A stretch of 64,000 nt of DNA from Leptolyngbya sp. KIOST-1 (GTDB taxonomy: Bacteria > Cyanobacteriota > Cyanobacteriia > Phormidesmidales > Phormidesmidaceae), in NCBI RefSeq assembly GCF_000763385.1, contig NZ_JQFA01000002.1:3224001-3288000 (forward strand), given 5' to 3'. Shown here piece after piece: positions 1-64,000 of the stretch (its first letter is position 1; every line of letters starts with the position of its first letter). A program made the translations under genes and the position numbers. The notes under the pieces were generated by a model that ran no database searches, was not told the origin of the DNA, and saw only the letters and a program-made list of their open reading frames with translations.

Positions 1-804
1 CAGCGCATTGTCAAGGAGCGGCAGATCCACACCATTTGCGAAGAGGGCCGCTGCCCCAACCGGGGAGAATGCTACGCCAACCGCACCGCCACCTTTTTGC
101 TGATGGGGTCGGTGTGCACCCGCGCCTGCGCCTTTTGCCAGGTGGACAAAGGCCACGCCCCCACGACCCTCGACCCCCACGAGCCCGACAAAGTGGCCGA
201 GTCGGTGCGGCTGCTGGGCCTGCGCTACGTGGTGCTGACCTCGGTGGCACGGGACGATCTGCCCGACCACGGGGCGGGCTGGTTTGTGCAGGTGATGGAA
301 ACCATTCGCCATAGCAATCCAGACACCGCCATTGAAGTGCTAACGCCCGACTTCTGGGGCGGGCCAACCCGCGACGCTGGTCAGGCCGATCGTGTCCAGA
401 CGGTGGTGGCGGCCAAACCCGCCTGCTACAACCACAACCTGGAAACCGTGCGGCGACTGCAGGCCCCGGTGCGGCGCGGGGCTAAGTACGATCGCTCCCT
501 CCGCGTCCTATCGCTGGTTAAAGACTTTGACCCCACCGTTCCTACCAAGTCGGGGCTGATGGTGGGCCACGGCGAAACCGAGGCCGAGCTAATCGAGGCA
601 ATGCAGGATTTGCGGGCCGCAGGGTGCGATCGCCTCACCCTGGGCCAGTACCTGCGCCCTTCCCTCGACCACCGTCCGGTCGAACGCTACTGGACACCGG
701 AGGAGTTTGACCGGCTGGGGGAGATTGCCCACGACCTGGGCTTTACCCACGTGCGCTCTGGCCCCCTGGTACGCAGCTCCTACCACGCCGGAGAAGCACC
801 GTGA
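1..804 (+). CDS. lipA: Lipoyl synthase (5' end outside window)
   Basis: Radical SAM enzyme that inserts two sulfurs into protein-bound octanoyl chains to make lipoyl groups for 2-oxoacid dehydrogenases and the glycine cleavage system. The frame is open from base 1, so the N-terminus lies upstream. In visible-residue numbering, the auxiliary cluster motif C-x4-C-x5-C is at residues 13-24 and the radical SAM motif CTRACAFC (C-x3-C-x2-C) at 39-46. The conserved C-terminal RSSYH, whose serine ligates the auxiliary cluster, is present. The stop overlaps the GTG start of the next gene by 4 bp, which implies translational coupling to the octanoyl/lipoate transferase. Many cyanobacteria carry two lipA genes; which one this is cannot be told here. 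Confidence 0.95.
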
Positions 805-1610
805 GCACGACCCCCTGGCGGCTGATTCCCCCGCTGGCCGCCCCCGGTGCCATGCAGATGGCGATCGACACCTGGCTGCTCGACCAGCACCAGCACCATG
901 GCCACCCCCCCACCCTGCGGTTCTACACCTGGCACCCGGCGGCGATTTCCCTGGGCGTCAGCCAGCGCAGGCAGATGCCGGCCCACTGGCAAAATCTAGT
1001 CTGGCAGGGACAGCCCATGGACCTGGTGCCGCGACCGACCGGCGGCCGCGGGGTGCTGCACCAGGGCGATCTCACCTACGCGGTGGTGACATCCCAGGGG
1101 GCAGGCCAGTGGCCCAGCCATCTGTACCAAAATCGCCACCAGCTCTATCAAACGCTCTGTCAGTTTTTGATCCAGGGCTGGGAGTCGTTGGGTGTGCCCC
1201 TCAGCTTTGGCCAGCCCGGGCGAGACTATGGGCGATCGTCCAACTGCTTTGCCCTCGCCACCAGCGCCGACCTAATCGATGCCCAGGGCCACAAAGTGAT
1301 CGGCAGCGCCCAGCGGCGGCGGGGGGCCTACCTGCTCCAGCACGGATCGATCGCCCTATACCCGGACCCTACCCTCTGGCAGCAGGTCTTTCAAACCCAG
1401 GCTCCACCCCCCAGCCAGGTGCAGATCGCCATGCGCCACCTCGCGATCGACCAGGTTGTGGCCGCCCTCACCCAGGCGGCCAGCGACTGCTTTGGCGCTC
1501 AGTTTGTGGCCCAGCCCTTGAGCCCGCCGGAGTGGGCCGCCATCGGCGCGATCGCGCAAAAAAATGGCCCAGAGTGCCAGCGCACCGGGCCATTTGCCGT
1601 ATTGGCTTGA
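801..1610 (+). CDS. Lipoate-protein ligase A / octanoyltransferase family protein (LipM-like)
   Basis: A 269-residue protein of the biotin/lipoate A/B ligase family, probably supplying octanoyl groups to lipoyl domains before LipA acts. The substrate-binding motif [10 protein letters not shown] is at residues 78-87, a candidate nucleophilic cysteine at 149 (SSNCFA, as in LipM octanoyltransferases), and the [12 protein letters not shown] motif near 163-173. The start is GTG at 801, overlapping the lipA stop as GTGA. Family and pathway are firm from motif and partner gene. Whether it uses octanoyl-ACP (LipM) or free lipoate (LplA) is inferred from the cysteine only. Confidence 0.9.
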
Positions 1611-1613
1611 GGG

Positions 1614-2120
1614 CTAGCTCATGGCGGTGGAGCTGCGATCGTAGCCAGAGAAATCGTGGGGCATTTTGCCCTGGATATGGCTTTCGTAGTGGGCCGCATC
1701 CTCTATGGGCATACCGACTTCAGCGGCTAAGCGCACCATCATGCCCTGTTCGCGCCGACGGCTGCGCTGGTGGCGGCGAATGAACAGGTTTCTTGCCAGG
1801 TCAGGAATGTTAGTAGCCATGGGTGCAGCCGTGACAATAGTTTCAGTGACAACAACAGTCTCGGTAACCACAGCCGGGGCGGACAGGCTGGCGGCCACTG
1901 CCGGAATTTCGATCGGAGCGACCGGAGCAGGAAGTGCCGTGCCTGTGCGATAGGGAACCCCACGCCAGGTCAAATTCGCGGAGGGTTGAGCGGGCAGGTC
2001 AGCCAGAGCATTAAAGACAACAGGGGCACCGCGATAGGTCCCTGTCCCAATGGCTTGGCCGTACTGAGGAGCAGGACTAGGCGTAGCGTCGTAGCTGATG
2101 CCGCGATAGGTGAGTTTCAT
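1614..2120 (-). CDS. DUF4278 domain-containing protein
   Basis: 168 residues. The N-terminus begins KLTYRGISY, the hallmark of the cyanobacterial DUF4278 family, and related short modules recur (GTYRGAPV, LTWRGVPYRTG at about residue 50). A valine/threonine/alanine-rich linker follows (about 70-100), then a basic segment with RRHQRSRRREQ (about 114-124). No catalytic motif is visible and the function of the family is unknown. A strong Shine-Dalgarno sequence (AGGAGG) lies 7 nt before the ATG. It converges on the lipoate ligase gene with only 3 bp between the stops. Confidence 0.8.
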   Translation of the reverse strand: MKLTYRGISYDATPSPAPQYGQAIGTGTYRGAPVVFNALADLPAQPSANLTWRGVPYRTGTALPAPVAPIEIPAVAASLSAPAVVTETVVVTETIVTAAPMATNIPDLARNLFIRRHQRSRRREQGMMVRLAAEVGMPIEDAAHYESHIQGKMPHDFSGYDRSSTAMS

Positions 2121-2531
2121 AATGTCGCCTCCTAGAAGCGATACGTAGTGAGGCGCGTTCCTTCGGGAGTGTCCCTACTTCCGTCTCTTTGCCGGGTGCC
2201 TGAGGGGCATGCACCAAACCTGTAGGCAGAGAGATGAACGATTTCTTCTATATCTGTATAATACGCTACGGTTTTTCAGGAAGATTGGCTTTTGACAATT
2301 CTATACAAGGGTATAGCTTTAGCCAGTCCGGTTGAAACCCCTTTCAGATAAAGGGTCTAGGGTTTGGCAGGTTGTGGGTGTCCCAACGGCATGACAACGA
2401 CCCTACAAATCAGCCACAGCCTATGAAAGTTTTTCATGTCAGCCATGACAGAAAGATTTTGTACTTCTTGCTACAGAAAATTATGCTGATGTTGAGGTGA
2501 AACCCCTCCCAACACATCAGGAGATCTCGTT
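2121..2531. other. Divergent intergenic region
   Basis: Separates the DUF4278 gene from the small plus-strand gene at 2532. No convincing ORF. It is AT-richer than its flanks. A TATAAT hexamer lies at 2257-2262 and a TTGACA at 2292-2297 on the plus strand, but they do not form a well-spaced pair. A GGTGC...GCACC hairpin sits near 2196-2216. It probably holds both promoters; an unannotated small RNA is possible. Confidence 0.4.
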
Positions 2532-2780
2532 ATGAATACCAGCTATTGGCCCATCCACAGTATTAGCTCCAACCGCAGCTCCGGTATCCAGCTCAAAGCC
2601 GCCTGGCACTGGCTGCTCAGACGCCTGGATGCCACCACGGAACCCCGGGTGTGGAAATCGACCGATGCCTCTGGCCAAACCCTATGGAACGCCTACGACC
2701 CCATCAGCCAGGTGGCCATTGACCACGCTTCTGCCGACGAACTGCGCACCTGGCTCGAAGAACTGCACTACCACAGCTAG
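2532..2780 (+). CDS. Small conserved hypothetical protein
   Basis: 82 residues without a signal peptide or membrane segment. It has a basic/aromatic N-terminal half (LKAAWHWLLRRL) and a central TLWNAYDP-type segment resembling small cyanobacterial proteins of unknown function. The Shine-Dalgarno AGGAG is 8 nt before the ATG. Codon use matches the neighbours. No function can be assigned. Confidence 0.65.
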   Translation: MNTSYWPIHSISSNRSSGIQLKAAWHWLLRRLDATTEPRVWKSTDASGQTLWNAYDPISQVAIDHASADELRTWLEELHYHS

Positions 2781-2823
2781 CGTACCGTTTTGCATTTTGC
2801 CCTTTGCACTCCGCGCAGCGGCA

Positions 2824-5559
2824 CTAGATATTGGGCCACTCCTCCTGGGCTTCGTCTTTGGTATTGGTACGGCGATCGGGGGTCTGTCGCTCGAAGGTCA
2901 TGTGAATATTGCGGCTCTGCTCGCCGTCAGCAGCCACCGCCATAATCGGGTACTCAATCGTGCCGTCCTGGAAGGAGGTCTGGAACCGGAAGGTACCGTC
3001 TTCGCTCAGCTGGATGGGAGTGCCCCCAATCGTGACGGTGGCGTCGGGTTCGGTCGCGCCGTAGACAATCAGTTCAGCATCGGCAACTAGCCAGAACTTG
3101 CGGGGTCGCAGGGGCGGCATTGAGGCCGAGAAGCCCACGCCGGACAGGGTTAAGCCAGAAATACCCGACATTGTGTAAACACCCGACATTGTGTAAACAC
3201 CCGACATAGTCAGGCCGGGGAACTCGGCCATGGGTCCGGGGAATCCGGACAGGGTAAAGCCCGACACCCCAGACATGGTCAGCCCCGGCACCATCGCCGC
3301 TGCCCCCAGCCCAGCCCCTGAGGCAAAGACATAGGAGCTAATTGGCGGGGCCATGGAGCCGGCAACGTGCTGCATGGAGCCAAACAGAGAGCCATCGACT
3401 CGCAGGGCTTCACCGGGGTGAGCCAGGGCATAGAGCTGCTCGTGCAGCCCCATACCAGCCCCCATGCCCTGCGGATCGACCAGGGTCATGATCGTTTTGC
3501 CGCGCAGGTTTTCCTCCCAGGTGACGGTGAGGAAGTGCTCTTCGGTCCAGTCGGAGGGGTAGACGGGAGGAATGCGAACGGTGTTGGAACGGGCCAGCAC
3601 CAGCCAGCGGCCATCCCCCGCCAGGTAGCCGATTTCCACCTGGTAGTCGCGATCGCTGACCGGAATCTGCATGTACCATTCCCGCGCCATCTCATCGCAG
3701 CCAAATTGTTGCAGGCTGTGGGGAGCCTGGTAGTCAAGGTTGATTCCAGTCACATCGTAGAGGCGCAGGGCCAGTCGCTCTCCCCCCTGGCGTCGTAGCT
3801 CTTCTTTATGGGTGTGGGGCGTATCCCAGTAGGCGTAGGCCCACTGCGGGTCGCGGGGCATCAGCACGATGCGGCTGTCGCCGTAGCCGTCGGGTAGGGG
3901 AGGCAAACCGTCGTCAATGGTCGAAAGATCCAGATCGCCATCGGCGGGGTGACCGACCACATTAAACTTGCTGGCTTCAACCGCTGACTGGTCTTCGGTG
4001 CTGGCCAGCGAAGCGGCTGCCCCCGCTGCCAGTCCCGCCAACCCCATCGCCGCCGCGACGGGGGGAACCGTGGGTGCAGGCGGCTCAACCGCAGGTGCGA
4101 CGGGCGGTACCTCTTCCACCACAATGATCTCAGGTTCAGGAATCTCAGGCTCGGGGATGGCCTCGGGCTCGGGAATGACCGCAGGTTCAGGCATTACCGG
4201 TTCAGGAATGACCTCGGCCTCAGCTACGGGTTCAGGCGCAGGGGGGCCAGGCACAACCGCGTCAGGCAAAGGCGGCGGCGGCAGCACAGGTTCCGGCGGC
4301 GGTTCGGGCACAGCGGCGGCCACAGGCTCATCGGCCAGGGGCGGCGCAACCGGCGGCGGCGCAACCGGCGGCGGTTCCGCCACAGGGGGAACAGGATGCT
4401 CCGCGGTAGGCGGGGGAACCGGCGGGTCAGCGGAGGCAGGGGCAATCACGGAAGCATCAGGATTGGGGCTCATACCGCCTCTGCCCCGCCCCAGCAGCCA
4501 GGCCAGCCAGCCCAGGGCGGCCACGGGCAGGAGCAACCACCACCAGGGAAACCCGCCATCGTTGTTGGTTGCTGCTCCCGGAGCGGTTTCAGCCGGTGCT
4601 GGCGTTGCGGCCCCTGGGTCGGTGTCGGCTGGGTCGGCCTCGGCCGGTGCTTCTGTCGCAGGGTCTAAGGGAGCGGTGACGGCGGCGGTCACGGCCCCTA
4701 CTTCGGCCACCTGAGCTGCCGCCAGCGCCTCTTGCCCAGCGGGAGAAGTGGCATAGCCCAGAAAAGCAGCCACCGCTGGGCTGGGCTCACCCTGGTAGAC
4801 AAAATAGCGGGGCTGAGAGTAGGGGTAGCGGGGGTCGTCGGGCAGAGTCTGGTGCATGGGCACAATGACGACCGTCGGCTGATCGATCACGTGGGGCGCG
4901 ATCGCATAGCTGATGCCGTCGTCGTTTAGCGCCTGAATCACCGCTGCCGTGTCATCCTCCGCCACCGGATCGGCGGTAGCCCCCGTCTCGAAGGGGGCCC
5001 CCTGAAAGACGTCGTACTGGCTGAGCGAGCGGCGGGTGTCGCTGTCCTCGGGGCGATCGACAAACCGGATGGGGCCGGGGGCTCCCCCAACCTCGGACCA
5101 GTCGGTGATCTCGCCGCGAAACATACCGGCAAACTGCGCAAAGGTCAGGTTGCCCTCAAAGGGGTTATCGGGGCCAATGATGATGGCAATTTTGGCCCGC
5201 TCCAGGGCCACCGTGTTCAAATTCTGGGCTCGTTCTTCGTCGGTGAGGGGCCGACCGATCGCCGCCAGGTCAATGTCGCCGTCGATCAGGGCCGCGATCG
5301 CCCGATCGCTGCTGGTCACCTCCACCCCCACCTCAGTACCGGCGTAGGCGGCCTCAAACTCCTGCTGCAGGGCTTCAGCAGCAAAGCCCAGGTTGGGGGA
5401 ACTCTGTATGGACAGCGTGGTGCCTGAGGGTACAGTTTCGGGCAGCGAGAATGCCGGGCTCTGGGCCACCTGGGCCAGGGCAAAATGCCTCAGATCCGGG
5501 TGAATGGCCGGGCTCAGGGCAAACAGGGCGGCAACGAGAAGTTTGACTGAATACTGCAT
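2824..5559 (-). CDS. PstS-like substrate-binding / DUF4912 fusion protein
   Basis: 911 residues in distinct blocks. An N-terminal signal segment (1-30) is followed by a phosphate-binding-protein-like domain (about 43-285, with typical SSDRAIAALIDGDIDLAAIG and FRGEITDWSEVGG motifs). An Ala/Pro/Asp linker leads to a transmembrane helix (about 338-356, WWWLLLPVAALGWLAWLLG), then a long Pro/Glu/Ala-rich tether (370-505). A DUF4912 domain (about 555-690, RDPQWAYAYWD) follows, then a short TMSGVY-type repeat (about 775-815) and a beta-rich C-terminal module. The topology suggests a periplasmic ligand sensor joined to a cytoplasmic domain. The ligand, presumably an anion such as phosphate, is not proven. 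No pst transporter genes are adjacent. Confidence 0.85.
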   Translation of the reverse strand: MQYSVKLLVAALFALSPAIHPDLRHFALAQVAQSPAFSLPETVPSGTTLSIQSSPNLGFAAEALQQEFEAAYAGTEVGVEVTSSDRAIAALIDGDIDLAAIGRPLTDEERAQNLNTVALERAKIAIIIGPDNPFEGNLTFAQFAGMFRGEITDWSEVGGAPGPIRFVDRPEDSDTRRSLSQYDVFQGAPFETGATADPVAEDDTAAVIQALNDDGISYAIAPHVIDQPTVVIVPMHQTLPDDPRYPYSQPRYFVYQGEPSPAVAAFLGYATSPAGQEALAAAQVAEVGAVTAAVTAPLDPATEAPAEADPADTDPGAATPAPAETAPGAATNNDGGFPWWWLLLPVAALGWLAWLLGRGRGGMSPNPDASVIAPASADPPVPPPTAEHPVPPVAEPPPVAPPPVAPPLADEPVAAAVPEPPPEPVLPPPPLPDAVVPGPPAPEPVAEAEVIPEPVMPEPAVIPEPEAIPEPEIPEPEIIVVEEVPPVAPAVEPPAPTVPPVAAAMGLAGLAAGAAASLASTEDQSAVEASKFNVVGHPADGDLDLSTIDDGLPPLPDGYGDSRIVLMPRDPQWAYAYWDTPHTHKEELRRQGGERLALRLYDVTGINLDYQAPHSLQQFGCDEMAREWYMQIPVSDRDYQVEIGYLAGDGRWLVLARSNTVRIPPVYPSDWTEEHFLTVTWEENLRGKTIMTLVDPQGMGAGMGLHEQLYALAHPGEALRVDGSLFGSMQHVAGSMAPPISSYVFASGAGLGAAAMVPGLTMSGVSGFTLSGFPGPMAEFPGLTMSGVYTMSGVYTMSGISGLTLSGVGFSASMPPLRPRKFWLVADAELIVYGATEPDATVTIGGTPIQLSEDGTFRFQTSFQDGTIEYPIMAVAADGEQSRNIHMTFERQTPDRRTNTKDEAQEEWPNI
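3163..3207 (-). repeat. 18-bp in-frame tandem repeat
   Basis: Two exact 18-bp units (3163-3180, 3181-3198) and half of a third (3199-3207) lie inside the DUF4912 fusion gene. Each unit encodes six residues (TMSGVY on the minus strand), so copy number can change without breaking the frame. Related LTMSGV/LTLSGV units flank it at the protein level. Confidence 0.85.
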
Positions 5560-6256
5560 CGGTTGATGAGGGAGACAGAGAACTGAAGCCTAGGCAAATA
5601 TACCAAGTCCCCAGGTAAAACAGGCGTATGCTAACTGGCAAAACCCGTCAATTAACCTGGATTTAGTGCGTACCCGAGAATTACGGTCAACTATTGCAGC
5701 ATTCGCCAAGGGAGTCAATAAGCGAACAGCAGGGGCAGCCAGGGGCGAGAATGGTTCGAAACAGCGGAATTTCTCCAAAAACCATCTATTTTGCTCAATC
5801 CAATTCCCAGGTACCGCTAAGCCTTCTGACAGCTCAACCCCTCCCAGGGCCACCCCCTAAACTCTGGGCACTCTGGGCAGAACCCTCGCGATCGGGCCAG
5901 GGAGTTGTAGACCGATCCCGCCTGACCCACCTTTACCCCACCCTGTTGACGAGCAGGCGTCTACTTATGCAGAGGTTTTTGGATCCCAAAGTCAGGTTAA
6001 TGCGGCTAGTCACCCAAGCAACGTTCTGGCATGAGCGCCAACCGTGCCATTGATCCTCTGACAGAGGTTTTAGACTCTTGCCAGGCAGTCTCCAACTTGG
6101 CCTGTTTCAGGACTGATCCAGTCTGGCTCTCTCTCCGCGGATAGACGGGTTCCGCTTCACTGCTCCTCCCGTCCCGAGGCGATCAAGTTATCATGGAGAG
6201 CGATTGACATTTCTTAACAAATCCTGAAACGCTACTTAGGTAAGACTGACTGATTC
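5560..6256. other. Long intergenic region without supported gene
   Basis: About 700 bp between two divergent genes. The ORFs in it (for example 5694-6053) lack a ribosome-binding site and resemble no family I know. It contains a TTGACA hexamer at 6204-6209 ahead of the transporter gene, without a matching -10 at normal spacing. I see no repeat, tRNA or other structured element. Confidence 0.4.
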
Positions 6257-7675
6257 ATGGCGGCTTCTTCCCCTTCAACCAGCGGCATTAAAGGCTTTGT
6301 GGAGAATCGCATTCTCCTGGGCCAGCCGCTGACCTCAGAGCTGGCAGCCATTTTGCTGGTGTACTTTGTGCAGGGCATTTTGGGGCTGGCCCGGCTGGCG
6401 GTGAGCTTTTTCCTCAAAGACGACCTGGGGCTAACCCCGGCCGAGGTCGCCGCCCTCAGCGGAATTGCCACCCTACCCTGGACGATCAAGCCGGTGTTTG
6501 GCCTGCTGTCGGATGGGTTGCCCATTGTTGGCTATCGGCGGCGACCCTACCTGATTCTGTCGGGGCTACTGGGGGCCGGGGCCTGGCTGGCGCTGGCTAC
6601 GGTGGTGCAGACGGGCTGGGCCGCGATCGCAGCTATTTCCCTCAGTTCCCTCTCCGTCGCCGTCAGCGACGTGATTGTCGACTCTTTGGTGGTGGAGCGG
6701 GCCCGGGGCGAATCCCTGGGGCAGGCGGGTACACTGCAGTCTTTGGCCTGGGGCACCTCAGCCGTAGGCGGCATTCTGACCGCCTACCTGGGGGGAGCCC
6801 TACTCCAGCACATCAGTACCCGAGCGGTGTTTGGCATTACCGCCACTTTTCCGCTGGTTGTGTCCCTGGTTGCCGTGCTGATCGCCGAGGAGCCGGTTGA
6901 TTCGCCCAGCTGGACCGTGGTGGGCAACCAGGTCAGGCAGCTCTGGCAGGCCATTCGCCAGCGGGCAATCTGGATGCCCGCGCTGTTTCTCTTCCTCTGG
7001 CAGGCCACCCCCACCGCCGACGCCGCCTTCTTTTTCTTTACCACCAATGACCTGGGCTTTCAGCCCGAGTTTTTGGGTCGGGTGCGGTTGGTGACCAGTC
7101 TGGCCTCGCTGCTGGGCATCTGGGTGTTTCAGCGATTCTTGCGCACGGTGCCCTTTCGCACTATCTTCGCCTGGTCAACGGTGCTCTCCAGCGCCCTCGG
7201 CATGAGCATGCTGCTGCTGGTCACCCACGTCAACCGCAGCCTGGGCATTGGCGACGAGTGGTTTAGCCTGGGCGACAGCCTGGTGCTAACGGTCATGGGC
7301 GAAATCGCCTTTATGCCGGTGCTGGTGCTCTCGGCCCGGCTGTGCCCCCCGGGGGTGGAGGCCACCCTGTTTGCGCTGCTGATGTCGGTGGTGAATCTGG
7401 CTGGGCTGCTCTCCCACGAGCTGGGGGCACTACTCACCCACTGGCTCAACGTCACCGAAACCAACTTCGACAATCTCTGGGAGCTGGTGCTGATTACCAA
7501 CCTCACCACCCTGCTGCCCCTGCCGCTGCTGTTTTTGCTGCCCTCCTCCTCCTCCCAGAGCGTCGGCGACAGCCATGCCGAAGACCTCCCCCCCGCCGAA
7601 ACAGCGGTGGTGGCGACCACGCTCTTTGCCCCATCTTCCACCGAGCACCCCGTTCCGGTGGGTGACCCCGACTAA
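6257..7675 (+). CDS. Folate/biopterin (BT1) family MFS transporter
   Basis: 472 residues, about 12 membrane helices. The N-terminal third has BT1-family signatures: VYFVQGILGLARLAVSFFLK, the loop IKPVFGLLSDGLPIVGYRRR and a following GAWL segment. This family carries folates or pterins in cyanobacteria, plastids and kinetoplastids. The C-terminus is a short hydrophilic tail rich in Ser and Pro. It is the first of several collinear plus-strand genes, but the 100-bp gap to the oxygenase gene makes co-transcription uncertain. Substrate is inferred from the family. Confidence 0.9.
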   Translation: MAASSPSTSGIKGFVENRILLGQPLTSELAAILLVYFVQGILGLARLAVSFFLKDDLGLTPAEVAALSGIATLPWTIKPVFGLLSDGLPIVGYRRRPYLILSGLLGAGAWLALATVVQTGWAAIAAISLSSLSVAVSDVIVDSLVVERARGESLGQAGTLQSLAWGTSAVGGILTAYLGGALLQHISTRAVFGITATFPLVVSLVAVLIAEEPVDSPSWTVVGNQVRQLWQAIRQRAIWMPALFLFLWQATPTADAAFFFFTTNDLGFQPEFLGRVRLVTSLASLLGIWVFQRFLRTVPFRTIFAWSTVLSSALGMSMLLLVTHVNRSLGIGDEWFSLGDSLVLTVMGEIAFMPVLVLSARLCPPGVEATLFALLMSVVNLAGLLSHELGALLTHWLNVTETNFDNLWELVLITNLTTLLPLPLLFLLPSSSSQSVGDSHAEDLPPAETAVVATTLFAPSSTEHPVPVGDPD

Positions 7676-7775
7676 TTCAGTCGAAACAGACCCTGCTACA
7701 GATGGGCGCAGCCCTCTGGGGTCATGCAATCTGTGATTGTGATCCTTCTATTTTTACTTAACCGTCCAAATCGAA

Positions 7776-9284
7776 ATGCCTACCTACCCGATCATCAACT
7801 CCCCCACCATGACCGCCGCCGCCGGTTCAGAGGCCACCACCTTTTCTGTCGAAGACTGGAGCAGCGGCTACCGATCGCAGCCTAACGAGCACAGCTACTG
7901 GATCACCGACATTGAGGGCAACATTCCGGCAGACCTTGAGGGCACGCTATTTCGCAATGGTCCCGGCCTGCTGGATGTCAACGGCCACTCCGTTAAGCAC
8001 CCCTTTGATGGGGATGGCATGATCAGCAGCATTGTCATTCGCAATGGGAAGGCCTTCTTTCGCAACCGCTTTGTGCGCACGGCGGGCTATGTGGCCGAGC
8101 AGGCGGCGCAGAAACCACTGTTTCGCGGCGTGTTTGGCACTCAAAAGCCCGGCGGCCCCCTGACCAATGCCTTCGACCTCAGCCTGAAAAATATTGCCAA
8201 TACCCACATCGTCTACTGGGCCAACAAGCTACTGGCCCTGTGGGAAGCGGCTGAACCACACCGACTGGATCCCTCTACCCTGGAAACCCTGGGTTTAGAC
8301 TACCTGAACGGGCTGATTGCCCCCGGCGGTTCCTTCACCGCCCACCCCAAAATTGACCCTGGCCACCACGGCGACCAGCGGCTGGTCGGCTTTTCACTCA
8401 AAACTGGTCTGTCCAGCACCATTACGCTCCACGAACTTGACGCCGAGGGCAATGCCGTCTGTCAGCACCGCCATACCATTCCCGGCTTTGCCTTCATCCA
8501 CGACTTTGCCCTCACCCCCAACTACGCCATCTTCTTCCAGAACCCGGTGAGCTTTGGGCCCATTCCCTTTCTGCTGGGGTTCAAGGGTGCGGCAGAGTGC
8601 ATTCGCTTCAACCCGAAAGAGCCAACCAAAATTTTGGTCGTTCCCCGCAATGGCGACCCCATGCAGGTGATCGAGACCGACCCCTGCTTTGTGTTCCACC
8701 ACGCCAACGCCTTCGAACGCGACGGGCAAATTGTTATTGACTCTATTTGTTACGACAGTTTCCCGTCCCTGGATGGCACCAGCGACTTTCGCGAGGTTGA
8801 CTTTGAGAGCGTTCCGGCGGGAGAACTGTGGCGCTTTAGCCTGAATATGGCGGCGGGTACGGCTGAGGTGAGCAAGGTGCTGACCCGCTGTGTGGAGTTT
8901 CCCACCCTGCACCCCGACTATCTGGGGCGGCCCTACCGCTATCTATTTATAGGGACTGCCCACGCTGCCCAGGGCAACGCTCCACTGCAAGCCCTGCTCA
9001 AGCTCGACACCCACACGGGCGACACCGAGGTGTGGAGTGCAGCCCCGCGCGGGTTCATGGGGGAGCCCCTGTTTGTGCCCCGCCCAGGGGGTCAGGGGGA
9101 GGATGACGGCTGGGTGCTGGTGCTGATGTACAACGCCGAGCGCCAGTGCTCTGACCTGGTAATTTTGGCGGGTCAGGACATTGCCGCCGGGCCTGTAGCC
9201 CGACTGAAGCTGCCCCACCACGTGCCCTACGGTCTGCACGGCAGCTTTGTTTCCCAGTACTTTGGGCCCGGGGAGAACGAGTAG
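7776..9284 (+). CDS. Apocarotenoid cleavage oxygenase (ACO/Diox1-like)
   Basis: 502-residue carotenoid cleavage dioxygenase that should oxidatively split apocarotenoids to retinal-type products using a four-histidine iron centre. Candidate iron ligands are His190 (AHPKIDP), His242 (FIHDF), His308 or His309 (FHHANAFE) and His488 (LHGS). The N-terminal motif YRNGPG-like FRNGPGLLDV and the HPFDGDGM segment are also conserved, and the whole protein resembles Synechocystis Diox1. Start could be Met1 or Met12 (7809); neither has a clear Shine-Dalgarno. The FAD-Rieske oxidoreductase follows after 214 bp. Confidence 0.93.
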   Translation: MPTYPIINSPTMTAAAGSEATTFSVEDWSSGYRSQPNEHSYWITDIEGNIPADLEGTLFRNGPGLLDVNGHSVKHPFDGDGMISSIVIRNGKAFFRNRFVRTAGYVAEQAAQKPLFRGVFGTQKPGGPLTNAFDLSLKNIANTHIVYWANKLLALWEAAEPHRLDPSTLETLGLDYLNGLIAPGGSFTAHPKIDPGHHGDQRLVGFSLKTGLSSTITLHELDAEGNAVCQHRHTIPGFAFIHDFALTPNYAIFFQNPVSFGPIPFLLGFKGAAECIRFNPKEPTKILVVPRNGDPMQVIETDPCFVFHHANAFERDGQIVIDSICYDSFPSLDGTSDFREVDFESVPAGELWRFSLNMAAGTAEVSKVLTRCVEFPTLHPDYLGRPYRYLFIGTAHAAQGNAPLQALLKLDTHTGDTEVWSAAPRGFMGEPLFVPRPGGQGEDDGWVLVLMYNAERQCSDLVILAGQDIAAGPVARLKLPHHVPYGLHGSFVSQYFGPGENE

Positions 9285-9498
9285 TTGGCTTGATCCGTAG
9301 GGGAAAAAGTTGAAACCGTTGGGGGGATGATCTGAAACTGGTTGGACCATCCCCCATGCACCCGCCGGTTTTTCTCGCTGGTTTCGCCAAAATTTCCCCA
9401 TTTCTATGGCAATTTCGACTTATTTCCGACCTATGGAAGATGAGAATTTGGGTGTGGACTCGGGAGGATTAGGGTAGCCCTCTCACTGGTCTTACGCC

Positions 9499-11407
<1,909 letters not shown>

Positions 11408-11472
11408 TGCATTTACTTTTGTACAGCGAAATAAACTTTCGTTTCTCACAATTTTCTGGAGAAAAGAGGAAC

Positions 11473-11499
11473 TTTACACTGCATATGGATGGGTAGATT
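11473..11499 (+). promoter_or_regulatory. Possible psbA core promoter
   Basis: TTTACA at 11473-11478 and TAGATT at 11494-11499 with a 15-bp spacer, about 50 bp before the psbA start. The 140-bp leader region is AT-rich against its surroundings. The spacer is shorter than the usual 16-18 bp, so this is tentative. Confidence 0.35.
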
Positions 11500-11547
11500 T
11501 ATCCATTCCGTATCCATTTTTCGCTGTTATTCATTGGCACTCTTACT

Positions 11548-12633
11548 ATGACTACTTCTCTTCGCGCCCGCGACAATGCGGGAGCCTGGGAGCGGTTTTG
11601 TCAGTGGGTCACCAGCACCGAGAACCGCCTCTATGTGGGCTGGTTCGGGGTCCTGATGATTCCCACCCTGCTGACCGCCACCATCTGCTTCATCATCGCG
11701 TTCATAGCCGCTCCTGCTGTCGATATTGATGGCATCCGTGAGCCTGTATCCGGCTCGCTGATGTACGGCAACAACATCATCTCCGGTGCGGTTGTGCCCT
11801 CCTCCAACGCCATCGGTCTGCACTTCTACCCGATCTGGGAAGCTGCTTCCCTGGATGAGTGGCTGTACAACGGTGGTCCCTACCAGCTGATTATTTTCCA
11901 CTTCCTGATCGGCATCTTTGCCTACATGGGCCGTCAGTGGGAACTGAGCTACCGCCTGGGCATGCGCCCCTGGATCTGCGTGGCCTACAGCGCTCCCCTG
12001 GCTTCGGCTACTGCCGTGTTCCTGATCTACCCTCTGGGTCAGGGCTCTTTCTCGGATGGTATGCCCCTGGGTATCTCCGGTACCTTCAACTTCATGATTG
12101 TGTTCCAGGCTGAGCACAACATTCTGATGCACCCCTTCCACATGCTGGGTGTAGCCGGTGTGTTCGGCGGTTCGCTGTTCTCGGCTATGCACGGTTCGCT
12201 GGTGACCTCCTCGCTGGTGCGTGAGACCACCGAGACCGAGTCCCAGAACTACGGCTACAAGTTTGGCCAGGAAGAAGAGACTTACAACATCGTTGCAGCC
12301 CACGGCTACTTCGGTCGTCTGATCTTCCAATACGCCAGCTTCAACAACAGCCGTTCGCTGCACTTCTTCCTGGGAGCCTGGCCGGTTGTCGGCATCTGGT
12401 TCACCGCCCTGGGCATCAGCACGATGGCGTTCAACCTGAACGGGTTCAACTTCAACCAGTCGATTCTGGACTCCCAGGGTCGGGTGATTGGCACCTGGGC
12501 GGACGTGATCAACCGCGCCAACCTGGGTATGGAAGTGATGCACGAGCGCAATGCTCACAACTTCCCCCTGGATCTGGCCGCTGCCGGTGAGGTCACTCCC
12601 GTGGCACTGCAGGCTCCTGCAATCCTCGGCTAG
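11548..12633 (+). CDS. psbA: Photosystem II reaction-centre protein D1
   Basis: 361 residues spanning the thylakoid membrane five times. It binds P680 chlorophylls, pheophytin, QB and the Mn4CaO5 cluster. Residue 130 is Gln ([11 protein letters not shown]), the form usually called D1:1, typical of low-light or standard copies; high-light forms carry Glu130. Mn-cluster ligands His332, Glu333, His337, Asp342 and Ala344 are all in register. The CtpA-processed C-terminal extension after Ala344 is 17 residues, one more than the common 16, and ends APAILG rather than APAING. Codon use is more biased than in neighbours, as expected for a highly expressed gene. Other psbA copies probably exist elsewhere. 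Confidence 0.99.
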
Positions 12634-12699
12634 GTTATGACACCCTGGGCGGGTTAACGCTCCGCCCTACCTGTGAACAGGTCGAATGAAGGTTTGAAG

Positions 12700-12725
12700 C
12701 GCCCCAGAGTTCTGGGGCGTTTTTT
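12700..12725 (+). terminator. Rho-independent terminator of psbA
   Basis: A GC-rich hairpin with arms 12700-12707 and 12712-12719 (CGCCCCAG/CTGGGGCG) is followed at once by a run of six T (12720-12725), 67 bp after the psbA stop. The rest of the 300-bp gap to 12936 holds nothing I recognise. Confidence 0.9.
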
Positions 12726-12935
12726 GGTGTTTATGGGATTGGAGGGGCGGGGTTTGCCAATGCCCCTCCGGGTTGCCCGGTTGGGTATCGGGGGTTATTG
12801 AATTCGGATTTGCTGTCAGGCGCTGTTGGGTTGTCCCCCTCCAGGCGACCCAGCCAGGGTTATGTCCCTATTTCCCCCAGGGTATACAGGTAAGGATAGC
12901 GGATAGGGTTGTCTGGCACTCGCACAACTTTCAGC

Positions 12936-14171
12936 CTACTCCCGCAACAATACCCAGCCCCCCACCAGGAAAAACGGCATCACCGATAGCATGGCCAGCC
13001 GTTGATTGCCGGTGGTGGCGCTGATCAGACCAAATAGCAGGGGGCCACCCATGGCCGACACCTTGCTCACCAGGGCATTGAACCCAAACAGTTCGGCGGC
13101 CTGCTCCTGGGGTACCAGTTCCGCAAACAGGCCCCGGCAGAGGGACTGGGTAGACCCTAGCACCAGCCCCAACCCACAGGCTGCCAGCAGGGGGATGGAG
13201 GGATGGGTGCCAAACACTAGGAGTAACAGGGTAACTATCCAGATGCCCAGCGCAGATTTGAGCAGCCCCAGGGCAGACCAGCGACGGCTCAGCCAGCCAG
13301 AGGTGAGGGTGGCCGGAATGGCGATCGCATTGAACAGCAGGGTCAACTGCAAGATCGTCTTCATCGGCAGGCCAAATTCTGTGGTGAGATAAATTGCGGT
13401 GAAACTACCCACCGTGAACACCCCATCGGAGATCAGGTAGTAGCCCAGCAAAAACTGAAAGATGTCTGGCCGATCTCGCCATCCGCCCAGGGTAGAAAAC
13501 ACCTGCTGGTAGGCCCGTCGCACCAGGCTGACCGAAAGACCATAGTGGCCGCCCCCCTGGCGGGGCAGCCAGGCCAGGGCCGGCAGGGCCACAATCCCAT
13601 AAAACACCGCCACCAGCAAAAAAGTCTGCCGATAGATGGGCAGGTTGTCGGCCTCCAGCCCCCCCGCCAGCCAGGGACGGGCAATAAAAAAGCAGGCCAA
13701 CCCACCGATGTAGCCCAGCCCCCAGCCCAACCCCGACAACTGCCCCAACCGCTGACGCGGTACCAGGCTGGGCAGGTAGGCATCGTAGAGGCCCATGGCC
13801 AGACTGTAGCCCACCTGGGCCACCACAAAGGCCAGCCCGCCCCACCCCACAGCCCCCGGCTGAGCCCAAAACAGCGCCGCCGAAGCGATGCAGCAGCCCA
13901 GGGTGGCAATGACAAACAGGGGATGCCGCACCTTGCCCAAATCGGCGATCGCCCCCACTAGAGGGGCCAGCCCCCCCGCCACCACCAGGGCCAGGGCGGT
14001 CAGCAGCCCCCATTGGGCATCGCAGTAGGCCACCCCACCGCAGAGAACCTGCCGGTAGTAAACCGCAAAGGCCACGGAGGGAATCAGAAAGATATAGCTC
14101 GAACTGGCGATGTCGTAGAGCAACCAGCCCACAACGGGCCTAGGAATCGGAGAAACCTTAGAAAAGCGCAT
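12936..14171 (-). CDS. UMF1/Atg22-like MFS transporter
   Basis: 411 residues with about 12 membrane helices. The N-terminal VGWLLYDIASSSY segment matches the signature of the UMF1 family, which includes yeast Atg22 vacuolar effluxers and many bacterial transporters of unknown substrate. A cysteine pair (LCGGVAYC) lies in the first periplasmic loop. It sits 46 bp downstream of an AraC regulator on the same strand, so the two are probably one transcription unit and the regulator may control the transporter. Confidence 0.85.
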   Translation of the reverse strand: MRFSKVSPIPRPVVGWLLYDIASSSYIFLIPSVAFAVYYRQVLCGGVAYCDAQWGLLTALALVVAGGLAPLVGAIADLGKVRHPLFVIATLGCCIASAALFWAQPGAVGWGGLAFVVAQVGYSLAMGLYDAYLPSLVPRQRLGQLSGLGWGLGYIGGLACFFIARPWLAGGLEADNLPIYRQTFLLVAVFYGIVALPALAWLPRQGGGHYGLSVSLVRRAYQQVFSTLGGWRDRPDIFQFLLGYYLISDGVFTVGSFTAIYLTTEFGLPMKTILQLTLLFNAIAIPATLTSGWLSRRWSALGLLKSALGIWIVTLLLLVFGTHPSIPLLAACGLGLVLGSTQSLCRGLFAELVPQEQAAELFGFNALVSKVSAMGGPLLFGLISATTGNQRLAMLSVMPFFLVGGWVLLRE

Positions 14172-14217
14172 ACCCCACCCCCTGCACAGATATCTAACAC
14201 CAATCGCCTAGCACCAC

Positions 14218-15258
14218 CTACCGACCCTCCCGTTTCAATGTCTCCTGGGGCGACTCGCCAAACATTTGTTTGTAGTCGAGGGCGAAGTGGTTCATACTCC
14301 AAAACCCAAACTGACCGGCAATGTTAGTCACCGTGTTCCGATCGGGGTGGGCGGTTTTTAAGGCCCGATGCACCCCCATCAACCGCAGGGTTTTCAGGTA
14401 GGCCATGGGGCTCATGCCAAAGATGTCTTGAAACCCGTAGGAGAGGGCGCGACTGCTGGTGCCCAGCGCCTGGCACAGATCGGCCAGGGTGAGGGGCTGA
14501 TCGAGGTGGGCCACCATGTAGTCTTCGGCCTGCTTGACCAGGGGCGATCGCCGCAGCGCAGGGGCCCGCAGGGTAGATGGAGCCAGTTGTAGAGGCAGGG
14601 CCGCCACCAGCATCGGCAAAAAGTCTTGCAGGAGCAGCCGGTGAAAGGTGGGCTGCTGCAACAGGGGCGATCGCTGGGCTAAGAGGGTATAGACCTGGTT
14701 CAAGTAGGTGTGGAGCGATGGTAGAGCGCTGGGCAGGTAGAAATAGTTGGGGGCAAAAAACTTCGCATTTAAATCATCGCGATCCATGGCCTGGGCACAG
14801 GCCTCAAACACATCTTGGCGAATGTAAACCACACAGTGGGTGGTGTGGCCAGGAAACACCATATCTACCCCCCGGTTGGGGTCAAACCCATAGGTATAAT
14901 CGGCAGTGAGTGATCGACCGTGGGACACCACTGGATGACGGCAACCCTGGGGCAGAAAGACAAATACCATAAACCCCGGTTTCTTAGAACCGATCGCCTT
15001 AATGGCGCAGTTAGCGCGGCTAAAGCTAATGCGGACTGTGTCGCACCCCCAGACAAATGCCTCGCAGGACAAAGGCTGCCGACTGAGCTGAGTCAGCGTG
15101 ACATCCTCGTTAGACCAATAGGCGGCTAGCTCATCAATGTCGCCAAATTTGCGCTGCTGGGCGAAACCTTCTCCCCAATAACTCGGGTGTGCCGCAGGTA
15201 AATGGGTCAGAACATTTTGGGAGGCTATGCGGGGCGATCGGGCTTGACTAAAGGCCAT
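14218..15258 (-). CDS. AraC family transcriptional regulator
   Basis: 346 residues. The C-terminal 100 residues carry two helix-turn-helix units (LTLADLCQALGTSSRALSYG, then GQFGFWSMNHFALDYKQMFG), the AraC/XylS DNA-binding domain. The N-terminal 220 residues form an effector or dimerisation domain like that of cyanobacterial AraC proteins, ligand unknown. It is divergent from the receiver/amidohydrolase pair. Two copies of a 10-bp sequence in front of its start are candidate operators. Confidence 0.92.
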   Translation of the reverse strand: MAFSQARSPRIASQNVLTHLPAAHPSYWGEGFAQQRKFGDIDELAAYWSNEDVTLTQLSRQPLSCEAFVWGCDTVRISFSRANCAIKAIGSKKPGFMVFVFLPQGCRHPVVSHGRSLTADYTYGFDPNRGVDMVFPGHTTHCVVYIRQDVFEACAQAMDRDDLNAKFFAPNYFYLPSALPSLHTYLNQVYTLLAQRSPLLQQPTFHRLLLQDFLPMLVAALPLQLAPSTLRAPALRRSPLVKQAEDYMVAHLDQPLTLADLCQALGTSSRALSYGFQDIFGMSPMAYLKTLRLMGVHRALKTAHPDRNTVTNIAGQFGFWSMNHFALDYKQMFGESPQETLKREGR

Positions 15259-15309
15259 TCAATTGACAAATCAACTCAATCGGTATGAATTGGCAAGTAT
15301 CAATTGACA
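15259..15309. promoter_or_regulatory. Direct repeats upstream of the AraC gene (candidate operator)
   Basis: TCAATTGACA occurs exactly at 15259-15268 and 15300-15309, a 41-bp period close to four helical turns. The first copy abuts the AraC start codon. This arrangement suits an AraC dimer controlling its own gene and the divergent pair; no binding data are available. Confidence 0.5.
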
Positions 15310-15342
15310 TTGATAAGGTGCACCGGACGCCACAGAAAAATT

Positions 15343-15373
15343 CCAGGAATAACGCGCCTGAGGCGCATCCTGG
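15343..15373. repeat. Two-tier hairpin in divergent promoter region
   Basis: Outer arms CCAGGA (15343-15348) and TCCTGG (15368-15373) enclose inner arms GCGCC (15354-15358) and GGCGC (15362-15366). It lies between the AraC gene and the receiver gene. It may be a leader structure or protein-binding palindrome. Confidence 0.5.
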
Positions 15374-15521
15374 CTGTCTTAACCTTACACCAAACCCTAA
15401 GATCTTGAAATTTTTGCAAAAAACTTGTGACTCAGCGTTGGTGAAGTTGCAAGTTTCGGACAGGCGCACCTTGAGTTTATTCCTATGCTCAGAGCACAGA
15501 AAATATCTGATCTGATCGCCC

Positions 15522-15962
15522 ATGGAAGCCATGTTAGTGCGCCCAGAGATTGGGCTATATTCCCGCACCAAGCAAGTTCTCTATATCGATGACGACCCGG
15601 CGGTGGCCATCGTTACCCAATACAGCCTGGAGCTGTTTGCCGGTTGGTACGCCGCCACAACGGATGCACGCTATGCCCTCGATGTGGCCACTTCTGGACC
15701 ATGGGATCTGATTTTGCTGGAAACTGGCCGGGGGGATGGGGCCGGGCAAACTCTCTACCAGCAGCTCAGGGCCGACCCGCGCACCCGGTCCATCCCAATT
15801 ATTTTGCTGACCTCGCGGCTCATGCCCAGCGACTACCAACGCTACAGCCAGATGGCGATCGCCGGAGTCATCCCCAAACCCTTTAACCCCGTCACCCTGG
15901 GGACGCACATCGCCGCCCTAATGGACTGGAGCCTGCCCTCCCCCGTCCAGACCCTAAACTAA
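15522..15962 (+). CDS. Receiver-domain protein with Glu at the phosphorylation site
   Basis: 146 residues, a single response-regulator receiver domain with no output domain. The acidic pocket (YIDDDPA), the switch threonine (ILLTSR) and the conserved lysine (IPKPF) are intact. The residue that should be the phospho-acceptor aspartate after DLILL is glutamate (LILLETGRGDG, codon GAA). It therefore cannot be phosphorylated normally and may mimic the active state. It is 13 bp upstream of the amidohydrolase gene, probably one operon. Start could be ATG at 15522 or 15531. Confidence 0.88.
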   Translation: MEAMLVRPEIGLYSRTKQVLYIDDDPAVAIVTQYSLELFAGWYAATTDARYALDVATSGPWDLILLETGRGDGAGQTLYQQLRADPRTRSIPIILLTSRLMPSDYQRYSQMAIAGVIPKPFNPVTLGTHIAALMDWSLPSPVQTLN

Positions 15963-15975
15963 CGAAGAGATTACC

Positions 15976-17958
15976 ATGACTGACTTCAAAGCATTTTTTC
16001 AGCTGGGCTGCGGCTGTGCTTCATTTTTGGCCGATACCCTTGAGGCGGCAGGCCACAATCTGATTCAACGGCGCAACTTCCTCAAACTCTCCCTCGGCAC
16101 CGCCGGGATTTTAACCACCTCCCACTACCTGGCCCAGGGGGGCAACGCCTCAATGAAGTCTACCCCGGCAGCCAGCCAGCCCCTGGTAGCCGCTACCGGG
16201 GATGCCGTAGACACGATTTACTTTGGTGGGCCGATTGTCACCATGGTGGCCGATGGCGATCGCGTCGAAGCCCTGGCCGTTAAAGACGGCAGGATTATGG
16301 CAGCGGGCCGTCTGGCCTCGGTAAAGTTGTTGCAAGGCCCGACCACCACCCTGGTAGACCTGGCGGGGCGCTGCCTGATGCCGGGGTTTATCGACCCCCA
16401 CTCCCACGTGGTGATGCAATCGGCTAAGTTTGCTGTCGCCAACCTCGACCCCTACCCCATCGGCGAAGTCCAGTCCATCGAAGACATTCAGCGCATCCTG
16501 CGGGAGGAAATTGCCACCAAAAACCTCGCCCCCGGTCAATGGGTGATTGGCTGGGGTTACGACGACACCGCCCCCGAGGGCATGCGCCATCCGCTGAAGG
16601 AAGACCTGGATGCCGTCTCCACCGAGCATCCCATTTTGCTCGTCCACATTTCTAACCACCTGTGCGCCTGCAACAGCCTTTTGCTAGACAAGGCCGGGAT
16701 TAGCGCCAGCACCCCCGACCCCGAGGGGGGCCGCATTCAACGGCAACCGGGCAGCCAGGAACCCAACGGCGTGCTGGAGGAGGCAGCACTAATGCTGGTG
16801 GCGGGTCTCCTGCCCACCCCCACCCCCGAAAAAGCCCTGGAGTTGTTAGAGGCCGGGCTGAGGTACTATGCCGCCGCCGGCATTACCACAGCCCAGGATG
16901 GCTCAACGGGCAAAGGGGCGGCGGCCCTGCTAGAGGCCATGGCCCAGGCCGACAAACTCCCCATTGATGTGGTTAGCTATCCCCTCTACGCCGGAGTAGA
17001 CGATGCCCTGTTTGACCAGGTGGCAGCGGATCTAGAACGGTTCCAATGCTCGAGTGTCCCCACGGGCCGCTTCCGCTACGGCGGTATCAAACTGGTGGTC
17101 GATGGCTCCATTCAGGGCTACACCGCCTACCTATCGCAGCCCTTCTATGTCGAACCCGGTGAGACCCAGCCCACCGCCGACAAATGCCGGGACCAAAACG
17201 CTGAGCATCTGTTTATTAGCTCAGAAACGGCGGTCAACAGTCCGGCAGTGGGGCAAGTACCCAGCGACGGCTATCGGGGCTACCCCAGTATGGAGGTGGA
17301 GGATCTGGCCGGCTGGGTAGAGCGCTGCGATGCCCGCGGCGTGCCCATGCTGGTGCACACCAATGGCGATGCCGCCACTGACATCTTGATCGAGGCGGTG
17401 GCGATCGCGCGTTCAGCCCAGCCTCGCCCCGATCTGCGGACCACCATCATCCATGCCCAGATGATTCGAGAAGACCAGCTCGATGTTGCCGCGGCCCAGG
17501 GGTTGGTGCCGTCGTTCTTTCCCATTCACATTCCCTACTGGGGCGATCGCCACCGCGACCTGTTTTTAGGCCCCGAGCGAGCGGCGCGCATCAGCCCGGC
17601 CCAGTCGGCCCTCCAGCGCAACATGAAGTTTACCCTGCACCACGACGCCCCGATCGCCGGTATCGGCATGCTGCCCGTCGCCGCCGCCGCCGTCAACCGG
17701 GTCACCTCCGGCGGGGCTGACCTCGGCCCCGACCAGCGGATCACCCCCTTTGAGGCGCTGCGCGGCATCACCGCCGATGCCGCCTGGCAGTACTTCGAGG
17801 AAGACCACAAAGGCACCCTAGAAGTCGGCAAACTGGCCGATTTGGTGGTGCTCTCCGCCGACCCGCTGGCGGCAGACCCGATGAAAATGGGCGAGATTCA
17901 GGTGCTTGAAACCATCAAAGCCGGTCAGACCATCTACCGCCAGAGCGAAAGCCCCTGA
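15976..17958 (+). CDS. Tat-exported amidohydrolase (YtcJ/amidohydrolase-3 type)
   Basis: 660 residues. A twin-arginine motif RRNFLK at 32-37 followed by a hydrophobic stretch indicates export of a folded metalloenzyme by the Tat path. The motif lies unusually far in, behind a 31-residue leader that contains CGC. The catalytic domain begins with TIYFGGPIVTM and has the metal-binding GFIDPHSHV motif. The family hydrolyses cyclic or acyl amides, and substrates are mostly unknown. It follows the receiver gene by 13 bp, with GAAGAGA as ribosome-binding site. Confidence 0.88.
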   Translation: MTDFKAFFQLGCGCASFLADTLEAAGHNLIQRRNFLKLSLGTAGILTTSHYLAQGGNASMKSTPAASQPLVAATGDAVDTIYFGGPIVTMVADGDRVEALAVKDGRIMAAGRLASVKLLQGPTTTLVDLAGRCLMPGFIDPHSHVVMQSAKFAVANLDPYPIGEVQSIEDIQRILREEIATKNLAPGQWVIGWGYDDTAPEGMRHPLKEDLDAVSTEHPILLVHISNHLCACNSLLLDKAGISASTPDPEGGRIQRQPGSQEPNGVLEEAALMLVAGLLPTPTPEKALELLEAGLRYYAAAGITTAQDGSTGKGAAALLEAMAQADKLPIDVVSYPLYAGVDDALFDQVAADLERFQCSSVPTGRFRYGGIKLVVDGSIQGYTAYLSQPFYVEPGETQPTADKCRDQNAEHLFISSETAVNSPAVGQVPSDGYRGYPSMEVEDLAGWVERCDARGVPMLVHTNGDAATDILIEAVAIARSAQPRPDLRTTIIHAQMIREDQLDVAAAQGLVPSFFPIHIPYWGDRHRDLFLGPERAARISPAQSALQRNMKFTLHHDAPIAGIGMLPVAAAAVNRVTSGGADLGPDQRITPFEALRGITADAAWQYFEEDHKGTLEVGKLADLVVLSADPLAADPMKMGEIQVLETIKAGQTIYRQSESP

Positions 17959-18065
17959 GCCTGCGGCATCCCCCCATCGGCCCCCCGGGGGAATGCCGCA
18001 CCCGGCCCCATCCCTCCGGGTTGTAGGGGCATTGCGGTATGGCATTGGGGGGCGCTGCCAGTGGT

Positions 18066-18263
<198 letters not shown>

Positions 18264-18298
18264 GGGGAGAATTCAGGGGACGCTAACATTGCTTCCGA

Positions 18299-18640
18299 TC
18301 ACGACCGAGCGCGCCCGTGGACCACCGCCGGAGGGGTAGTGACCTCAACAGCGGTGAAGGGCTCAAGAATTTTGTAGGTGTGGGATGCGCCCTCGGGCAC
18401 CACCCAGGAGTTGCCGGGTTCGAGCACCACCATCTGACCTTCCAGGTGCAGCTCCGCCCGCCCGCTAATCACGTAGCCGATCGCCTCATAGGGCCGCTGA
18501 GTCTCGGGTTTGGCCTCGCCGGGCTGCTCATTTTCCCACAGCCGCATGGCCAGGTTTTTGCTCAGGGCCAGGTGTTTTTGCCCCATATCTCCCGTCGGAG
18601 CGGCTTCGGAGGTGACTTTGATAATGGTGGTATCGCTCAT
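18299..18640 (-). CDS. Cupin domain protein
   Basis: 113 residues from the ATG at 18640 (MSDTTIIKV); the longer frame to 18733 is unlikely to be translated. A single small beta-barrel cupin: IGYVISGRAELHLEGQ (motif 1 region) and PGNSWVVPEGASHTYK (motif 2 region, with a candidate metal-binding histidine). Such proteins bind small ligands or act as sensors and isomerases; no function can be assigned. Downstream on the same strand is a katG remnant. Confidence 0.8.
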   Translation of the reverse strand: MSDTTIIKVTSEAAPTGDMGQKHLALSKNLAMRLWENEQPGEAKPETQRPYEAIGYVISGRAELHLEGQMVVLEPGNSWVVPEGASHTYKILEPFTAVEVTTPPAVVHGRARS

Positions 18641-18839
18641 GGTTTTGTATGTCGGGTTGAGCAGCGTTGCAAGGACGGCGCGGGCCATGGAAGACCGTGG
18701 TGATGCTAACCAACGATCTTGACAGAGCCCCAAAGGCTTGCCTTTACTCGCATCCTAAAGACCCCAGGGCAGGGCAACCTCTTTCCAATGAGGGAGCATG
18801 GCGATCGGTTGGGAGCGATCAAACGAAAAATGCTGGGGG

Positions 18840-18896
18840 TACGGTGCAAGGTATACGGTGCAAGGCAGAACCGCAAACCGTATACCTTGCACCGTA
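18840..18896. repeat. Perfect 20-bp inverted repeat
   Basis: Arms 18840-18859 and 18877-18896 are exact reverse complements, separated by 17 bp. The left arm region is itself a 15-bp-period direct repeat (ACGGTGCAAGGTAT then ACGGTGCAAGG). A related, less perfect element lies at 63640-63725, so this is a member of a dispersed family. The 350-bp gap around it (18641-18992) holds nothing else I recognise. Confidence 0.85.
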
Positions 18897-18992
18897 TACC
18901 GCAAACCCTCTTCCTACAATTACTCTCTCCCCAGGCCAATTCTGCCCATCCCCCAAATCGTTACACTGCTGACTAGAGCGCGTAGGGCGAAT

Positions 18993-19706
18993 GTGGTAAG
19001 CCAACCGAGCAACCTAGATTTGCAGCATCAGGCGATCGCTATCCACAATCGCCTCTGTGCCGAGTATGGCTGCCCCATTCCCTACTTCCACAACCTTGAT
19101 CCGCTGAGTGAGTTGGTGTCCTCGCTATTGTCCCACCGCACCAAAAACCACGACTCGGGCCGCGCCTTTAAACAGCTGGTGGCGCAGTTTCCCACCTGGG
19201 CAGCGGTGCGGGATGCACCCACGGCGGCGGTGGAGGCGGCGATCGCCCCCTGCACCTGGCCCGAGCAAAAAGCGCCCCGCATTCAGCAGGTCTTGAAGCT
19301 AATTGGCGAAGCCACCAACGGGGCGTGGTCGCTCGACTTTTTACAGGCGATGCCGGTAGCCGAGGCCCGCGCCTGGCTGGAGGCGCTGCCCGGCGTGGGG
19401 CCTAAAACCAGCGCGGCGGTGCTGTGCTTTAGTCAGCTGCGGGGGCGGGCGCTGCCGGTGGATAGCCACCACCACCGCGTCGCCCAGCGCCTGGGGCTGA
19501 TTACCAAAACCCTGGCCGTCGGCCCGTCCCATGCGGTGCTCGAAGCGCTGCTGCCCGAGGATTGGAACGCCCAGCAGGTCTACGACCACCACGAGGTGAT
19601 GATGCTCCACGGGCAGCGGTGCTGCTTCTACAACAATCCGGCCTGCGATCGCTGCGTGGTCTTGAGTTTGTGCCCCGACGGCCAGGCCCGCTTGGCAGCT
19701 CCCTGA
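18993..19706 (+). CDS. Endonuclease III-like DNA glycosylase (HhH-GPD)
   Basis: 237 residues from GTG at 18993; the open frame extends upstream into the inverted repeat but no better start exists. It has the helix-hairpin-helix LEALPGVGPKTSA with the catalytic lysine, the conserved aspartate in PVDSHHHRVAQRLG, and a C-terminal C-x6-C-x2-C-x5-C [4Fe-4S] motif. This marks a base-excision repair glycosylase of the Nth group. Divergence from canonical Nth (HRTKN rather than SAQTTD) suggests a paralogous clade with altered substrate choice. Confidence 0.85.
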   Translation: MVSQPSNLDLQHQAIAIHNRLCAEYGCPIPYFHNLDPLSELVSSLLSHRTKNHDSGRAFKQLVAQFPTWAAVRDAPTAAVEAAIAPCTWPEQKAPRIQQVLKLIGEATNGAWSLDFLQAMPVAEARAWLEALPGVGPKTSAAVLCFSQLRGRALPVDSHHHRVAQRLGLITKTLAVGPSHAVLEALLPEDWNAQQVYDHHEVMMLHGQRCCFYNNPACDRCVVLSLCPDGQARLAAP

Positions 19707-19861
19707 CCCCTGAAGCCGAGAAAATGCAGGGGAGTGTGGGGAAGCGATCCGCGCTCGGCCCAGGTTCCGTCCTTCGGTCGGGTTGAAGTACTCCCGGTAG
19801 AGATGGCAACCGTAGGCTAAGCAGGGCTGAATGGGTAGGGTAAAAACTGCTACTACCGATT

Positions 19862-21010
19862 GTGAATTCAACCCTGACACCGTTAGCCAGTGCGGCTCCC
19901 AGGCCGCTGCGAGTTGTGGTCTACACCGATTCTATGGGCATGGGGGGGGCCGAGCTGAGCCTGGGTCATCTGGTGGCAGGAGCCTCCAACCAGTTCGCCA
20001 TCACCGTGCTGGGGGTTTCAGCGGCGGTTGTCGAGGCGATCGCCGCCCAGCGCCCCAGCGCCGAAAAAATTGTTCTGCCCCCGGCTGGTCTCCGCTCCCT
20101 CGCCGCCCACACCGCCACGCTGCACCGCCTGCGGCCCGACATTATCCACCTCAACCTCTGTACCCCCTGGGCCGGGGCCATCGGCCTGACGGCAGCGCTG
20201 ACCGTGCCGGGGGCGCGGGTGGTGCGGGTCGATCAGCTGCCGTTGCGAACCACCGATGCCCTGGCCTTGTGGCGAACGCGAGCCCTGTCGCTGCGGGTGG
20301 ATGCCCACGTTGCCGTGGGCGAGGCATCGGTGCGGCGGATGGAGGATTTCTATGCCCTGGGTCGCCACTCGGTGCTGTCGGTGCCCAACGGGGTACCGGA
20401 CATCGCCTTCGAGCCCGCCCACACCCCGGCCCGGAAGGATCACCGACTGATTGTGGCCACCGCAGGTCGCCTGGATGCGGTGAAGGCCCACGACATTCTG
20501 CTGCGGGCAATCGCCCTGGTCGACGACGCCTACCTGGTGATCTGGGGGGAGGGGACGGAGCGCCCCGCCCTGGAGCAGTTGGTACAGGATTTGGGCATCG
20601 GCGATCGCGTATCGCTGCCGGGGTGGGCGGGTAACCCCCGCGCCCACCTGCCCAATGTGGATATCTTTGTGCTGCCCTCGCGATCGGAGGGCTTTCCCCT
20701 GGCGATCGCCGAAGCCATGCTGGCGGCCCGTCCGGTGGTGGCAACCCGGGTGGGCAGCGTAGCCGAGGCGGTCAGGGATGGTGAAACCGGGCTGTTGGTC
20801 GAGAAAGACGATGTGATGGGTCTGGTCAAAGCCCTGCGCCGCCTGCAGGGGGATGCTGCCCTGCGCGATCGCCTGGGACAGGAGGGCCGAGCGGTGGCGG
20901 CGGCAGAGTTGACGGCCCAGGTGATGACCCAGCGCTACGAGCATCTCTGGCAAACACTGGTCGCACAGCCGCGATCGCCCCGCCTGCGCGTCCCCCGCCC
21001 CCGCGATTAA
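19862..21010 (+). CDS. Glycosyltransferase family 4 protein
   Basis: 382 residues, GT-B fold. The N-terminal domain has the MGMGGAELSLGHL loop typical of GT4 enzymes. The C-terminal donor-binding domain has TAGRLDAVKAHDILL and the E-x7-E motif in SRSEGFPLAIAEAML. It transfers a sugar from a nucleotide-sugar donor, probably in envelope polysaccharide or glycolipid synthesis; donor and acceptor unknown. GTG start at 19862. It stands alone, without other polysaccharide genes. Confidence 0.9.
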   Translation: MNSTLTPLASAAPRPLRVVVYTDSMGMGGAELSLGHLVAGASNQFAITVLGVSAAVVEAIAAQRPSAEKIVLPPAGLRSLAAHTATLHRLRPDIIHLNLCTPWAGAIGLTAALTVPGARVVRVDQLPLRTTDALALWRTRALSLRVDAHVAVGEASVRRMEDFYALGRHSVLSVPNGVPDIAFEPAHTPARKDHRLIVATAGRLDAVKAHDILLRAIALVDDAYLVIWGEGTERPALEQLVQDLGIGDRVSLPGWAGNPRAHLPNVDIFVLPSRSEGFPLAIAEAMLAARPVVATRVGSVAEAVRDGETGLLVEKDDVMGLVKALRRLQGDAALRDRLGQEGRAVAAAELTAQVMTQRYEHLWQTLVAQPRSPRLRVPRPRD

Positions 21011-21353
21011 GATCTCAAAAATTTGTATCCATCGACAGATCCGAGGAGCAAGGGGCTCCGTCCAAAGAAGGTTGTATGGGGTTTTCTTGACCCCATACGA
21101 TACCTATCATTCGGTTTTCGATCACATCAATAAAGCAGCGGTCGGGCACGGTTGCTCGACCCATTTTTCATTGCTTTAAACCCTCAGTAGTCCACGGCAA
21201 AAAGAGCGGCAGCTGTGCCGCCGCCACAATTTTTTATGGCGGCGACTTGGGCTGCTCAATTCGCGTCATTAAGCGGAAATATGTATCGAAAACTTACTTT
21301 GATTCAGCACTTAAACTCAGTTTTTCATGTGACAAGTACAGGTTTTTAGACCC
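21011..21353. other. Intergenic region with two hairpins
   Basis: A hairpin with 8-bp arms at 21074-21081/21091-21098 (GTATGGGG/CCCCATAC) follows the glycosyltransferase stop but lacks a T tract. A second has arms 21219-21226/21237-21244 (CGCCGCCA/TGGCGGCG) around an AT-rich loop. No ORF. They may end the upstream transcript or act in the leader of the symporter gene. Confidence 0.5.
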
Positions 21354-22949
21354 ATGGAAGAAGCCAATATTCAGTTTGAGTTGACCGGCCTAGATCTCGG
21401 CATTCTCGTCGCCTACGTGATTGGGGTGCTGGCCATCGGCTTTTGGGTAGGCCGCAAAAAAGAGGACCAGGAGAGCTTTTTTCTGGGCGGGCGGGGCAGC
21501 CACTGGTTTTTAATCGGGTTTGCCCTGATGGCGGCCAACCTGTCGGGCACCTCCTACGTGGGCCTGGCTGGGGCAGGCTACGAAGACGGCATCAGCGTCT
21601 GGAACTACGAGTGGATGGCCACCCTGGTGCTGTGCTTTTTTGCGGTGTTTATTTTGCCGTACTACCTGCACTCCAAAATTTCCACCATGCCGGAGTTTTT
21701 AGAGAAGCGGTATGACGCGCGATCGCGGCTGTTGTTCTCCGGTTTTTCGATCTTCACAGCCATGTTTATCGACTCCGCTGGCGCGATGTATGCCGGAGCC
21801 ATCACCCTGCAACTGCTGTTTCCCGACATCGGCCTGTTTTGGCTAATCGTGGCGATCGCCACCCTAGGCGGCATCTACGTTCTGCTCGGCGGTCTGTCCG
21901 CCGTCATGGTCACCGACACCATTCAGGGGATTTTGCTACTCACCGCCGGTGGCCTGATCTTCTTTGTCGCTTTCTCAGAACTGGGCTCCTGGCAGGCGGT
22001 GGTGGATGCCGCTCCGCCCGATGGCTTTACGGTGTTTAAGCCCGCAGACGACGACTTTTTGCCCTGGCCGGGGGTCTTTACCGGCGTGCTGTGGTTGGGC
22101 ATTTACTACTGGATTACTAACCATGTGGTAGTGCAAAAGGTGCTGTCGGCCCGCAATGTCAACGACGGTCGCTGGGGGGCGCTGTTTTGCGGCCTGATGC
22201 AGCTGCCGCTGCTGTTTCTGCTGATTTTGCCCGGCACTATGGGCCGCGCCCTCTACCCCGACCTGCCCGACCCCGACATGGTGTGGCCCGCTATGGCCTT
22301 TGACTTGCTGCCCGTGGGCCTACGGGGGCTGGTGCTGGCCGCCCTGGTAGCGGCGCTAATGTCTACCCTGGACTCGGCCCTCAACGGCACGTCATCCCTG
22401 GTAACCAACGACTTTGTCCGCAAACTCAGACCGGGGGCCAGCGAGCGGCGGCTCCTCTACTACGGCCGCATCACCATTGCGGTTTTGATGGTCCTGGCGG
22501 TGATTTGGGCACCGCAAATCGCCAACTTCCCCACCATTGTTGAGTATTTTCAGTCGTTTCTCGGCCACATCACCATGCCCGTGGTGACGGTGTTTTTGGG
22601 CGGCCTGTTCTGGCGGCGGGCCACCCGTGACGCGGCATTCTATACCCTGGCGGTGGGCATTCCGGTGGGCATTACCATGTTTGTGCTGGGGGAATTTTTA
22701 GAGCTCTACGACCTGCAATTTCTCTACGCCACCGGGCTGCTGCTGCTCTTCAGCCTGCTGATCTTTGTGGGGGTGACGCTGTTGACCCCTGCGCCCGAGG
22801 CCGATGCGATCGCTGAGTTGACCTGGTCAAGCTCCACCTGGCACGACGAAACCCGCGACCTGGCAGGCATCCCCTGGTGGCAAAACTATCGCTATATGGC
22901 CCTGACCCTGGTGATCGGCACCCTGGCCATGGTGGCGTTCTTTACCTAG
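21354..22949 (+). CDS. Sodium:solute symporter family transporter
   Basis: 531 residues with 13-14 membrane helices. SSS/SGLT signatures: FFLGGRGSHWFLIGFALMAA, the TMPEFLEKRYD motif, GGLSAVMVTDTIQG, and the sodium-site helix segment LVAALMSTLDSALNG with the conserved Ser-Thr-Leu-Asp-Ser. Resemblance is to SGLT-type sugar/sodium carriers rather than proline or pantothenate permeases. The true substrate is unknown. It stands alone. Confidence 0.92.
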   Translation: MEEANIQFELTGLDLGILVAYVIGVLAIGFWVGRKKEDQESFFLGGRGSHWFLIGFALMAANLSGTSYVGLAGAGYEDGISVWNYEWMATLVLCFFAVFILPYYLHSKISTMPEFLEKRYDARSRLLFSGFSIFTAMFIDSAGAMYAGAITLQLLFPDIGLFWLIVAIATLGGIYVLLGGLSAVMVTDTIQGILLLTAGGLIFFVAFSELGSWQAVVDAAPPDGFTVFKPADDDFLPWPGVFTGVLWLGIYYWITNHVVVQKVLSARNVNDGRWGALFCGLMQLPLLFLLILPGTMGRALYPDLPDPDMVWPAMAFDLLPVGLRGLVLAALVAALMSTLDSALNGTSSLVTNDFVRKLRPGASERRLLYYGRITIAVLMVLAVIWAPQIANFPTIVEYFQSFLGHITMPVVTVFLGGLFWRRATRDAAFYTLAVGIPVGITMFVLGEFLELYDLQFLYATGLLLLFSLLIFVGVTLLTPAPEADAIAELTWSSSTWHDETRDLAGIPWWQNYRYMALTLVIGTLAMVAFFT

Positions 22950-23131
22950 CCGTACTGGTCGGATTTCTAGGCAGTTTTGACCACGGCCTGGACATGTACG
23001 GCCCCATTTGAGCTGGCGCTGGTTTGGGTCACTGTGATCTCTAGAATCGCCCAGAGCCGTAGCTCAAGATCTACCGATGCCTACAGCCTAGCGATGGGTC
23101 ATCATAGGAGGAGACACCCCAGAGGGTAGCG

Positions 23132-23695
23132 ATGGTTCAGCTTGTCGATCGACCTACCGAGCAGCGGTTTATTCATGCGGGCGTAAGCTGGGACAACTTT
23201 AAAGCGATTCAGCAAGGGTTTGCCGATTCGCCAGGCATTCGTCTGTTTTATTTCGCTGGGGAGCTAGAGATTTTGTCCACATCCCCAGAGCATGAGATTG
23301 TCAAGGGCAACCTCGGCTACCTGATCGAAGATTATCTGCTGGGTCAGGGGGTCGAGTTTGTGGCCACAGGCTCTTTCTCTCAAGAACGGGAGGCGATCGC
23401 CTCGGTTCAGGCCGATGAATCGTACTGTTTTGGCCCTAAAAAGCCTATTCCAGACCTGGCGATCGAGGTGGTATTTACCAGCGGCGGCCCCGATAAGCTC
23501 AAGCGCTACGCTGCCCTGGGCGTTGCCGAGGTCTGGTTTTGGCAGGCAGAGCGCATTAGTGTTTATTGCCTGCGATCGGGTGGCTATCAGCAAGCCAGCG
23601 AAAGCCAGGTTGTACAGGGCATTGACCTCGATCGCCTGGCCCACTGTGCTGCCCTAGAATCGCGTTCTCAAGCCGTTAACGCTTTTCGACAGTAG
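23132..23695 (+). CDS. Uma2 family putative endonuclease (DUF820)
   Basis: 187 residues with the PD-(D/E)XK-like core: PIPDLAIEVVFTSGG, followed by KLKRYAALGVAEVWFWQ. Uma2 genes are hugely expanded in cyanobacteria and often lie singly, as here; their role is not settled. A ribosome-binding site (AGGAGGAG) lies upstream. The protein is full length, unlike the Uma2 gene at 38794. Confidence 0.9.
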   Translation: MVQLVDRPTEQRFIHAGVSWDNFKAIQQGFADSPGIRLFYFAGELEILSTSPEHEIVKGNLGYLIEDYLLGQGVEFVATGSFSQEREAIASVQADESYCFGPKKPIPDLAIEVVFTSGGPDKLKRYAALGVAEVWFWQAERISVYCLRSGGYQQASESQVVQGIDLDRLAHCAALESRSQAVNAFRQ

Positions 23696-23904
23696 AGGGA
23701 GGCAGCTGCAATTTATAGCCTGGCGTTGCTGAATGCAAGTATGATATGCCCCCTAGCCCCCCAATTCTGGGGCGATGAAAGGCTGTTAAGTTTACAGATT
23801 CATTACTCAATTCAGCAAGGCCTATAGCCTCTTCTCCCGTTTGAAATTGAAACTACTCAAACCCATCAATCTGCAAAGAATGGTGTCAAATCACGCTTTG
23901 CGAC

Positions 23905-25035
23905 CTACCCCCGAATCTGCACCGGCATGACCAGGTAGGTGATTTTGGTTTCGCCCAGGGGCACAAACACCGCCGGGCTGGTGGCCGCATTGCACTGCAT
24001 CTGCACTTCGGTGGTGTCGAATGCCTTGAGGCCGTCCAGCAGGTAGCGCACGTTGAAGGCGATATCGAGGTCGTCGCCAGTCACCTGGGCTGGCAGCTCT
24101 TCGCGACCGCTGCCCACCTCCTGGGCTTCGACCGAGAGCGCGATGGACTGCTCGTCAGAATTGAGAGTGATTTTGATGATGTCGTTTTTCTGGCTGGCCA
24201 GCACCGCAATGCGCTCCAGGCTCGACATCAACAGGCGGCGATCGACGGTGACCTGGCGGGCAAACTGCTTGGGCAGCAGCTGGCGGTAGTTGGGGTACTG
24301 CCCCTCCAGCAGGCGGGTGGTGAGGCGCTGCGCCCCTAGGTCAAACAGCACCTGGGTTTCATCGAGCCGCAGGGCCACCGGCTGGTTGGAGTTGTAGCCC
24401 TGGATCATGCGCTCTAGCTCGCGCAGGGCCTTGGCGGGTACGGTGACATCCATGGCTGGGGTTTCGGTAGCGGCTTCGTCGGTGGTCTGCACCACCGAGA
24501 GGCGGTGGCCATCGGTGGCGGCAAACTCCAGGGCATCGGTCTCCGACATCAGGTGGACGCCTGTCAGTACCTGCTTGGTTTCATCGCCGCTGGTGGCAAA
24601 CAGGGAACCCCGCAGCCCGTTGAGCAGGGCATCGGCACTGAGGGCGATCGCTTCGCCGTCTTCCACCGTAGGCAGCGACGGGTAGTCTTCGGCACTGAGG
24701 CCCCGCACCTCGTAGCGGCCCGAGGATGAGGTCAGAGTGACGGTGGTGCTGTCGCCGTCCGATTCGAGGGTAATATCTTCGTTGGCCAAGCGCGATACGA
24801 TATCGCCCCAGAGCTTAGCAGGCAGCGTCAGGGTGCCCGGTTCGTCAACCTGGGCACTGAAGCGCGTTTCAATGCCCAGCACTTCATCGAAGCCAACCAG
24901 CGTCACTGACTGACTTTCGATGTCGGCCGTTACCAAAATATTGGCCAGCACAGGCCGACTGGGGCGCGACGATACCGCTCGGCTAACCGACGAAAGTTGG
25001 GCACTCAGCTCGCTCTGGGGGCAGATAAACTTCAT
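23905..25035 (-). CDS. dnaN: DNA polymerase III beta sliding clamp
   Basis: 376 residues, full length, three clamp repeats. The N-terminus is MKFICPQSELSAQL and the C-terminus ends VFVPLGETKITYLVMPVQIRG, typical of DnaN. It forms the ring that tethers polymerase to DNA. In Synechococcus elongatus the replication origin lies next to dnaN, and a cluster of DnaA-box-like sequences lies upstream here. No dnaA is in the window. Confidence 0.98.
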   Translation of the reverse strand: MKFICPQSELSAQLSSVSRAVSSRPSRPVLANILVTADIESQSVTLVGFDEVLGIETRFSAQVDEPGTLTLPAKLWGDIVSRLANEDITLESDGDSTTVTLTSSSGRYEVRGLSAEDYPSLPTVEDGEAIALSADALLNGLRGSLFATSGDETKQVLTGVHLMSETDALEFAATDGHRLSVVQTTDEAATETPAMDVTVPAKALRELERMIQGYNSNQPVALRLDETQVLFDLGAQRLTTRLLEGQYPNYRQLLPKQFARQVTVDRRLLMSSLERIAVLASQKNDIIKITLNSDEQSIALSVEAQEVGSGREELPAQVTGDDLDIAFNVRYLLDGLKAFDTTEVQMQCNAATSPAVFVPLGETKITYLVMPVQIRG

Positions 25036-25340
25036 GGCAACGGAGAAAGAAAATGCAGTGGATAGGGAACGTCAACCTGAGATGCCCGCCTGTGGCATCT
25101 ACCTGGCTAATTCCGTACTAGCAGTATCTCACCTTTGCTATAGATCCCGGTTAAACCTACTATGTGTGAATGATTTCAGAAGCCTGGATCCCTTATAAAC
25201 AAAGCTTTTGAGCGGTTTTGAAAACGGCTACTTTTTGATTGGGTGTTCATCCTATCACCCTTTTTTGCCCTGGCTGACCTCTTCTCTGTGGGGCAAGGTC
25301 TGCCTTCCGGAAGAAGAAAAATTTAAAAGATAGTCGTAAT

Positions 25341-25560
25341 AGAAGGGGCTGTGAAAACTGGGGAAAAGAGCTAGATTGCTTGAAGTGGGCAGGCTAGGGA
25401 ACTAACGGGGCTGGGGAAAAGCGGTGGGGAATCGTCCTGAGTTTCCACAACTATGGACATGGGGCAGGCAACATCCACACCCAGGCAGAGGTTATCCCCT
25501 CTAACGACAGAGATTTTCCACGGATTTTTCCCGGTTTTCCCCAGGAAAGTGGAAGAAAAA
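25341..25560. other. Putative chromosomal replication origin (oriC)
   Basis: Upstream of dnaN lies a cluster of nonamers close to the cyanobacterial DnaA box TTTTCCACA. On the minus strand: TTTTCCCCA at 25359-25367 and 25412-25420. On the plus strand: GTTTCCACA 25441-25449, ACATCCACA 25471-25479, TTATCCCCT 25492-25500, TTTTCCACG 25514-25522, TTTTCCCCA 25535-25543. An AT-rich stretch (25190-25340) that could melt lies between the boxes and dnaN. No long ORF is present. The rest of the gap (25561-25816) shows nothing I recognise. Most boxes have one mismatch, so this is a candidate. Confidence 0.6.
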
Positions 25561-25816
25561 GATCATGAATCGTTACATCGCGATCGCACTACCCCGAGCT
25601 TCGGATCCCGTCGCCCTGCTCTTTAATGCTAACTCCTGCCTGGTTCACCCCACAAATTAAAAGGCGACTGTCATCGACCTTGGGCTCGGCTATGTCGTTA
25701 AAAAATGGGCTTTTTGGGGATTGGGGTTTGGACGTCAGATTTAGTCAGGTCGTTATCAGTAGAAAACCCTGGAGCGAGGAGCTACCAGGGTCGCGGGTGC
25801 GTGCTTGGCTGGGGTA

Positions 25817-26344
25817 TTAGGCAACTTCCGCCGCCATAGCGGGGGTCTCAGTCTCGCTCAGGGCAGTGCCCTTCAGCACCAGCACGGCACAGGGGGCACG
25901 GTGCATAACGTGGTTGCTGACGCTGCCCAGCACCAGTTCGGTGAGGCCTGAGCGGCCCCGGTTGCCGATCAAAATCAGGTCGGCTCCCCACTCCTGGGCA
26001 ACTTTGCAGATGGCGGTGGCGGGGCTGCCCACCAGCTGGCGAAACTCAGTGGGTACGCCAGCGGTATTCGCGATCGCGGCATAGCGGCGCAGGTTCTCCA
26101 AACTTTCGGTTTCGTAGCGCACCCAGGCCTGCCGCCAGGCTTCCAAATCCAGCTCGGTGCCCGGTGCCCAGTAAATGCTCTCCAGGGTTGCCGACATGGG
26201 CATTGGGGTGTCGCTATCCTGACTGGAGAGGCAGTGCACCAGCAGCAGGGTGCCCGCGGTGGCCTGGGCCAGCTCCAGGGCATGGTTAAACAGGGCGGCG
26301 CTGCTGGCGCTATTGTCCAGAGCAACTAACAGTTTGCGGTACAT
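25817..26344 (-). CDS. Universal stress protein (UspA) family protein
   Basis: 175 residues, single Usp domain. It starts MYRKLLVALDNS and ends with the nucleotide-binding motif GNRGRSGLTELVLGSVSNHV, matching G-x2-G-x9-G-(S/N), so it probably binds ATP. The Shine-Dalgarno GGGAGGAT precedes the ATG. It lies 78 bp downstream of a tiny membrane-peptide gene on the same strand, probably one transcript. Confidence 0.92.
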   Translation of the reverse strand: MYRKLLVALDNSASSAALFNHALELAQATAGTLLLVHCLSSQDSDTPMPMSATLESIYWAPGTELDLEAWRQAWVRYETESLENLRRYAAIANTAGVPTEFRQLVGSPATAICKVAQEWGADLILIGNRGRSGLTELVLGSVSNHVMHRAPCAVLVLKGTALSETETPAMAAEVA

Positions 26345-26422
26345 GGGTTATCCTCCCGGAACTGGAACTGGTGGCGCTGGGCCAGAACCCCTGACCCACA
26401 GGAATGGGAGAGTAGCTCGGGT

Positions 26423-26548
26423 CTAGGTCTGGGGCCGATGGTGCTCCAGGCGGGGGGTGAGCCAGCACAGGAAAAGCACCAGCCCCAGGGTCCCGATTTC
26501 AGTCATCAGGTAGAGCGTGTCGTGGTAAGTGAGCGTGAGGGATAGCAT
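26423..26548 (-). CDS. 41-residue predicted membrane peptide
   Basis: A short frame with a strong Shine-Dalgarno, AGGAGG, 8 nt before the ATG at 26548. The peptide has a short polar N-terminus, one hydrophobic segment at about 17-31 (EIGTLGLVLFLCWLT) and a basic/histidine tail. It matches no family I recognise. Position just upstream of the Usp gene on the same strand suggests co-transcription. The strong ribosome-binding site and membrane segment support it being real; it is too short for normal gene callers. Confidence 0.55.
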   Translation of the reverse strand: MLSLTLTYHDTLYLMTEIGTLGLVLFLCWLTPRLEHHRPQT

Positions 26549-26715
26549 GGGCCGATCCTCCTGGTTCGATCCTGTTTGGTGCGTGGACACCTGTCGGGAT
26601 GGCTCTTTGCAACCGATCCTTTACTTCTATTCTCCCGCCAAGGTCTGGCCCAGGCGCAGGACTGCAACGAAGCTTGACCTGCGATCGCATTTCATAACCT
26701 TTCGCCAGCGAAAGA

Positions 26716-28230
26716 TTATCCTGGTATCGTCGCCTCAAACACCCGACCGTCTTCGCGGCAGATTTCGTAAATCATGTTGCGCCCCGACAGCGCCACGATC
26801 GGCAGGCTGCCCCCCGGTTCGGTCCACTGACTCACCATATAGAAGTTGTCCAGCCCCGGCAGACGCTTGGGCACGCCCTTGACCATCAGCGGCAGGGTGT
26901 CTTTGGTCAGCAGCCAGCCGCAGCTGGCTCCCTGCCAGTTGCCGGTGTAGCGCTCGTAGCTCAGGGGCGTGGCCACATCCATACATTCAATGCTGGCCCC
27001 TAGCCCTGGGTAGAACTCCTCCAGTCGCTGAATCAAAATATTCGCTTCCTGGCTCTCTTCGGCATGGTAGGCGGAGCGGCCATAGAGCTGTTGCCAATAG
27101 CTGTAGGGGCTGGTCAGCATGACAATCACCACCGACTTGCCCGGTGGGGCCAGGGAGGGGTCAAAGCAGTAGTGCTTGACGCCAATCTCGTAGCGATCCT
27201 GGCCGGCGATCGCGATCGGCTGATCCAACAAATGCGTCACCCAGTGGGGACGGTGGGAAAAATCCATCGCCACCCCCAGCGACACCTGCAGTTGCGAATG
27301 CAGCGGCAAATGGCCATCGTAGAGCTTTTCTATTCTGCGGTTGATATAGTCCCCCCGCAGCAGGTCAAAAATGGTGCGGCGGCCGTCACAGGCCGAAATC
27401 ACCCGCTTAGCCCGGTAGGTTTCGTTGTTGAAAAGCCGCACGCCCACCGCCCGGTCATCGTCTACCAGCACCCGCTCCACCTGAGCCGAGTAGACAATTT
27501 CGCCCCCCAACTCCAGGTAGCGCTGCTCAATGGCGCGGGCAAAGGTGAGGGCTGCCCCCATCGGCTGACCTGCGTTGCGGTTGTCCAGGTAAGCCAGCAG
27601 CGACATACCCACCATCACCGGCACATCGGGCCAGGCAAACATGTGGGGCAGCGCCCGCCGCAGAAAGGGGGTTTTCACCTGCCCCGCCAGGTCGCTCAGG
27701 GAGAGCTGACTCCATTTGCCCAGCACGCCCATAAAGGGCAGCACCTGCTTGCCCAGCCGGGCCCAGTCCGCCGCCGTCATCAGCGTCTTGGGCTTCTGTT
27801 GCAGCATCGACAGGTCAAACTCTTTAAACTTGCGCACCCCTTTGCAAAAGGCGTCGATCAGCTTGGCATCTTCCGGGGCCAGCGCTTGCAGATGCGCTTG
27901 CAACTCGTCGGGCTGGCTGTGTACCCGCAGCACCTCCCCCTGGGCACCGTGGATCTGCATAAACTCGCTCTGGTTGGTAAACTCAACGCCCTCCAGGGCT
28001 CCCAACTCGCGCCACAGCTCGTAGAAGGGCTGCCCTGGGCCAGTGCCAAAGATGTAGTGAATGCCGCCGTCGAAGGTGTAGCCCTGCCGCTGCCAGGCGG
28101 TGCACAGCCCCCCCGGCTGGTCGTGGGCTTCAAAGATCTGAGTGCGGTAGCCGTTCATCTGGGCGTAGCACCCGGCAGCTAAGCCGGAAATGCCAGCGCC
28201 AATGATAATGATGTCTGCGGTAGGGGCCAT
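26716..28230 (-). CDS. CrtI/CrtISO-like FAD-dependent oxidoreductase
   Basis: 504 residues. N-terminal FAD motif IIIIGAGISGLAAGCYAQ with EAHDQPGGLC, and a C-terminal carotenoid-desaturase-like segment (SQWTEPGGSLPIVALSGRN). It belongs to the phytoene desaturase / carotenoid isomerase / retinol saturase superfamily. The substrate could be a carotenoid or another isoprenoid. The canonical CrtH would be expected elsewhere, so this may be a paralogue. Confidence 0.88.
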   Translation of the reverse strand: MAPTADIIIIGAGISGLAAGCYAQMNGYRTQIFEAHDQPGGLCTAWQRQGYTFDGGIHYIFGTGPGQPFYELWRELGALEGVEFTNQSEFMQIHGAQGEVLRVHSQPDELQAHLQALAPEDAKLIDAFCKGVRKFKEFDLSMLQQKPKTLMTAADWARLGKQVLPFMGVLGKWSQLSLSDLAGQVKTPFLRRALPHMFAWPDVPVMVGMSLLAYLDNRNAGQPMGAALTFARAIEQRYLELGGEIVYSAQVERVLVDDDRAVGVRLFNNETYRAKRVISACDGRRTIFDLLRGDYINRRIEKLYDGHLPLHSQLQVSLGVAMDFSHRPHWVTHLLDQPIAIAGQDRYEIGVKHYCFDPSLAPPGKSVVIVMLTSPYSYWQQLYGRSAYHAEESQEANILIQRLEEFYPGLGASIECMDVATPLSYERYTGNWQGASCGWLLTKDTLPLMVKGVPKRLPGLDNFYMVSQWTEPGGSLPIVALSGRNMIYEICREDGRVFEATIPG

Positions 28231-28441
28231 AGAGTTTGCAGGGCAGCGCTAAATACCTCAACGCTAGCCTACCCAGAGGACAACCCACCAAAACTGCCAC
28301 AGGATCGAGGACAGTGTCTCAGCTATCTCAAGGAGCGCTCCCAGCCAGGCTTTAAATTCTGTCTAACGGTGAAAGCCAGCGGCGGCAGATCACCTTTGAG
28401 ACTCAGCCAAAGCTTTTAGACCGTCCGCTGCGCTGAGGTGT

Positions 28442-28643
28442 GTACGCCCAGCATGGGCGTGAACTAATGGGGTGAAAGTCCCCTGTGGGAGAACCAGCCA
28501 TCCAAATGCTCGCAAGTCATAGGAGCCGAGAGATGGACAACAGTACGCCCAGCATGGGCGTGAACTAATGGGGTGAAAGTCCCCTGTGGGAGAACCAGCC
28601 ATCCAAATGCTCGCAAGTCATAGGAGCCGAGAGATGGACAACC
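28442..28643 (+). repeat. 101-bp tandem duplication of intron 5' end
   Basis: Positions 28442-28542 are repeated at 28543-28643 (GTACGCCCAGC... to ...GATGGACAAC), nearly exactly. The unit is the beginning of domain I, including the presumed 5' splice boundary. Two candidate 5' splice sites therefore exist. Confidence 0.9.
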
Positions 28644-29060
28644 ACTAGCTAAAGGCAAGGGCGTTTCCGCGAGGGAGGGTCTGGAGGAAGCCAGCGGCAA
28701 AGGTGCGAGCCGACGAACAGAAACGTCATAGAAGGCCGAGTTTCTGGGGCGAGTTGGCACAACACAACGAAGCCTTTTGGTTCAGGGGATACGGTAAATG
28801 ACGCGGTTGCGCATCGACAGTTCACGGTCTTATCTGGGGAGGTCTGCCCTTTTGGCAGTCCTTGAGGCTAGGGGAGTCTGATTGAGGTCTGGCCGGAAAC
28901 GGCCGGGTAGCCACAGAACCCTAAGGCATTGAGGACGGCCCAACGATTGGCAACAAACGTTGAAGGGGGCAGAAGTCAGCCGAGGTCATAGTAGTCAAAC
29001 GCTGGCCTGTAATGGGCCAGATAGGGCGAAGGGCCGAACTTAACCAAGAAAGGAGGAGCC

Positions 29061-29741
29061 ATGACAAACTCAGCCGTTTTGATGAACCCGAATGGGGGAG
29101 AAGCGGACTGGCGTAGACCCATGCAGCCAGCCTTAGAGACGAATTTGATGGAGCGAGTCCTCGACTCAGAGAACCTGCACCGAGCGTGGAAGCAAGTGAA
29201 GTCCAATCAAGGTGCCCCCGGCATAGACGGGATGGTGCTGGACGACTTTGCGGCCTACGCCCGACTTCACTGGGGAGAGATTCGCCAAACCTTACGAGAT
29301 GGACGCTACCGCCCTGCTCCGGTGCGACGGGTCGTCATCCCCAAGCCAGGGGGCAAGGGAGAGCGGCTGTTGGGAGTTCCAACAGTCCTAGACCGGGTGA
29401 TCCAGCAAGCCATCTCACAGGTGCTGACGCCACTGTTTGAGCCGGAGTTTTCCGAGTTCAGCTTTGGGTGTCGTCCCAACCGCAGTGCCCACGGCGCGAT
29501 TAAACAGGTGAAGGCATACGTCAAGGAAGGCTATCGGGTGGTGGTGGATTTGGACTTGGAAAAGTTCTTTGACACCGTAAACCACGATGTCCTAATGGCA
29601 AGAGTCGCCCGCAAAGTGCGGGATAAGACCCTGCTAGCCTTGATAGGCCGATACCTGCGAGCCGGGGTCATGGTCGAGGGGTCGTCATCCCCAAGCCAGG
29701 GGGCAAGGGAGAGCGGCTGTTGGGAGTTCCAACAGTCCTAG
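29061..29741 (+). pseudogene. ltrA: Truncated group II intron reverse transcriptase/maturase
   Basis: It starts with a strong Shine-Dalgarno (AGGAGG) and reads through RT0 (NQGAPGIDG), RT1 (VVIPKPGGKGERLLGVP), RT2 (FGCRPNRSAHGAI) and RT3 (VVDLDLEKFFDTVNHD, first catalytic Asp), up to about residue 208. There the sequence jumps back 350 bp, out of frame, and adds about 18 aberrant residues before a stop at 29741. The PQGGP (RT4) and YADD (RT5) motifs, domain X and any endonuclease are absent. Normal length would be above 400 residues. Confidence 0.92.
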
Positions 29742-32091
29742 ACCGGGTGATCCAGCAAGCCATCTCACAGGTGCTGACGCCACTGTTTGAGCCGGAGTTT
29801 TCCGAGTTCAGCTTTGGGTGTCGTCCCAACCGCAGTGCCCACGGCGCGATTAAACAGGTGAAGGCATACGTCAAGGAAGGCTATCGGGTGGTGGTGGATT
29901 TGGACTTGGAAAAGTTCTTTGACACCGTAAACCACGATGTCCTAATGGCAAGAGTCGCCCGCAAAGAGCGGGATAAGACCCTGCTAGCCTTGATAGGCCG
30001 ATACCTGCGAGCCGGGGTCATGGTCGAGGGGTCGTCATCCCCAAGCCAGGGGGCAAGGGAGAGCGGCTGTTGGGAGTTCCAACAGTCCTAGACCGGGTGA
30101 TCCAGCAAGCCATCTCACAGGTGCTGACGCCACTGTTTGAGCCGGAGTTTTCCGAGTTCAGCTTTGGGTGTCGTCCCAACCGCAGTGCCCACGGCGCGAT
30201 TAAACAGGTGAAGGCATACGTCAAGGAAGGCTATCGGGTGGTGGTGGATTTGGACTTGGAAAAGTTCTTTGACACCGTAAACCACGATGTCCTAATGGCA
30301 AGAGTCGCCCGCAAAGAGCGGGATAAGACCCTGCTAGCCTTGATAGGCCGATACCTGCGAGCCGGGGTCATGGTCGAGGGGTCGTCATCCCCAAGCCAGG
30401 GGGCAAGGGAGAGCGGCTGTTGGGAGTTCCAACAGTCCTAGACCGGGTGATCCAGCAAGCCATCTCACAGGTGCTGACGCCACTGTTTGAGCCGGAGTTT
30501 TCCGAGTTCAGCTTTGGGTGTCGTCCCAACCGCAGTGCCCACGGCGCGATTAAACAGGTGAAGGCATACGTCAAGGAAGGCTATCGGGTGGTGGTGGATT
30601 TGGACTTGGAAAAGTTCTTTGACACCGTAAACCACGATGTCCTAATGGCAAGAGTCGCCCGCAAAGAGCGGGATAAGACCCTGCTAGCCTTGATAGGCCG
30701 ATACCTGCGAGCCGGGGTCATGGTCGAGGGGTCGTCATCCCCAAGCCAGGGGGCAAGGGAGAGCGGCTGTTGGGAGTTCCAACAGTCCTAGACCGGGTGA
30801 TCCAGCAAGCCATCTCACAGGTGCTGACGCCACTGTTTGAGCCGGAGTTTTCCGAGTTCAGCTTTGGGTGTCGTCCCAACCGCAGTGCCCACGGCGCGAT
30901 TAAACAGGTGAAGGCATACGTCAAGGAAGGCTATCGGGTGGTGGTGGATTTGGACTTGGAAAAGTTCTTTGACACCGTAAACCACGATGTCCTAATGGCA
31001 AGAGTCGCCCGCAAAGAGCGGGATAAGACCCTGCTAGCCTTGATAGGCCGATACCTGCGAGCCGGGGTCATGGTCGAGGGGTCGTCATCCCCAAGCCAGG
31101 GGGCAAGGGAGAGCGGCTGTTGGGAGTTCCAACAGTCCTAGACCGGGTGATCCAGCAAGCCATCTCACAGGTGCTGACGCCACTGTTTGAGCCGGAGTTT
31201 TCCGAGTTCAGCTTTGGGTGTCGTCCCAACCGCAGTGCCCACGGCGCGATTAAACAGGTGAAGGCATACGTCAAGGAAGGCTATCGGGTGGTGGTGGATT
31301 TGGACTTGGAAAAGTTCTTTGACACCGTAAACCACGATGTCCTAATGGCAAGAGTCGCCCGCAAAGAGCGGGATAAGACCCTGCTAGCCTTGATAGGCCG
31401 ATACCTGCGAGCCGGGGTCATGGTCGAGGGGTCGTCATCCCCAAGCCAGGGGGCAAGGGAGAGCGGCTGTTGGGAGTTCCAACAGTCCTAGACCGGGTGA
31501 TCCAGCAAGCCATCTCACAGGTGCTGACGCCACTGTTTGAGCCGGAGTTTTCCGAGTTCAGCTTTGGGTGTCGTCCCAACCGCAGTGCCCACGGCGCGAT
31601 TAAACAGGTGAAGGCATACGTCAAGGAAGGCTATCGGGTGGTGGTGGATTTGGACTTGGAAAAGTTCTTTGACACCGTAAACCACGATGTCCTAATGGCA
31701 AGAGTCGCCCGCAAAGAGCGGGATAAGACCCTGCTAGCCTTGATAGGCCGATACCTGCGAGCCGGGGTCATGGTCGAGGGGTCGTCATCCCCAAGCCAGG
31801 GGGCAAGGGAGAGCGGCTGTTGGGAGTTCCAACAGTCCTAGACCGGGTGATCCAGCAAGCCATCTCACAGGTGCTGACGCCACTGTTTGAGCCGGAGTTT
31901 TCCGAGTTCAGCTTTGGGTGTCGTCCCAACCGCAGTGCCCACGGCGCGATTAAACAGGTGAAGGCATACGTCAAGGAAGGCTATCGGGTGGTGGTGGATT
32001 TGGACTTGGAAAAGTTCTTTGACACCGTAAACCACGATGTCCTAATGGCAAGAGTCGCCCGCAAAGAGCGGGATAAGACCCTGCTAGCCTT
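29331..32091 (+). repeat. 350-bp tandem array of the RT core, eight copies
   Basis: Copies begin at 29331, 29681, 30031, 30381, 30731, 31081, 31431 and 31781; the last is cut at 32091 after 311 bp. Each unit encodes RT1 to just after RT3. Copies 2-8 appear identical, while copy 1 differs by one base (GCAAAGTGCG against GCAAAGAGCG, Val to Glu). Since 350 is not a multiple of 3, each junction shifts frame, so no polyprotein results. The 123-residue frame in each unit, opened by a TTG, is a by-product. It could be a real amplification or an assembly artefact. Confidence 0.95.
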
Positions 32092-32118
32092 TTACTTCGT
32101 CTAGCAGGTAGGTTGAGA

Positions 32119-32150
32119 ACCGCCCATTGCGGAGCCGCACGATGGGTGGT
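32119..32150 (+). other. Group II intron domain V
   Basis: Arms 32119-32127 and 32142-32150 give nine base pairs (ACCGCCCAT/ATGGGTGGT, one G-U). A two-base CG bulge at 32140-32141 and an upper 4-bp stem (32128-32131/32136-32139) with a four-base loop complete the canonical domain V shape. Domain VI follows to 32189. This catalytic RNA piece is intact even though the protein gene is not. Confidence 0.88.
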
Positions 32151-32197
32151 GTGGGAGGGGGGATTCGTGAGGATTCTCCCTATCCCGATTAGACCGT

Positions 32198-32605
32198 TTA
32201 TGGCGACTTAGGCTTAATCTCGAAGTCCATTTTAGAACGGTAGAAGCACACATCAAATTCCATGAAAAAGTTCGTCTGTCCTAGAATCAGTGGCGCATTG
32301 GGGCTTTTAGTCCAGGCAAAGGCTAATTGAACTGGAGCGATATCCCCAATTTGAACCATCGCGGAGAATGGCATAGCTGGTTTGTTGCCTAAATTCCCTG
32401 CCAGTTGAATGATGGCTCTGCTGTCGTCCCAGGTAGCCCCAAGCTGTATACCCAGTTCATAGGGTATAACGTTGACGGTTGCGCCGCTGTCAACCAGACC
32501 AAGGGATTCAACTGTACGCCCCTCGCGACGAAGAATAAGAGGCACCCGTGGAAGGCTATCGAACTCGTTTTGGGAGGGATCGGTAGTGGAGTAGCGGAAG
32601 CGCAT
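32198..32605 (-). CDS. Retropepsin-like aspartic protease family protein
   Basis: 135 residues with the motif LVDSGATVNVIP (D-S-G-A), the catalytic signature of retroviral-type aspartic proteases, and a second hydrophobic-hydrophobic-Gly segment APLILGQTNFF. Such single-domain proteins would act as homodimers. It lies 5 bp downstream of a 69-residue gene on the same strand, forming a tight pair. The substrate and role are unknown. It abuts the 3' end of the group II intron. Confidence 0.82.
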   Translation of the reverse strand: MRFRYSTTDPSQNEFDSLPRVPLILRREGRTVESLGLVDSGATVNVIPYELGIQLGATWDDSRAIIQLAGNLGNKPAMPFSAMVQIGDIAPVQLAFAWTKSPNAPLILGQTNFFMEFDVCFYRSKMDFEIKPKSP

Positions 32606-32610
32606 GACGA

Positions 32611-32820
32611 TTAAGCCTGATCTGCTGACTCTAAAGCATGCATTAATGTAGCGCCAGCCCCGAAGCTGTTGTAAGGGGTCGGCAAATCATAGGTTTTGAA
32701 GGGCTCTAGGGGCGAGATATCCTCTACTGCCTCTAGATCCTCTGCCAGAATCCGAATCAGCTTTAGCTTCTCGATGATGGAAAGCTGGCGGACAGATGGA
32801 AGGACTTCAGATAGATTCAT
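32611..32820 (-). CDS. Small partner protein of the aspartic protease (antitoxin-like size)
   Basis: 69 residues: an N-terminal helical part (MNLSEVLPSVRQLSIIEKLKLIRIL as two helices) and a C-terminal segment with TYDLPTPYNSFGAGATLM. The two genes are 5 bp apart and must be co-transcribed. The N-terminal half resembles short helical proteins found upstream of toxin or protease genes in cyanobacteria. Function is unknown; a toxin-antitoxin or protease-substrate relation is only a guess. Confidence 0.65.
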   Translation of the reverse strand: MNLSEVLPSVRQLSIIEKLKLIRILAEDLEAVEDISPLEPFKTYDLPTPYNSFGAGATLMHALESADQA

Positions 32821-32946
32821 ATATACATCTCCAACCTTAAGGAGCTATACCATAAGCTTAACTTAGAAAAAACCAGAATGGCTCATCATCCCTAGACCAT
32901 CCGGTATCTACTGTTTTGCAAGGCAGTGTTGGGCTGACTTGAATTA

Positions 32947-33423
32947 TTAAAGTGTTGATATCAAAAGCATGAAAATGCCTAAAAGACATACAAGCAAGTT
33001 GAAAATCACCCAAAGCATGTGCATTCTAACTGAAGAAAATTTGATTCTAATTGATTCATCCCACGAAAGAGAACCGTGACGCTTTTTATGATTTACTTCG
33101 TGTTTATATAATTGATCAAGCTCAAGTCCTTCTTGGAAATCATCTAATTGCTCGACTAGAAGTTTGAGCCTATTTTGATACCAAAGCTGACGCTCGTAGA
33201 GTTTTAGCGTTGCAAAAATTCCAAATAATCCCAGAGCAATCACCAAAATTGATATCGGAATTGAAGCAGTACTAAAACCAATGCTCCCGCCTATAGCAGT
33301 AGCCCCCGACACGACAATAATAATGAGGTTGATAATCCACTGCCTGTGCTCTTCAACGTGTCGAAGTTCATTCATATGCTCCACCATTAGAGCCAAGATG
33401 ATCTCTGAATTTTCAACTGACAT
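32947..33423 (-). CDS. Three-helix membrane protein of unknown function
   Basis: 158 residues. Predicted membrane segments at about 29-47 (WIINLIIIVVSGATAIGG), 54-72 (ISILVIALGLFGIFATL) and 137-157 (WVIFNLLVCLLGIFMLL), with a charged cytoplasmic stretch of about 60 residues between the second and third. The DNA is clearly AT-richer than the chromosome around it and lacks HIP1 sites, which points to recent transfer. The topology recalls small membrane effectors of defence systems, but no family motif is visible. Confidence 0.7.
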   Translation of the reverse strand: MSVENSEIILALMVEHMNELRHVEEHRQWIINLIIIVVSGATAIGGSIGFSTASIPISILVIALGLFGIFATLKLYERQLWYQNRLKLLVEQLDDFQEGLELDQLYKHEVNHKKRHGSLSWDESIRIKFSSVRMHMLWVIFNLLVCLLGIFMLLISTL

Positions 33424-33594
33424 ACTAGTTTGTGTAACGACAACATTTTATTCCGCCATTTTACTCTTCATCTAAAGCGTCAAGATTAGAAGTTTCAAGG
33501 CTTCAGATTGGACATTGATGATAGGACTCACGCAGCTCAGCATTTCAGCAAAAAGGTCGGTCTAACTACTGCTTATGCTGACTCTCCTGCCTAA

Positions 33595-33634
33595 ATTCTG
33601 CCTAACACCCCGTAGCAGAGTAGTTAGTCAGAAT
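33595..33634. repeat. 12-bp inverted repeat upstream of integrase
   Basis: Arms 33595-33606 (ATTCTGCCTAAC) and 33623-33634 (GTTAGTCAGAAT) pair at 11 of 12 positions around a 16-bp loop. The inner ends CCTAAC/GTTAG resemble the core-site ends of integron recombination sites (RYYYAAC/GTTRRRY). It is part of a 500-bp gene-free stretch (33424-33925). Confidence 0.65.
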
Positions 33635-33659
33635 CAAAACAGCATATCGCCGCTTCTGA

Positions 33660-33695
33660 AGGCAGATATGCCGATAATATGCGTCATATCTGCCT
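33660..33695. repeat. Perfect 11-bp inverted repeat upstream of integrase
   Basis: AGGCAGATATG (33660-33670) and CATATCTGCCT (33685-33695) are exact reverse complements with a 14-bp spacer. It lies 230 bp before the integrase start. It could be an operator, an integrase-binding site or an attachment-site arm. Confidence 0.75.
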
Positions 33696-33925
33696 AAAAT
33701 GGGATCTTATACAGAAAACCGTCAATATATCTACCCGGATTCGAGTGTTATGCCGAATTGAGTCGTGATAATTCCCTTATAGGGGTGTTTATCTATACCT
33801 TGCTCCGCATAGTAGGCTTTCTGATGGGTGTTATGCCGATAGCTTCAGCAAATCTTCATGGTTGGCACGTAGACTAAGTATGTGGCATTTAATACATTGG
33901 AACTACTGCCTCTACCTTCCTTGTC

Positions 33926-34852
33926 ATGGAATCTCGACCCAGAAAGCTGCTTGACCAAGTCCGCGACGCAATTCGCTTAAAGCATTACTCCTATCGGACA
34001 GAGCAAAGCTATGTCGGCTGGATTCGCCGGTACATTTTGTTCCACAACAAGCGCCATCCTAAGGAAATGGGTAGCGCAGAGGTCGAAGCTTTTCTAACCC
34101 ATCTGGCTGTTGAAGGCCACGTATCTGCCTCAACCCAAAATCAGGCTTTCAGTGCCCTTTTGTTTTTGTATCGCAATGTGCTGAACCAGGAGTTGGGAGT
34201 CTTGGATACTGTGCGGGCAAAACGCTCGAACTATCTACCCACAGTGCTGACCAAAGGTGAAGTTCGCTCAATTCTGCAAAATCTCTCAGGGGTGCATGGT
34301 CTGGTCATCCGGGTGTTGTATGGCAGCGGTTTGCGGCTCAGTGAAGGGCTGAGTTTGCGCATCAAGGATCTTGATTTTGCTCAGCGTCAGATTGTGGCAC
34401 GCGATACCAAGGGGAATGAAAGTCGGGTGACCATGCTGCCTGATAGTTTGGTTGAGTCGTTGCAAGCGCACCTTCACAAGGTTAAGCGCCTACACCAGTT
34501 GGATTTAGATCAGGGCTATGGCTCGGTCTACCTGCCTTTTGCCCTAGAGCGCAAGCATCCCCATGCCGATCGCGCCTGGATCTGGCAGTTTGTGTTCCCT
34601 TCGACAGGGCGTTCACGAGATCCTCGCAGTGGTGCTATTCGTCGTCACCATTTGCATGAGAGTGGCGTGCAGAAAGCGCTAAAGCAAGCTGTCCGTGCGT
34701 CTGGCATTGCTAAGCGGATTGGGTGCCATACGTTTCGCCACAGTTTTGCCACCCATTTGCTCGAAGATGGCTACGACATTCGCACCGTGCAAGAGCTGCT
34801 GGGCCACAAGGATGTCAAGACAACGATGATCTATACCCATGTGCTTAATTGA
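33926..34852 (+). CDS. intI: Integron-type integrase (tyrosine recombinase)
   Basis: 308 residues with all catalytic residues: Arg137 (GSGLRLSE), Lys162, His268 and Arg271 ([12 protein letters not shown]), His294 (LLGHKD) and Tyr303 (IYTHVL). The extra segment between the second and third motifs (about 190-242, with [40 protein letters not shown]) is the IntI-specific patch that separates integron integrases from XerC/D. It ends right after VLN. No clear cassette array is beside it, so it appears to be an isolated integrase or the relic of an integron. Confidence 0.92.
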
Positions 34853-35229
34853 GGGGGGCGGGGTGTCAGGAGTCCGTTAGATATTGGCTAGACAATACGG
34901 TTGAACTTGTAGCTTACTGCTGGCAAGGTAAGACTGCGGGGAATGATTCTGGGCGGGGAAGAACAGCAACAGAGCCGCCTGGTCGGCCCCTATCCCCACC
35001 GGGCGCAGCGGCGAGTACATCGCCGTGATGACCCGCAGGCGAGGGCTGCGATCGTAGAGGCATAACACTAGGCGAAGCAGGGGCTAGATTCTCTTTGGTC
35101 TGCCCCTGTTTGCGATGTAATGCTCTACCACATTGAAGGTAGTCGATAAGATTCGGCCTCCCTTGCCGATCGCATCCCTTCCCCTGGGCACCCTAACCCT
35201 CGGTATCAGGGCATCTCAGGGGATAAACC
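34853..35229. other. Intergenic region downstream of integrase
   Basis: No supported gene. A minus-strand frame at 34877-35068 (63 codons) has ordinary codon use but no Shine-Dalgarno and no family resemblance I can name; it may be the tail of a decayed gene. One GTTRRRY heptamer (GTTAGAT, 34876-34882) lies just after the integrase stop, but no partner core site is evident. Confidence 0.35.
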
Positions 35230-36756
35230 ATGCTGGCAAGGGTTTGGAGCGCGGCGCTGGTGGGCATCGATGCCCTCAAAGTTGGCGTCGAGGTCGATAT
35301 TTCGGGCGGGTTGCCCGGTGTGGTGGTGGTGGGCCTGCCCGACACCGCCGTGCAGGAGTCCCGCGAGCGGGTCAAGGCGGCGCTGAAAAATGCGGGTTTC
35401 CCCTTCCCCATGCGCAAAGTGGTGATCAACCTCACCCCCGCCGACCTGCGCAAAGAAGGCCCCATCTTTGACCTGCCCATCAGCGTTGGCATTCTCGCCG
35501 CCTCAGAGCAGGTCAATACCGACGCCCTCAACGACCTGCTGTTTTTGGGCGAAGTGTCGCTGGACGGCAGTTTACGGGCGGTGGCCGGGGTACTGCCGAT
35601 CGCAGCAGCGGCGCAAAAACTGGGCATTCGCGGCCTGGTGGTGCCCGCCGACAATGGACGCGAGGCCGCCGTGGTGCCGGGGCTGACCGTCTACAGCTTC
35701 AACCACCTGTCGGAGGTGGCCGACTTTCTCAACCATCCCGCTGGCTATTCCCCCGTGGCGGTCGATACCACCCTGGCCATGAGTGCTGCTCCTAATGCCC
35801 TGGATCTGCGCGATGTGAAGGGGCAGGCCCAGGCCCGGCGGGCGCTGGAGATTGCGGCGGCGGGCGGCCACAATTTGATTTTCGTCGGCCCACCCGGCAG
35901 CGGCAAAACTATGCTGGCCCGGCGGTTGCCCTCCATTTTGCCGCCGCTCCAGTTTGAGGAAGCCCTGGACGTGACTCAGATTCATTCAGTGGCGGGGTTG
36001 TTGAAGGAGAAGGGGACGCTGGTCAATACGCGGCCCTTTCGCAGTCCGCACCACTCGGCTTCGGGGCCATCGCTAGTGGGCGGCGGCAGCTACCCCAAGC
36101 CGGGGGAAATTTCCCTCGCCCACCGGGGCATTTTGTTCTTGGATGAACTCACCGAGTTCAAGCGCGATGTGCTGGAGTACCTGCGTCAGCCCCTCGAAGA
36201 TGGCTATGTCACCATTACGCGCACTCGGCAGTCCGTCGTTTTCCCGGCCCAGTTCACCCTGATTGCCAGCACCAACCCCTGCCCCTGTGGATTCTATGGC
36301 GACTCGGTGCAGCCCTGCACCTGTAGCCCCCGCAGCCGCGAAAACTACTGGTCGCGCCTCTCGGGGCCGCTGATGGATCGGATCGATTTGCAGGTGGTGG
36401 TGAGCCGCATCAAGCCCGAGGAGATGACCCAGCACCAGCCGGGGGAAGCCTCGGAACCGGTGCGCGATCGCGTTCAGGCGGCTCGGCAGCGGGCCCACGA
36501 TCGCTTCAAAGCCGAACCCAGCCTCCAGTGCAACGCCGACATGCAGAGCCGCCACCTGAAGCACTGGTGCCCCCTGGATGACACCAGCAAAACCCTGCTG
36601 GAGGGTGCAGTCCGCAAGCTGGGACTATCGGCCCGCGCCACCGATCGCATTCTCAAAGTCGGTCGCACCATCGCTGACCTGGATGGTGCCGAGGATTTGC
36701 AAACCCATCACATTGCCGAAGCGATCCAGTACCGCACCATCGATCGCATGCAATAG
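35230..36756 (+). CDS. comM: YifB/ComM family Mg-chelatase-like AAA+ ATPase
   Basis: 508 residues. An N-terminal Lon-protease-like (S16) domain (residues 1-170, beginning MLARVWSAALVGIDA) is followed by an AAA+ module with Walker A GPPGSGKT at 220-227, Walker B (HRGILFLDEL) and a Mg-chelatase C-terminal lid. A CPCGFYGD...CTCS cysteine cluster is typical. ComM is a hexameric helicase that speeds branch migration when natural transformation integrates DNA. Its neighbour here is an integron integrase, probably by chance. Confidence 0.94.
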   Translation: MLARVWSAALVGIDALKVGVEVDISGGLPGVVVVGLPDTAVQESRERVKAALKNAGFPFPMRKVVINLTPADLRKEGPIFDLPISVGILAASEQVNTDALNDLLFLGEVSLDGSLRAVAGVLPIAAAAQKLGIRGLVVPADNGREAAVVPGLTVYSFNHLSEVADFLNHPAGYSPVAVDTTLAMSAAPNALDLRDVKGQAQARRALEIAAAGGHNLIFVGPPGSGKTMLARRLPSILPPLQFEEALDVTQIHSVAGLLKEKGTLVNTRPFRSPHHSASGPSLVGGGSYPKPGEISLAHRGILFLDELTEFKRDVLEYLRQPLEDGYVTITRTRQSVVFPAQFTLIASTNPCPCGFYGDSVQPCTCSPRSRENYWSRLSGPLMDRIDLQVVVSRIKPEEMTQHQPGEASEPVRDRVQAARQRAHDRFKAEPSLQCNADMQSRHLKHWCPLDDTSKTLLEGAVRKLGLSARATDRILKVGRTIADLDGAEDLQTHHIAEAIQYRTIDRMQ

Positions 36757-36766
36757 CCATGATACC

Positions 36767-38518
36767 CTACCCCTTTCCCACCTGGGCTACCGGGCGAATG
36801 CTGCGGTAGCGGTCCTGGCGAATCCACTCCAGCACCGACTGAATTTCCAGGCTCTTTTCCCCCAGGGTGTTGAGCAGGTGGGAGCCCAGCTCCAGGGCGG
36901 CCTCAAACTCGGGCTGCACCACTTCCCTGGCCCCCAGTTGGGTGAGCACATCGATTTCTTCGTTGGTGTGCGATCGCGCGATGATATCCAGCTCTGGCGC
37001 CCTCAGCAGCGCCCGTTGCAGCACCAGGCGGGTGGTGGCGGGGTCGGGCAGGGTAATGGCCAGGGCCTTGGCGGTCTCCAACGAGGTTTTCTCCAGCACC
37101 AGTTCGCTGTCGGCGTCGCCATAGACATAGGGTATTTGCACCAGGGGGGCATGGCGGTTGCGCAGGCGCTGAATGGCGGTTTCACTGTTTTCGATCACCA
37201 GCACCGGGTAGCCCCGGCTGAGCAGCACATTCACCAGCACCTCCCCCACCCGGCCATAGCCCGCCACAATCACGTGGTCTTTCAGGTCGGCGGGTACCGA
37301 CAGCAGCTTGGGTTCCTCGGTTTGGTTGAGGTAGTCCTTCAGCACGGGCAGGGCATGGAGCCAGTCAGACACCCGGGGGGCGAGGTTAATCCACAGGGGG
37401 GTAAGCATCAGCGAAATGGCGATCGTGCCCAGCAGCAGAGAGTAGCGCTGCTCGGTAATCAGCCCCAGCTCCAGCCCCATCAGGGCCAGGACAAAGGAAA
37501 ATTCGCCGATCTGGTTGAGGCCAAAGCTCGCCTTCAGCGCCGTTTTGAGCGAGTAGCCAAACCCCATCACGATCGGCAGCACAATCAGCGCCTTGCCTAC
37601 CATGATCAGCGCCACCAACTCCAGAATTTTGCCCAGGTTGTTGAGAATCAAATTGGGGTCGATCAGCATGCCAATGGAGGCAAAAAATAGGCAGGCAAAG
37701 GTGTCGCGCAGGGGCAAAATTTTGCCCAGGGCCTGGTCAGCGTAGTCAATTTCGGAGATCATCAGCCCTGCCACAAAGGCTCCCATGGCGATGGAGAGGC
37801 CGAGGATGGAGGTGACCCAGGCGATGCCCAGACATAGAGCCACCACCGTGAGCAAAAATAGCTCGCTGCTCTCGGTAGCGGCAATGTGCTGAATCAGTTG
37901 GGGCACCACCCAGCGACCCAGGGCGATCGCCCCGGCCAGAAACAGCCCAAACTTCAGCGCCGCGATCGCCAGGGCCGGCCCCAGGGCATCGGGCTGGTTG
38001 AGCACCGGCAGCACCGCCAGCATCAGCCCCAGGGCAATGTCCTGGGCAATCAGCAGGCCCAGCATCACCTGGCCGTGGACGGTGGCGGTTTCGCCCCGGT
38101 CCGTCAGGGTTTTGAGCACCACCGCCGTGGAGGACAGCGACAGCACCAGCCCCAGAAAAACGCCCTGCAGCGGAGAATCAGCCGTCCCTGAAAGCAGTGA
38201 CACCGAACACACCAGCAGCGTGGTCAGGCCCATTTGCAAAAAGCTGCCCTTGAGGGCGATCGCCCGCACCCGCTTCAGCTCCGTCAGCGAAAACTCAACC
38301 CCCAGGGCAAACAGCAAAAAGGCAATACCCACCTCCGCCAGGGCCTGAATTTGCTCGACATCGGTCTGTAGCCCCAGCCCAAAGGGACCGATGATTAGCC
38401 CTGTAATCAGGTAGCCCAAGAGGGCTGGCTGTTTGAGCCGATGGGCAATATAGCCGCCTAGGGCAGAGCACCCCAGCGCCAGGGTGAGATCGAGGACAAA
38501 GTTTGGTTCAGCGGTCAT
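36767..38518 (-). CDS. Kef-type cation:proton antiporter (CPA2) with RCK/TrkA-N domain
   Basis: 583 residues from the ATG at 38518 (MTAEPNFVLDL); the frame is open to 38695, but that extension has no membrane character or family likeness. The N-terminal 380 residues form about 12 helices of the Na/H exchanger fold (LLGYLITGLIIGPFGLG, GVEFSLTELKR). The C-terminal part is a nucleotide-binding RCK domain (HVIVAGYGRVGEVL). Members exchange K+ or Na+ for H+ and are gated by the RCK domain. It converges on comM with 10 bp between the stops. Confidence 0.92.
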   Translation of the reverse strand: MTAEPNFVLDLTLALGCSALGGYIAHRLKQPALLGYLITGLIIGPFGLGLQTDVEQIQALAEVGIAFLLFALGVEFSLTELKRVRAIALKGSFLQMGLTTLLVCSVSLLSGTADSPLQGVFLGLVLSLSSTAVVLKTLTDRGETATVHGQVMLGLLIAQDIALGLMLAVLPVLNQPDALGPALAIAALKFGLFLAGAIALGRWVVPQLIQHIAATESSELFLLTVVALCLGIAWVTSILGLSIAMGAFVAGLMISEIDYADQALGKILPLRDTFACLFFASIGMLIDPNLILNNLGKILELVALIMVGKALIVLPIVMGFGYSLKTALKASFGLNQIGEFSFVLALMGLELGLITEQRYSLLLGTIAISLMLTPLWINLAPRVSDWLHALPVLKDYLNQTEEPKLLSVPADLKDHVIVAGYGRVGEVLVNVLLSRGYPVLVIENSETAIQRLRNRHAPLVQIPYVYGDADSELVLEKTSLETAKALAITLPDPATTRLVLQRALLRAPELDIIARSHTNEEIDVLTQLGAREVVQPEFEAALELGSHLLNTLGEKSLEIQSVLEWIRQDRYRSIRPVAQVGKG

Positions 38519-38793
38519 ACAGGAGCACGGTAGGGCAAGGGAAGGAGCGTCCGTAGCGGCAGCGTCTACAAAGCCCCCTGCACCAGTAGACACAGGGGGC
38601 TGAGGGCCAGGGGAAATACTGAGGCCGTGGCGTTTCCCCAGCACAACCGACCAGCTAACGAAAGCGGCAAGAGGCTCGCCTTCTATTGTCACCAATTCAG
38701 AGTAAGTACGCCATCAAAAGCTCAATGATGGCAAAGCCAGAGATAAACCCAGCCGAATTGAGGCTCACGCTCCTGGGCCAGCAGGCGGTAGGG

Positions 38794-39297
38794 CTAGAAC
38801 TCGTCGGGCTCCGGGCCCGCCGCCCGGAGTCGTTCGGCCAGGCGATCGGCCCGCTGGCTTTCCTGCTCAGCCCGCTGGCGCTCCTGTTCGGCCCGCTGGC
38901 GCTCTTGATCGAGCAGCTGACCCAGCTCTGTATAGGTCAAAAACCGCTGCCCATCGGGGCGGTAGAGCTCCAGCCCGGTGTCAGTCATTTGGAAGCGAAT
39001 CTGCAACCGGGGGCTAACCCACCCGTTCATCTCTTCGATCACCTGAAGGCTAGCTTCACTCCGCTGGAGCCCGGTCAGCTCCAGCTTGTCGGGGTCGTAG
39101 ATGTAGTATTCTTCAACGCCGTGGCGATCGTAGAAGCCTAGCTTGCGCAGCATTTCGCCAAAACGATTCCCTGGCGACAAAATTTCAAACACCACCTGGG
39201 GGGCAATGCCGCCCTCTTCCCATAGTGTAATCCCTGGCTTGGGGATGTTGATGGGACGGGTGATTGCGGATGGCAGAGTCGCTCCGGCTGATCTCAA
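38794..39297 (-). pseudogene. 5'-truncated Uma2 family gene
   Basis: 167 residues that align with the C-terminal two-thirds of Uma2 proteins (WEEGGIAPQVVFEILSPGN, FYDRHGVEEYYIYDPD). It ends in a QERQRAE heptad repeat and AERLRAAG tail common in this family. The first 60-80 residues of the fold, including its opening strands, are missing and the upstream 100 bp show no continuation in any frame. It is probably a fragment. Confidence 0.7.
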
Positions 39298-39692
39298 GCT
39301 TTCGCCCCTTGACGCCGGTTTCCCGTACGGTTAGGATTCCTCTGTAGTGCAATTTTTGCGCCTTCCCGTTTCAATGTTGTCTTTGCAGCTATCCCTCGCC
39401 CCTCTCTTCAGCCTGTTCCTAGGGCTGGGGTTGCTGCTGCGCCTTGGGCGCAACTAATTTTTTGAAATAAAGGCGAAATGCCCTGAATAGTTTCCCTCCC
39501 CAGGTCACGGGTTGCCCCTAGACCTGACCATCTTTAGGGAGTCTGTACGGAAGCCTGCGCTGCCGCAATGTGCATGCGCCTGGCACCCCAGACCCCGTAG
39601 GATGGGCACTGCCCACCATCCAATCGGGCGACCCCTAGCCATCTCCGCCTCATGCTATCCACAACTGCTATCTAAAATTCGAGACATTTCCC
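39298..39692. other. Intergenic region with dispersed palindrome
   Basis: It contains a copy of a short dispersed element, GTAGGATGGGCACTGCCCAC, at 39597-39616 continuing to 39621, whose core TGGGCA-C-TGCCCA is palindromic. Other copies are at 55819, 61041 and 61248. No ORF is supported. The leuA promoter should lie here. Confidence 0.6.
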
Positions 39693-41378
39693 ATGTTGAC
39701 CAACCCAGCCGAGAAATACCGCCCCTTTGCCCCCGTAGACTTGCCCGATCGCACCTGGCCCAACCAGGTCATCACTAAACCGCCGATCTGGCTCAGCACC
39801 GACCTGCGCGACGGCAACCAGGCGCTGATTGAGCCCATGTCCGTAGCGCAAAAGCTGCGAATGTTTGATCTGTTGGTGGCGATCGGCTTCAAAGAAATTG
39901 AAGTAGCCTTTCCCGCCGCCTCCGAAACCGACTTTACCTTTGTGCGCCGTCTGATCGAAGAAAACCGGGTGCCCGACGATGTGGAAATTCAGGTGCTCAC
40001 CCAGGCCCGGGAAGACTTGATTCGCCGCACGTTTGAATCGCTGGCGGGGGCCAAGCGGGCGATCGTCCACGTTTACAACGCTACGGCCCCGGTGTTTCGC
40101 CGGGTAGTGTTTCGCCACGACCCGGCCCAGACGATCGCCCTGGCGGTGAATGCGGCGACGCTGATTCGCGATCTGGCGGTGGAACGGCCTGAGACCCAGT
40201 GGCGCTTCCAGTATTCGCCAGAGGTGTTTTCGCAGACGGAGCTGGAGTTTGCCCGGGATATTTGCAATGCCGTGTTGGAGGTGTGGCAGCCGACCCCCGA
40301 TCGCAAGGCGATCATCAACCTGCCCGCCACGGTGGAAAGCGCCACCCCCAATGTGTTTGCCGACCAGGTGGAGTGGATGCACCGCCACCTGGCCTACCGC
40401 GACAGCGTGGATTTGAGCGTGCACAACCACAACGACCGGGGCTGTGCGATCGCCGCCGCCGAACTGGGCCAGATGGCCGGGGCCGATCGGGTTGAGGGCT
40501 GCCTGTTTGGCAACGGCGAGCGCACCGGCAACGTGGACATCGTCACCCTGGCGCTGAACCTCTATACCCAGGGCATTCATCCGGGGCTGGACTTCTCGTG
40601 CATCAACGAGGTGGCCCGCATTGTCGAAGACTGCACCCAATTGCCGATTCACCCCCGCCACCCCTACGTGGGCGACCTGGTATTCACCGCCTTCTCCGGC
40701 TCCCACCAGGACGCGATCCGCAAGGGCTTTGCCGCCCGAAATCCCGAAGAACTGTGGGATATGCCCTACCTACCCCTCGACCCAGCGGACCTGGGCCGGT
40801 CCTACGAGTCGGTGGTGCGGGTAAATAGCCAGTCGGGCAAGGGGGGGATCGCTTTCTTGCTGGAGCGCGACTACAACCTCAGCCTGCCCCGCCGTTTGCA
40901 GATTGAGTTTAGCCAGGTGGTGCAGCGGGCCATGGATGCCACCGGCAAGGAGATGACCGCCCCCATGCTGTGGAACTTGTTTGAGCAGGAGTACCTGCGG
41001 GCCAATGCACCGTTTAAATACGTCAGCTACCACTGGCGCGACGACGAAACCCCGGCGGCGATTTCCACAACCGTGGAAGTGAACGGCACCGTGCTGACCC
41101 GCGAGGGCCAGGGCAACGGCCCCATCGATGCCTTTGTGGCGGCCCTGGACCTGGGGATTCGGATTCACAGCTACGAGGAGAAGGCGATCGGCCACGGTAG
41201 CGACGCCGATGCGATCGCCCTGATCGAGATCGCCGCCGATTGGTTGGAGGGCACCATCCATGGGGTGGGCATCCACAGCAGCATTGTCACCGCCTCGCTG
41301 CTGGCGGTGCTGAGTGCCGTCAACCGGGGGCTGTCCACGGTGGCCCCGGACCAGCGCCGGCAGATGTTGCAAAGGTAA
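39693..41378 (+). CDS. leuA: 2-isopropylmalate synthase, class 2 (yeast-like)
   Basis: 561 residues. It condenses acetyl-CoA with 2-oxoisovalerate in the first committed step of leucine synthesis. The TIM-barrel domain has [16 protein letters not shown] (metal-binding Asp, class 2 form) and the [11 protein letters not shown] and [10 protein letters not shown] motifs. A C-terminal regulatory domain (about 430-555) binds leucine. This longer form differs from the roughly 530-residue bacterial LeuA usually seen in cyanobacteria, which may also be present elsewhere. No leucine leader peptide is visible upstream. Confidence 0.93.
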
Positions 41379-41576
41379 TCGCTAGTTGCGGATCTGCCCA
41401 GGGGGAGGGTCAGGGAGGCTATAGGTCTTACCCCATAGACCTATAGTCGGTGCTGGTTGAGCGGGCAGGTCAAACCATTGTTGCGGTAGCGGGCGATGCC
41501 GGTTGCGAGCCAAAATCACCAGAGGCCCAGGATGTTTCCCAGGGCCTCCAGGATTGGCTCGGGGCTGGGCGGCACT

Positions 41577-42206
41577 CTAGGGGCGGCTCAGGGCGAGGGC
41601 ATCGGGTTGATGAGCGTGCACATACTCAATGGCCAAAGGCGTGAGCCAGGCCACCGCTTGTTCAATCAGGCGGCGATCGCCCGGACTCCACTGACGAGGG
41701 GAGTCAAAAATGCAGGCCTGTAGGATGCCCCACAGCTTTTGCTCGGAGCACAAATGAGCGTGAATCAAAGCTCGATGGCCAAAGGTTTGGCGCTCAAACT
41801 CTCGATTTAGCACCTCAGGCCCGGCCGTTTCGATGTCTTCAATGAAAATGCTGGACTGAGCTTTGAGCGCCGCTGCAAACATGGGATCGGTTTGGGGCAA
41901 CGCGGACGATTCTAGCTTCCAGGTTGGATCGTAGACGGTGGGAACCGATTCCTGCTTTCGCCAGCAAGCGGGGACGCGCCCCGCCTGAGACTCGGGGGAC
42001 CGAAAATATAGAAAGACGCGATCGCACTGGAGGCACTGGCCTAAAATAGCCAGCAGATTATCCATAATTGGCACGGCATTTTCTCCCCGAGCCAGGGCTT
42101 CAGAAAAACGGCAAACCAGGGCTTGAAATCGACTATCTCTAAGTGGATGCTTACCCGGTTCGCGATCGCCGATTGCATGGGTTTTAGGGGCCTGAGAACG
42201 AGCCAT
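41577..42206 (-). CDS. GAF domain protein
   Basis: 209 residues with a single GAF domain (about 30-200; LLAILGQCLQCDRVFLYFR, FGHRALIHAHLCSEQKLWGIL). No kinase, cyclase or HTH output domain is attached. A conserved cysteine in HLCSEQ lies near the position of bilin attachment in some GAF domains, but the phytochrome/CBCR Asp motif is absent, so chromophore binding is doubtful. Probably a stand-alone small-ligand sensor. It stands alone. Confidence 0.8.
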   Translation of the reverse strand: MARSQAPKTHAIGDREPGKHPLRDSRFQALVCRFSEALARGENAVPIMDNLLAILGQCLQCDRVFLYFRSPESQAGRVPACWRKQESVPTVYDPTWKLESSALPQTDPMFAAALKAQSSIFIEDIETAGPEVLNREFERQTFGHRALIHAHLCSEQKLWGILQACIFDSPRQWSPGDRRLIEQAVAWLTPLAIEYVHAHQPDALALSRP

Positions 42207-42505
42207 AACTATCTACAAGGACTACCTCCACACCTTAGGTCCAAAATTTGCTGCCTGCCCCCTGTCAGGCTTACGGTTTAATTTCACTGTTTTCTCATCC
42301 TTGAGATTCAAAAACCTCTTTCTTCGAGCAGATAGCAAGAGTAAATACCAGCCATGCAAGCCTGTTATTTTTGAAAATACGTCCTTTGAACGATGAGGCT
42401 ACCTGAGGAGTTACGTACCGTGACCAAAGGCAGGAGCAATCGGCAACGCGCCCTTTAGAATCGCCTGTCGCTGACTCTTGTTCAGGCAAATTCGTTAGGT
42501 AATTT

Positions 42506-42871
42506 ATGATGAAAGCGATTTTCGGATTTCTAAAAAAAGTGCTGTACAGCATTCACTGGAAGCAATTTGCAGTGGCTTGCTCCGCCGTTATTGTTCTTTT
42601 GGCAGCCAGTGGTGTTGAGGCTAAGCAAGACGCTATCAGACAGGCCCAATCTAACAGCGAAATCCCGACCGCAGGCGATGTTGGCCGGCCTCGCACCATG
42701 AATCAGTGGCAGGCCGAAAACGAAGCGCTGGAAGGACAGCCCGGTCAAAAACTCAAGCGCATTGCTGAAGAGTCGGCGGATGCCGTCAAGAACATGGCCG
42801 AAATCTATCCTCAGAACGCTAGAACCCTAACGCCTGGCGTGGACAACGGTCCGCTACCCACCGACGACTAA
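42506..42871 (+). CDS. Secreted or membrane-anchored hypothetical protein
   Basis: 121 residues. A basic N-terminus and one hydrophobic segment (about 21-38, FAVACSAVIVLLAASGVEA) resemble a signal peptide with a possible cleavage site near AKQ. The mature part is short, hydrophilic and helical (QKLKRIAEESADAVKNMAEIY). No family motif that I can name. A large hairpin follows 24 bp after the stop. Confidence 0.7.
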   Translation: MMKAIFGFLKKVLYSIHWKQFAVACSAVIVLLAASGVEAKQDAIRQAQSNSEIPTAGDVGRPRTMNQWQAENEALEGQPGQKLKRIAEESADAVKNMAEIYPQNARTLTPGVDNGPLPTDD

Positions 42872-42894
42872 CTCCCCTGAATCGAGGATGCTGC

Positions 42895-42955
42895 GGCCCA
42901 CGACCCTGGCGCGTTAGGCAGCAGGACTGCTTGAAGCCCGTGTGGGTTGTGGGCC
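42895..42955. repeat. Large stem-loop downstream of 42506-42871
   Basis: Arms 42895-42906 (GGCCCACGACCC) and 42944-42955 (GGGTTGTGGGCC) pair over 12 bp with one G-U. The 37-nt loop holds an inner GCAG/CTGC stem. There is no T run, so it is not a classical terminator; it may protect the 3' end of the mRNA. Confidence 0.65.
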
Positions 42956-43161
42956 ACGGTCATCATTGAGTGTATTGAGAGAGTTCTAGTGGCTGTCGTC
43001 AACTTAGCTGCCAAACGCCCAAAAACTAAAGAATTACAGCCCTAAACCTGTCTTTTGAGTCGCGTGGAAAAGCTTGCTGTACCGAGCTTTTGACCACAAT
43101 TGATGACACGCCCTGAGCCGCCAACCTTTCATTAAATTGCTTTTTTGTTGAATACAAACCC

Positions 43162-43374
43162 ATGACGCAGACGTTTAAGCAAGGCGATCGAGTTTCCTGG
43201 AATACAGCCCAGGGAAAAACCGTTGGCAAGGTGGTTAAGAAGTTGACCTCCCGCACCGAGATCAAAGGTCATACTGTGGCGGCTTCTAAGGATGAGCCGC
43301 AGTATCTGGTGGAAAGCGAAAAGACCGGCAGCCAAGCCGCCCATAAGCCCGACGCTTTGACAAAAGAAAATTAG
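43162..43374 (+). CDS. DUF2945 (HVA1 Tudor-like) small protein
   Basis: 70 residues: FKQGDRVSWNTAQGKTVGKVVKKLT, read as short beta strands, then HTVAASKDEPQYLVESEKTG, matching the DUF2945 family. This is a small Tudor/SH3-like barrel, widespread in bacteria and often stress-linked, of unknown biochemical role. It converges with the nit-cluster AIR-synthase gene, with 6 bp between stops. Confidence 0.85.
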   Translation: MTQTFKQGDRVSWNTAQGKTVGKVVKKLTSRTEIKGHTVAASKDEPQYLVESEKTGSQAAHKPDALTKEN

Positions 43375-43380
43375 TGCGCG

Positions 43381-44367
43381 TTATAAGTCAGCTGGGGCAA
43401 AGCCAGTCAGGGCGTCGGTAGCAAAATCCCAAAAGTCCAGAGCGGCATCGTTCAACTTCAGCGTCAGGCGGTGCCCGCTGGTGACGGTGCCAATGGGGTT
43501 ACAAACCAGGCTGCGGCGGTGGCACTGGGACTGAATCTGGTCTACGGCTTTGGGGCGCACGCTGAGCAAATAGCCATAGCTGGGGAAGCTAAGCAGCCAG
43601 GGCAGCAGGTCAATGCCGGGGGGTGGGGCGATTGCCCCCAGATCCAGCACGGCCCCGCAGCCCGAAGTCTCCAGCAGCATCAGGGTTGTCCCTACAATGC
43701 CGCCCATGCTGATGTCTTTGCCGGTGTCGCAGAGGCCCGCTTCGGCGAGTTGGGGCAATAGCTCCAGGTTGGTGCGGAGGCGATCGCGATTCGCCTCCGT
43801 GGCCGCATTCCAGAAGGGATACTGCGGATGCATCTGGCCCTGCATATCTACTACCTGTAGCAGTACATCCCCCGGCTGGGCGCTAAAGCTGGTGATTAGC
43901 TTCGTTGCCCGACCGAGGATCGCCACCGACAGCGCGGCGTAGGGGCTGTGGCAGCTGGTGTGGCCGCCGACGATGGGCACGTTAAAGGCTTGAGAGGCGG
44001 CAACCATGCCCTGCCAGAGGGGGGCTGCGGCCTGGGGCGACGGGCTCCAGAGGGTATCGACCACGGCGATCGCCCGCCCGCCCATGGCGCAGATGTCGCT
44101 GACGTTGACCATGACGGCGCACCAGCCGGCAAACCAGGGGTCGGTTTCCACCAGGGTGGGCCACAGGCCCTCGGCGGCCAGCAGCAGGTAGCCATCGCCG
44201 TCGGGGATGGCGGCGCAGTCATCGCCGAGCAGAATGGGGGTTTGGTCGGTGGACTGGACGTAGCGACCCAGGCGATCGGCGGCGGTCTGAATGTCGCGCT
44301 TGTGGAGAATGCCGAGCGATCGCCGCAGTTCAGCGGCCAGTTCCCATAACCTTACCTCATCTGTCAT
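43381..44367 (-). CDS. Sll0787 family AIR synthase-related protein (Nit1C cluster)
   Basis: 328 residues from ATG 44367 (a GTG at 44394 would add nine). It is related to AIR synthase/SelD-type ATP-binding enzymes: ILLGDDCAAIPDGDGYLLLA is the glycine/aspartate-rich ATP-site segment, and SDICAMGGRAIAVVDTLW is typical. It matches the family of Synechocystis Sll0787. In mycobacteria the equivalent domain is fused behind a GNAT domain (MSMEG_0567). It is the last gene of the minus-strand nit operon. Its exact reaction is unknown; ATP-dependent activation is likely from the fold. Confidence 0.9.
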   Translation of the reverse strand: MTDEVRLWELAAELRRSLGILHKRDIQTAADRLGRYVQSTDQTPILLGDDCAAIPDGDGYLLLAAEGLWPTLVETDPWFAGWCAVMVNVSDICAMGGRAIAVVDTLWSPSPQAAAPLWQGMVAASQAFNVPIVGGHTSCHSPYAALSVAILGRATKLITSFSAQPGDVLLQVVDMQGQMHPQYPFWNAATEANRDRLRTNLELLPQLAEAGLCDTGKDISMGGIVGTTLMLLETSGCGAVLDLGAIAPPPGIDLLPWLLSFPSYGYLLSVRPKAVDQIQSQCHRRSLVCNPIGTVTSGHRLTLKLNDAALDFWDFATDALTGFAPADL

Positions 44368-44397
44368 TGTTATCTGAAGGGGCGGGGAACGCACTCG

Positions 44398-44640
44398 TCA
44401 AGCAGGATTCGCATAGGCCAGGAGCATTTGCTTGGCTAGTTCCAGCGCTGCGATCGCTTGCTCGCGCTGAACGCTGGGAAAATGGTTTAGAAACTCGTCC
44501 AGTGGATCCCCAGCTTCGAGGTAGTCGAGCAGGGTTTTTACAGGTACACGGGTGCCGACAAAAACCGGGGTGCCACCGAGAATATCAGGATCGCTATGAA
44601 TTACCCGCGCTCCGGTTGTCATTGCCCGTTCCCCCATCAT
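44398..44640 (-). CDS. DUF433 (VapB-like antitoxin fold) protein inserted in nit operon
   Basis: 80 residues (or 74 from the second Met). The core matches DUF433: VIHSDPDILGGTPVFVGTRV, then PVKTLLDYLEAGDPLDEFL. These small HTH-like proteins usually precede a PIN-like DUF5615 toxin. None follows here; the AIR-synthase gene does, 30 bp on. It therefore appears to be an orphan antitoxin-type gene lodged within an otherwise conserved operon. Confidence 0.88.
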   Translation of the reverse strand: MMGERAMTTGARVIHSDPDILGGTPVFVGTRVPVKTLLDYLEAGDPLDEFLNHFPSVQREQAIAALELAKQMLLAYANPA

Positions 44641-44681
44641 AACTATTGATTGGATCCTAGCCTACCAATCTGTACAGCACC

Positions 44682-45200
44682 CTACGATACTTGCTGCTCC
44701 TGCCAGCTCAGAACAGGCCGCACCTCCTCGCCAGGGGGATAGTGGGCCAGGTCAGCTTCCATCAGGTGATGGGGACGATCGCGCAGCACCATCTCCTCCA
44801 GGGAATCCCAGTGGAGACGCTGGAAGAAGCGGACGTTTTGCTCTTGCACGGTGGCGAGGAAGCGATCGCAGCCCCAGGTATTTGCCGTAGTCACTGCTTT
44901 GTGGATCAGCCCTTTGCCGATGCGGCCCACGCGGCGGTAGTCGGGGTGAACACCGAGGCGACCGCCGTACCAGAGGCGGGGCGACTTTTCGTAGATGCGG
45001 ACAACGCCGACGATGCGATCGGCACTGGGGGCCTCATGGTCGATGGCGACAATGGGATAGGCGAGGCTATCAAGGTCGTCGGCATCGTCGTGGTCAAAGA
45101 GACCCTGTTCTTCGCAGAAAATCGCCTGCCGCAGGGCGAAGTAGCCCTGGATATCGGCGGGCGTTTTGGCCAGTTCAAAGCTGTAGCGATGGAGTGCCAT
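44682..45200 (-). CDS. Sll0786/MSMEG_0567-type GNAT acetyltransferase (Nit1C cluster)
   Basis: 172 residues from ATG 45200 (MALHRYSFEL), which has GAGG just ahead; the open frame runs to 45272. GNAT fold: RQAIFCEEQGLF, then IVGVVRIYEKSP and the acetyl-CoA loop VHPDYRRVGRIGKGLI (Q/R-x-x-G-x-G/A form). It belongs to the N-terminal domain family of MSMEG_0567. In the nit cluster it presumably acylates an intermediate made by the nitrilase and radical SAM enzymes. Confidence 0.9.
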   Translation of the reverse strand: MALHRYSFELAKTPADIQGYFALRQAIFCEEQGLFDHDDADDLDSLAYPIVAIDHEAPSADRIVGVVRIYEKSPRLWYGGRLGVHPDYRRVGRIGKGLIHKAVTTANTWGCDRFLATVQEQNVRFFQRLHWDSLEEMVLRDRPHHLMEADLAHYPPGEEVRPVLSWQEQQVS

Positions 45201-45261
45201 GATCCTCATCATCAGGTGAATGGTAATCAACCAATCCCCTCCTGGGAGGGGCAGGGGTGGG

Positions 45262-46350
45262 TCACCCCTCAAACGTCGATAGCGCCGAGCAAGCGCCGCA
45301 CTTGGCGCAGCCCGCCTTCATGTCCGCCGAGGCCATACCCGACTGCTTCAGCAGTGCCCCCACCCGCTGGTAGAGGGCAAACATAAACTCACTGCTGGGG
45401 GCGGGGTGGTGGGCCAGGGGGGTTTCGCCGATGGGCACAAAGGGCACCACAAAGGGGTAGACCCCCAGCTGAATCAGGCGATCGCTCGCCTCCACCAGGG
45501 TCTCCAGGCTGTCCCCCAGGCCCGCCAGCAGGTAGGTGCTCACCTGACCCCAGCCAAAGACTTTCACGGCTGCTTCAAAGGCTTGATAGTAGACCGTGAG
45601 CGGTACTTCGGCTTTCCCAGGCATGATTCTGGCCCGCACCTCCGGGTCTACCGCCTCCAGGTGCATGCCCAGGCTGTCTACCCCCGCTGCCTTCATGCGA
45701 TCGAACCAGGCGAAGTCGTCCGGCGGTTCGCACTGGGCCTGGATGGGCAGGTGGGGCACCCGCTGGCGAATGGCGGCGGCGCACTCGGTGAGGTAGGCAG
45801 CCCCGCGATCGCTCGTATTCGGCGTGCCCGTGGTCATAATCATGTTCGTCACCCCGTCGAGCCGCACGGCAGCTTCAGCCACCTCCGCTAGCTGGGCCGG
45901 GGTCTTGCGGGCGATCGTGCGACCTGCTTCCAGGGATTTCTCAATGGCGCAGAACTGGCAGGCGGTGGCGGGGTCGCGGTAGCGCATGCAGGTCTGCTGC
46001 ACCGTGGTGGCCAGCACGTCGCGCCCGTGGAGCAGGGCAATTTTTGAGTAGGGGATGCCGTCGGCGGTGGTGAGACCGTAGAACTTGGGCGCGTTGGGTA
46101 CGTCAACGGGGGCGATCGCCTCCCCCGAAGCCTCCAGGTGCAGCGGACTGGCGGCGGTCGCCCTGAGGGTATAGGGCGATCGGGCGGCGCTATCGGTGTA
46201 GACCGGCACCATGACGGTGGTGCCATCGATGGTGATGGCGCGGTGGTCGGAGGGGCCTGCGCCGCCTCGCCTGCCCGCTGCGCCGGGGGGCGAGTCCACT
46301 ACCCGCAGCCCGTGGCTCTGCAATTCCGTAATCAGCCGTTGTTTGTTCAT
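45262..46350 (-). CDS. MSMEG_0568/Sll0785 family radical SAM protein (Nit1C cluster)
   Basis: 362 residues from ATG 46350; a TTG at 46386 is less likely. Candidate cluster cysteines are C121, C131 and C134, spaced C-x9-C-x2-C rather than the canonical C-x3-C-x2-C, as seen in this family. A cysteine-rich tail (CAKCGACSAL) could hold a second metal site. Other radical SAM-like segments include MIMTTGTPNTSDRG and GVDSLGMHLEAVDP. The substrate is unknown. It is third in the minus-strand nit operon. Confidence 0.92.
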   Translation of the reverse strand: MNKQRLITELQSHGLRVVDSPPGAAGRRGGAGPSDHRAITIDGTTVMVPVYTDSAARSPYTLRATAASPLHLEASGEAIAPVDVPNAPKFYGLTTADGIPYSKIALLHGRDVLATTVQQTCMRYRDPATACQFCAIEKSLEAGRTIARKTPAQLAEVAEAAVRLDGVTNMIMTTGTPNTSDRGAAYLTECAAAIRQRVPHLPIQAQCEPPDDFAWFDRMKAAGVDSLGMHLEAVDPEVRARIMPGKAEVPLTVYYQAFEAAVKVFGWGQVSTYLLAGLGDSLETLVEASDRLIQLGVYPFVVPFVPIGETPLAHHPAPSSEFMFALYQRVGALLKQSGMASADMKAGCAKCGACSALSTFEG

Positions 46351-46439
46351 GGCCTGCTGTGCGATACCCAATAAAACCTGCGTCAATCTGCGTCACCCGC
46401 TGGGAGTGACCGGTGTGGAAAGAGAAGCCAGGGTTCTCC

Positions 46440-47459
46440 TTAGGCAGTCAGTTCAACCCCGTTGGAGGATGGTTTTACCGATTCCTCCTCGGAGAGGGCC
46501 GGAGCAGCGCCCTGGGCCGAATGAGCACTGGGCATTTCCACCACTGACCAGGGTTCGGCATTCACCGTCAGGCGCAGCAGGTCGGGGCGGGCGTAGTGGC
46601 CGACGGAGTCCATCATGCGCTTGCGCTTGGTGATGAGAGAGAAGTCGAGATCGGCGATCGCCAGGCCTTCCCCCTCGGTAATCGGCTCCGTCAGCGGCAC
46701 CCCCTCTGGGCTAATGATGGCGGTGTAGCACCCCCCCGACAGCACCCGGTGCAGGTTCTCATCGGGCGTAATCTGCTGCTTTTGCTCCGCCGTCAGCCAG
46801 CCCGTGGCATTCACCACAAAGCAGCCCGACTCTAGGGCGTGGTGGCGCATGGTCACCTCTATCTGGTCGCCAAAAATCTGCCCCACCATCGAGCCTGGGA
46901 ACTGCCCGCAGTGGATCTGCTCGTGCTGGGTCATCAGGGCGTAGCGGGCCAGGGGGTTGTAATGCTCCCAGCAGGCCAGTGCCCCCAGTCGCCCCACGGC
47001 GGTGTCCACCACCTTCAGCCCGGCCCCATCCCCCTGGCCCCACACCATGCGCTCGTGGTAGGTGGGGGTGATCTTGCGCCGCTTCAGCGCCAGGGTGCCG
47101 TCGGCGTCGAAAACCAGCTGGGTGTTGTAGAGGGAACCGGCCTCCCGCTCGTTTACCCCCAGCACCACCACCATGCCGTAGGAGCGCGCTGCCCGACTTA
47201 CCGCATCGGTCACCGGCCCCGGCACCGCCACCGCTTCCTCGTACAGGCGCATGTGCTCTTTGCCCATCAGCACGGGCGGCTGCACAAACGAAAAGTAGGG
47301 GTAGTAGGGGATGAAGGTCTCGGGGAAGACGATCAGCTGCACGCCGGATTGGGCGGCCTGGGCGATGGTCTCCAGCACCTTTTCGGTGGTGCCGTCGCGG
47401 CTGAACAGCACGGGGCTGATCTGGGCGGCGGCGGCGCGGACGGTTTTGGTGTAGTCCAT
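46440..47459 (-). CDS. Nitrilase, Sll0784 family (Nit1C cluster)
   Basis: 339 residues with the Glu-Lys-Cys triad: Glu47 ([11 protein letters not shown]), Lys129 ([12 protein letters not shown]) and Cys163 ([11 protein letters not shown]). The Synechocystis homologue hydrolyses nitriles to acids and ammonia, and Nit1C clusters are linked to growth on cyanide as a nitrogen source. It begins 12 bp after the Sll0783-family gene. The C-terminal 30 residues are a low-complexity tail. Confidence 0.95.
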
Positions 47460-47471
47460 GGGGAAGGATAC

Positions 47472-47954
47472 CTACATTGTCCAGGTGTCGAGGATGAAGG
47501 CCCCTTCTTTGCGGTGCATCAATACCAGATCGAGCACGTCGAGGGGGTTGATGGGGCGAATGCCGGGGATGAGGGAGGGTTCGCCGTGGCCGTAGAGGGC
47601 CTGGAGGGCAAAGCGGCAGGCGTAGACCTTGCCGCCCAGCTCCATCACCTTGACAATCTGGTTGTTCATCGCCATATGGCCGGGGAAGGCTTCGTCGCCC
47701 AGCTTGGGGAAGCCGCGCTGCACCCCCAGGGTGACGCCGGGGCCGTAGAGCAGCACCGAGGTCTCGAAACCTTTGCGAATCAGGCGGGTGGCCTGAAGCA
47801 GGTTGACCAGGCCAATGGAGCCTTCAAAGGCGACGGTGTGAAAGGTGATGAGGGCTTTTTCGCCGGGCTCCGCCTGCACGTCAGGGAATACTTTTTCTTC
47901 GTAATCAACCAGAAAGTCGCCAGTCTGGTTGGCTGGCTTCGTTACTTCAGGCAT
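47472..47954 (-). CDS. Sll0783/MSMEG_0572 family nitrogen-starvation protein (Nit1C cluster)
   Basis: 160 residues: [20 protein letters not shown], then [20 protein letters not shown] and [21 protein letters not shown]. It belongs to the family of Sll0783, induced under nitrogen starvation in Synechocystis and needed for normal polyhydroxybutyrate accumulation. The fold resembles DsrE-like proteins, though this is inference. It is the first gene of the minus-strand operon, with Shine-Dalgarno AGAGGAG 8 nt before the ATG and an NtcA promoter giving a leader of about 54 nt. Confidence 0.93.
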
Positions 47955-48014
47955 AGATTCAGCTCCTCTGTAAAGCTTGGCGGCGGTCAGGGATTCGTAA
48001 CCGCATGTAACAGA

Positions 48015-48056
48015 ACCTTAGGGGCGATCGCCCCCACCGCCCGTATCAGCCATTAC
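48015..48056 (-). promoter_or_regulatory. NtcA-activated promoter of the nit operon
   Basis: On the minus strand, GTA-N8-TAC (48056 to 48043), then exactly 22 bp, then TAAGGT (48020 to 48015), a perfect TA-N3-T -10 element. This is the full consensus of NtcA-activated promoters. A second near match (GTA-N8-TAA, 47997-48010) lies downstream of the predicted transcription start. Confidence 0.88.
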
Positions 48057-48237
48057 AAAGCCCATGGGTCTACCGCAATCAACAGGTAAACTCGGCCAAA
48101 CCTCCGGTGTTCCTCCTCAAATTCGGCTGACCCCTGTTGAAAGTGATAGGGGTGAGGCTCAATTTTGTGGTGATTGGAGATGGCGGGCCGCGATCGCCCC
48201 CCTTTCCCCTGCCACTACCACCAGACCCGGCCCTTCG

Positions 48238-48279
48238 GTAGCCGACGTTACAAGCCCAATGGTCAGGACACCCTAGCGT
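48238..48279 (+). promoter_or_regulatory. NtcA-activated promoter of the nit flavoprotein gene
   Basis: GTA-N8-TAC at 48238-48251, exactly 22 bp, then TAGCGT (48274-48279), a perfect TA-N3-T. Predicted transcription start is about 48286, giving a leader of about 50 nt before the ATG at 48337. Together with the minus-strand promoter it forms a divergent, NtcA-coordinated control region (47955-48336). Confidence 0.88.
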
Positions 48280-48336
48280 ACAGAGCAGACTGAGCCAGTT
48301 CGCCCATTCCTCCCAAATCTCAAATCCTCAATTTCT

Positions 48337-49617
48337 ATGTCCCTGCACCACGGCGTAATCATCATTGGCGGCGGCCAGGCGGGGCTGTCGATCAGCTACT
48401 GCCTGAGCCGCCGGGGCATCGACCACCTGGTGCTGGAGCAGCACCAGATCGCCCACTCCTGGCGCAATAAGCGGTGGGACTCGTTCTGCCTGGTCACCCC
48501 CAACTGGCAGTGCCAGCTGCCCGGTTTCCCCTACCCCGGCGACGATCCGGAGGGGTTCATGGGTCGCGATGCGATCGTCGAGTACATCGAGCAGTACGCC
48601 AGCCACTTCAACCCGCCGATCAAGACCGGGGTGACGGTGGAGCGGGTGCAGCGGGGAGAGAGTACTGCCTTTGAGGTGAACACCACCCAGGGCACCTTCA
48701 CCGCCGACCAGGTGGTGGTGGCCACTGGCGGTTATCACACCCCCAAAATTCCCCGCCTGGCCGAGCGCCTGGCCCCCGATGTAGTGCAGCTTCACTCCGC
48801 TGAATACCGCAATCCCGCCGCGCTCCCCCCTGGGGCGGTGCTAGTGGTGGGCACGGGGCAGTCGGGCTGCCAGATTGCCGAAGACCTGCACCTGGCCGGG
48901 CGGCAGGTACATCTGTGCGTGGGGGGTGCGCCGCGATCGCCCCGCCGCTACCGGGGCAAAGACGTGGTGGAATGGCTCGACCAGATGGGCTACTACGACC
49001 TGGCGATCGACAACCACCCCCAAAAAGACACCGTGCGCCACAAAACCAACCACTACGTCACCGGGCGCGACGGTGGTCACGAAATCGACCTGCGCCACTT
49101 CGCCCTCCAGGGCATGGCCCTCCACGGGCGGCTGAAGGAGATCCAGGGCACCCAGCTCCACTTTGGCGACGACCTGAAGGCCAACCTGGACGCTGCCGAC
49201 GCCGTGGCCGAGAGCATCAAGCGCACCATCGACGCCTACATTGAGAAGAACGGCATTGACGCACCTCTGGATCCTCCGTATCGGCCCGTGTGGGAGCCGG
49301 AGTCCGTTGAAACTGGCATCGACTACCGCGAGGCCAACATCACCTCGGTGATCTGGTGCATCGGCTACGGGCTCGACTTTCGCTGGATCGAGCTACCTGT
49401 GTTTGATGGTCAGGGCTATCCTGGCCATCGCCGAGGCGTTACTGCGGTGTCGGGGCTCTATTTCCTGGGTCTGCCCTGGCTCTACACCTGGGGTTCTGCC
49501 CGCTTCTCGGGCATCGCCCGCGACGCGGAGTACTTGGCCGAGCAGGTTGCTATGAGAACTGGTGGTAGTCATCCCCGCGTGCCACAAACCGTCAATGAAG
49601 TGGCGATCGGGTCTTAA
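48337..49617 (+). CDS. MSMEG_0569 family flavin-dependent oxidoreductase (Nit1C cluster)
   Basis: 426 residues resembling flavin-containing monooxygenases. FAD motif IIIGGGQAGLSISY at the N-terminus, a second Rossmann motif VVGTGQSGCQIAEDL near the middle (NADPH), and WDSFCLVTPNWQCQLPGF typical of the family. In the Nit1C pathway it is the likely oxidase acting with the nitrilase and radical SAM protein. It is divergent from the rest of the cluster and has its own NtcA promoter. Confidence 0.92.
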   Translation: MSLHHGVIIIGGGQAGLSISYCLSRRGIDHLVLEQHQIAHSWRNKRWDSFCLVTPNWQCQLPGFPYPGDDPEGFMGRDAIVEYIEQYASHFNPPIKTGVTVERVQRGESTAFEVNTTQGTFTADQVVVATGGYHTPKIPRLAERLAPDVVQLHSAEYRNPAALPPGAVLVVGTGQSGCQIAEDLHLAGRQVHLCVGGAPRSPRRYRGKDVVEWLDQMGYYDLAIDNHPQKDTVRHKTNHYVTGRDGGHEIDLRHFALQGMALHGRLKEIQGTQLHFGDDLKANLDAADAVAESIKRTIDAYIEKNGIDAPLDPPYRPVWEPESVETGIDYREANITSVIWCIGYGLDFRWIELPVFDGQGYPGHRRGVTAVSGLYFLGLPWLYTWGSARFSGIARDAEYLAEQVAMRTGGSHPRVPQTVNEVAIGS

Positions 49618-49714
49618 GCAGCGCAGTGGTAACACATTCCTTGAAGCAGATAGTACCGAAAGCTAGCTCTATTTACCCCATAATCCAGTGGTATAGGCCA
49701 TAGTTGATGGGTTA

Positions 49715-50143
49715 TTGAATTCGCTAGGTTCTATGGAACAAGATGTGCCCAGTATTGCCCAAGTGATTCTAGAGCGAGGTATGTGTTTTGGCGAATGTCC
49801 CGTATACAAGGTCACGCTCCTAGCCAATGGCACAGTAACCTGGCTAGGAGAACTTTTCGTCAAAACTACAGGGCCAGCCTCATGGCTTGTGCCAACAACT
49901 AGAGTTACCGATATTGAGAAGGCACTCCACCAAGCCAACTTTCGCTCTCTTGCTGATCTCTATGAGCCTGATATGACCTGCCAGCCATCATGCAAAATCA
50001 CAGTGGAATATGCTGATGGTTTATTCAAAACCGTAGATCACGATCTTGGTTCCTCTAGCGCTCCGAAAGCTTTGGTATTGCTAGAGAAACAGCTTGACAA
50101 ACTAATCGGCACGGCACCTTACATTGGTACCTTGTCTAGGTAA
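49715..50143 (+). CDS. DUF6438-like protein
   Basis: 142 residues (136 from the Met at 49733). It has the pattern of the DUF6438 family: ILERGMCFGECPVYKVTLL near the N-terminus, a GELFVKTTG strand, and ITVEYADGLFKTVDHDLG. The paired cysteines C-x-G-x-C are typical. No signal peptide. Function unknown. Codon use is less GC-rich than in the nit genes, a mild hint of separate ancestry. Confidence 0.75.
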   Translation: MNSLGSMEQDVPSIAQVILERGMCFGECPVYKVTLLANGTVTWLGELFVKTTGPASWLVPTTRVTDIEKALHQANFRSLADLYEPDMTCQPSCKITVEYADGLFKTVDHDLGSSSAPKALVLLEKQLDKLIGTAPYIGTLSR

Positions 50144-50260
50144 GGCAGATAGCAACTCTTGAGAGATCTCAAAGTCACCGCTCTGTTTAGAGCAGACCAA
50201 GTAGAGATACCAACAGCTCCAAGATAGAGGAGAGCTTGTCATCCACACCGCTAGCAGATA

Positions 50261-51073
50261 TTAGGACTGACCGAGTTCCTTAGACCGCAGATACGCCGCC
50301 TTCACCGCTGCAATCAGGGCCGATCGCAGCCCGCCTGCTTCCAGCGCCCCAATGCCCGCAATGGTGGTGCCGCCGGGGCTGGTCACCCGGTCCTTCAGCA
50401 CGGCGGGGTGCAGGTTGCTCTGGTGCAGCAGTTCGCCGGTGCCGCGCACGGTGGCGATCGCCAGTTCCAGCGCCACGGCTCGCGGCAATCCCACTGCCAC
50501 GCCACCATCGGCCAGGGCCTCTACCACCAGGGCCAGGTACCCCGGTCCCGACCCCGACAGCGCCGTCACCGCATCCATTTGATACTCGGGCACCTCGACT
50601 ACAGTGCCCACGCTGGCGAAAATAGTGCGGGCCTGGGACAACTGCTCTATGCTGACCCCTTCCCCTGTCGCTAGCGCCGTTACCCCCGCTCCCACTGTGG
50701 CAGGGGTGTTCGGCATCGCCCGCACCACCGCCCAGCCTGGAAAAGCCGCCTGCAACCGGGCCAGGGTCGTCCCTGCCAAAATGGACAGCAGTAACGGCGG
50801 GGAATCACGGGTTGGGGGCTTGAGAGGGTCCGCTACCGATGCCAGCATCTGCGGCTTAATCGCCAACAAGACTATCTCAGCCGAATCGATCACTAACTGG
50901 TTGTCAGCGGTAGTCTGCACGCCGTAGCTCTGGTGCAGCAGCTCTCGCCGAGCCGCCTGGGGATCGCTCACCATCACTGACCCAGGCGTAAAAATTTTCT
51001 GATCAAGAAGGCGGGTGATGAGAGCTTCTCCCATCATCCCGCCGCCGATAACCCCAAATGTTGCCAAGGGCAT
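50261..51073 (-). CDS. proC: Pyrroline-5-carboxylate reductase
   Basis: 270 residues from ATG 51073 (MPLATFGVIGGG); the frame extends 45 bp upstream. It reduces pyrroline-5-carboxylate to proline with NAD(P)H. The nucleotide-binding GVIGGGMMGEAL is at the N-terminus, and the ProC signatures RAMPNTPATVGAGVTAL, SGSGPGYLALVVEAL and VTSPGGTTIAGIGALE are all present. It is the last gene of the run pipX-pipY-sepF-proC. Confidence 0.96.
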   Translation of the reverse strand: MPLATFGVIGGGMMGEALITRLLDQKIFTPGSVMVSDPQAARRELLHQSYGVQTTADNQLVIDSAEIVLLAIKPQMLASVADPLKPPTRDSPPLLLSILAGTTLARLQAAFPGWAVVRAMPNTPATVGAGVTALATGEGVSIEQLSQARTIFASVGTVVEVPEYQMDAVTALSGSGPGYLALVVEALADGGVAVGLPRAVALELAIATVRGTGELLHQSNLHPAVLKDRVTSPGGTTIAGIGALEAGGLRSALIAAVKAAYLRSKELGQS

Positions 51074-51187
51074 ACGCTCACCTGCGACTTCCTTACTTGT
51101 GCCGTCAGGAATGACCATACCCCAAGGTAGCCCCCAGAACCAGTCCGGGGGCAGTGATAGTCAGAGTTGTGAGTGGTCTAGAGCGCG

Positions 51188-51787
51188 CTAGGCCATACGG
51201 GCCATGGGCTCTGCACCCCAGGTGGGCGCCGGGGGCATTTGACCGGGCATGGGCATGCCCTGGGGCTGGCCCATGAAGACCTCTTCTTCGTACTCGGTGG
51301 GGGTGCTGACTTGGACGCAGTTGGGGGTGAAGAGGAAAATGCTCTCGCCAATGCGCTCCTGATGGCCATCAATGGCGTAGGTGCCGCCCGCTACAAAGTC
51401 AACGGCGCGCTGGGCCTGGTCAGGATCCATGATGGTCAGGTTGAGGACGACCGACTTGCGCTCGCGCAGGGCCTGGATGGCTTGGGGCATCTCCTCAAAG
51501 GAGCGAGGCTCCATTACCACCACTTCGGAGGTGCCGTTCATAGCACCAGGCATACCAATTACGTTGCTGGCCATCGGGGTCATTCCTGCATCAGTGGGCA
51601 TCATTCGTTCGCGACGGGGGCGGCTCCGCCGAACTTCTTCCGGCTGGGGCTGCACAATGGGCTGGGTGTTCTCTTCCTGGTAGAGGTTTTGATATTCCTC
51701 ACCATCCATTTCTTCGTACTCGTAGTCGTAGTCTGCTGGGTCGTTGAGGCCAACGAAGTCCCGCAGTTTAGAAAACATGTTGCTCAC
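51188..51787 (-). CDS. sepF: Cell division protein SepF
   Basis: 199 residues from GTG 51787; ATG 51778 ([11 protein letters not shown]) is equally plausible. SepF binds membrane and FtsZ and shapes the division ring. The N-terminal amphipathic helix ([10 protein letters not shown]), an acidic disordered linker (20-60) and the C-terminal SepF core (about 85-165, [39 protein letters not shown]) are all present. A Met/Pro/Gly tail ends the protein. Confidence 0.96.
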
Positions 51788-52296
51788 AACTTACACTCCA
51801 CGATGACTATCACTTTGGTGGGTGACCCCTTGGTCAAAGACCGGTAGGGCCGTTCTGCTCCGGTTATCCGAGGGACATGATAGCGCCAAATTTCCATTTG
51901 CAACGGCAGTTATGAAAATTAGTGGGGCTACCTGGGGTCTGGGGGGATGGTTGGACCCCTGAGCGAGGATCTAACCTCCTAAACCTGACCTGAAAACCCA
52001 GGGATAACCGACACCGCAGTGAAACGCTTCTCGCTGAGCTAACGCAGGTTTAGGCTTTCGTATTAATATCCTGTAAACGGAATATTGAGACCACAGTATA
52101 CACGAAATCAAAAAAAAGAATAACCAATTCACAATTAGTTAAAAATTGTTCTGGGCGCGGTTTGATTTTGCTGCTAAACGTAAATTCTGGTTGAGAGAAT
52201 AATTGGAGTTCGAGGGCGGTTGGCGATCGCCTTAACCCCCGGCCCACGCGCTTTCCCTCGCCCCAGTTTGGGTTAGAAATCGGGCCTGAAGATCGC
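51788..52296. other. Long gap between pipY and sepF
   Basis: About 500 bp on an otherwise compact strand. It holds an AT-rich stretch at 52070-52160 and no supported ORF. It is long enough for an own promoter for sepF-proC or an untranslated RNA; I found no GTA-N8-TAC box in it. Confidence 0.4.
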
Positions 52297-53004
52297 TTAG
52301 TCGTAGGGTGTCGCGGCTGGGGGCGATAGCGGACGGGAGCCAAACAGTACTGTACCCAATCGCACCATCGTGGCCCCATAGGCGATCGCCTCCCGATAAT
52401 CTCCCGACATCCCCATCGAGAGCTGCGCAATCTGGAGTCGGGTAAAGCCTTGCTGATTAATGGTGTCGGCAAGGGTTTTTGCACCCATAAACACCTCCCG
52501 CACGGTATCGGGACTGGCTCCCTGGGGCGGAATTGTCATAATCCCGCAGAGGTCGAGGTGAGTTAACTGGTCCAACTGCGGCAGCAGAGAGTCGAGCTCG
52601 GTGGCTTCAAAGCCGTACTTGGGCGGGTCGGGCACTAGCTTGATCTGAAGGCAGCAGCGGGGCTTTTGGCCCAACTCCTGGGCGGCCTGGTCCAGCCGCT
52701 GGGCCAGCTTCAGGCTATCGACCGAATGGATCCAGTCGAAGTGTTCGACTGCTTTACGGGCTTTGTTGGTTTGCAGGTGGCCGATCAGATGCCAGGTCAG
52801 GTCGCTCAGGTCGCTCAGCTGGGCCTGCTTGGCGATCGCCTCCTGCACTCGGCTTTCGCCAAAATGCCGGACCCCTTTGTCGTAGGCGGCTCGAATCGCT
52901 TCTACGGGCAAAAACTTCGTCACCGCAATCAGCGTTACGGCGGGGGGAATGCTCTGGTAAATGGCGTCAAAGTTGGGGGACAGGGCGCTGGGGGCAGCGG
53001 TCAT
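52297..53004 (-). CDS. pipY: PLP-binding protein PipY (YggS/PLPBP family)
   Basis: 235 residues, single TIM barrel. The PLP lysine lies in TLIAVTKFLP, and the family signatures HFGESRVQEA, WHLIGHLQTNKARK and LSMGMSGDYREAI are present. It maintains pyridoxal phosphate and amino/oxo acid balance. Its ATG overlaps the pipX stop by 4 bp, giving strong translational coupling. The pipX-pipY pair is specific to cyanobacteria. Confidence 0.96.
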   Translation of the reverse strand: MTAAPSALSPNFDAIYQSIPPAVTLIAVTKFLPVEAIRAAYDKGVRHFGESRVQEAIAKQAQLSDLSDLTWHLIGHLQTNKARKAVEHFDWIHSVDSLKLAQRLDQAAQELGQKPRCCLQIKLVPDPPKYGFEATELDSLLPQLDQLTHLDLCGIMTIPPQGASPDTVREVFMGAKTLADTINQQGFTRLQIAQLSMGMSGDYREAIAYGATMVRLGTVLFGSRPLSPPAATPYD

Positions 53005-53273
53005 TGAAAGGTTTGCTTATAGGTGTGCTGGAGGCGATCGTAGTCGGCCTGCTGACCCGCCCGCCGCAAAATACGCAGACGGCTTTCTAGCAGGAGGCGG
53101 GCGTTACTGCGGCCCAGGGGCTGAAACACCAGCCCTTCGGTGGGGGAGTGAGTCACCACAAAAAACAAGCGCTGAGCGTAGAGCGTGGCATACAGCTCCT
53201 GCCCATCGTCTACCATGCACACTCTGAAGAGCAAGCCAAAATTTGGGTGATTGAGATAGGTTTCTGTGCTCAT
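53001..53273 (-). CDS. pipX: NtcA coactivator / PII-interacting protein PipX
   Basis: 90 residues. The N-terminal Tudor-like domain (YLNHPNFGLLFRVC, then ELYATLYAQRLFFVV) binds either NtcA or PII, and the C-terminal part forms two helices (RLLLESRLRILRRAG). When 2-oxoglutarate is high it boosts NtcA-driven transcription. It is the first half of the pipXY operon. Its presence fits the NtcA promoters at 48.0-48.3 kb in this window. Confidence 0.97.
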   Translation of the reverse strand: MSTETYLNHPNFGLLFRVCMVDDGQELYATLYAQRLFFVVTHSPTEGLVFQPLGRSNARLLLESRLRILRRAGQQADYDRLQHTYKQTFQ

Positions 53274-53412
53274 TCAAGTTTGGGAGAGACTCTTCCTTTG
53301 GTCAGGACGATGGCTGCGTTGGGTCAATTCGCCACATGCATTCTAGAACCTGGTGTGCTGTATGCATCCATTCTTCAATCCGATCGCCCAGGATTTCCCT
53401 CTTTTTGCTGAT

Positions 53413-54882
53413 TTATTCCAAACCCAGGGCCAGTAGTTGGGCTCTGGCCTTTTGCAGAGATTCCTGCCACTCCTTAGCCGGATCGCTATCGGCAACGATG
53501 CCTGCCCCCACCTGCCCCCATACGGTAGCGGCCGACGGGTGGCCCTCACTATGCCCCAGCAGCAGGGTGCGAATCAAAATATTGAGATCGAGATGGCCAC
53601 GCCGATCTAAATAGCCGCAGGAGCCGTAGAACAGGCTGCGCCGCACTGGCTCTAGGGCTTCGATGATTTCCATGCAGCGCACCTTGGGGCAGCCGGTGAT
53701 GGTGCCGCCGGGAAAGACGGCGCGGATCAGGTCGATAGCGGTGCGATTGGGTCGGGGATGCCCAGGACTGCCAGCTCCAGGGGCGATCGGCAACTCGCCC
53801 ACCACATTACTGACCAGGTGCATGACATGACTGTAGTATTCCACCGTCAGCAGTTCGTCCACCCGCACGCTGCCCCACCGGCAGACCCGACCCAGGTCGT
53901 TGCGCTCCAGATCGACCAGCATGATGTGCTCGGCCCGCTCTTTGGGGTTGCTCAGTAGAGTTTGGGCCAGTTCGGCATCCTGGGCAGGGGTGGATCCCCG
54001 GGGGCGGGTGCCGGCGATGGGGCGGGTCTGGGCGGTGCCGTTGTGCAGCTTCACCAGCCGCTCGGGGGAGCAGCTGATCACATCGCCCCAGGGGGTGCGC
54101 CAGTAGCAGGCAAAGGGGGACGGGTTGATGCGCTGGAGCCTGCGGTACAGGGACCAGCTGTGGTTGGTGGTCTCGGTGGCAAACCGCAGCGACAGGTTGA
54201 CCTGGAACACATCCCCGGCCTGGATGTGCTGCTTGGCCTGCAGCACCGCCTGCTGGTATTCCGCCGCTGTCATGCCCAGGGTGACGGCCCGGCGATCGCC
54301 CTCGGGGACGGGGACAAAGGCTGCCTTGTCTTCGGGCTGTGCCAGCTGCTTCTCCATCCCGTCGAGAGCTGCTGAGTCGGGGCCAAACAGCCACAGCCGC
54401 TGGGCCTGGTGGTCAAGCACGGCAAAGGTGGCAGGCTCGTACCACAGCGCGATCGGAAAGGGCAGAGGGTCGGCCTTGAGGGTGGGCAGGCGCTCAATTT
54501 CCCAGGCCAGGTCATAGCCCAACCAGCCCAGCCAGCCGCCAATAAAAGGCAAGGTGCGCTCAGCCGCCTCTGCCTCATCGCCGACCAGGCCTAACCGCTC
54601 GCCCGTCGCCAGCCGTTCGCTTAGGGTTGGCAGAATGTCGCCCACCGCCGGAGTCCAGCTCTGGAACCGCCCATCTCGCTGCCGAGGGGGGCCGGCCGCA
54701 ATGGAAAACCGGCTGTGGATACCGTGGGGCTGGGCTAGGGCCGGAAGCGGGTAGGGACTTTCCAGTAGGGCGACCAGCGTGGCGGTGGTCGACGGCTGTC
54801 GCAGCAACTCGCCGTAGAGGGATTGAAAGACATCGCTACCGGTACGCTGCTCCAGGGGCTGCGATCGCACCCACCAGCTCAA
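53413..54882 (-). CDS. Chorismate-binding enzyme, anthranilate/aminodeoxychorismate synthase component I
   Basis: 489 residues from TTG 54882 (LSWWVRSQ), chosen because a GAGGGG site lies 6-7 nt ahead and the TTG overlaps the ecfT stop. The larger open frame to 55242 only covers ecfT. The C-terminal chorismate-binding domain has RPIAGTRPRGST, LVDLERNDLGRVC and VFPGGTITGCPKVRCMEII. Ala in PIAGTRPRG, where PabB often has Lys, fits the TrpE-type or a PabB variant. The true product, anthranilate (Trp) or aminodeoxychorismate (folate), cannot be told from sequence. Confidence 0.9.
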   Translation of the reverse strand: MSWWVRSQPLEQRTGSDVFQSLYGELLRQPSTTATLVALLESPYPLPALAQPHGIHSRFSIAAGPPRQRDGRFQSWTPAVGDILPTLSERLATGERLGLVGDEAEAAERTLPFIGGWLGWLGYDLAWEIERLPTLKADPLPFPIALWYEPATFAVLDHQAQRLWLFGPDSAALDGMEKQLAQPEDKAAFVPVPEGDRRAVTLGMTAAEYQQAVLQAKQHIQAGDVFQVNLSLRFATETTNHSWSLYRRLQRINPSPFACYWRTPWGDVISCSPERLVKLHNGTAQTRPIAGTRPRGSTPAQDAELAQTLLSNPKERAEHIMLVDLERNDLGRVCRWGSVRVDELLTVEYYSHVMHLVSNVVGELPIAPGAGSPGHPRPNRTAIDLIRAVFPGGTITGCPKVRCMEIIEALEPVRRSLFYGSCGYLDRRGHLDLNILIRTLLLGHSEGHPSAATVWGQVGAGIVADSDPAKEWQESLQKARAQLLALGLE

Positions 54883-55793
54883 ATTTCCCCTCCCCAGACC
54901 CAGCGTGCCCACCAGAACACCACCAGCAGCCCCAGGGCAAACCAGTCCCATGACCGGAGCACCAGCTGGTACCAGCGCACCCGGTGTTCGTTGGGGCTGG
55001 TAAAGCCGCGCACCTCCATCGCCGCCGCTATCTGTTCGGCCCGCAGCAGCAGATTTTCCAGCAGCCGCTCCATCACCGCCAGCCACACCTGGGCCGAGCC
55101 GCGGAAGCCCAGCTTCTTCCAGTTGATGGCGCGGGTCTGCACCGATCGCACCAAATTCTGCACTTCCTCCAGCACCAGCGGGATAAACCTGAGCGAGAGG
55201 GTCACCGTCAGGGCAATTTCGGTGACGGGCAGCTTGAACCACCGCAGCGGCGCCATCAGCGCCTCCAGAGCCACGGTAATTTCCTCAGGCGCGGTGGTGA
55301 GCAGGTAGAGGTTGGTGCCGTAGATCAGGGTAAACAGCAGCGTGCCGACGCGAATGCCCAGATCGAGCGATCGCCGCGTCACTGTAATCGGGCCCCAATC
55401 CACCACTACGTAGCGGTACCCCGTCGGCTGGGGCAGTTCCGGTAGCACCTCCGGTGGATCCTCCAGGGTTTCCATAGCCGCTGGAGTCGGTAACCTGGGC
55501 GTCTGTGAGACCTGAAGCCCATCGGGCATGACAAAGGTAAGCAGCATGACGATGCCGCTGAGCACCACCAGCCAGCCCATCTGCTGCCGCCACACCCGAA
55601 ACGGAATTCGCCCCACCAGGGTAAGGAGCACCAGCAGCGCCACCAGCCCAAACCGCCAGTAGGCATTGGCCAGAATCGGCGACACCAAAATGCTCATCAG
55701 CCAGGCCATTTTGACCCTAGGGTCGAGCCGGTGCAGCCATGTGGTCGGCTGCTCCAGGTAAAGGCCAATGGGTAGAGAGCGAAGAAGATCCAT
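54879..55793 (-). CDS. Energy-coupling factor transporter T component (CbiQ/EcfT)
   Basis: 304 residues, 5-6 membrane helices. The family marker is the pair of arginine motifs in cytoplasmic helices (VQTRAINWKKLG and AMEVRGFTSP) that couple the ATPases to the substrate-binding S component. The N-terminus is GLYLEQPTTWLHRLDPRVKM. The A and S components are not in the window. A long periplasmic insert (about 100-140) is unusual. It overlaps the pabB/trpE-like start. Confidence 0.92.
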   Translation of the reverse strand: MDLLRSLPIGLYLEQPTTWLHRLDPRVKMAWLMSILVSPILANAYWRFGLVALLVLLTLVGRIPFRVWRQQMGWLVVLSGIVMLLTFVMPDGLQVSQTPRLPTPAAMETLEDPPEVLPELPQPTGYRYVVVDWGPITVTRRSLDLGIRVGTLLFTLIYGTNLYLLTTAPEEITVALEALMAPLRWFKLPVTEIALTVTLSLRFIPLVLEEVQNLVRSVQTRAINWKKLGFRGSAQVWLAVMERLLENLLLRAEQIAAAMEVRGFTSPNEHRVRWYQLVLRSWDWFALGLLVVFWWARWVWGGEI

Positions 55794-55818
55794 CTATATC
55801 GACTTGGGACAGTTGGCC

Positions 55819-55844
55819 GTAGGGTGGGCACCGCCCACCGTTGC
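55819..55844. repeat. Dispersed GTAGGGTGGGCA palindrome
   Basis: GTAGGGTGGGCACCGCCCAC at 55819-55838 and onward to 55844, between der and ecfT. The core is an inverted repeat. Same family as 39597, 61041 and 61248. Confidence 0.8.
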
Positions 55845-55869
55845 ATCAATAGATTGGTCGAAGATCACC

Positions 55870-57231
55870 TTACACTTTCGTCGCCCGGTTGGGGTTGTTG
55901 CGCTCCAGGTCGCGCATGGCCTTGCCCCGCCAGAAAATGCGAATTGGTGTGCCCTCAAACCCCAGGTTTTCGCGGAACTGGCGCTCTACGTAACGACGGT
56001 AGTTGTCTTTCAGCAGGTGGGGATCATTGACAAACAGCGTGAACGAAGGCGGGCGCACGGTGACCTGGGTGCCGTAGTAGATGCGGCCCTGGCGACCCTG
56101 GCGGGTGGTGGGGGGCGTGTGCCACTTTACCGCATCTTCCAGCACTTCGTTGACCACCGAGGTGCTGACTCGGCGGCGGTGCTGCTCCACCGCCTGATCG
56201 ACCAATTCCAGAATTTTGGGCACCCGCTGACCTGTCTTAGCGCTAACGAAAATGCGCTTAGCCCAGTCCAAAAAGTTTAGTCGGGCGGCAATCTGGTGGT
56301 CGAAGTCGTAGATGGTGTGGCTGTCTTTTTCGACGGCATCCCACTTGTTGACCACAATCACGCAGGCGCGACCGTCCTCTTCGATGCGGCCCGCCAGCTT
56401 CTGGTCCTGCTCGGTGACGCCGTCAAGGGCGTCGATCACCAGCAGCACCACGTCGGCGCGGCGAATGGCCTTAAAGGCGCGGTTGATGCCAAAAAATTCG
56501 GGGCCGTACTCGACGCTCTTTTTCTTGCGAATGCCGGCGGTGTCGATCAGGCGGTAGATCTTCTCGCCGTGCTGCACCTGCATGTCGATCGCATCGCGGG
56601 TCGTGCCCGAGATCGGGCTGACAATGGCGCGGGCCTCGCCCACAAAGGCATTCAGCAGGCTCGACTTGCCCACGTTGGGCCGCCCGACAATGGCGACCTT
56701 GATCTCTTCGGCTTCGGCCTCCTCGACAGTTTCAGGCAGAAACTCCACCAGGGCATCGAGCAGATCGCCAGTGCCAGTGCCGTGGATGCCCGAGACGGCG
56801 TAGGGTTCGCCCAGGCCCAACTCCCAAAACTGAGCCGCCTGCACCAGGCCGTGATCGAGGGATTCACACTTGTTCACTGCCAGCAGCACGGGGACGGACT
56901 GCTGCCTGAGCCAGGTGGCAATCTCCCGGTCAGACTCGGTGGGGCCAACCTGACCATCCACTACAAACACCGCCGCGCTGGCCTCCGCCAGGGCAAGCTG
57001 GGCCTGCTCGCGGATATAGGGCAAAAATTCGGTGTCGTCGTCAAATACCAGGCCGCCGGTATCGACCACCAGGTAGTCGCGATCGCGCCAGAAGGCGGGC
57101 TGGTAGGTGCGATCGCGCGTTACCCCCGGCTCGTCGTAGACGATGGCATCCTTTGCCCCGGCCAGTCGGTTCACCAGGGTAGATTTGCCCACATTGGGGC
57201 GTCCGATAACCGCAACAACAGGCAGTGGCAT
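55870..57231 (-). CDS. der: Ribosome-biogenesis GTPase Der (EngA)
   Basis: 453 residues from ATG 57231 ([13 protein letters not shown]); the frame extends 39 bp further without a better start. Two tandem GTPase domains, each with a P-loop ([12 protein letters not shown] near the N-terminus, [12 protein letters not shown] near 185) and NKCE/NKWD guanine motifs, and a C-terminal KH-like domain. It acts in 50S subunit maturation and is essential in bacteria. A Ser/Lys-rich tail ends it ([12 protein letters not shown]). Confidence 0.97.
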
Positions 57232-57455
57232 GGCTAATTCTTTTGCGAAAGGGTAGAGATCAGGGTTCACAAGTACTCGCGACCCTGGGAACTTAAACCC
57301 TTTGAACTCGACAAATACTCAATTTTCCCATTGTAGCGATCCGAGAACGGTCTGGGAAACCGGAGTGATGAAACGCCAACCTTAAGCCGATACGTAGGGA
57401 TGCGATCGTGGCAGGTGGGGACATCCCACGCCCTGGAGGAGCTGGAAGCGCAGCT

Positions 57456-58283
57456 TTAGGTGACGGCGCGGCGGTGGCGGCGGTAGAGGGTGAAAGCGGC
57501 GATCGCGATCGCCCCCGCCGACAAAATATGCACCGCATTAAACGGCGTACCGGGGAAAAACCACGAGTCCGTGCGCAGAAACTCAATGAAGAATCGCCCC
57601 AGTGGATACCAGATCAAATAGCCCAGCGCCAAATCCCCCGGTTTAAGCTGTCGCTCAAACCGGCGCGACACCCAGAACAGTACCGCAAAGCCCAGAAAAT
57701 TCCACAGCGACTCGTAGAGAAACAGCGGGTGGAACCGGGTGGAGTCAGGGTACTGGGCCAGGTCGTTGTAGGGGGCGATGCGGTGCTGGGCATCGATGCG
57801 CAGGCCCCAGGGCAGGGTCGTGGGCGGGCCGTAGAGTTCCTGGTTGATGAAGTTGCCCCAGCGGCCAATGGCCTGAGCCAGGGGTAGCCCCAGAGCAATG
57901 CCGTCGAGGTAGGGCAGCGGGTTGAGCTTGCGAAGGCGAGCAAAGAGGAAGAGGGCGATCGCCCCAAAGATAAAGCCACCAAAAATGTGAATGCCGCCGC
58001 CCCAGATCTGCAAAATCTGGCCCGGATTTTCGAGGTAATAGCCCAGCCCTTCTGGCCCACGCGGCGACTGAATAAACACGTAGTACAGCCGCGCCCCAAT
58101 GAACCCCGGAATCAATATCCAGAACAGCATGTCCCAGAGGTTGTCGGGGTCTTCGCCCTGACGGGCCACGTAGCGTCCGGCCACCGTCGCCGCTGTGAGA
58201 ATCGCCGCCAGCATCAGCAGCCCGTACCAGCGCAGGGCAAACGGGCCAAGCTCAAAGATGATGGGGGAGACGGGAGGATACAT
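57456..58283 (-). CDS. lgt: Prolipoprotein diacylglyceryl transferase
   Basis: 275 residues, seven membrane helices. It moves a diacylglyceryl group from phosphatidylglycerol to the lipobox cysteine of prelipoproteins. The Lgt signature IGRWGNFINQELYG, the HPLFLYES motif and a C-terminal GLFIE-like RFFIEFLRTD are present. The start MYPPVSPIIFELGPFALRWYG is typical. It precedes der on the same strand with a gap of about 220 bp. Confidence 0.97.
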   Translation of the reverse strand: MYPPVSPIIFELGPFALRWYGLLMLAAILTAATVAGRYVARQGEDPDNLWDMLFWILIPGFIGARLYYVFIQSPRGPEGLGYYLENPGQILQIWGGGIHIFGGFIFGAIALFLFARLRKLNPLPYLDGIALGLPLAQAIGRWGNFINQELYGPPTTLPWGLRIDAQHRIAPYNDLAQYPDSTRFHPLFLYESLWNFLGFAVLFWVSRRFERQLKPGDLALGYLIWYPLGRFFIEFLRTDSWFFPGTPFNAVHILSAGAIAIAAFTLYRRHRRAVT

Positions 58284-58322
58284 GGAGTGGATGGGGGTAT
58301 GCGGGTGGATGACAGGAGAGGT

Positions 58323-58781
58323 CTATTGCGGCAAAAACTCTCGGTCTAGGGTTTCTTCGGGTGTAAACGGGCTGGTCTCAGGAAAAACCTCTAGATCTAG
58401 CCCCGTTTCGGTAGCCGCTAGATCCCTGGCCTCGGCGTAGCATTCGGCAAAATTTTGCGTCAAATATGCTCTGAGACTGGGACTGCTCTTAAGTGCTTCC
58501 TGAAGCCGACGACGGTGTTCTTTGAGGGTAAATCGCCAGCTATTGGAGCGTTTTTGAGGCTGATAAGCGTATTTCAAAAGATGCATCAGCACCACAATTA
58601 GATTGCTGATCAAAGCTCGCTTTTCACTGCGCCCCATGTCGCCCAGTTCTTCCAATAGGTTAGGCAAATCGAGTTCTGTAAACCGTTGTTCTGCCAGCCG
58701 TTGATAGGTCATCTCTAGCCAGAGCACATAATCTTGGTCATACAGTTCGCTAAGCTTCGATGGCTTCTGCTTTAAACCCAT
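58323..58781 (-). CDS. DUF29 family protein
   Basis: 152 residues. Family pattern: LYDQDYVLWLEMTYQRLAEQ, then LPNLLEELGDMGRSEKRALI and a Trp-containing helix (RSNSWRFTLKEHRRRL). DUF29 is abundant and nearly restricted to cyanobacteria. Its function is unknown, and genes often lie singly. No membrane segment. Confidence 0.92.
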   Translation of the reverse strand: MGLKQKPSKLSELYDQDYVLWLEMTYQRLAEQRFTELDLPNLLEELGDMGRSEKRALISNLIVVLMHLLKYAYQPQKRSNSWRFTLKEHRRRLQEALKSSPSLRAYLTQNFAECYAEARDLAATETGLDLEVFPETSPFTPEETLDREFLPQ

Positions 58782-58907
58782 GGCGAATGTCCTCGAGAAT
58801 GCGCTTTAGCTGCTGAATAGGGCTACAACTCATATTCCCCCATAAATATAGCGATGGCCATTGCGCTTAGGACATTGGCCTCTTCTAAAGGTAAAAACTG
58901 GGGTGGC

Positions 58908-58928
58908 GCGATGGCTATACGCCATCGC
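58908..58928. repeat. GCGATGGC inverted repeat
   Basis: GCGATGGC (58908-58915) and GCCATCGC (58921-58928) are perfect reverse complements around TATAC. Related GCGATGGCCAT sequences at about 58852 and 58962 lie in the same gap, so the region is built of one small repeat family. No ORF is supported in 58782-59053. Confidence 0.8.
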
Positions 58929-59053
58929 TTCAGGGGCATGGGTCATGTCCTAACCGTTCTGGCGATGGCCATACAAAGTCCGCATCCGTTAGCGATAATC
59001 CGTTGGCGATTAACGATACGACCCTCAAAGCTTATCTCTGGGCTCATCACAAA

Positions 59054-60601
59054 TTAATCTTCCAAATAGCCCAGGTCTTCCAGGCGGCGACGAACTTCGG
59101 GGTCGTCGTAGTCGGTGGCGCGGGTGGCGGCGGCCTGGGCCAGGGATTGGTCTGAGCGATCGGCGAAGGCTTGCAGGCAGTCTTGCAGCACCTCCACATT
59201 TTCGGGCAGGATGGCGCTGAGGTCGAGGGCCTCGGTGGGGTCTTCGAGGACGTCGTAGAGTTCGGCGACTGAGCCTTCGGTTTCGATCAGCTTGTGCTGG
59301 CCCATCCAGACGGCGCGACGGACGCGATCGCACCCCATTTCCTTCACCAGCTCCGGCTGGCGCTTCTGCATCAGGTTGACCACATTCTGCGGCGGAATGG
59401 CCTCGGCAAAGACGTAGTCCCGCTGGGGCGCATCCTGGCTGTGGGCCAGATCTAGGGCCAGCTCCCTCTCGTTGGCGATGCCTGCGGCGGCCAGCACCGT
59501 GTGAAACAGGCGACGGGTGGAAACGACGGCATCCACCACTGAACCCTGCTCTAGCCGATTTTGCGGGTCGCGGATGATCAGCGGCACCCGCACCAGTTCA
59601 TTGTAGATTGAGAGGCTGTGGCCCATGTACTGCTTTTCGCCCAGGTGCTCGCCGTGGTCGGCGCAAATGATCACCAGGGTGTTGTCGAGCTGACCGGAGA
59701 CTTTCAGGCGATCGAAGAACTGCCCCAGCAGCGCATCCTGGTAGGCCACCTCAGCGTCGTACATGCCGTCGAGGGTTTGCTTTTGGTGATCGTCCAGCGC
59801 GCCCGTCAGCGGGGCCAGCCAGCCATAGACATCGCCGTTGAACCGTTGCAGAAAGGTCTGGGCCTTGCGATCGGCCAGCACGTGGGGGGCAAATTGCTCG
59901 ATGTAGCGGCGAGGCGGGTGGTAGGGCATGTGGGTGCCCATCAGGTTCACAAAGGCAAAGACGGGCTGCTCAGCCTGTACCCCAGTCCGTTTGATCAGCA
60001 GGTTGGCGGTGTCTTCTAGCGACTTTTGTGTGTTGCCCTTAAAGCTCAGCGCCGTCTGCCACAGGGGCACCATCAGCGGCGTAAAACTGAGCGCCAAGAG
60101 CGCATCCGATCGCGCAAACGCATCTTGCACTCGGTTGAGGAACGTTGCGATCTTGCCCTTGAACCACTGGCGGTAGCGGCTGATCAGGCCAGGATGGCTG
60201 CCCGCCTGGTTCGGTCGAGAAGTCAAGAGCCCGCTGTAGTTGAGAAAGCTGGTGAAGCCGCGCCGCAACCCGTTGTTGATGACGCCGACCAGGGGGTTGT
60301 TGCAGAACCCGGCAGTGTAATAGCCGCTGGCCTCCAGGCGCTCGGCCAGGGTCGGCAAATCCTTGGGCAGCACAGAATAGGACTGCACCATAGTGTGTTC
60401 GGAGGGGTAGAGCCCGGTGAACATGGAAGCGTGGGAGGGCACCGTCCACTGGGCTGCTGAGACCGCCTGGGCGAAGCGGGTGGAATCGGCTGCGATCGCG
60501 TCCAAATTTGGCGAGGTCGGCTTGTCGTAGCCGTAGCAGGAGAGGCGATCGGCACGCTGAGTGTCGAGCACAAGAAAGAGAATATCGGGGCGTGCAGCCA
60601 T
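59054..60601 (-). CDS. Sulfatase-fold hydrolase with threonine at the nucleophile position
   Basis: 515 residues of the alkaline phosphatase/sulfatase superfamily. The first metal-site motif is LVLDTQRADRLSCYGYD. The nucleophile loop reads WTVPSHASMFTG, so residue 53 is Thr where true sulfatases carry the Cys/Ser that becomes formylglycine (C-x-P-x-R). The second metal site IICADHGEHLGEK is intact. Loss of that residue makes sulfatase activity unlikely; a phosphodiester or phosphoglycerol hydrolase or transferase fits better. No membrane domain, so probably cytoplasmic or periplasmic by another route. Confidence 0.85.
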   Translation of the reverse strand: MAARPDILFLVLDTQRADRLSCYGYDKPTSPNLDAIAADSTRFAQAVSAAQWTVPSHASMFTGLYPSEHTMVQSYSVLPKDLPTLAERLEASGYYTAGFCNNPLVGVINNGLRRGFTSFLNYSGLLTSRPNQAGSHPGLISRYRQWFKGKIATFLNRVQDAFARSDALLALSFTPLMVPLWQTALSFKGNTQKSLEDTANLLIKRTGVQAEQPVFAFVNLMGTHMPYHPPRRYIEQFAPHVLADRKAQTFLQRFNGDVYGWLAPLTGALDDHQKQTLDGMYDAEVAYQDALLGQFFDRLKVSGQLDNTLVIICADHGEHLGEKQYMGHSLSIYNELVRVPLIIRDPQNRLEQGSVVDAVVSTRRLFHTVLAAAGIANERELALDLAHSQDAPQRDYVFAEAIPPQNVVNLMQKRQPELVKEMGCDRVRRAVWMGQHKLIETEGSVAELYDVLEDPTEALDLSAILPENVEVLQDCLQAFADRSDQSLAQAAATRATDYDDPEVRRRLEDLGYLED

Positions 60602-60751
60602 GGGGTTTAGCCAACGAGTCGATGGGAGCCAGGTTCCATCGTAAACAGAAGCGTTCTCAATTGTCTTAACCAGGGGTTAGAGATTCTATCTGTGGAGAGA
60701 CTTTTGCCCATCGCAAGCTGAGCCAGTGGGGGGCGATCGCCACAACCTCGC

Positions 60752-61003
60752 TCAGCTCGGCAACAGCAGCTTCACCAAAAATGCCGCCGCATTGATAATC
60801 AGGGCCACTGTGGCCGAGATCAGGAGCGCAAAGGCGAGCTGTACCACCCAGCGCATGCCCTTTTCATAGGTATCCAGGCGATCGTTAAATCGCCCAATAT
60901 CATCCGTCAGCTTGTCGATTGCTAAGGCATTTTTATCAATGGCTGCGGCACTTTTTTCGACTAGCGCTTCAATGCGATCGAGGCGATCATTGCTGGTGGT
61001 CAT
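60752..61003 (-). CDS. Small coiled-coil membrane protein
   Basis: 83 residues. The N-terminal 45 residues form a charged coiled coil with heptad-like spacing (RLDRIEALVEKSAAAIDKNA). One membrane helix follows (about 54-79, VVQLAFALLISATVALIINA). It resembles small bacterial proteins of unknown function that may oligomerise at the membrane. Confidence 0.65.
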   Translation of the reverse strand: MTTSNDRLDRIEALVEKSAAAIDKNALAIDKLTDDIGRFNDRLDTYEKGMRWVVQLAFALLISATVALIINAAAFLVKLLLPS

Positions 61004-61040
61004 AGCACAGCAGGAGCTACCCTTCCATTATCACCCAGGC

Positions 61041-61271
61041 GTAGGGTGGGCAGTGCCCACCGTTAACCCTGGCCACAGTTCCATAGATCTATAGATCTGT
61101 AGTCGGTTGGCTGTGGCCTATTATTGGCGGGCAGAACTATAACAACCCTTGCTGTGGGTGTTGGGTGCTGGGTGCCAGGTGTCAGGAATGGTTGGCCAAC
61201 TTACGCCGCGGATTACTAAGAATTTATCTGCTAACCGCAGGGTTGATGGTGGGCTATACCCACCCTACGCC
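61041..61271. repeat. Two copies of the GTAGGGTGGGCA palindrome in opposite orientation
   Basis: One copy, GTAGGGTGGGCAGTGCCCAC, at 61041-61060; a second, in reverse (GTGGGCTATACCCACCCTAC), at about 61249-61268. Between them is a GGTGTTGGGTGCTGGGTGCC-type purine repeat (about 61157-61176). The gap 61004-61289 has no supported gene. Confidence 0.75.
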
Positions 61272-61289
61272 AAGCTACACCAAGACTGT

Positions 61290-62222
61290 TTAGGCGGCCA
61301 GAATTTTGTCGTCCAAGGCGAAATCAACCTCGGCCTTGTCATGGCCAGAGGCCAGGTAGTCGTTCTGGAACGAATCCTTGAGCCCGGTGACCAGGTCGTA
61401 GGTGGGTGCCCAGCCCAGTTCCGCCTGAGCTTTGTCTGTTGCCGTGAAGAAGTGCTGCACCCGCATCGGAAACGCCTTGGCCTTGCCAAAGTCAAAGGCT
61501 TTGGGGTCGTAGTGGACAATTTTGAGTGCATCGGGATCTCTCCCAGCCGCAGTGGCGCAGGCCCGGGCCAGCCCGTCGAAGGTGACCGCCTTTTCGCCGG
61601 AAATATTGTAGATCTGGCCGATCGCGGTTTCGTTGCCCAGCACCGCCGCCATCGCCGCCGCCAGATCCTGCACGTGGCCGAGCTGGGTAAGGTGCATGCC
61701 GTTGCCGGGAATGGGCACGGGGCGATCGCGCACCACCCGGTCAAAGAACCACTGCTCCAGCGGGTTGTAGTTCTGCGGGCCGTAGATGTAGACCGGGCGC
61801 ACCGAGGTAAACGGCACCCCTTGCTCTTGCAGGTAGGCCTCGGTTTCAAACTTGCCCTTGTGGCGGCTCTTGGGATCCACCGCATCCCCTTCGATGTGGG
61901 GCATCTGGTCAGACTTGAGGTACACCCCGGCGGAGCTGACGTAGACAAAGTGCTGGAGCTGGCCGCCGAAGATTTCAATCAAGGGCTGGGTATCGCTCAG
62001 CTCGCGCCCGTTGTTGTCAAAGATGGCGTCGAAGCGTTCGCCTGCGAGCTGGGTTTTGAGATTGTCGGCATCGGTGCGATCGCCCACAATGGTTGGCACC
62101 CCAGCGACCGGGGCAGGCCGGTTGCCCCGGTTAAACAGCACGACCTCGTGACCCTGCTCAATCAACAGCTTGGTAAGATAGACCCCAATAAACCGGGTGC
62201 CACCCATAACCAGTACGCGCAT
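61290..62222 (-). CDS. CSP41-like NAD-dependent epimerase/dehydratase family protein
   Basis: 310 residues from ATG 62222, preferred over 62228 because AAAGGAG then has normal 6-nt spacing. Rossmann fold with GGTRFIGVYL at the N-terminus. The normal YxxxK catalytic pair is not evident, as is usual for the plastid CSP41 RNA-binding relatives, and SRHKGKFETEAYL occupies that place. The family includes a chloroplast stem-loop-binding ribonuclease; role in RNA stability is inferred. Full length. Confidence 0.88.
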   Translation of the reverse strand: MRVLVMGGTRFIGVYLTKLLIEQGHEVVLFNRGNRPAPVAGVPTIVGDRTDADNLKTQLAGERFDAIFDNNGRELSDTQPLIEIFGGQLQHFVYVSSAGVYLKSDQMPHIEGDAVDPKSRHKGKFETEAYLQEQGVPFTSVRPVYIYGPQNYNPLEQWFFDRVVRDRPVPIPGNGMHLTQLGHVQDLAAAMAAVLGNETAIGQIYNISGEKAVTFDGLARACATAAGRDPDALKIVHYDPKAFDFGKAKAFPMRVQHFFTATDKAQAELGWAPTYDLVTGLKDSFQNDYLASGHDKAEVDFALDDKILAA

Positions 62223-62474
62223 AGCCATCTCCTTTCTGCTAACCAGCGGCCCGCAGGAATTGCGAGCAGGCCCACTGAACTTAATGTATGTATATTAAGC
62301 CGCGCTGATCCCCTCTATTCTCTTGAAGAATCAAGGGATTTGGCCGTAATTTGTCCCTAACGGCGTTAAGCAAAACGGTAGATAACCGCCCAGGCCTTAC
62401 GCTACGGGGGGAAGCCGCCTAAAATGTTATGAGTTGAGCACCGGCCTCAGCACCCTACGCGAGATAGCCTCTAC

Positions 62475-63617
62475 ATGCGTGAGCTGGACAACGCCTATCG
62501 AATTCTGGAGCTAGAGCCTGGTGCATCCCTGGAGGATATCAACCAGGCCTACAAGGATCTAGTGTTTGTCTGGCACCCCGACCGCATTCCCCAGGACAAC
62601 GAGCGACTGTACCAAAAGGCCCAGGACAAAATTAAGGCGCTCAACCAGGCGCGGGACTTGCTGCGATCGCACAGTCGCAGTGGCCGCAGTAGCACCAGCT
62701 CGGCCAGCCGCTACGGTACCGCCAGCAGCGGCTATCGGGCCTCTACCGCCAGCTACGGCACCAGCGACTATCGCTCGGCCTACGGCAGTGGCTACACCAG
62801 CAAAGGCTACGGCAGCCCTCGCTCCCAAAGCGCCAGTGAGGATCCCGACGACGAGCCGCGATCGGCCTCCCACAATCGCTACTACCGCTACCAGCGCAGC
62901 ACCTACGGCGGCAGCTACTACGGCAGCGGACAGACTAACGGCGGCACGGGACAGAGTAACGGCAGCGCCAGCACCAGCGGTACAGGCACCAGTGGATCGG
63001 CTGCTTCCAGTTCTGGTGCATCCCAGACCTATCGGCAGCGACGCGATGCAGCGGCAGGCGTAGGCGGCGATAAAGGCTCCAGTGCCAACGGCAGCTCCAG
63101 CGGCCAAAGCCAGGCCAGCGCCAACGGCAGTTCAGCGGCTGGGGGCAGCACGACTGCCAAGGGCACATCCGGCAGCAAGCCCAACGACTCCTACAACAGT
63201 TACAACGCCCACACCCGCAACGGCGCGACCAGCACCCACCGATCGCGCCAGAGCCCTGACCTCAGCGGCACCGACATGAGCGGGGCCAACCTGCGCGAAA
63301 AAGACTTTGCCGGCCGCAACCTGAGCGAGGCTAACCTGAGCGGGGCCGACCTCAGCGATGCCTTTCTGCACAAGGTTAACCTCAACCGGGCCAACCTCAG
63401 CAAGGCCAAACTGTTTCGCGCCAATCTGCTCCAGGCCGACCTCAGCCACGCCAACCTGCGCGAGGCTGACCTGATCGGCGCAGACTTCAGCGGAGCCGAC
63501 CTCAGCGGAGCCGACCTCAGCGGCGCAAAGGTGGCCGTGGGGGGCCGCACTATGGTCAAGCTCACCGGCACTATCCTCACCGGGGCGATCATGCCCGATG
63601 GCTCGATTCACGATTGA
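62475..63617 (+). CDS. DnaJ-domain / pentapeptide-repeat fusion protein
   Basis: 380 residues in three parts. A J domain (1-65) has the HPD motif at 34-36. A long low-complexity linker (about 66-260) is rich in Ser, Gly, Tyr, Thr and Ala. About 15 pentapeptide repeats (A-D/N-L-S/x-x, residues 265-365) form a right-handed beta helix. J domains recruit Hsp70 (DnaK). The pentapeptide part probably binds a client or scaffold. The combination is found in cyanobacteria; the target is not known. Confidence 0.92.
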   Translation: MRELDNAYRILELEPGASLEDINQAYKDLVFVWHPDRIPQDNERLYQKAQDKIKALNQARDLLRSHSRSGRSSTSSASRYGTASSGYRASTASYGTSDYRSAYGSGYTSKGYGSPRSQSASEDPDDEPRSASHNRYYRYQRSTYGGSYYGSGQTNGGTGQSNGSASTSGTGTSGSAASSSGASQTYRQRRDAAAGVGGDKGSSANGSSSGQSQASANGSSAAGGSTTAKGTSGSKPNDSYNSYNAHTRNGATSTHRSRQSPDLSGTDMSGANLREKDFAGRNLSEANLSGADLSDAFLHKVNLNRANLSKAKLFRANLLQADLSHANLREADLIGADFSGADLSGADLSGAKVAVGGRTMVKLTGTILTGAIMPDGSIHD

Positions 63618-63639
63618 TTTGTGATGGGTTGGGATGAAG

Positions 63640-63725
63640 GTTCCAGGTTCCAGGTTCAAGGTGTAGGGTTCAGGGATGGGTCCGCTGCCAAAACCTTGCA
63701 CCTTAGGCCTTGCACCCTATACCTA
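63640..63725. repeat. Imperfect inverted repeat with CCTTGCACC motifs
   Basis: GGTTCCAGGTTCCAGGTTCA on the left is followed by AGGTGTAGGGTTCAGG. On the right are CCTTGCACCTTAGG and CCTTGCACCCTATACC. It is related to the perfect inverted repeat at 18840-18896 (TGCAAGGTATACGG). Probably a mobile short repeat. Confidence 0.65.
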
Positions 63726-63741
63726 ATGCCCCCTTTCCCGA

Positions 63742-64000
63742 TCATCGTCCCAGGTAGCCAGCCACGCTTTGATTAAACGCCTCTGGTTCTACCAGGTGGG
63801 GCCAGTGATTGCCGGGTATGGTCTGCACTTGCAGATGGGGCAGGTAGGTGCGGTAGGGTTTGAGCTGCCAGGCCGTGCGGTTGAGTCCGGCCTCGGGCAG
63901 CAGTAGCAGGGTCGGTACCGTCAGCTCCGTTGTCAGCCCTGCCTGTTGCAGAATGTCGTTGAACACCCCGTTGCGGGCTGCGATCGCAAACTTACTGCCC
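63742..64000 (-). CDS. Alpha/beta hydrolase, C-terminal part (5' end outside window)
   Basis: The frame is open to the right edge, so only the last 85 residues are seen. It ends with GNHWPHLVEPEAFNQSVAGY, the typical loop with the catalytic histidine, preceded by PTLLLLPEAGL (the strand carrying the acid). It belongs to the alpha/beta-hydrolase fold; the nucleophile region and substrate lie outside the window. Confidence 0.75.
   Translation of the reverse strand, partial: GSKFAIAARNGVFNDILQQAGLTTELTVPTLLLLPEAGLNRTAWQLKPYRTYLPHLQVQTIPGNHWPHLVEPEAFNQSVAGYLGR

Follow-up and report, generated by a model that had tools for sequence, protein, structure and literature searches.

A probable chromosomal replication origin upstream of dnaN in a Nodosilinea-like cyanobacterium, with a lineage-specific DnaA box and conserved DnaA-box clusters elsewhere in the genome

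The replication origin (oriC) of cyanobacteria is usually adjacent to dnaN and built around the DnaA box TTTTCCACA, and dnaN lies on one side of it in 55 of 68 species (PMC4674748). A known system of strand opening is the 'BUS' unwinding module of Bacillus subtilis, also tested in Synechococcus elongatus, in which tandem boxes are followed by a short GC spacer, 3'-GAT-5'-type triplets and AT-rich DNA. The published criterion asks for three or more 3'-NAN-5' triplets no farther than 16 bp from a DnaA box, and DnaA of S. elongatus is described as separating the strands of its own box-trio scaffold in vitro (PMC8287927). Replication is independent of DnaA in some cyanobacteria, and Synechocystis 6803 and Nostoc 7120 are described as starting from several places (PMC7198777). 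No paper combining 'Nodosilinea' with 'replication origin' was found in the open literature.

The DNA analyzed here (the window) is a 64-kb stretch, G000:C2:3224001-3288000, of a 6.32-Mb genome assembled in 13 contigs. The dnaN gene of the window is 93-98% identical to the closest named dnaN genes, mostly labeled Nodosilinea, Leptolyngbya and Phormidium tenue, and the organism is therefore taken to be a Nodosilinea-like filamentous cyanobacterium. The dnaN product matches all three Pfam clamp domains, and the non-coding stretch upstream of the gene runs to a universal stress protein gene (25817-26344). A preliminary description placed a candidate origin in this stretch. The best explanation for the data is that 25310-25543 is the chromosomal oriC, presumably still working although dnaA has relocated and the box form TTTTCCCCA has become fixed in the core clade, a reading to which we assign a probability of about 0.85. 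The features are listed below; 'core' refers to the 13 closest genomes, and the core, sister and other groups were drawn by dnaN identity and do not represent a tree.

23905..25035, minus strand: dnaN, DNA polymerase III beta clamp, 376 aa (ORF; Pfam PF00712, PF02767, PF02768)
25310..25543, no strand assigned: candidate minimal oriC, comprising boxes B1-B8 and the putative unwinding module (comparative footprint)
25310..25328, minus strand: AT-rich tract TTTTAAATTTTTCTTCTTC (dnaN sense), probably the first DNA to melt
25329..25344, minus strand: DnaA-trio-like triplets TTCTATTACGACTATC, which read CTACTACTACTA in many relatives
25345..25349, minus strand: GC-rich spacer GCCCC between box pair B7/B8 and the trios (13-genome alignment)
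25350..25358, minus strand: DnaA box B8, GTTTTCACA, identical in 10/13 core loci
25359..25367, minus strand: DnaA box B7, TTTTCCCCA, abutting B8, identical in 6/13 core loci
25412..25420, minus strand: DnaA box B5, TTTTCCCCA, the same form in 12/13 core loci
25441..25449, plus strand: DnaA box B4, GTTTCCACA, identical in 13/13 core loci
25492..25500, plus strand: probable DnaA box B3, TTATCCCCT (E. coli box scan)
25514..25522, plus strand: DnaA box B2, TTTTCCACG, 21 bp from B1, variable in the core
25535..25543, plus strand: DnaA box B1, TTTTCCCCA in 13/13 core loci
25817..26344, minus strand: universal stress protein gene (Pfam PF00582), far-side neighbor of the non-coding stretch

The dnaN start is preceded by the boxes at a distance of about 315-510 bp. 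Five sites are within one mismatch of TTTTCCACA: 25359-, 25412- and 25535+, which are the three copies of TTTTCCCCA already reported as a repeated form, 25441+ (GTTTCCACA) and 25514+ (TTTTCCACG). Two further nonamers, 25350- (GTTTTCACA) and 25548- (TCTTCCACT), have two mismatches. The earlier count of seven DnaA-like nonamers thus stands, but they span 25350-25556, about 207 bp, and not the 190 bp given for them. Site 25548- is probably a chance match because the DNA beyond B1 is poorly conserved (mean majority 0.58). Box B3 at 25492 was not in the earlier list and sits within GGGGATAA, which is identical in 10/13 core genomes in the alignment. Five sites with at most one mismatch in 200 bp were never obtained in 2000 dinucleotide shuffles of the intergenic region; the criterion of at most two mismatches is weaker, the observed 6 being reached in 12 of 2000 shuffles. 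In the 1,662,000 bases of the genome that were searched (of 6.32 Mb), the dnaN-side cluster is the densest 200-bp group at one mismatch or fewer, followed by a group of 4 boxes upstream of priA. The locus therefore has the beyond-chance box cluster of a DnaA-dependent bacterial oriC. It shares dnaN adjacency and several boxes around TTTTCCACA with the origin of S. elongatus PCC 7942 and other dnaN-adjacent cyanobacterial origins but differs from them in its main box, TTTTCCCCA, which is one mismatch from the consensus. Exact TTTTCCACA does not occur in the 64-kb window and the variant takes its place, so the site is classed as an oriC outside the exact-consensus group.

Sequences upstream of dnaN were compared in 57 oriented rows: the window, 54 loci hand-picked from 80 named loci with a preference for a long upstream flank and a spread of genera, and loci L007 and L021. 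A single register of box order, strand and spacing fits 54/57 of these sequences, with the qualification that box anchoring tolerates mismatches, so some rows have a poor box at one site or another. B1 and B2 are 21-22 bp apart, B1 and B5 121-125 bp, and B5 and B7 53-55 bp; B4 lies about 30 bp before B5, and B8 abuts B7. The boxes form two facing arrays, with B1-B4 in one direction and B5-B8 in the opposite one. Alignment of the 13 core genomes shows that the boxes are retained while the intervening DNA drifts. Mean majority base values are 1.00 for B1 and B4, 0.99 for B5, 0.97 for B8, 0.91 for B7 and 0.86 for B2, compared to 0.64-0.75 between the boxes; the AT tract (0.94) and trio region (0.92) are also high, and the dnaN leader (0.80) and GC spacer (0.78) are lower. 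One exception to the register is L056, where B1 and B2 are 12 bp apart and the remaining boxes are in place. In Nodosilinea WJT8 (L061) and FACHB-131 (L071) the whole array is present twice about 920 bp apart, at roughly -1430 to -1210 and -475 to -298 from dnaN, and about 276 positions of the two copies align with 77-79% identity. Each copy contains B4, B5, B7, B8 and the triplets; the far copy keeps the register, and B1 has been lost from the copy near dnaN. Only short ORFs of at most 109 aa lie between the two arrays of FACHB-131. The location of the site by dnaN is thus conserved in relatives, as in DnaA-dependent origins.

The suggestion that TTTTCCCCA is a lineage variant was borne out by a box tally of 54 rows (13 core, 7 sister, 34 other; L056, L061 and L071 left out). 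The outermost box B1 is TTTTCCCCA in 13/13 core loci and TTTTCCACA in 39/41 others (6/7 sister-clade and 33/34 other-genus loci), and because the far copy of L061 and L071 also has TTTTCCCCA at B1, adding both brings the core count to 15/15. B5 is TTTTCCCCA in 12/13 core and 5/7 sister loci and TTTTCCACA in 26/34 of the others. Among the 34 other-genus loci, B2 is TTTTCCACA in 31 and B8 is GTTTCCACA or TTTTCCACA in 23. The change is therefore an A-to-C substitution at box position 7 that affects several boxes of the lineage. Judged only from its distance to the consensus, TTTTCCCCA would bind DnaA more weakly. Two other accounts of the variant were rejected. It does not look like a genome-wide over-represented word: 20 copies were observed versus 27 expected under a fifth-order model of the sampled own-genome sequence, which makes its excess (86 occurrences genome-wide versus 36 for the word read backwards) look compositional, and the weight given to TTTTCCCCA is carried only by the clusters and their conservation. 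An altered DnaA specificity was discarded because the DNA-binding motif GGKDHTTV is unchanged in all 44 DnaA frames read, which were chosen by a DHTT-type motif and number one for each of 44 loci. A residue near this motif varies, giving MRRHT in most core genomes and MRQHT in most others; as some other genera have R or H as well, no link of this residue to TTTTCCCCA is claimed.

The dnaN side of the boxes has the layout of a BUS unwinding module, with a tandem box pair, a short GC spacer, DnaA-trio triplets and an AT-rich tract, a feature absent from the preliminary description. That description had noted an AT-rich stretch on the dnaN side, and the most AT-rich 30-mers of the intergenic region do start there, at 25310-25317 (77-80% AT). 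The element next to the boxes (25310-25328) is conserved, as expected of an unwinding element in a DnaA-dependent oriC: in the 22-bp stretch 25308-25329, 68% of columns are invariant in the 13 core genomes and the AT fraction is 0.73. The GC spacer is mostly GCCCC, GGCCC or GGCTC in relatives. The triplets are of the CTA type, the opposite strand being TAG-like, i.e., the 3'-GAT-5' DnaA-trio of B. subtilis. They were counted in 56 rows, with L056 left out though trios are visible there by eye. A stretch of 15 nt with three or more in-frame CTA is present in 47/56 loci and in 0/1028 control placements; two or more occur in 53/56 loci and 31/1028 controls. Only Phormidesmis priestleyi BC1401 and ULC007 and Microcoleus FACHB-1515 fall short of two exact triplets. 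The run in the window is itself imperfect with 2 exact triplets, a number that 31/1028 controls also reach, and under a relaxed CTA-like rule it scores 5/5, a full score attained by 27/56 loci and 1/1028 controls. The triplets start 5 bp from B8, within the published distance, and with 5/5 relaxed triplets exceed the published minimum of three. The putative module resembles the B. subtilis BUS in its tandem boxes, spacer, triplets and AT-rich DNA; it differs in that the triplets of the window are imperfect.

The genome contains one dnaA, a single match at C5:209787 in a 472-residue open frame with GGKDHTTV, so the initiator required by a DnaA-dependent oriC is encoded. Each of the 57 genomes searched, this one included, has one dnaA. 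In other genera of the family (G026-G033), dnaA adjoins dnaN on the same strand in 8/8 genomes: 539-884 bp separate the match to the dnaA C-terminal domain from the dnaN match, which lies downstream. In G031, dnaN is divided between two contigs. The window shares dnaN and the box register with this sister-genus dnaA-oriC-dnaN arrangement but has its dnaA on another contig (C5), and the universal stress protein gene holds the side that dnaA occupies in the sister genera. In the 24 genomes of the genus with both genes placed, a single contig holds dnaA and dnaN in only three, at a distance of at least 1.9 Mb, and in the rest the two genes lie on separate contigs. Many of these assemblies are fragmented, so the firm cases of separation are the three long-contig genomes and the window itself. 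These data indicate that dnaA has relocated away from dnaN in this genus and that the sister genera keep the dnaA-oriC-dnaN order. Together with the conserved register and the trio/AT module, the 8/8 sister-genus genomes support the original proposal of an origin next to dnaN.

GC skew, one of the checks named in the preliminary description, gave a divided result: the genome itself has no significant switch at dnaN, and a relative, G012, has a modest one. The sample comprised 1.66 Mb of the genome and, from G012, 40 stretches of 20 kb each. In the genome itself, the sampled skew is irregular, the switch at dnaN is not significant (p = 0.43 within 300 kb, 0.21 within 600 kb), and the largest local switch on the dnaN contig is near 1.2-1.6 Mb. 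In the 5.46-Mb contig of G012, the 23 stretches left and 17 right of the pre-specified dnaN position differ in skew, with raw means of -0.0154 and +0.0037 (permutation p = 0.0024; third-position residual p = 0.0072). The best raw-skew origin of G012 is at 2.96 Mb, which is the dnaN position; third-position skew favors 3.24-3.44 Mb over it. A free two-breakpoint fit to G012 did not exceed the best of 60 permutations (R2 of 0.200 versus 0.253 for raw and 0.297 versus 0.341 for third-position skew). Skew support for the origin is therefore weak from G012 and nil from the genome itself. Irregular skew is described for many cyanobacteria, and the skew of S. elongatus is described as regular, unlike that sampled here (PMC7198777).

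DnaA-box clusters are also present outside the dnaN region. Two like-facing TTTTCCMCA within 43 bp were found in 54/57 genomes, oriC pairs included, and the reversed-pattern control gave 1 match in 1 genome. Searches with triplet patterns yielded sites X and Y with 0 control matches. These two sites, and the cluster before priA (Z), are as follows.

X, G000:C4:39997-40038 (L262:7997-8038): three TTTTCCCCA spaced 21 and 12 bp, between rsgA and a dehydrogenase-like gene
Y, G000:C4:1866248-1866288 (L263:8248-8288): three to four like-facing boxes beside a 220-aa gene
Z, G000:C2:3221667-3221714 (L032:15667-15714): three exact TTTTCCACA immediately ahead of priA and flanked on the opposite side by a sigma-70-type gene

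Site X was found by pattern in 17 core-clade genomes, and in the 16 loci fetched both flanking genes of the own-genome site were matched in 14 and one of them in 2. The neighbor rsgA was identified by a Pfam match, and the other flanking gene is presumably of the sorbosone-dehydrogenase type. Both genes end toward X in the own genome and no ORF of at least 150 aa lies between them, so X is not an obvious promoter. Site Y was found by pattern in 13 core genomes, and the same 220-aa gene, which has no Pfam match, adjoins it in 13/13. A second neighbor, which we take to be a short-chain-dehydrogenase-like gene, is present in 12/13, and an inverted box accompanies Y in 12/13, the own genome being the exception. 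A relative of the 220-aa gene (51% identity) lies beside a cluster of its own in the sister genome G001. When 15 X and 13 Y loci were aligned, conserved islands appeared at the boxes and at a few other motifs. A second Y copy at C4:2104639-2104679 (L264), near a contig end and with the same flanking genes, was set aside as a probable assembly duplicate; an rRNA operon adjoins the first copy. Site Z lies about 27 kb from oriC and holds its three exact TTTTCCACA and a fourth box at one mismatch in 48 bp. Among the matches listed, a box cluster precedes the priA match by 31-80 bp in G003, G007, G009, G017 and G024 and by 254 bp in G010, and the distance between priA and dnaN is about 21-39 kb in eight core genomes in which both were located on one contig. 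Control of priA by DnaA through Z is possible given this placement.

No exact trio run occurs within 60 bp of X, Y or Z in the own genome, and for this reason the satellites were rejected as second origins. All three would be expected to bind DnaA, and X and Y have the defining property of datA/DARS-like sites, being conserved non-coding DnaA-box clusters outside oriC. The origin and X/Y carry mostly TTTTCCCCA, and Z retains TTTTCCACA. We tentatively suggest, at somewhat less than even odds, that initiation is controlled by a distributed system of oriC, X and Y, with Z before priA, in which the satellites play the part of datA/DARS in cyanobacteria, as DnaA sinks or sites of nucleotide exchange, and two affinity classes of DnaA site exist. 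X and Y are like E. coli datA/DARS and the B. subtilis clusters in being small non-coding DnaA-box groups off oriC that are conserved in place. They are unlike them in having phased like-facing boxes (21 + 11/12 bp), and no homology is claimed. For B. subtilis, a review describes six DnaA-box clusters whose joint removal leads to early initiation and elsewhere states that the clusters have no significant role in initiation (PMC5295017). No cyanobacterial counterparts of such clusters were found among the matches listed for the open literature, a search of titles and the beginnings of abstracts.

The main rival to a working oriC is a lineage that no longer depends on its DnaA origin, as in Synechocystis. 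The dnaN site would then be a relic or conditional origin with ancestral anatomy and decaying boxes, and the chromosome would now start at several places without DnaA. The irregular skew of the genome, the relocation of dnaA and the rarity of exact consensus boxes in the core clade are all in line with this idea, and DnaA independence is reported to have arisen several times in cyanobacteria (PMC7198777). Against this reading, conservation of the boxes, the trio region and the AT tract far exceeds that of the DNA separating them. The presence of dnaA in 57/57 genomes, the DNA-binding motif seen in all 44 DnaA frames read and the conservation of separate DnaA-box sites also speak against it, and the relic reading is considered unlikely.

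Two alternatives give the boxes or the origin a different identity, and both are far less probable than a relic. Gene regulation by DnaA is described in other bacteria (PMC7198777), and the distance of the boxes from the dnaN start would suit a role limited to that of a DnaA-controlled dnaN promoter; the conserved trio/AT-rich module and facing arrays speak against this, the three satellites having no exact trio run beside them, and the reading is very improbable. The origin could instead be Z, between priA and the sigma-factor gene, where the dense exact boxes form the sole place among the 38 exact TTTTCCACA of the genome with several within 100 bp. The strict trio score at Z is 0 within 60 bp on both sides and strands, the flanks are only 37-43% AT, and the sister genera have their origin structure at dnaN, so there is hardly any likelihood that replication starts there.

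The working oriC upstream of dnaN is thus the preferred reading. The case for an origin by anatomy and descent is strong as judged from the conserved layout, and the persistence of position and spacing under a changing consensus leads us to infer that the origin remains functional. In the proposed mechanism, DnaA would bind the two facing arrays, B1-B4 and B5-B8, whose anatomy is observed directly. A DnaA filament starting from the abutting B7/B8 would pass over the GC spacer to reach the trio triplets on one strand, and the AT-rich tract beside the trios would melt, by analogy with the B. subtilis BUS mechanism. Helicase loading and forks in both directions would presumably follow. The genus would have inherited the ancestral order dnaA-oriC-dnaN before dnaA moved away, and the core clade would then have fixed the A-to-C change at position 7 in several boxes. 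DnaA binding at this origin is perhaps weaker or more cooperative as a result.

The origin is of an ordinary kind, with a box form specific to the lineage. More surprising are the satellites and the origin duplication seen in two relatives. The analysis provides a base-resolved candidate origin and a likely unwinding module for a genus of filamentous cyanobacteria within a phylum that has repeatedly lost DnaA dependence. The genus is intermediate in its features, with dnaA relocated, boxes shifted, architecture retained and the origin duplicated in two relatives, and could serve as a test case for how an origin loses strength before its abandonment. Through deletion of the conserved satellites, titration or reactivation of DnaA becomes testable in cyanobacteria.

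Three minor observations concern the surroundings of dnaN. Repeats spaced about 20 bp with TTTTCAACA/TTTTCCACA lie just downstream of dnaN in two sister-clade genomes (L023 and L024). A second full-length dnaN-like gene with 62-66% identity to that of the window is present in three sister-clade genomes (G015:C1:3314190, G002:C188:1546 and G019:C20:22075). Within the window, 29325-32091 consists of a 350-bp unit repeated in tandem about 7.9 times with 99% matching; the unit is part of a reverse-transcriptase gene (RVT_1), and the array is either a recent amplification or an assembly artifact.
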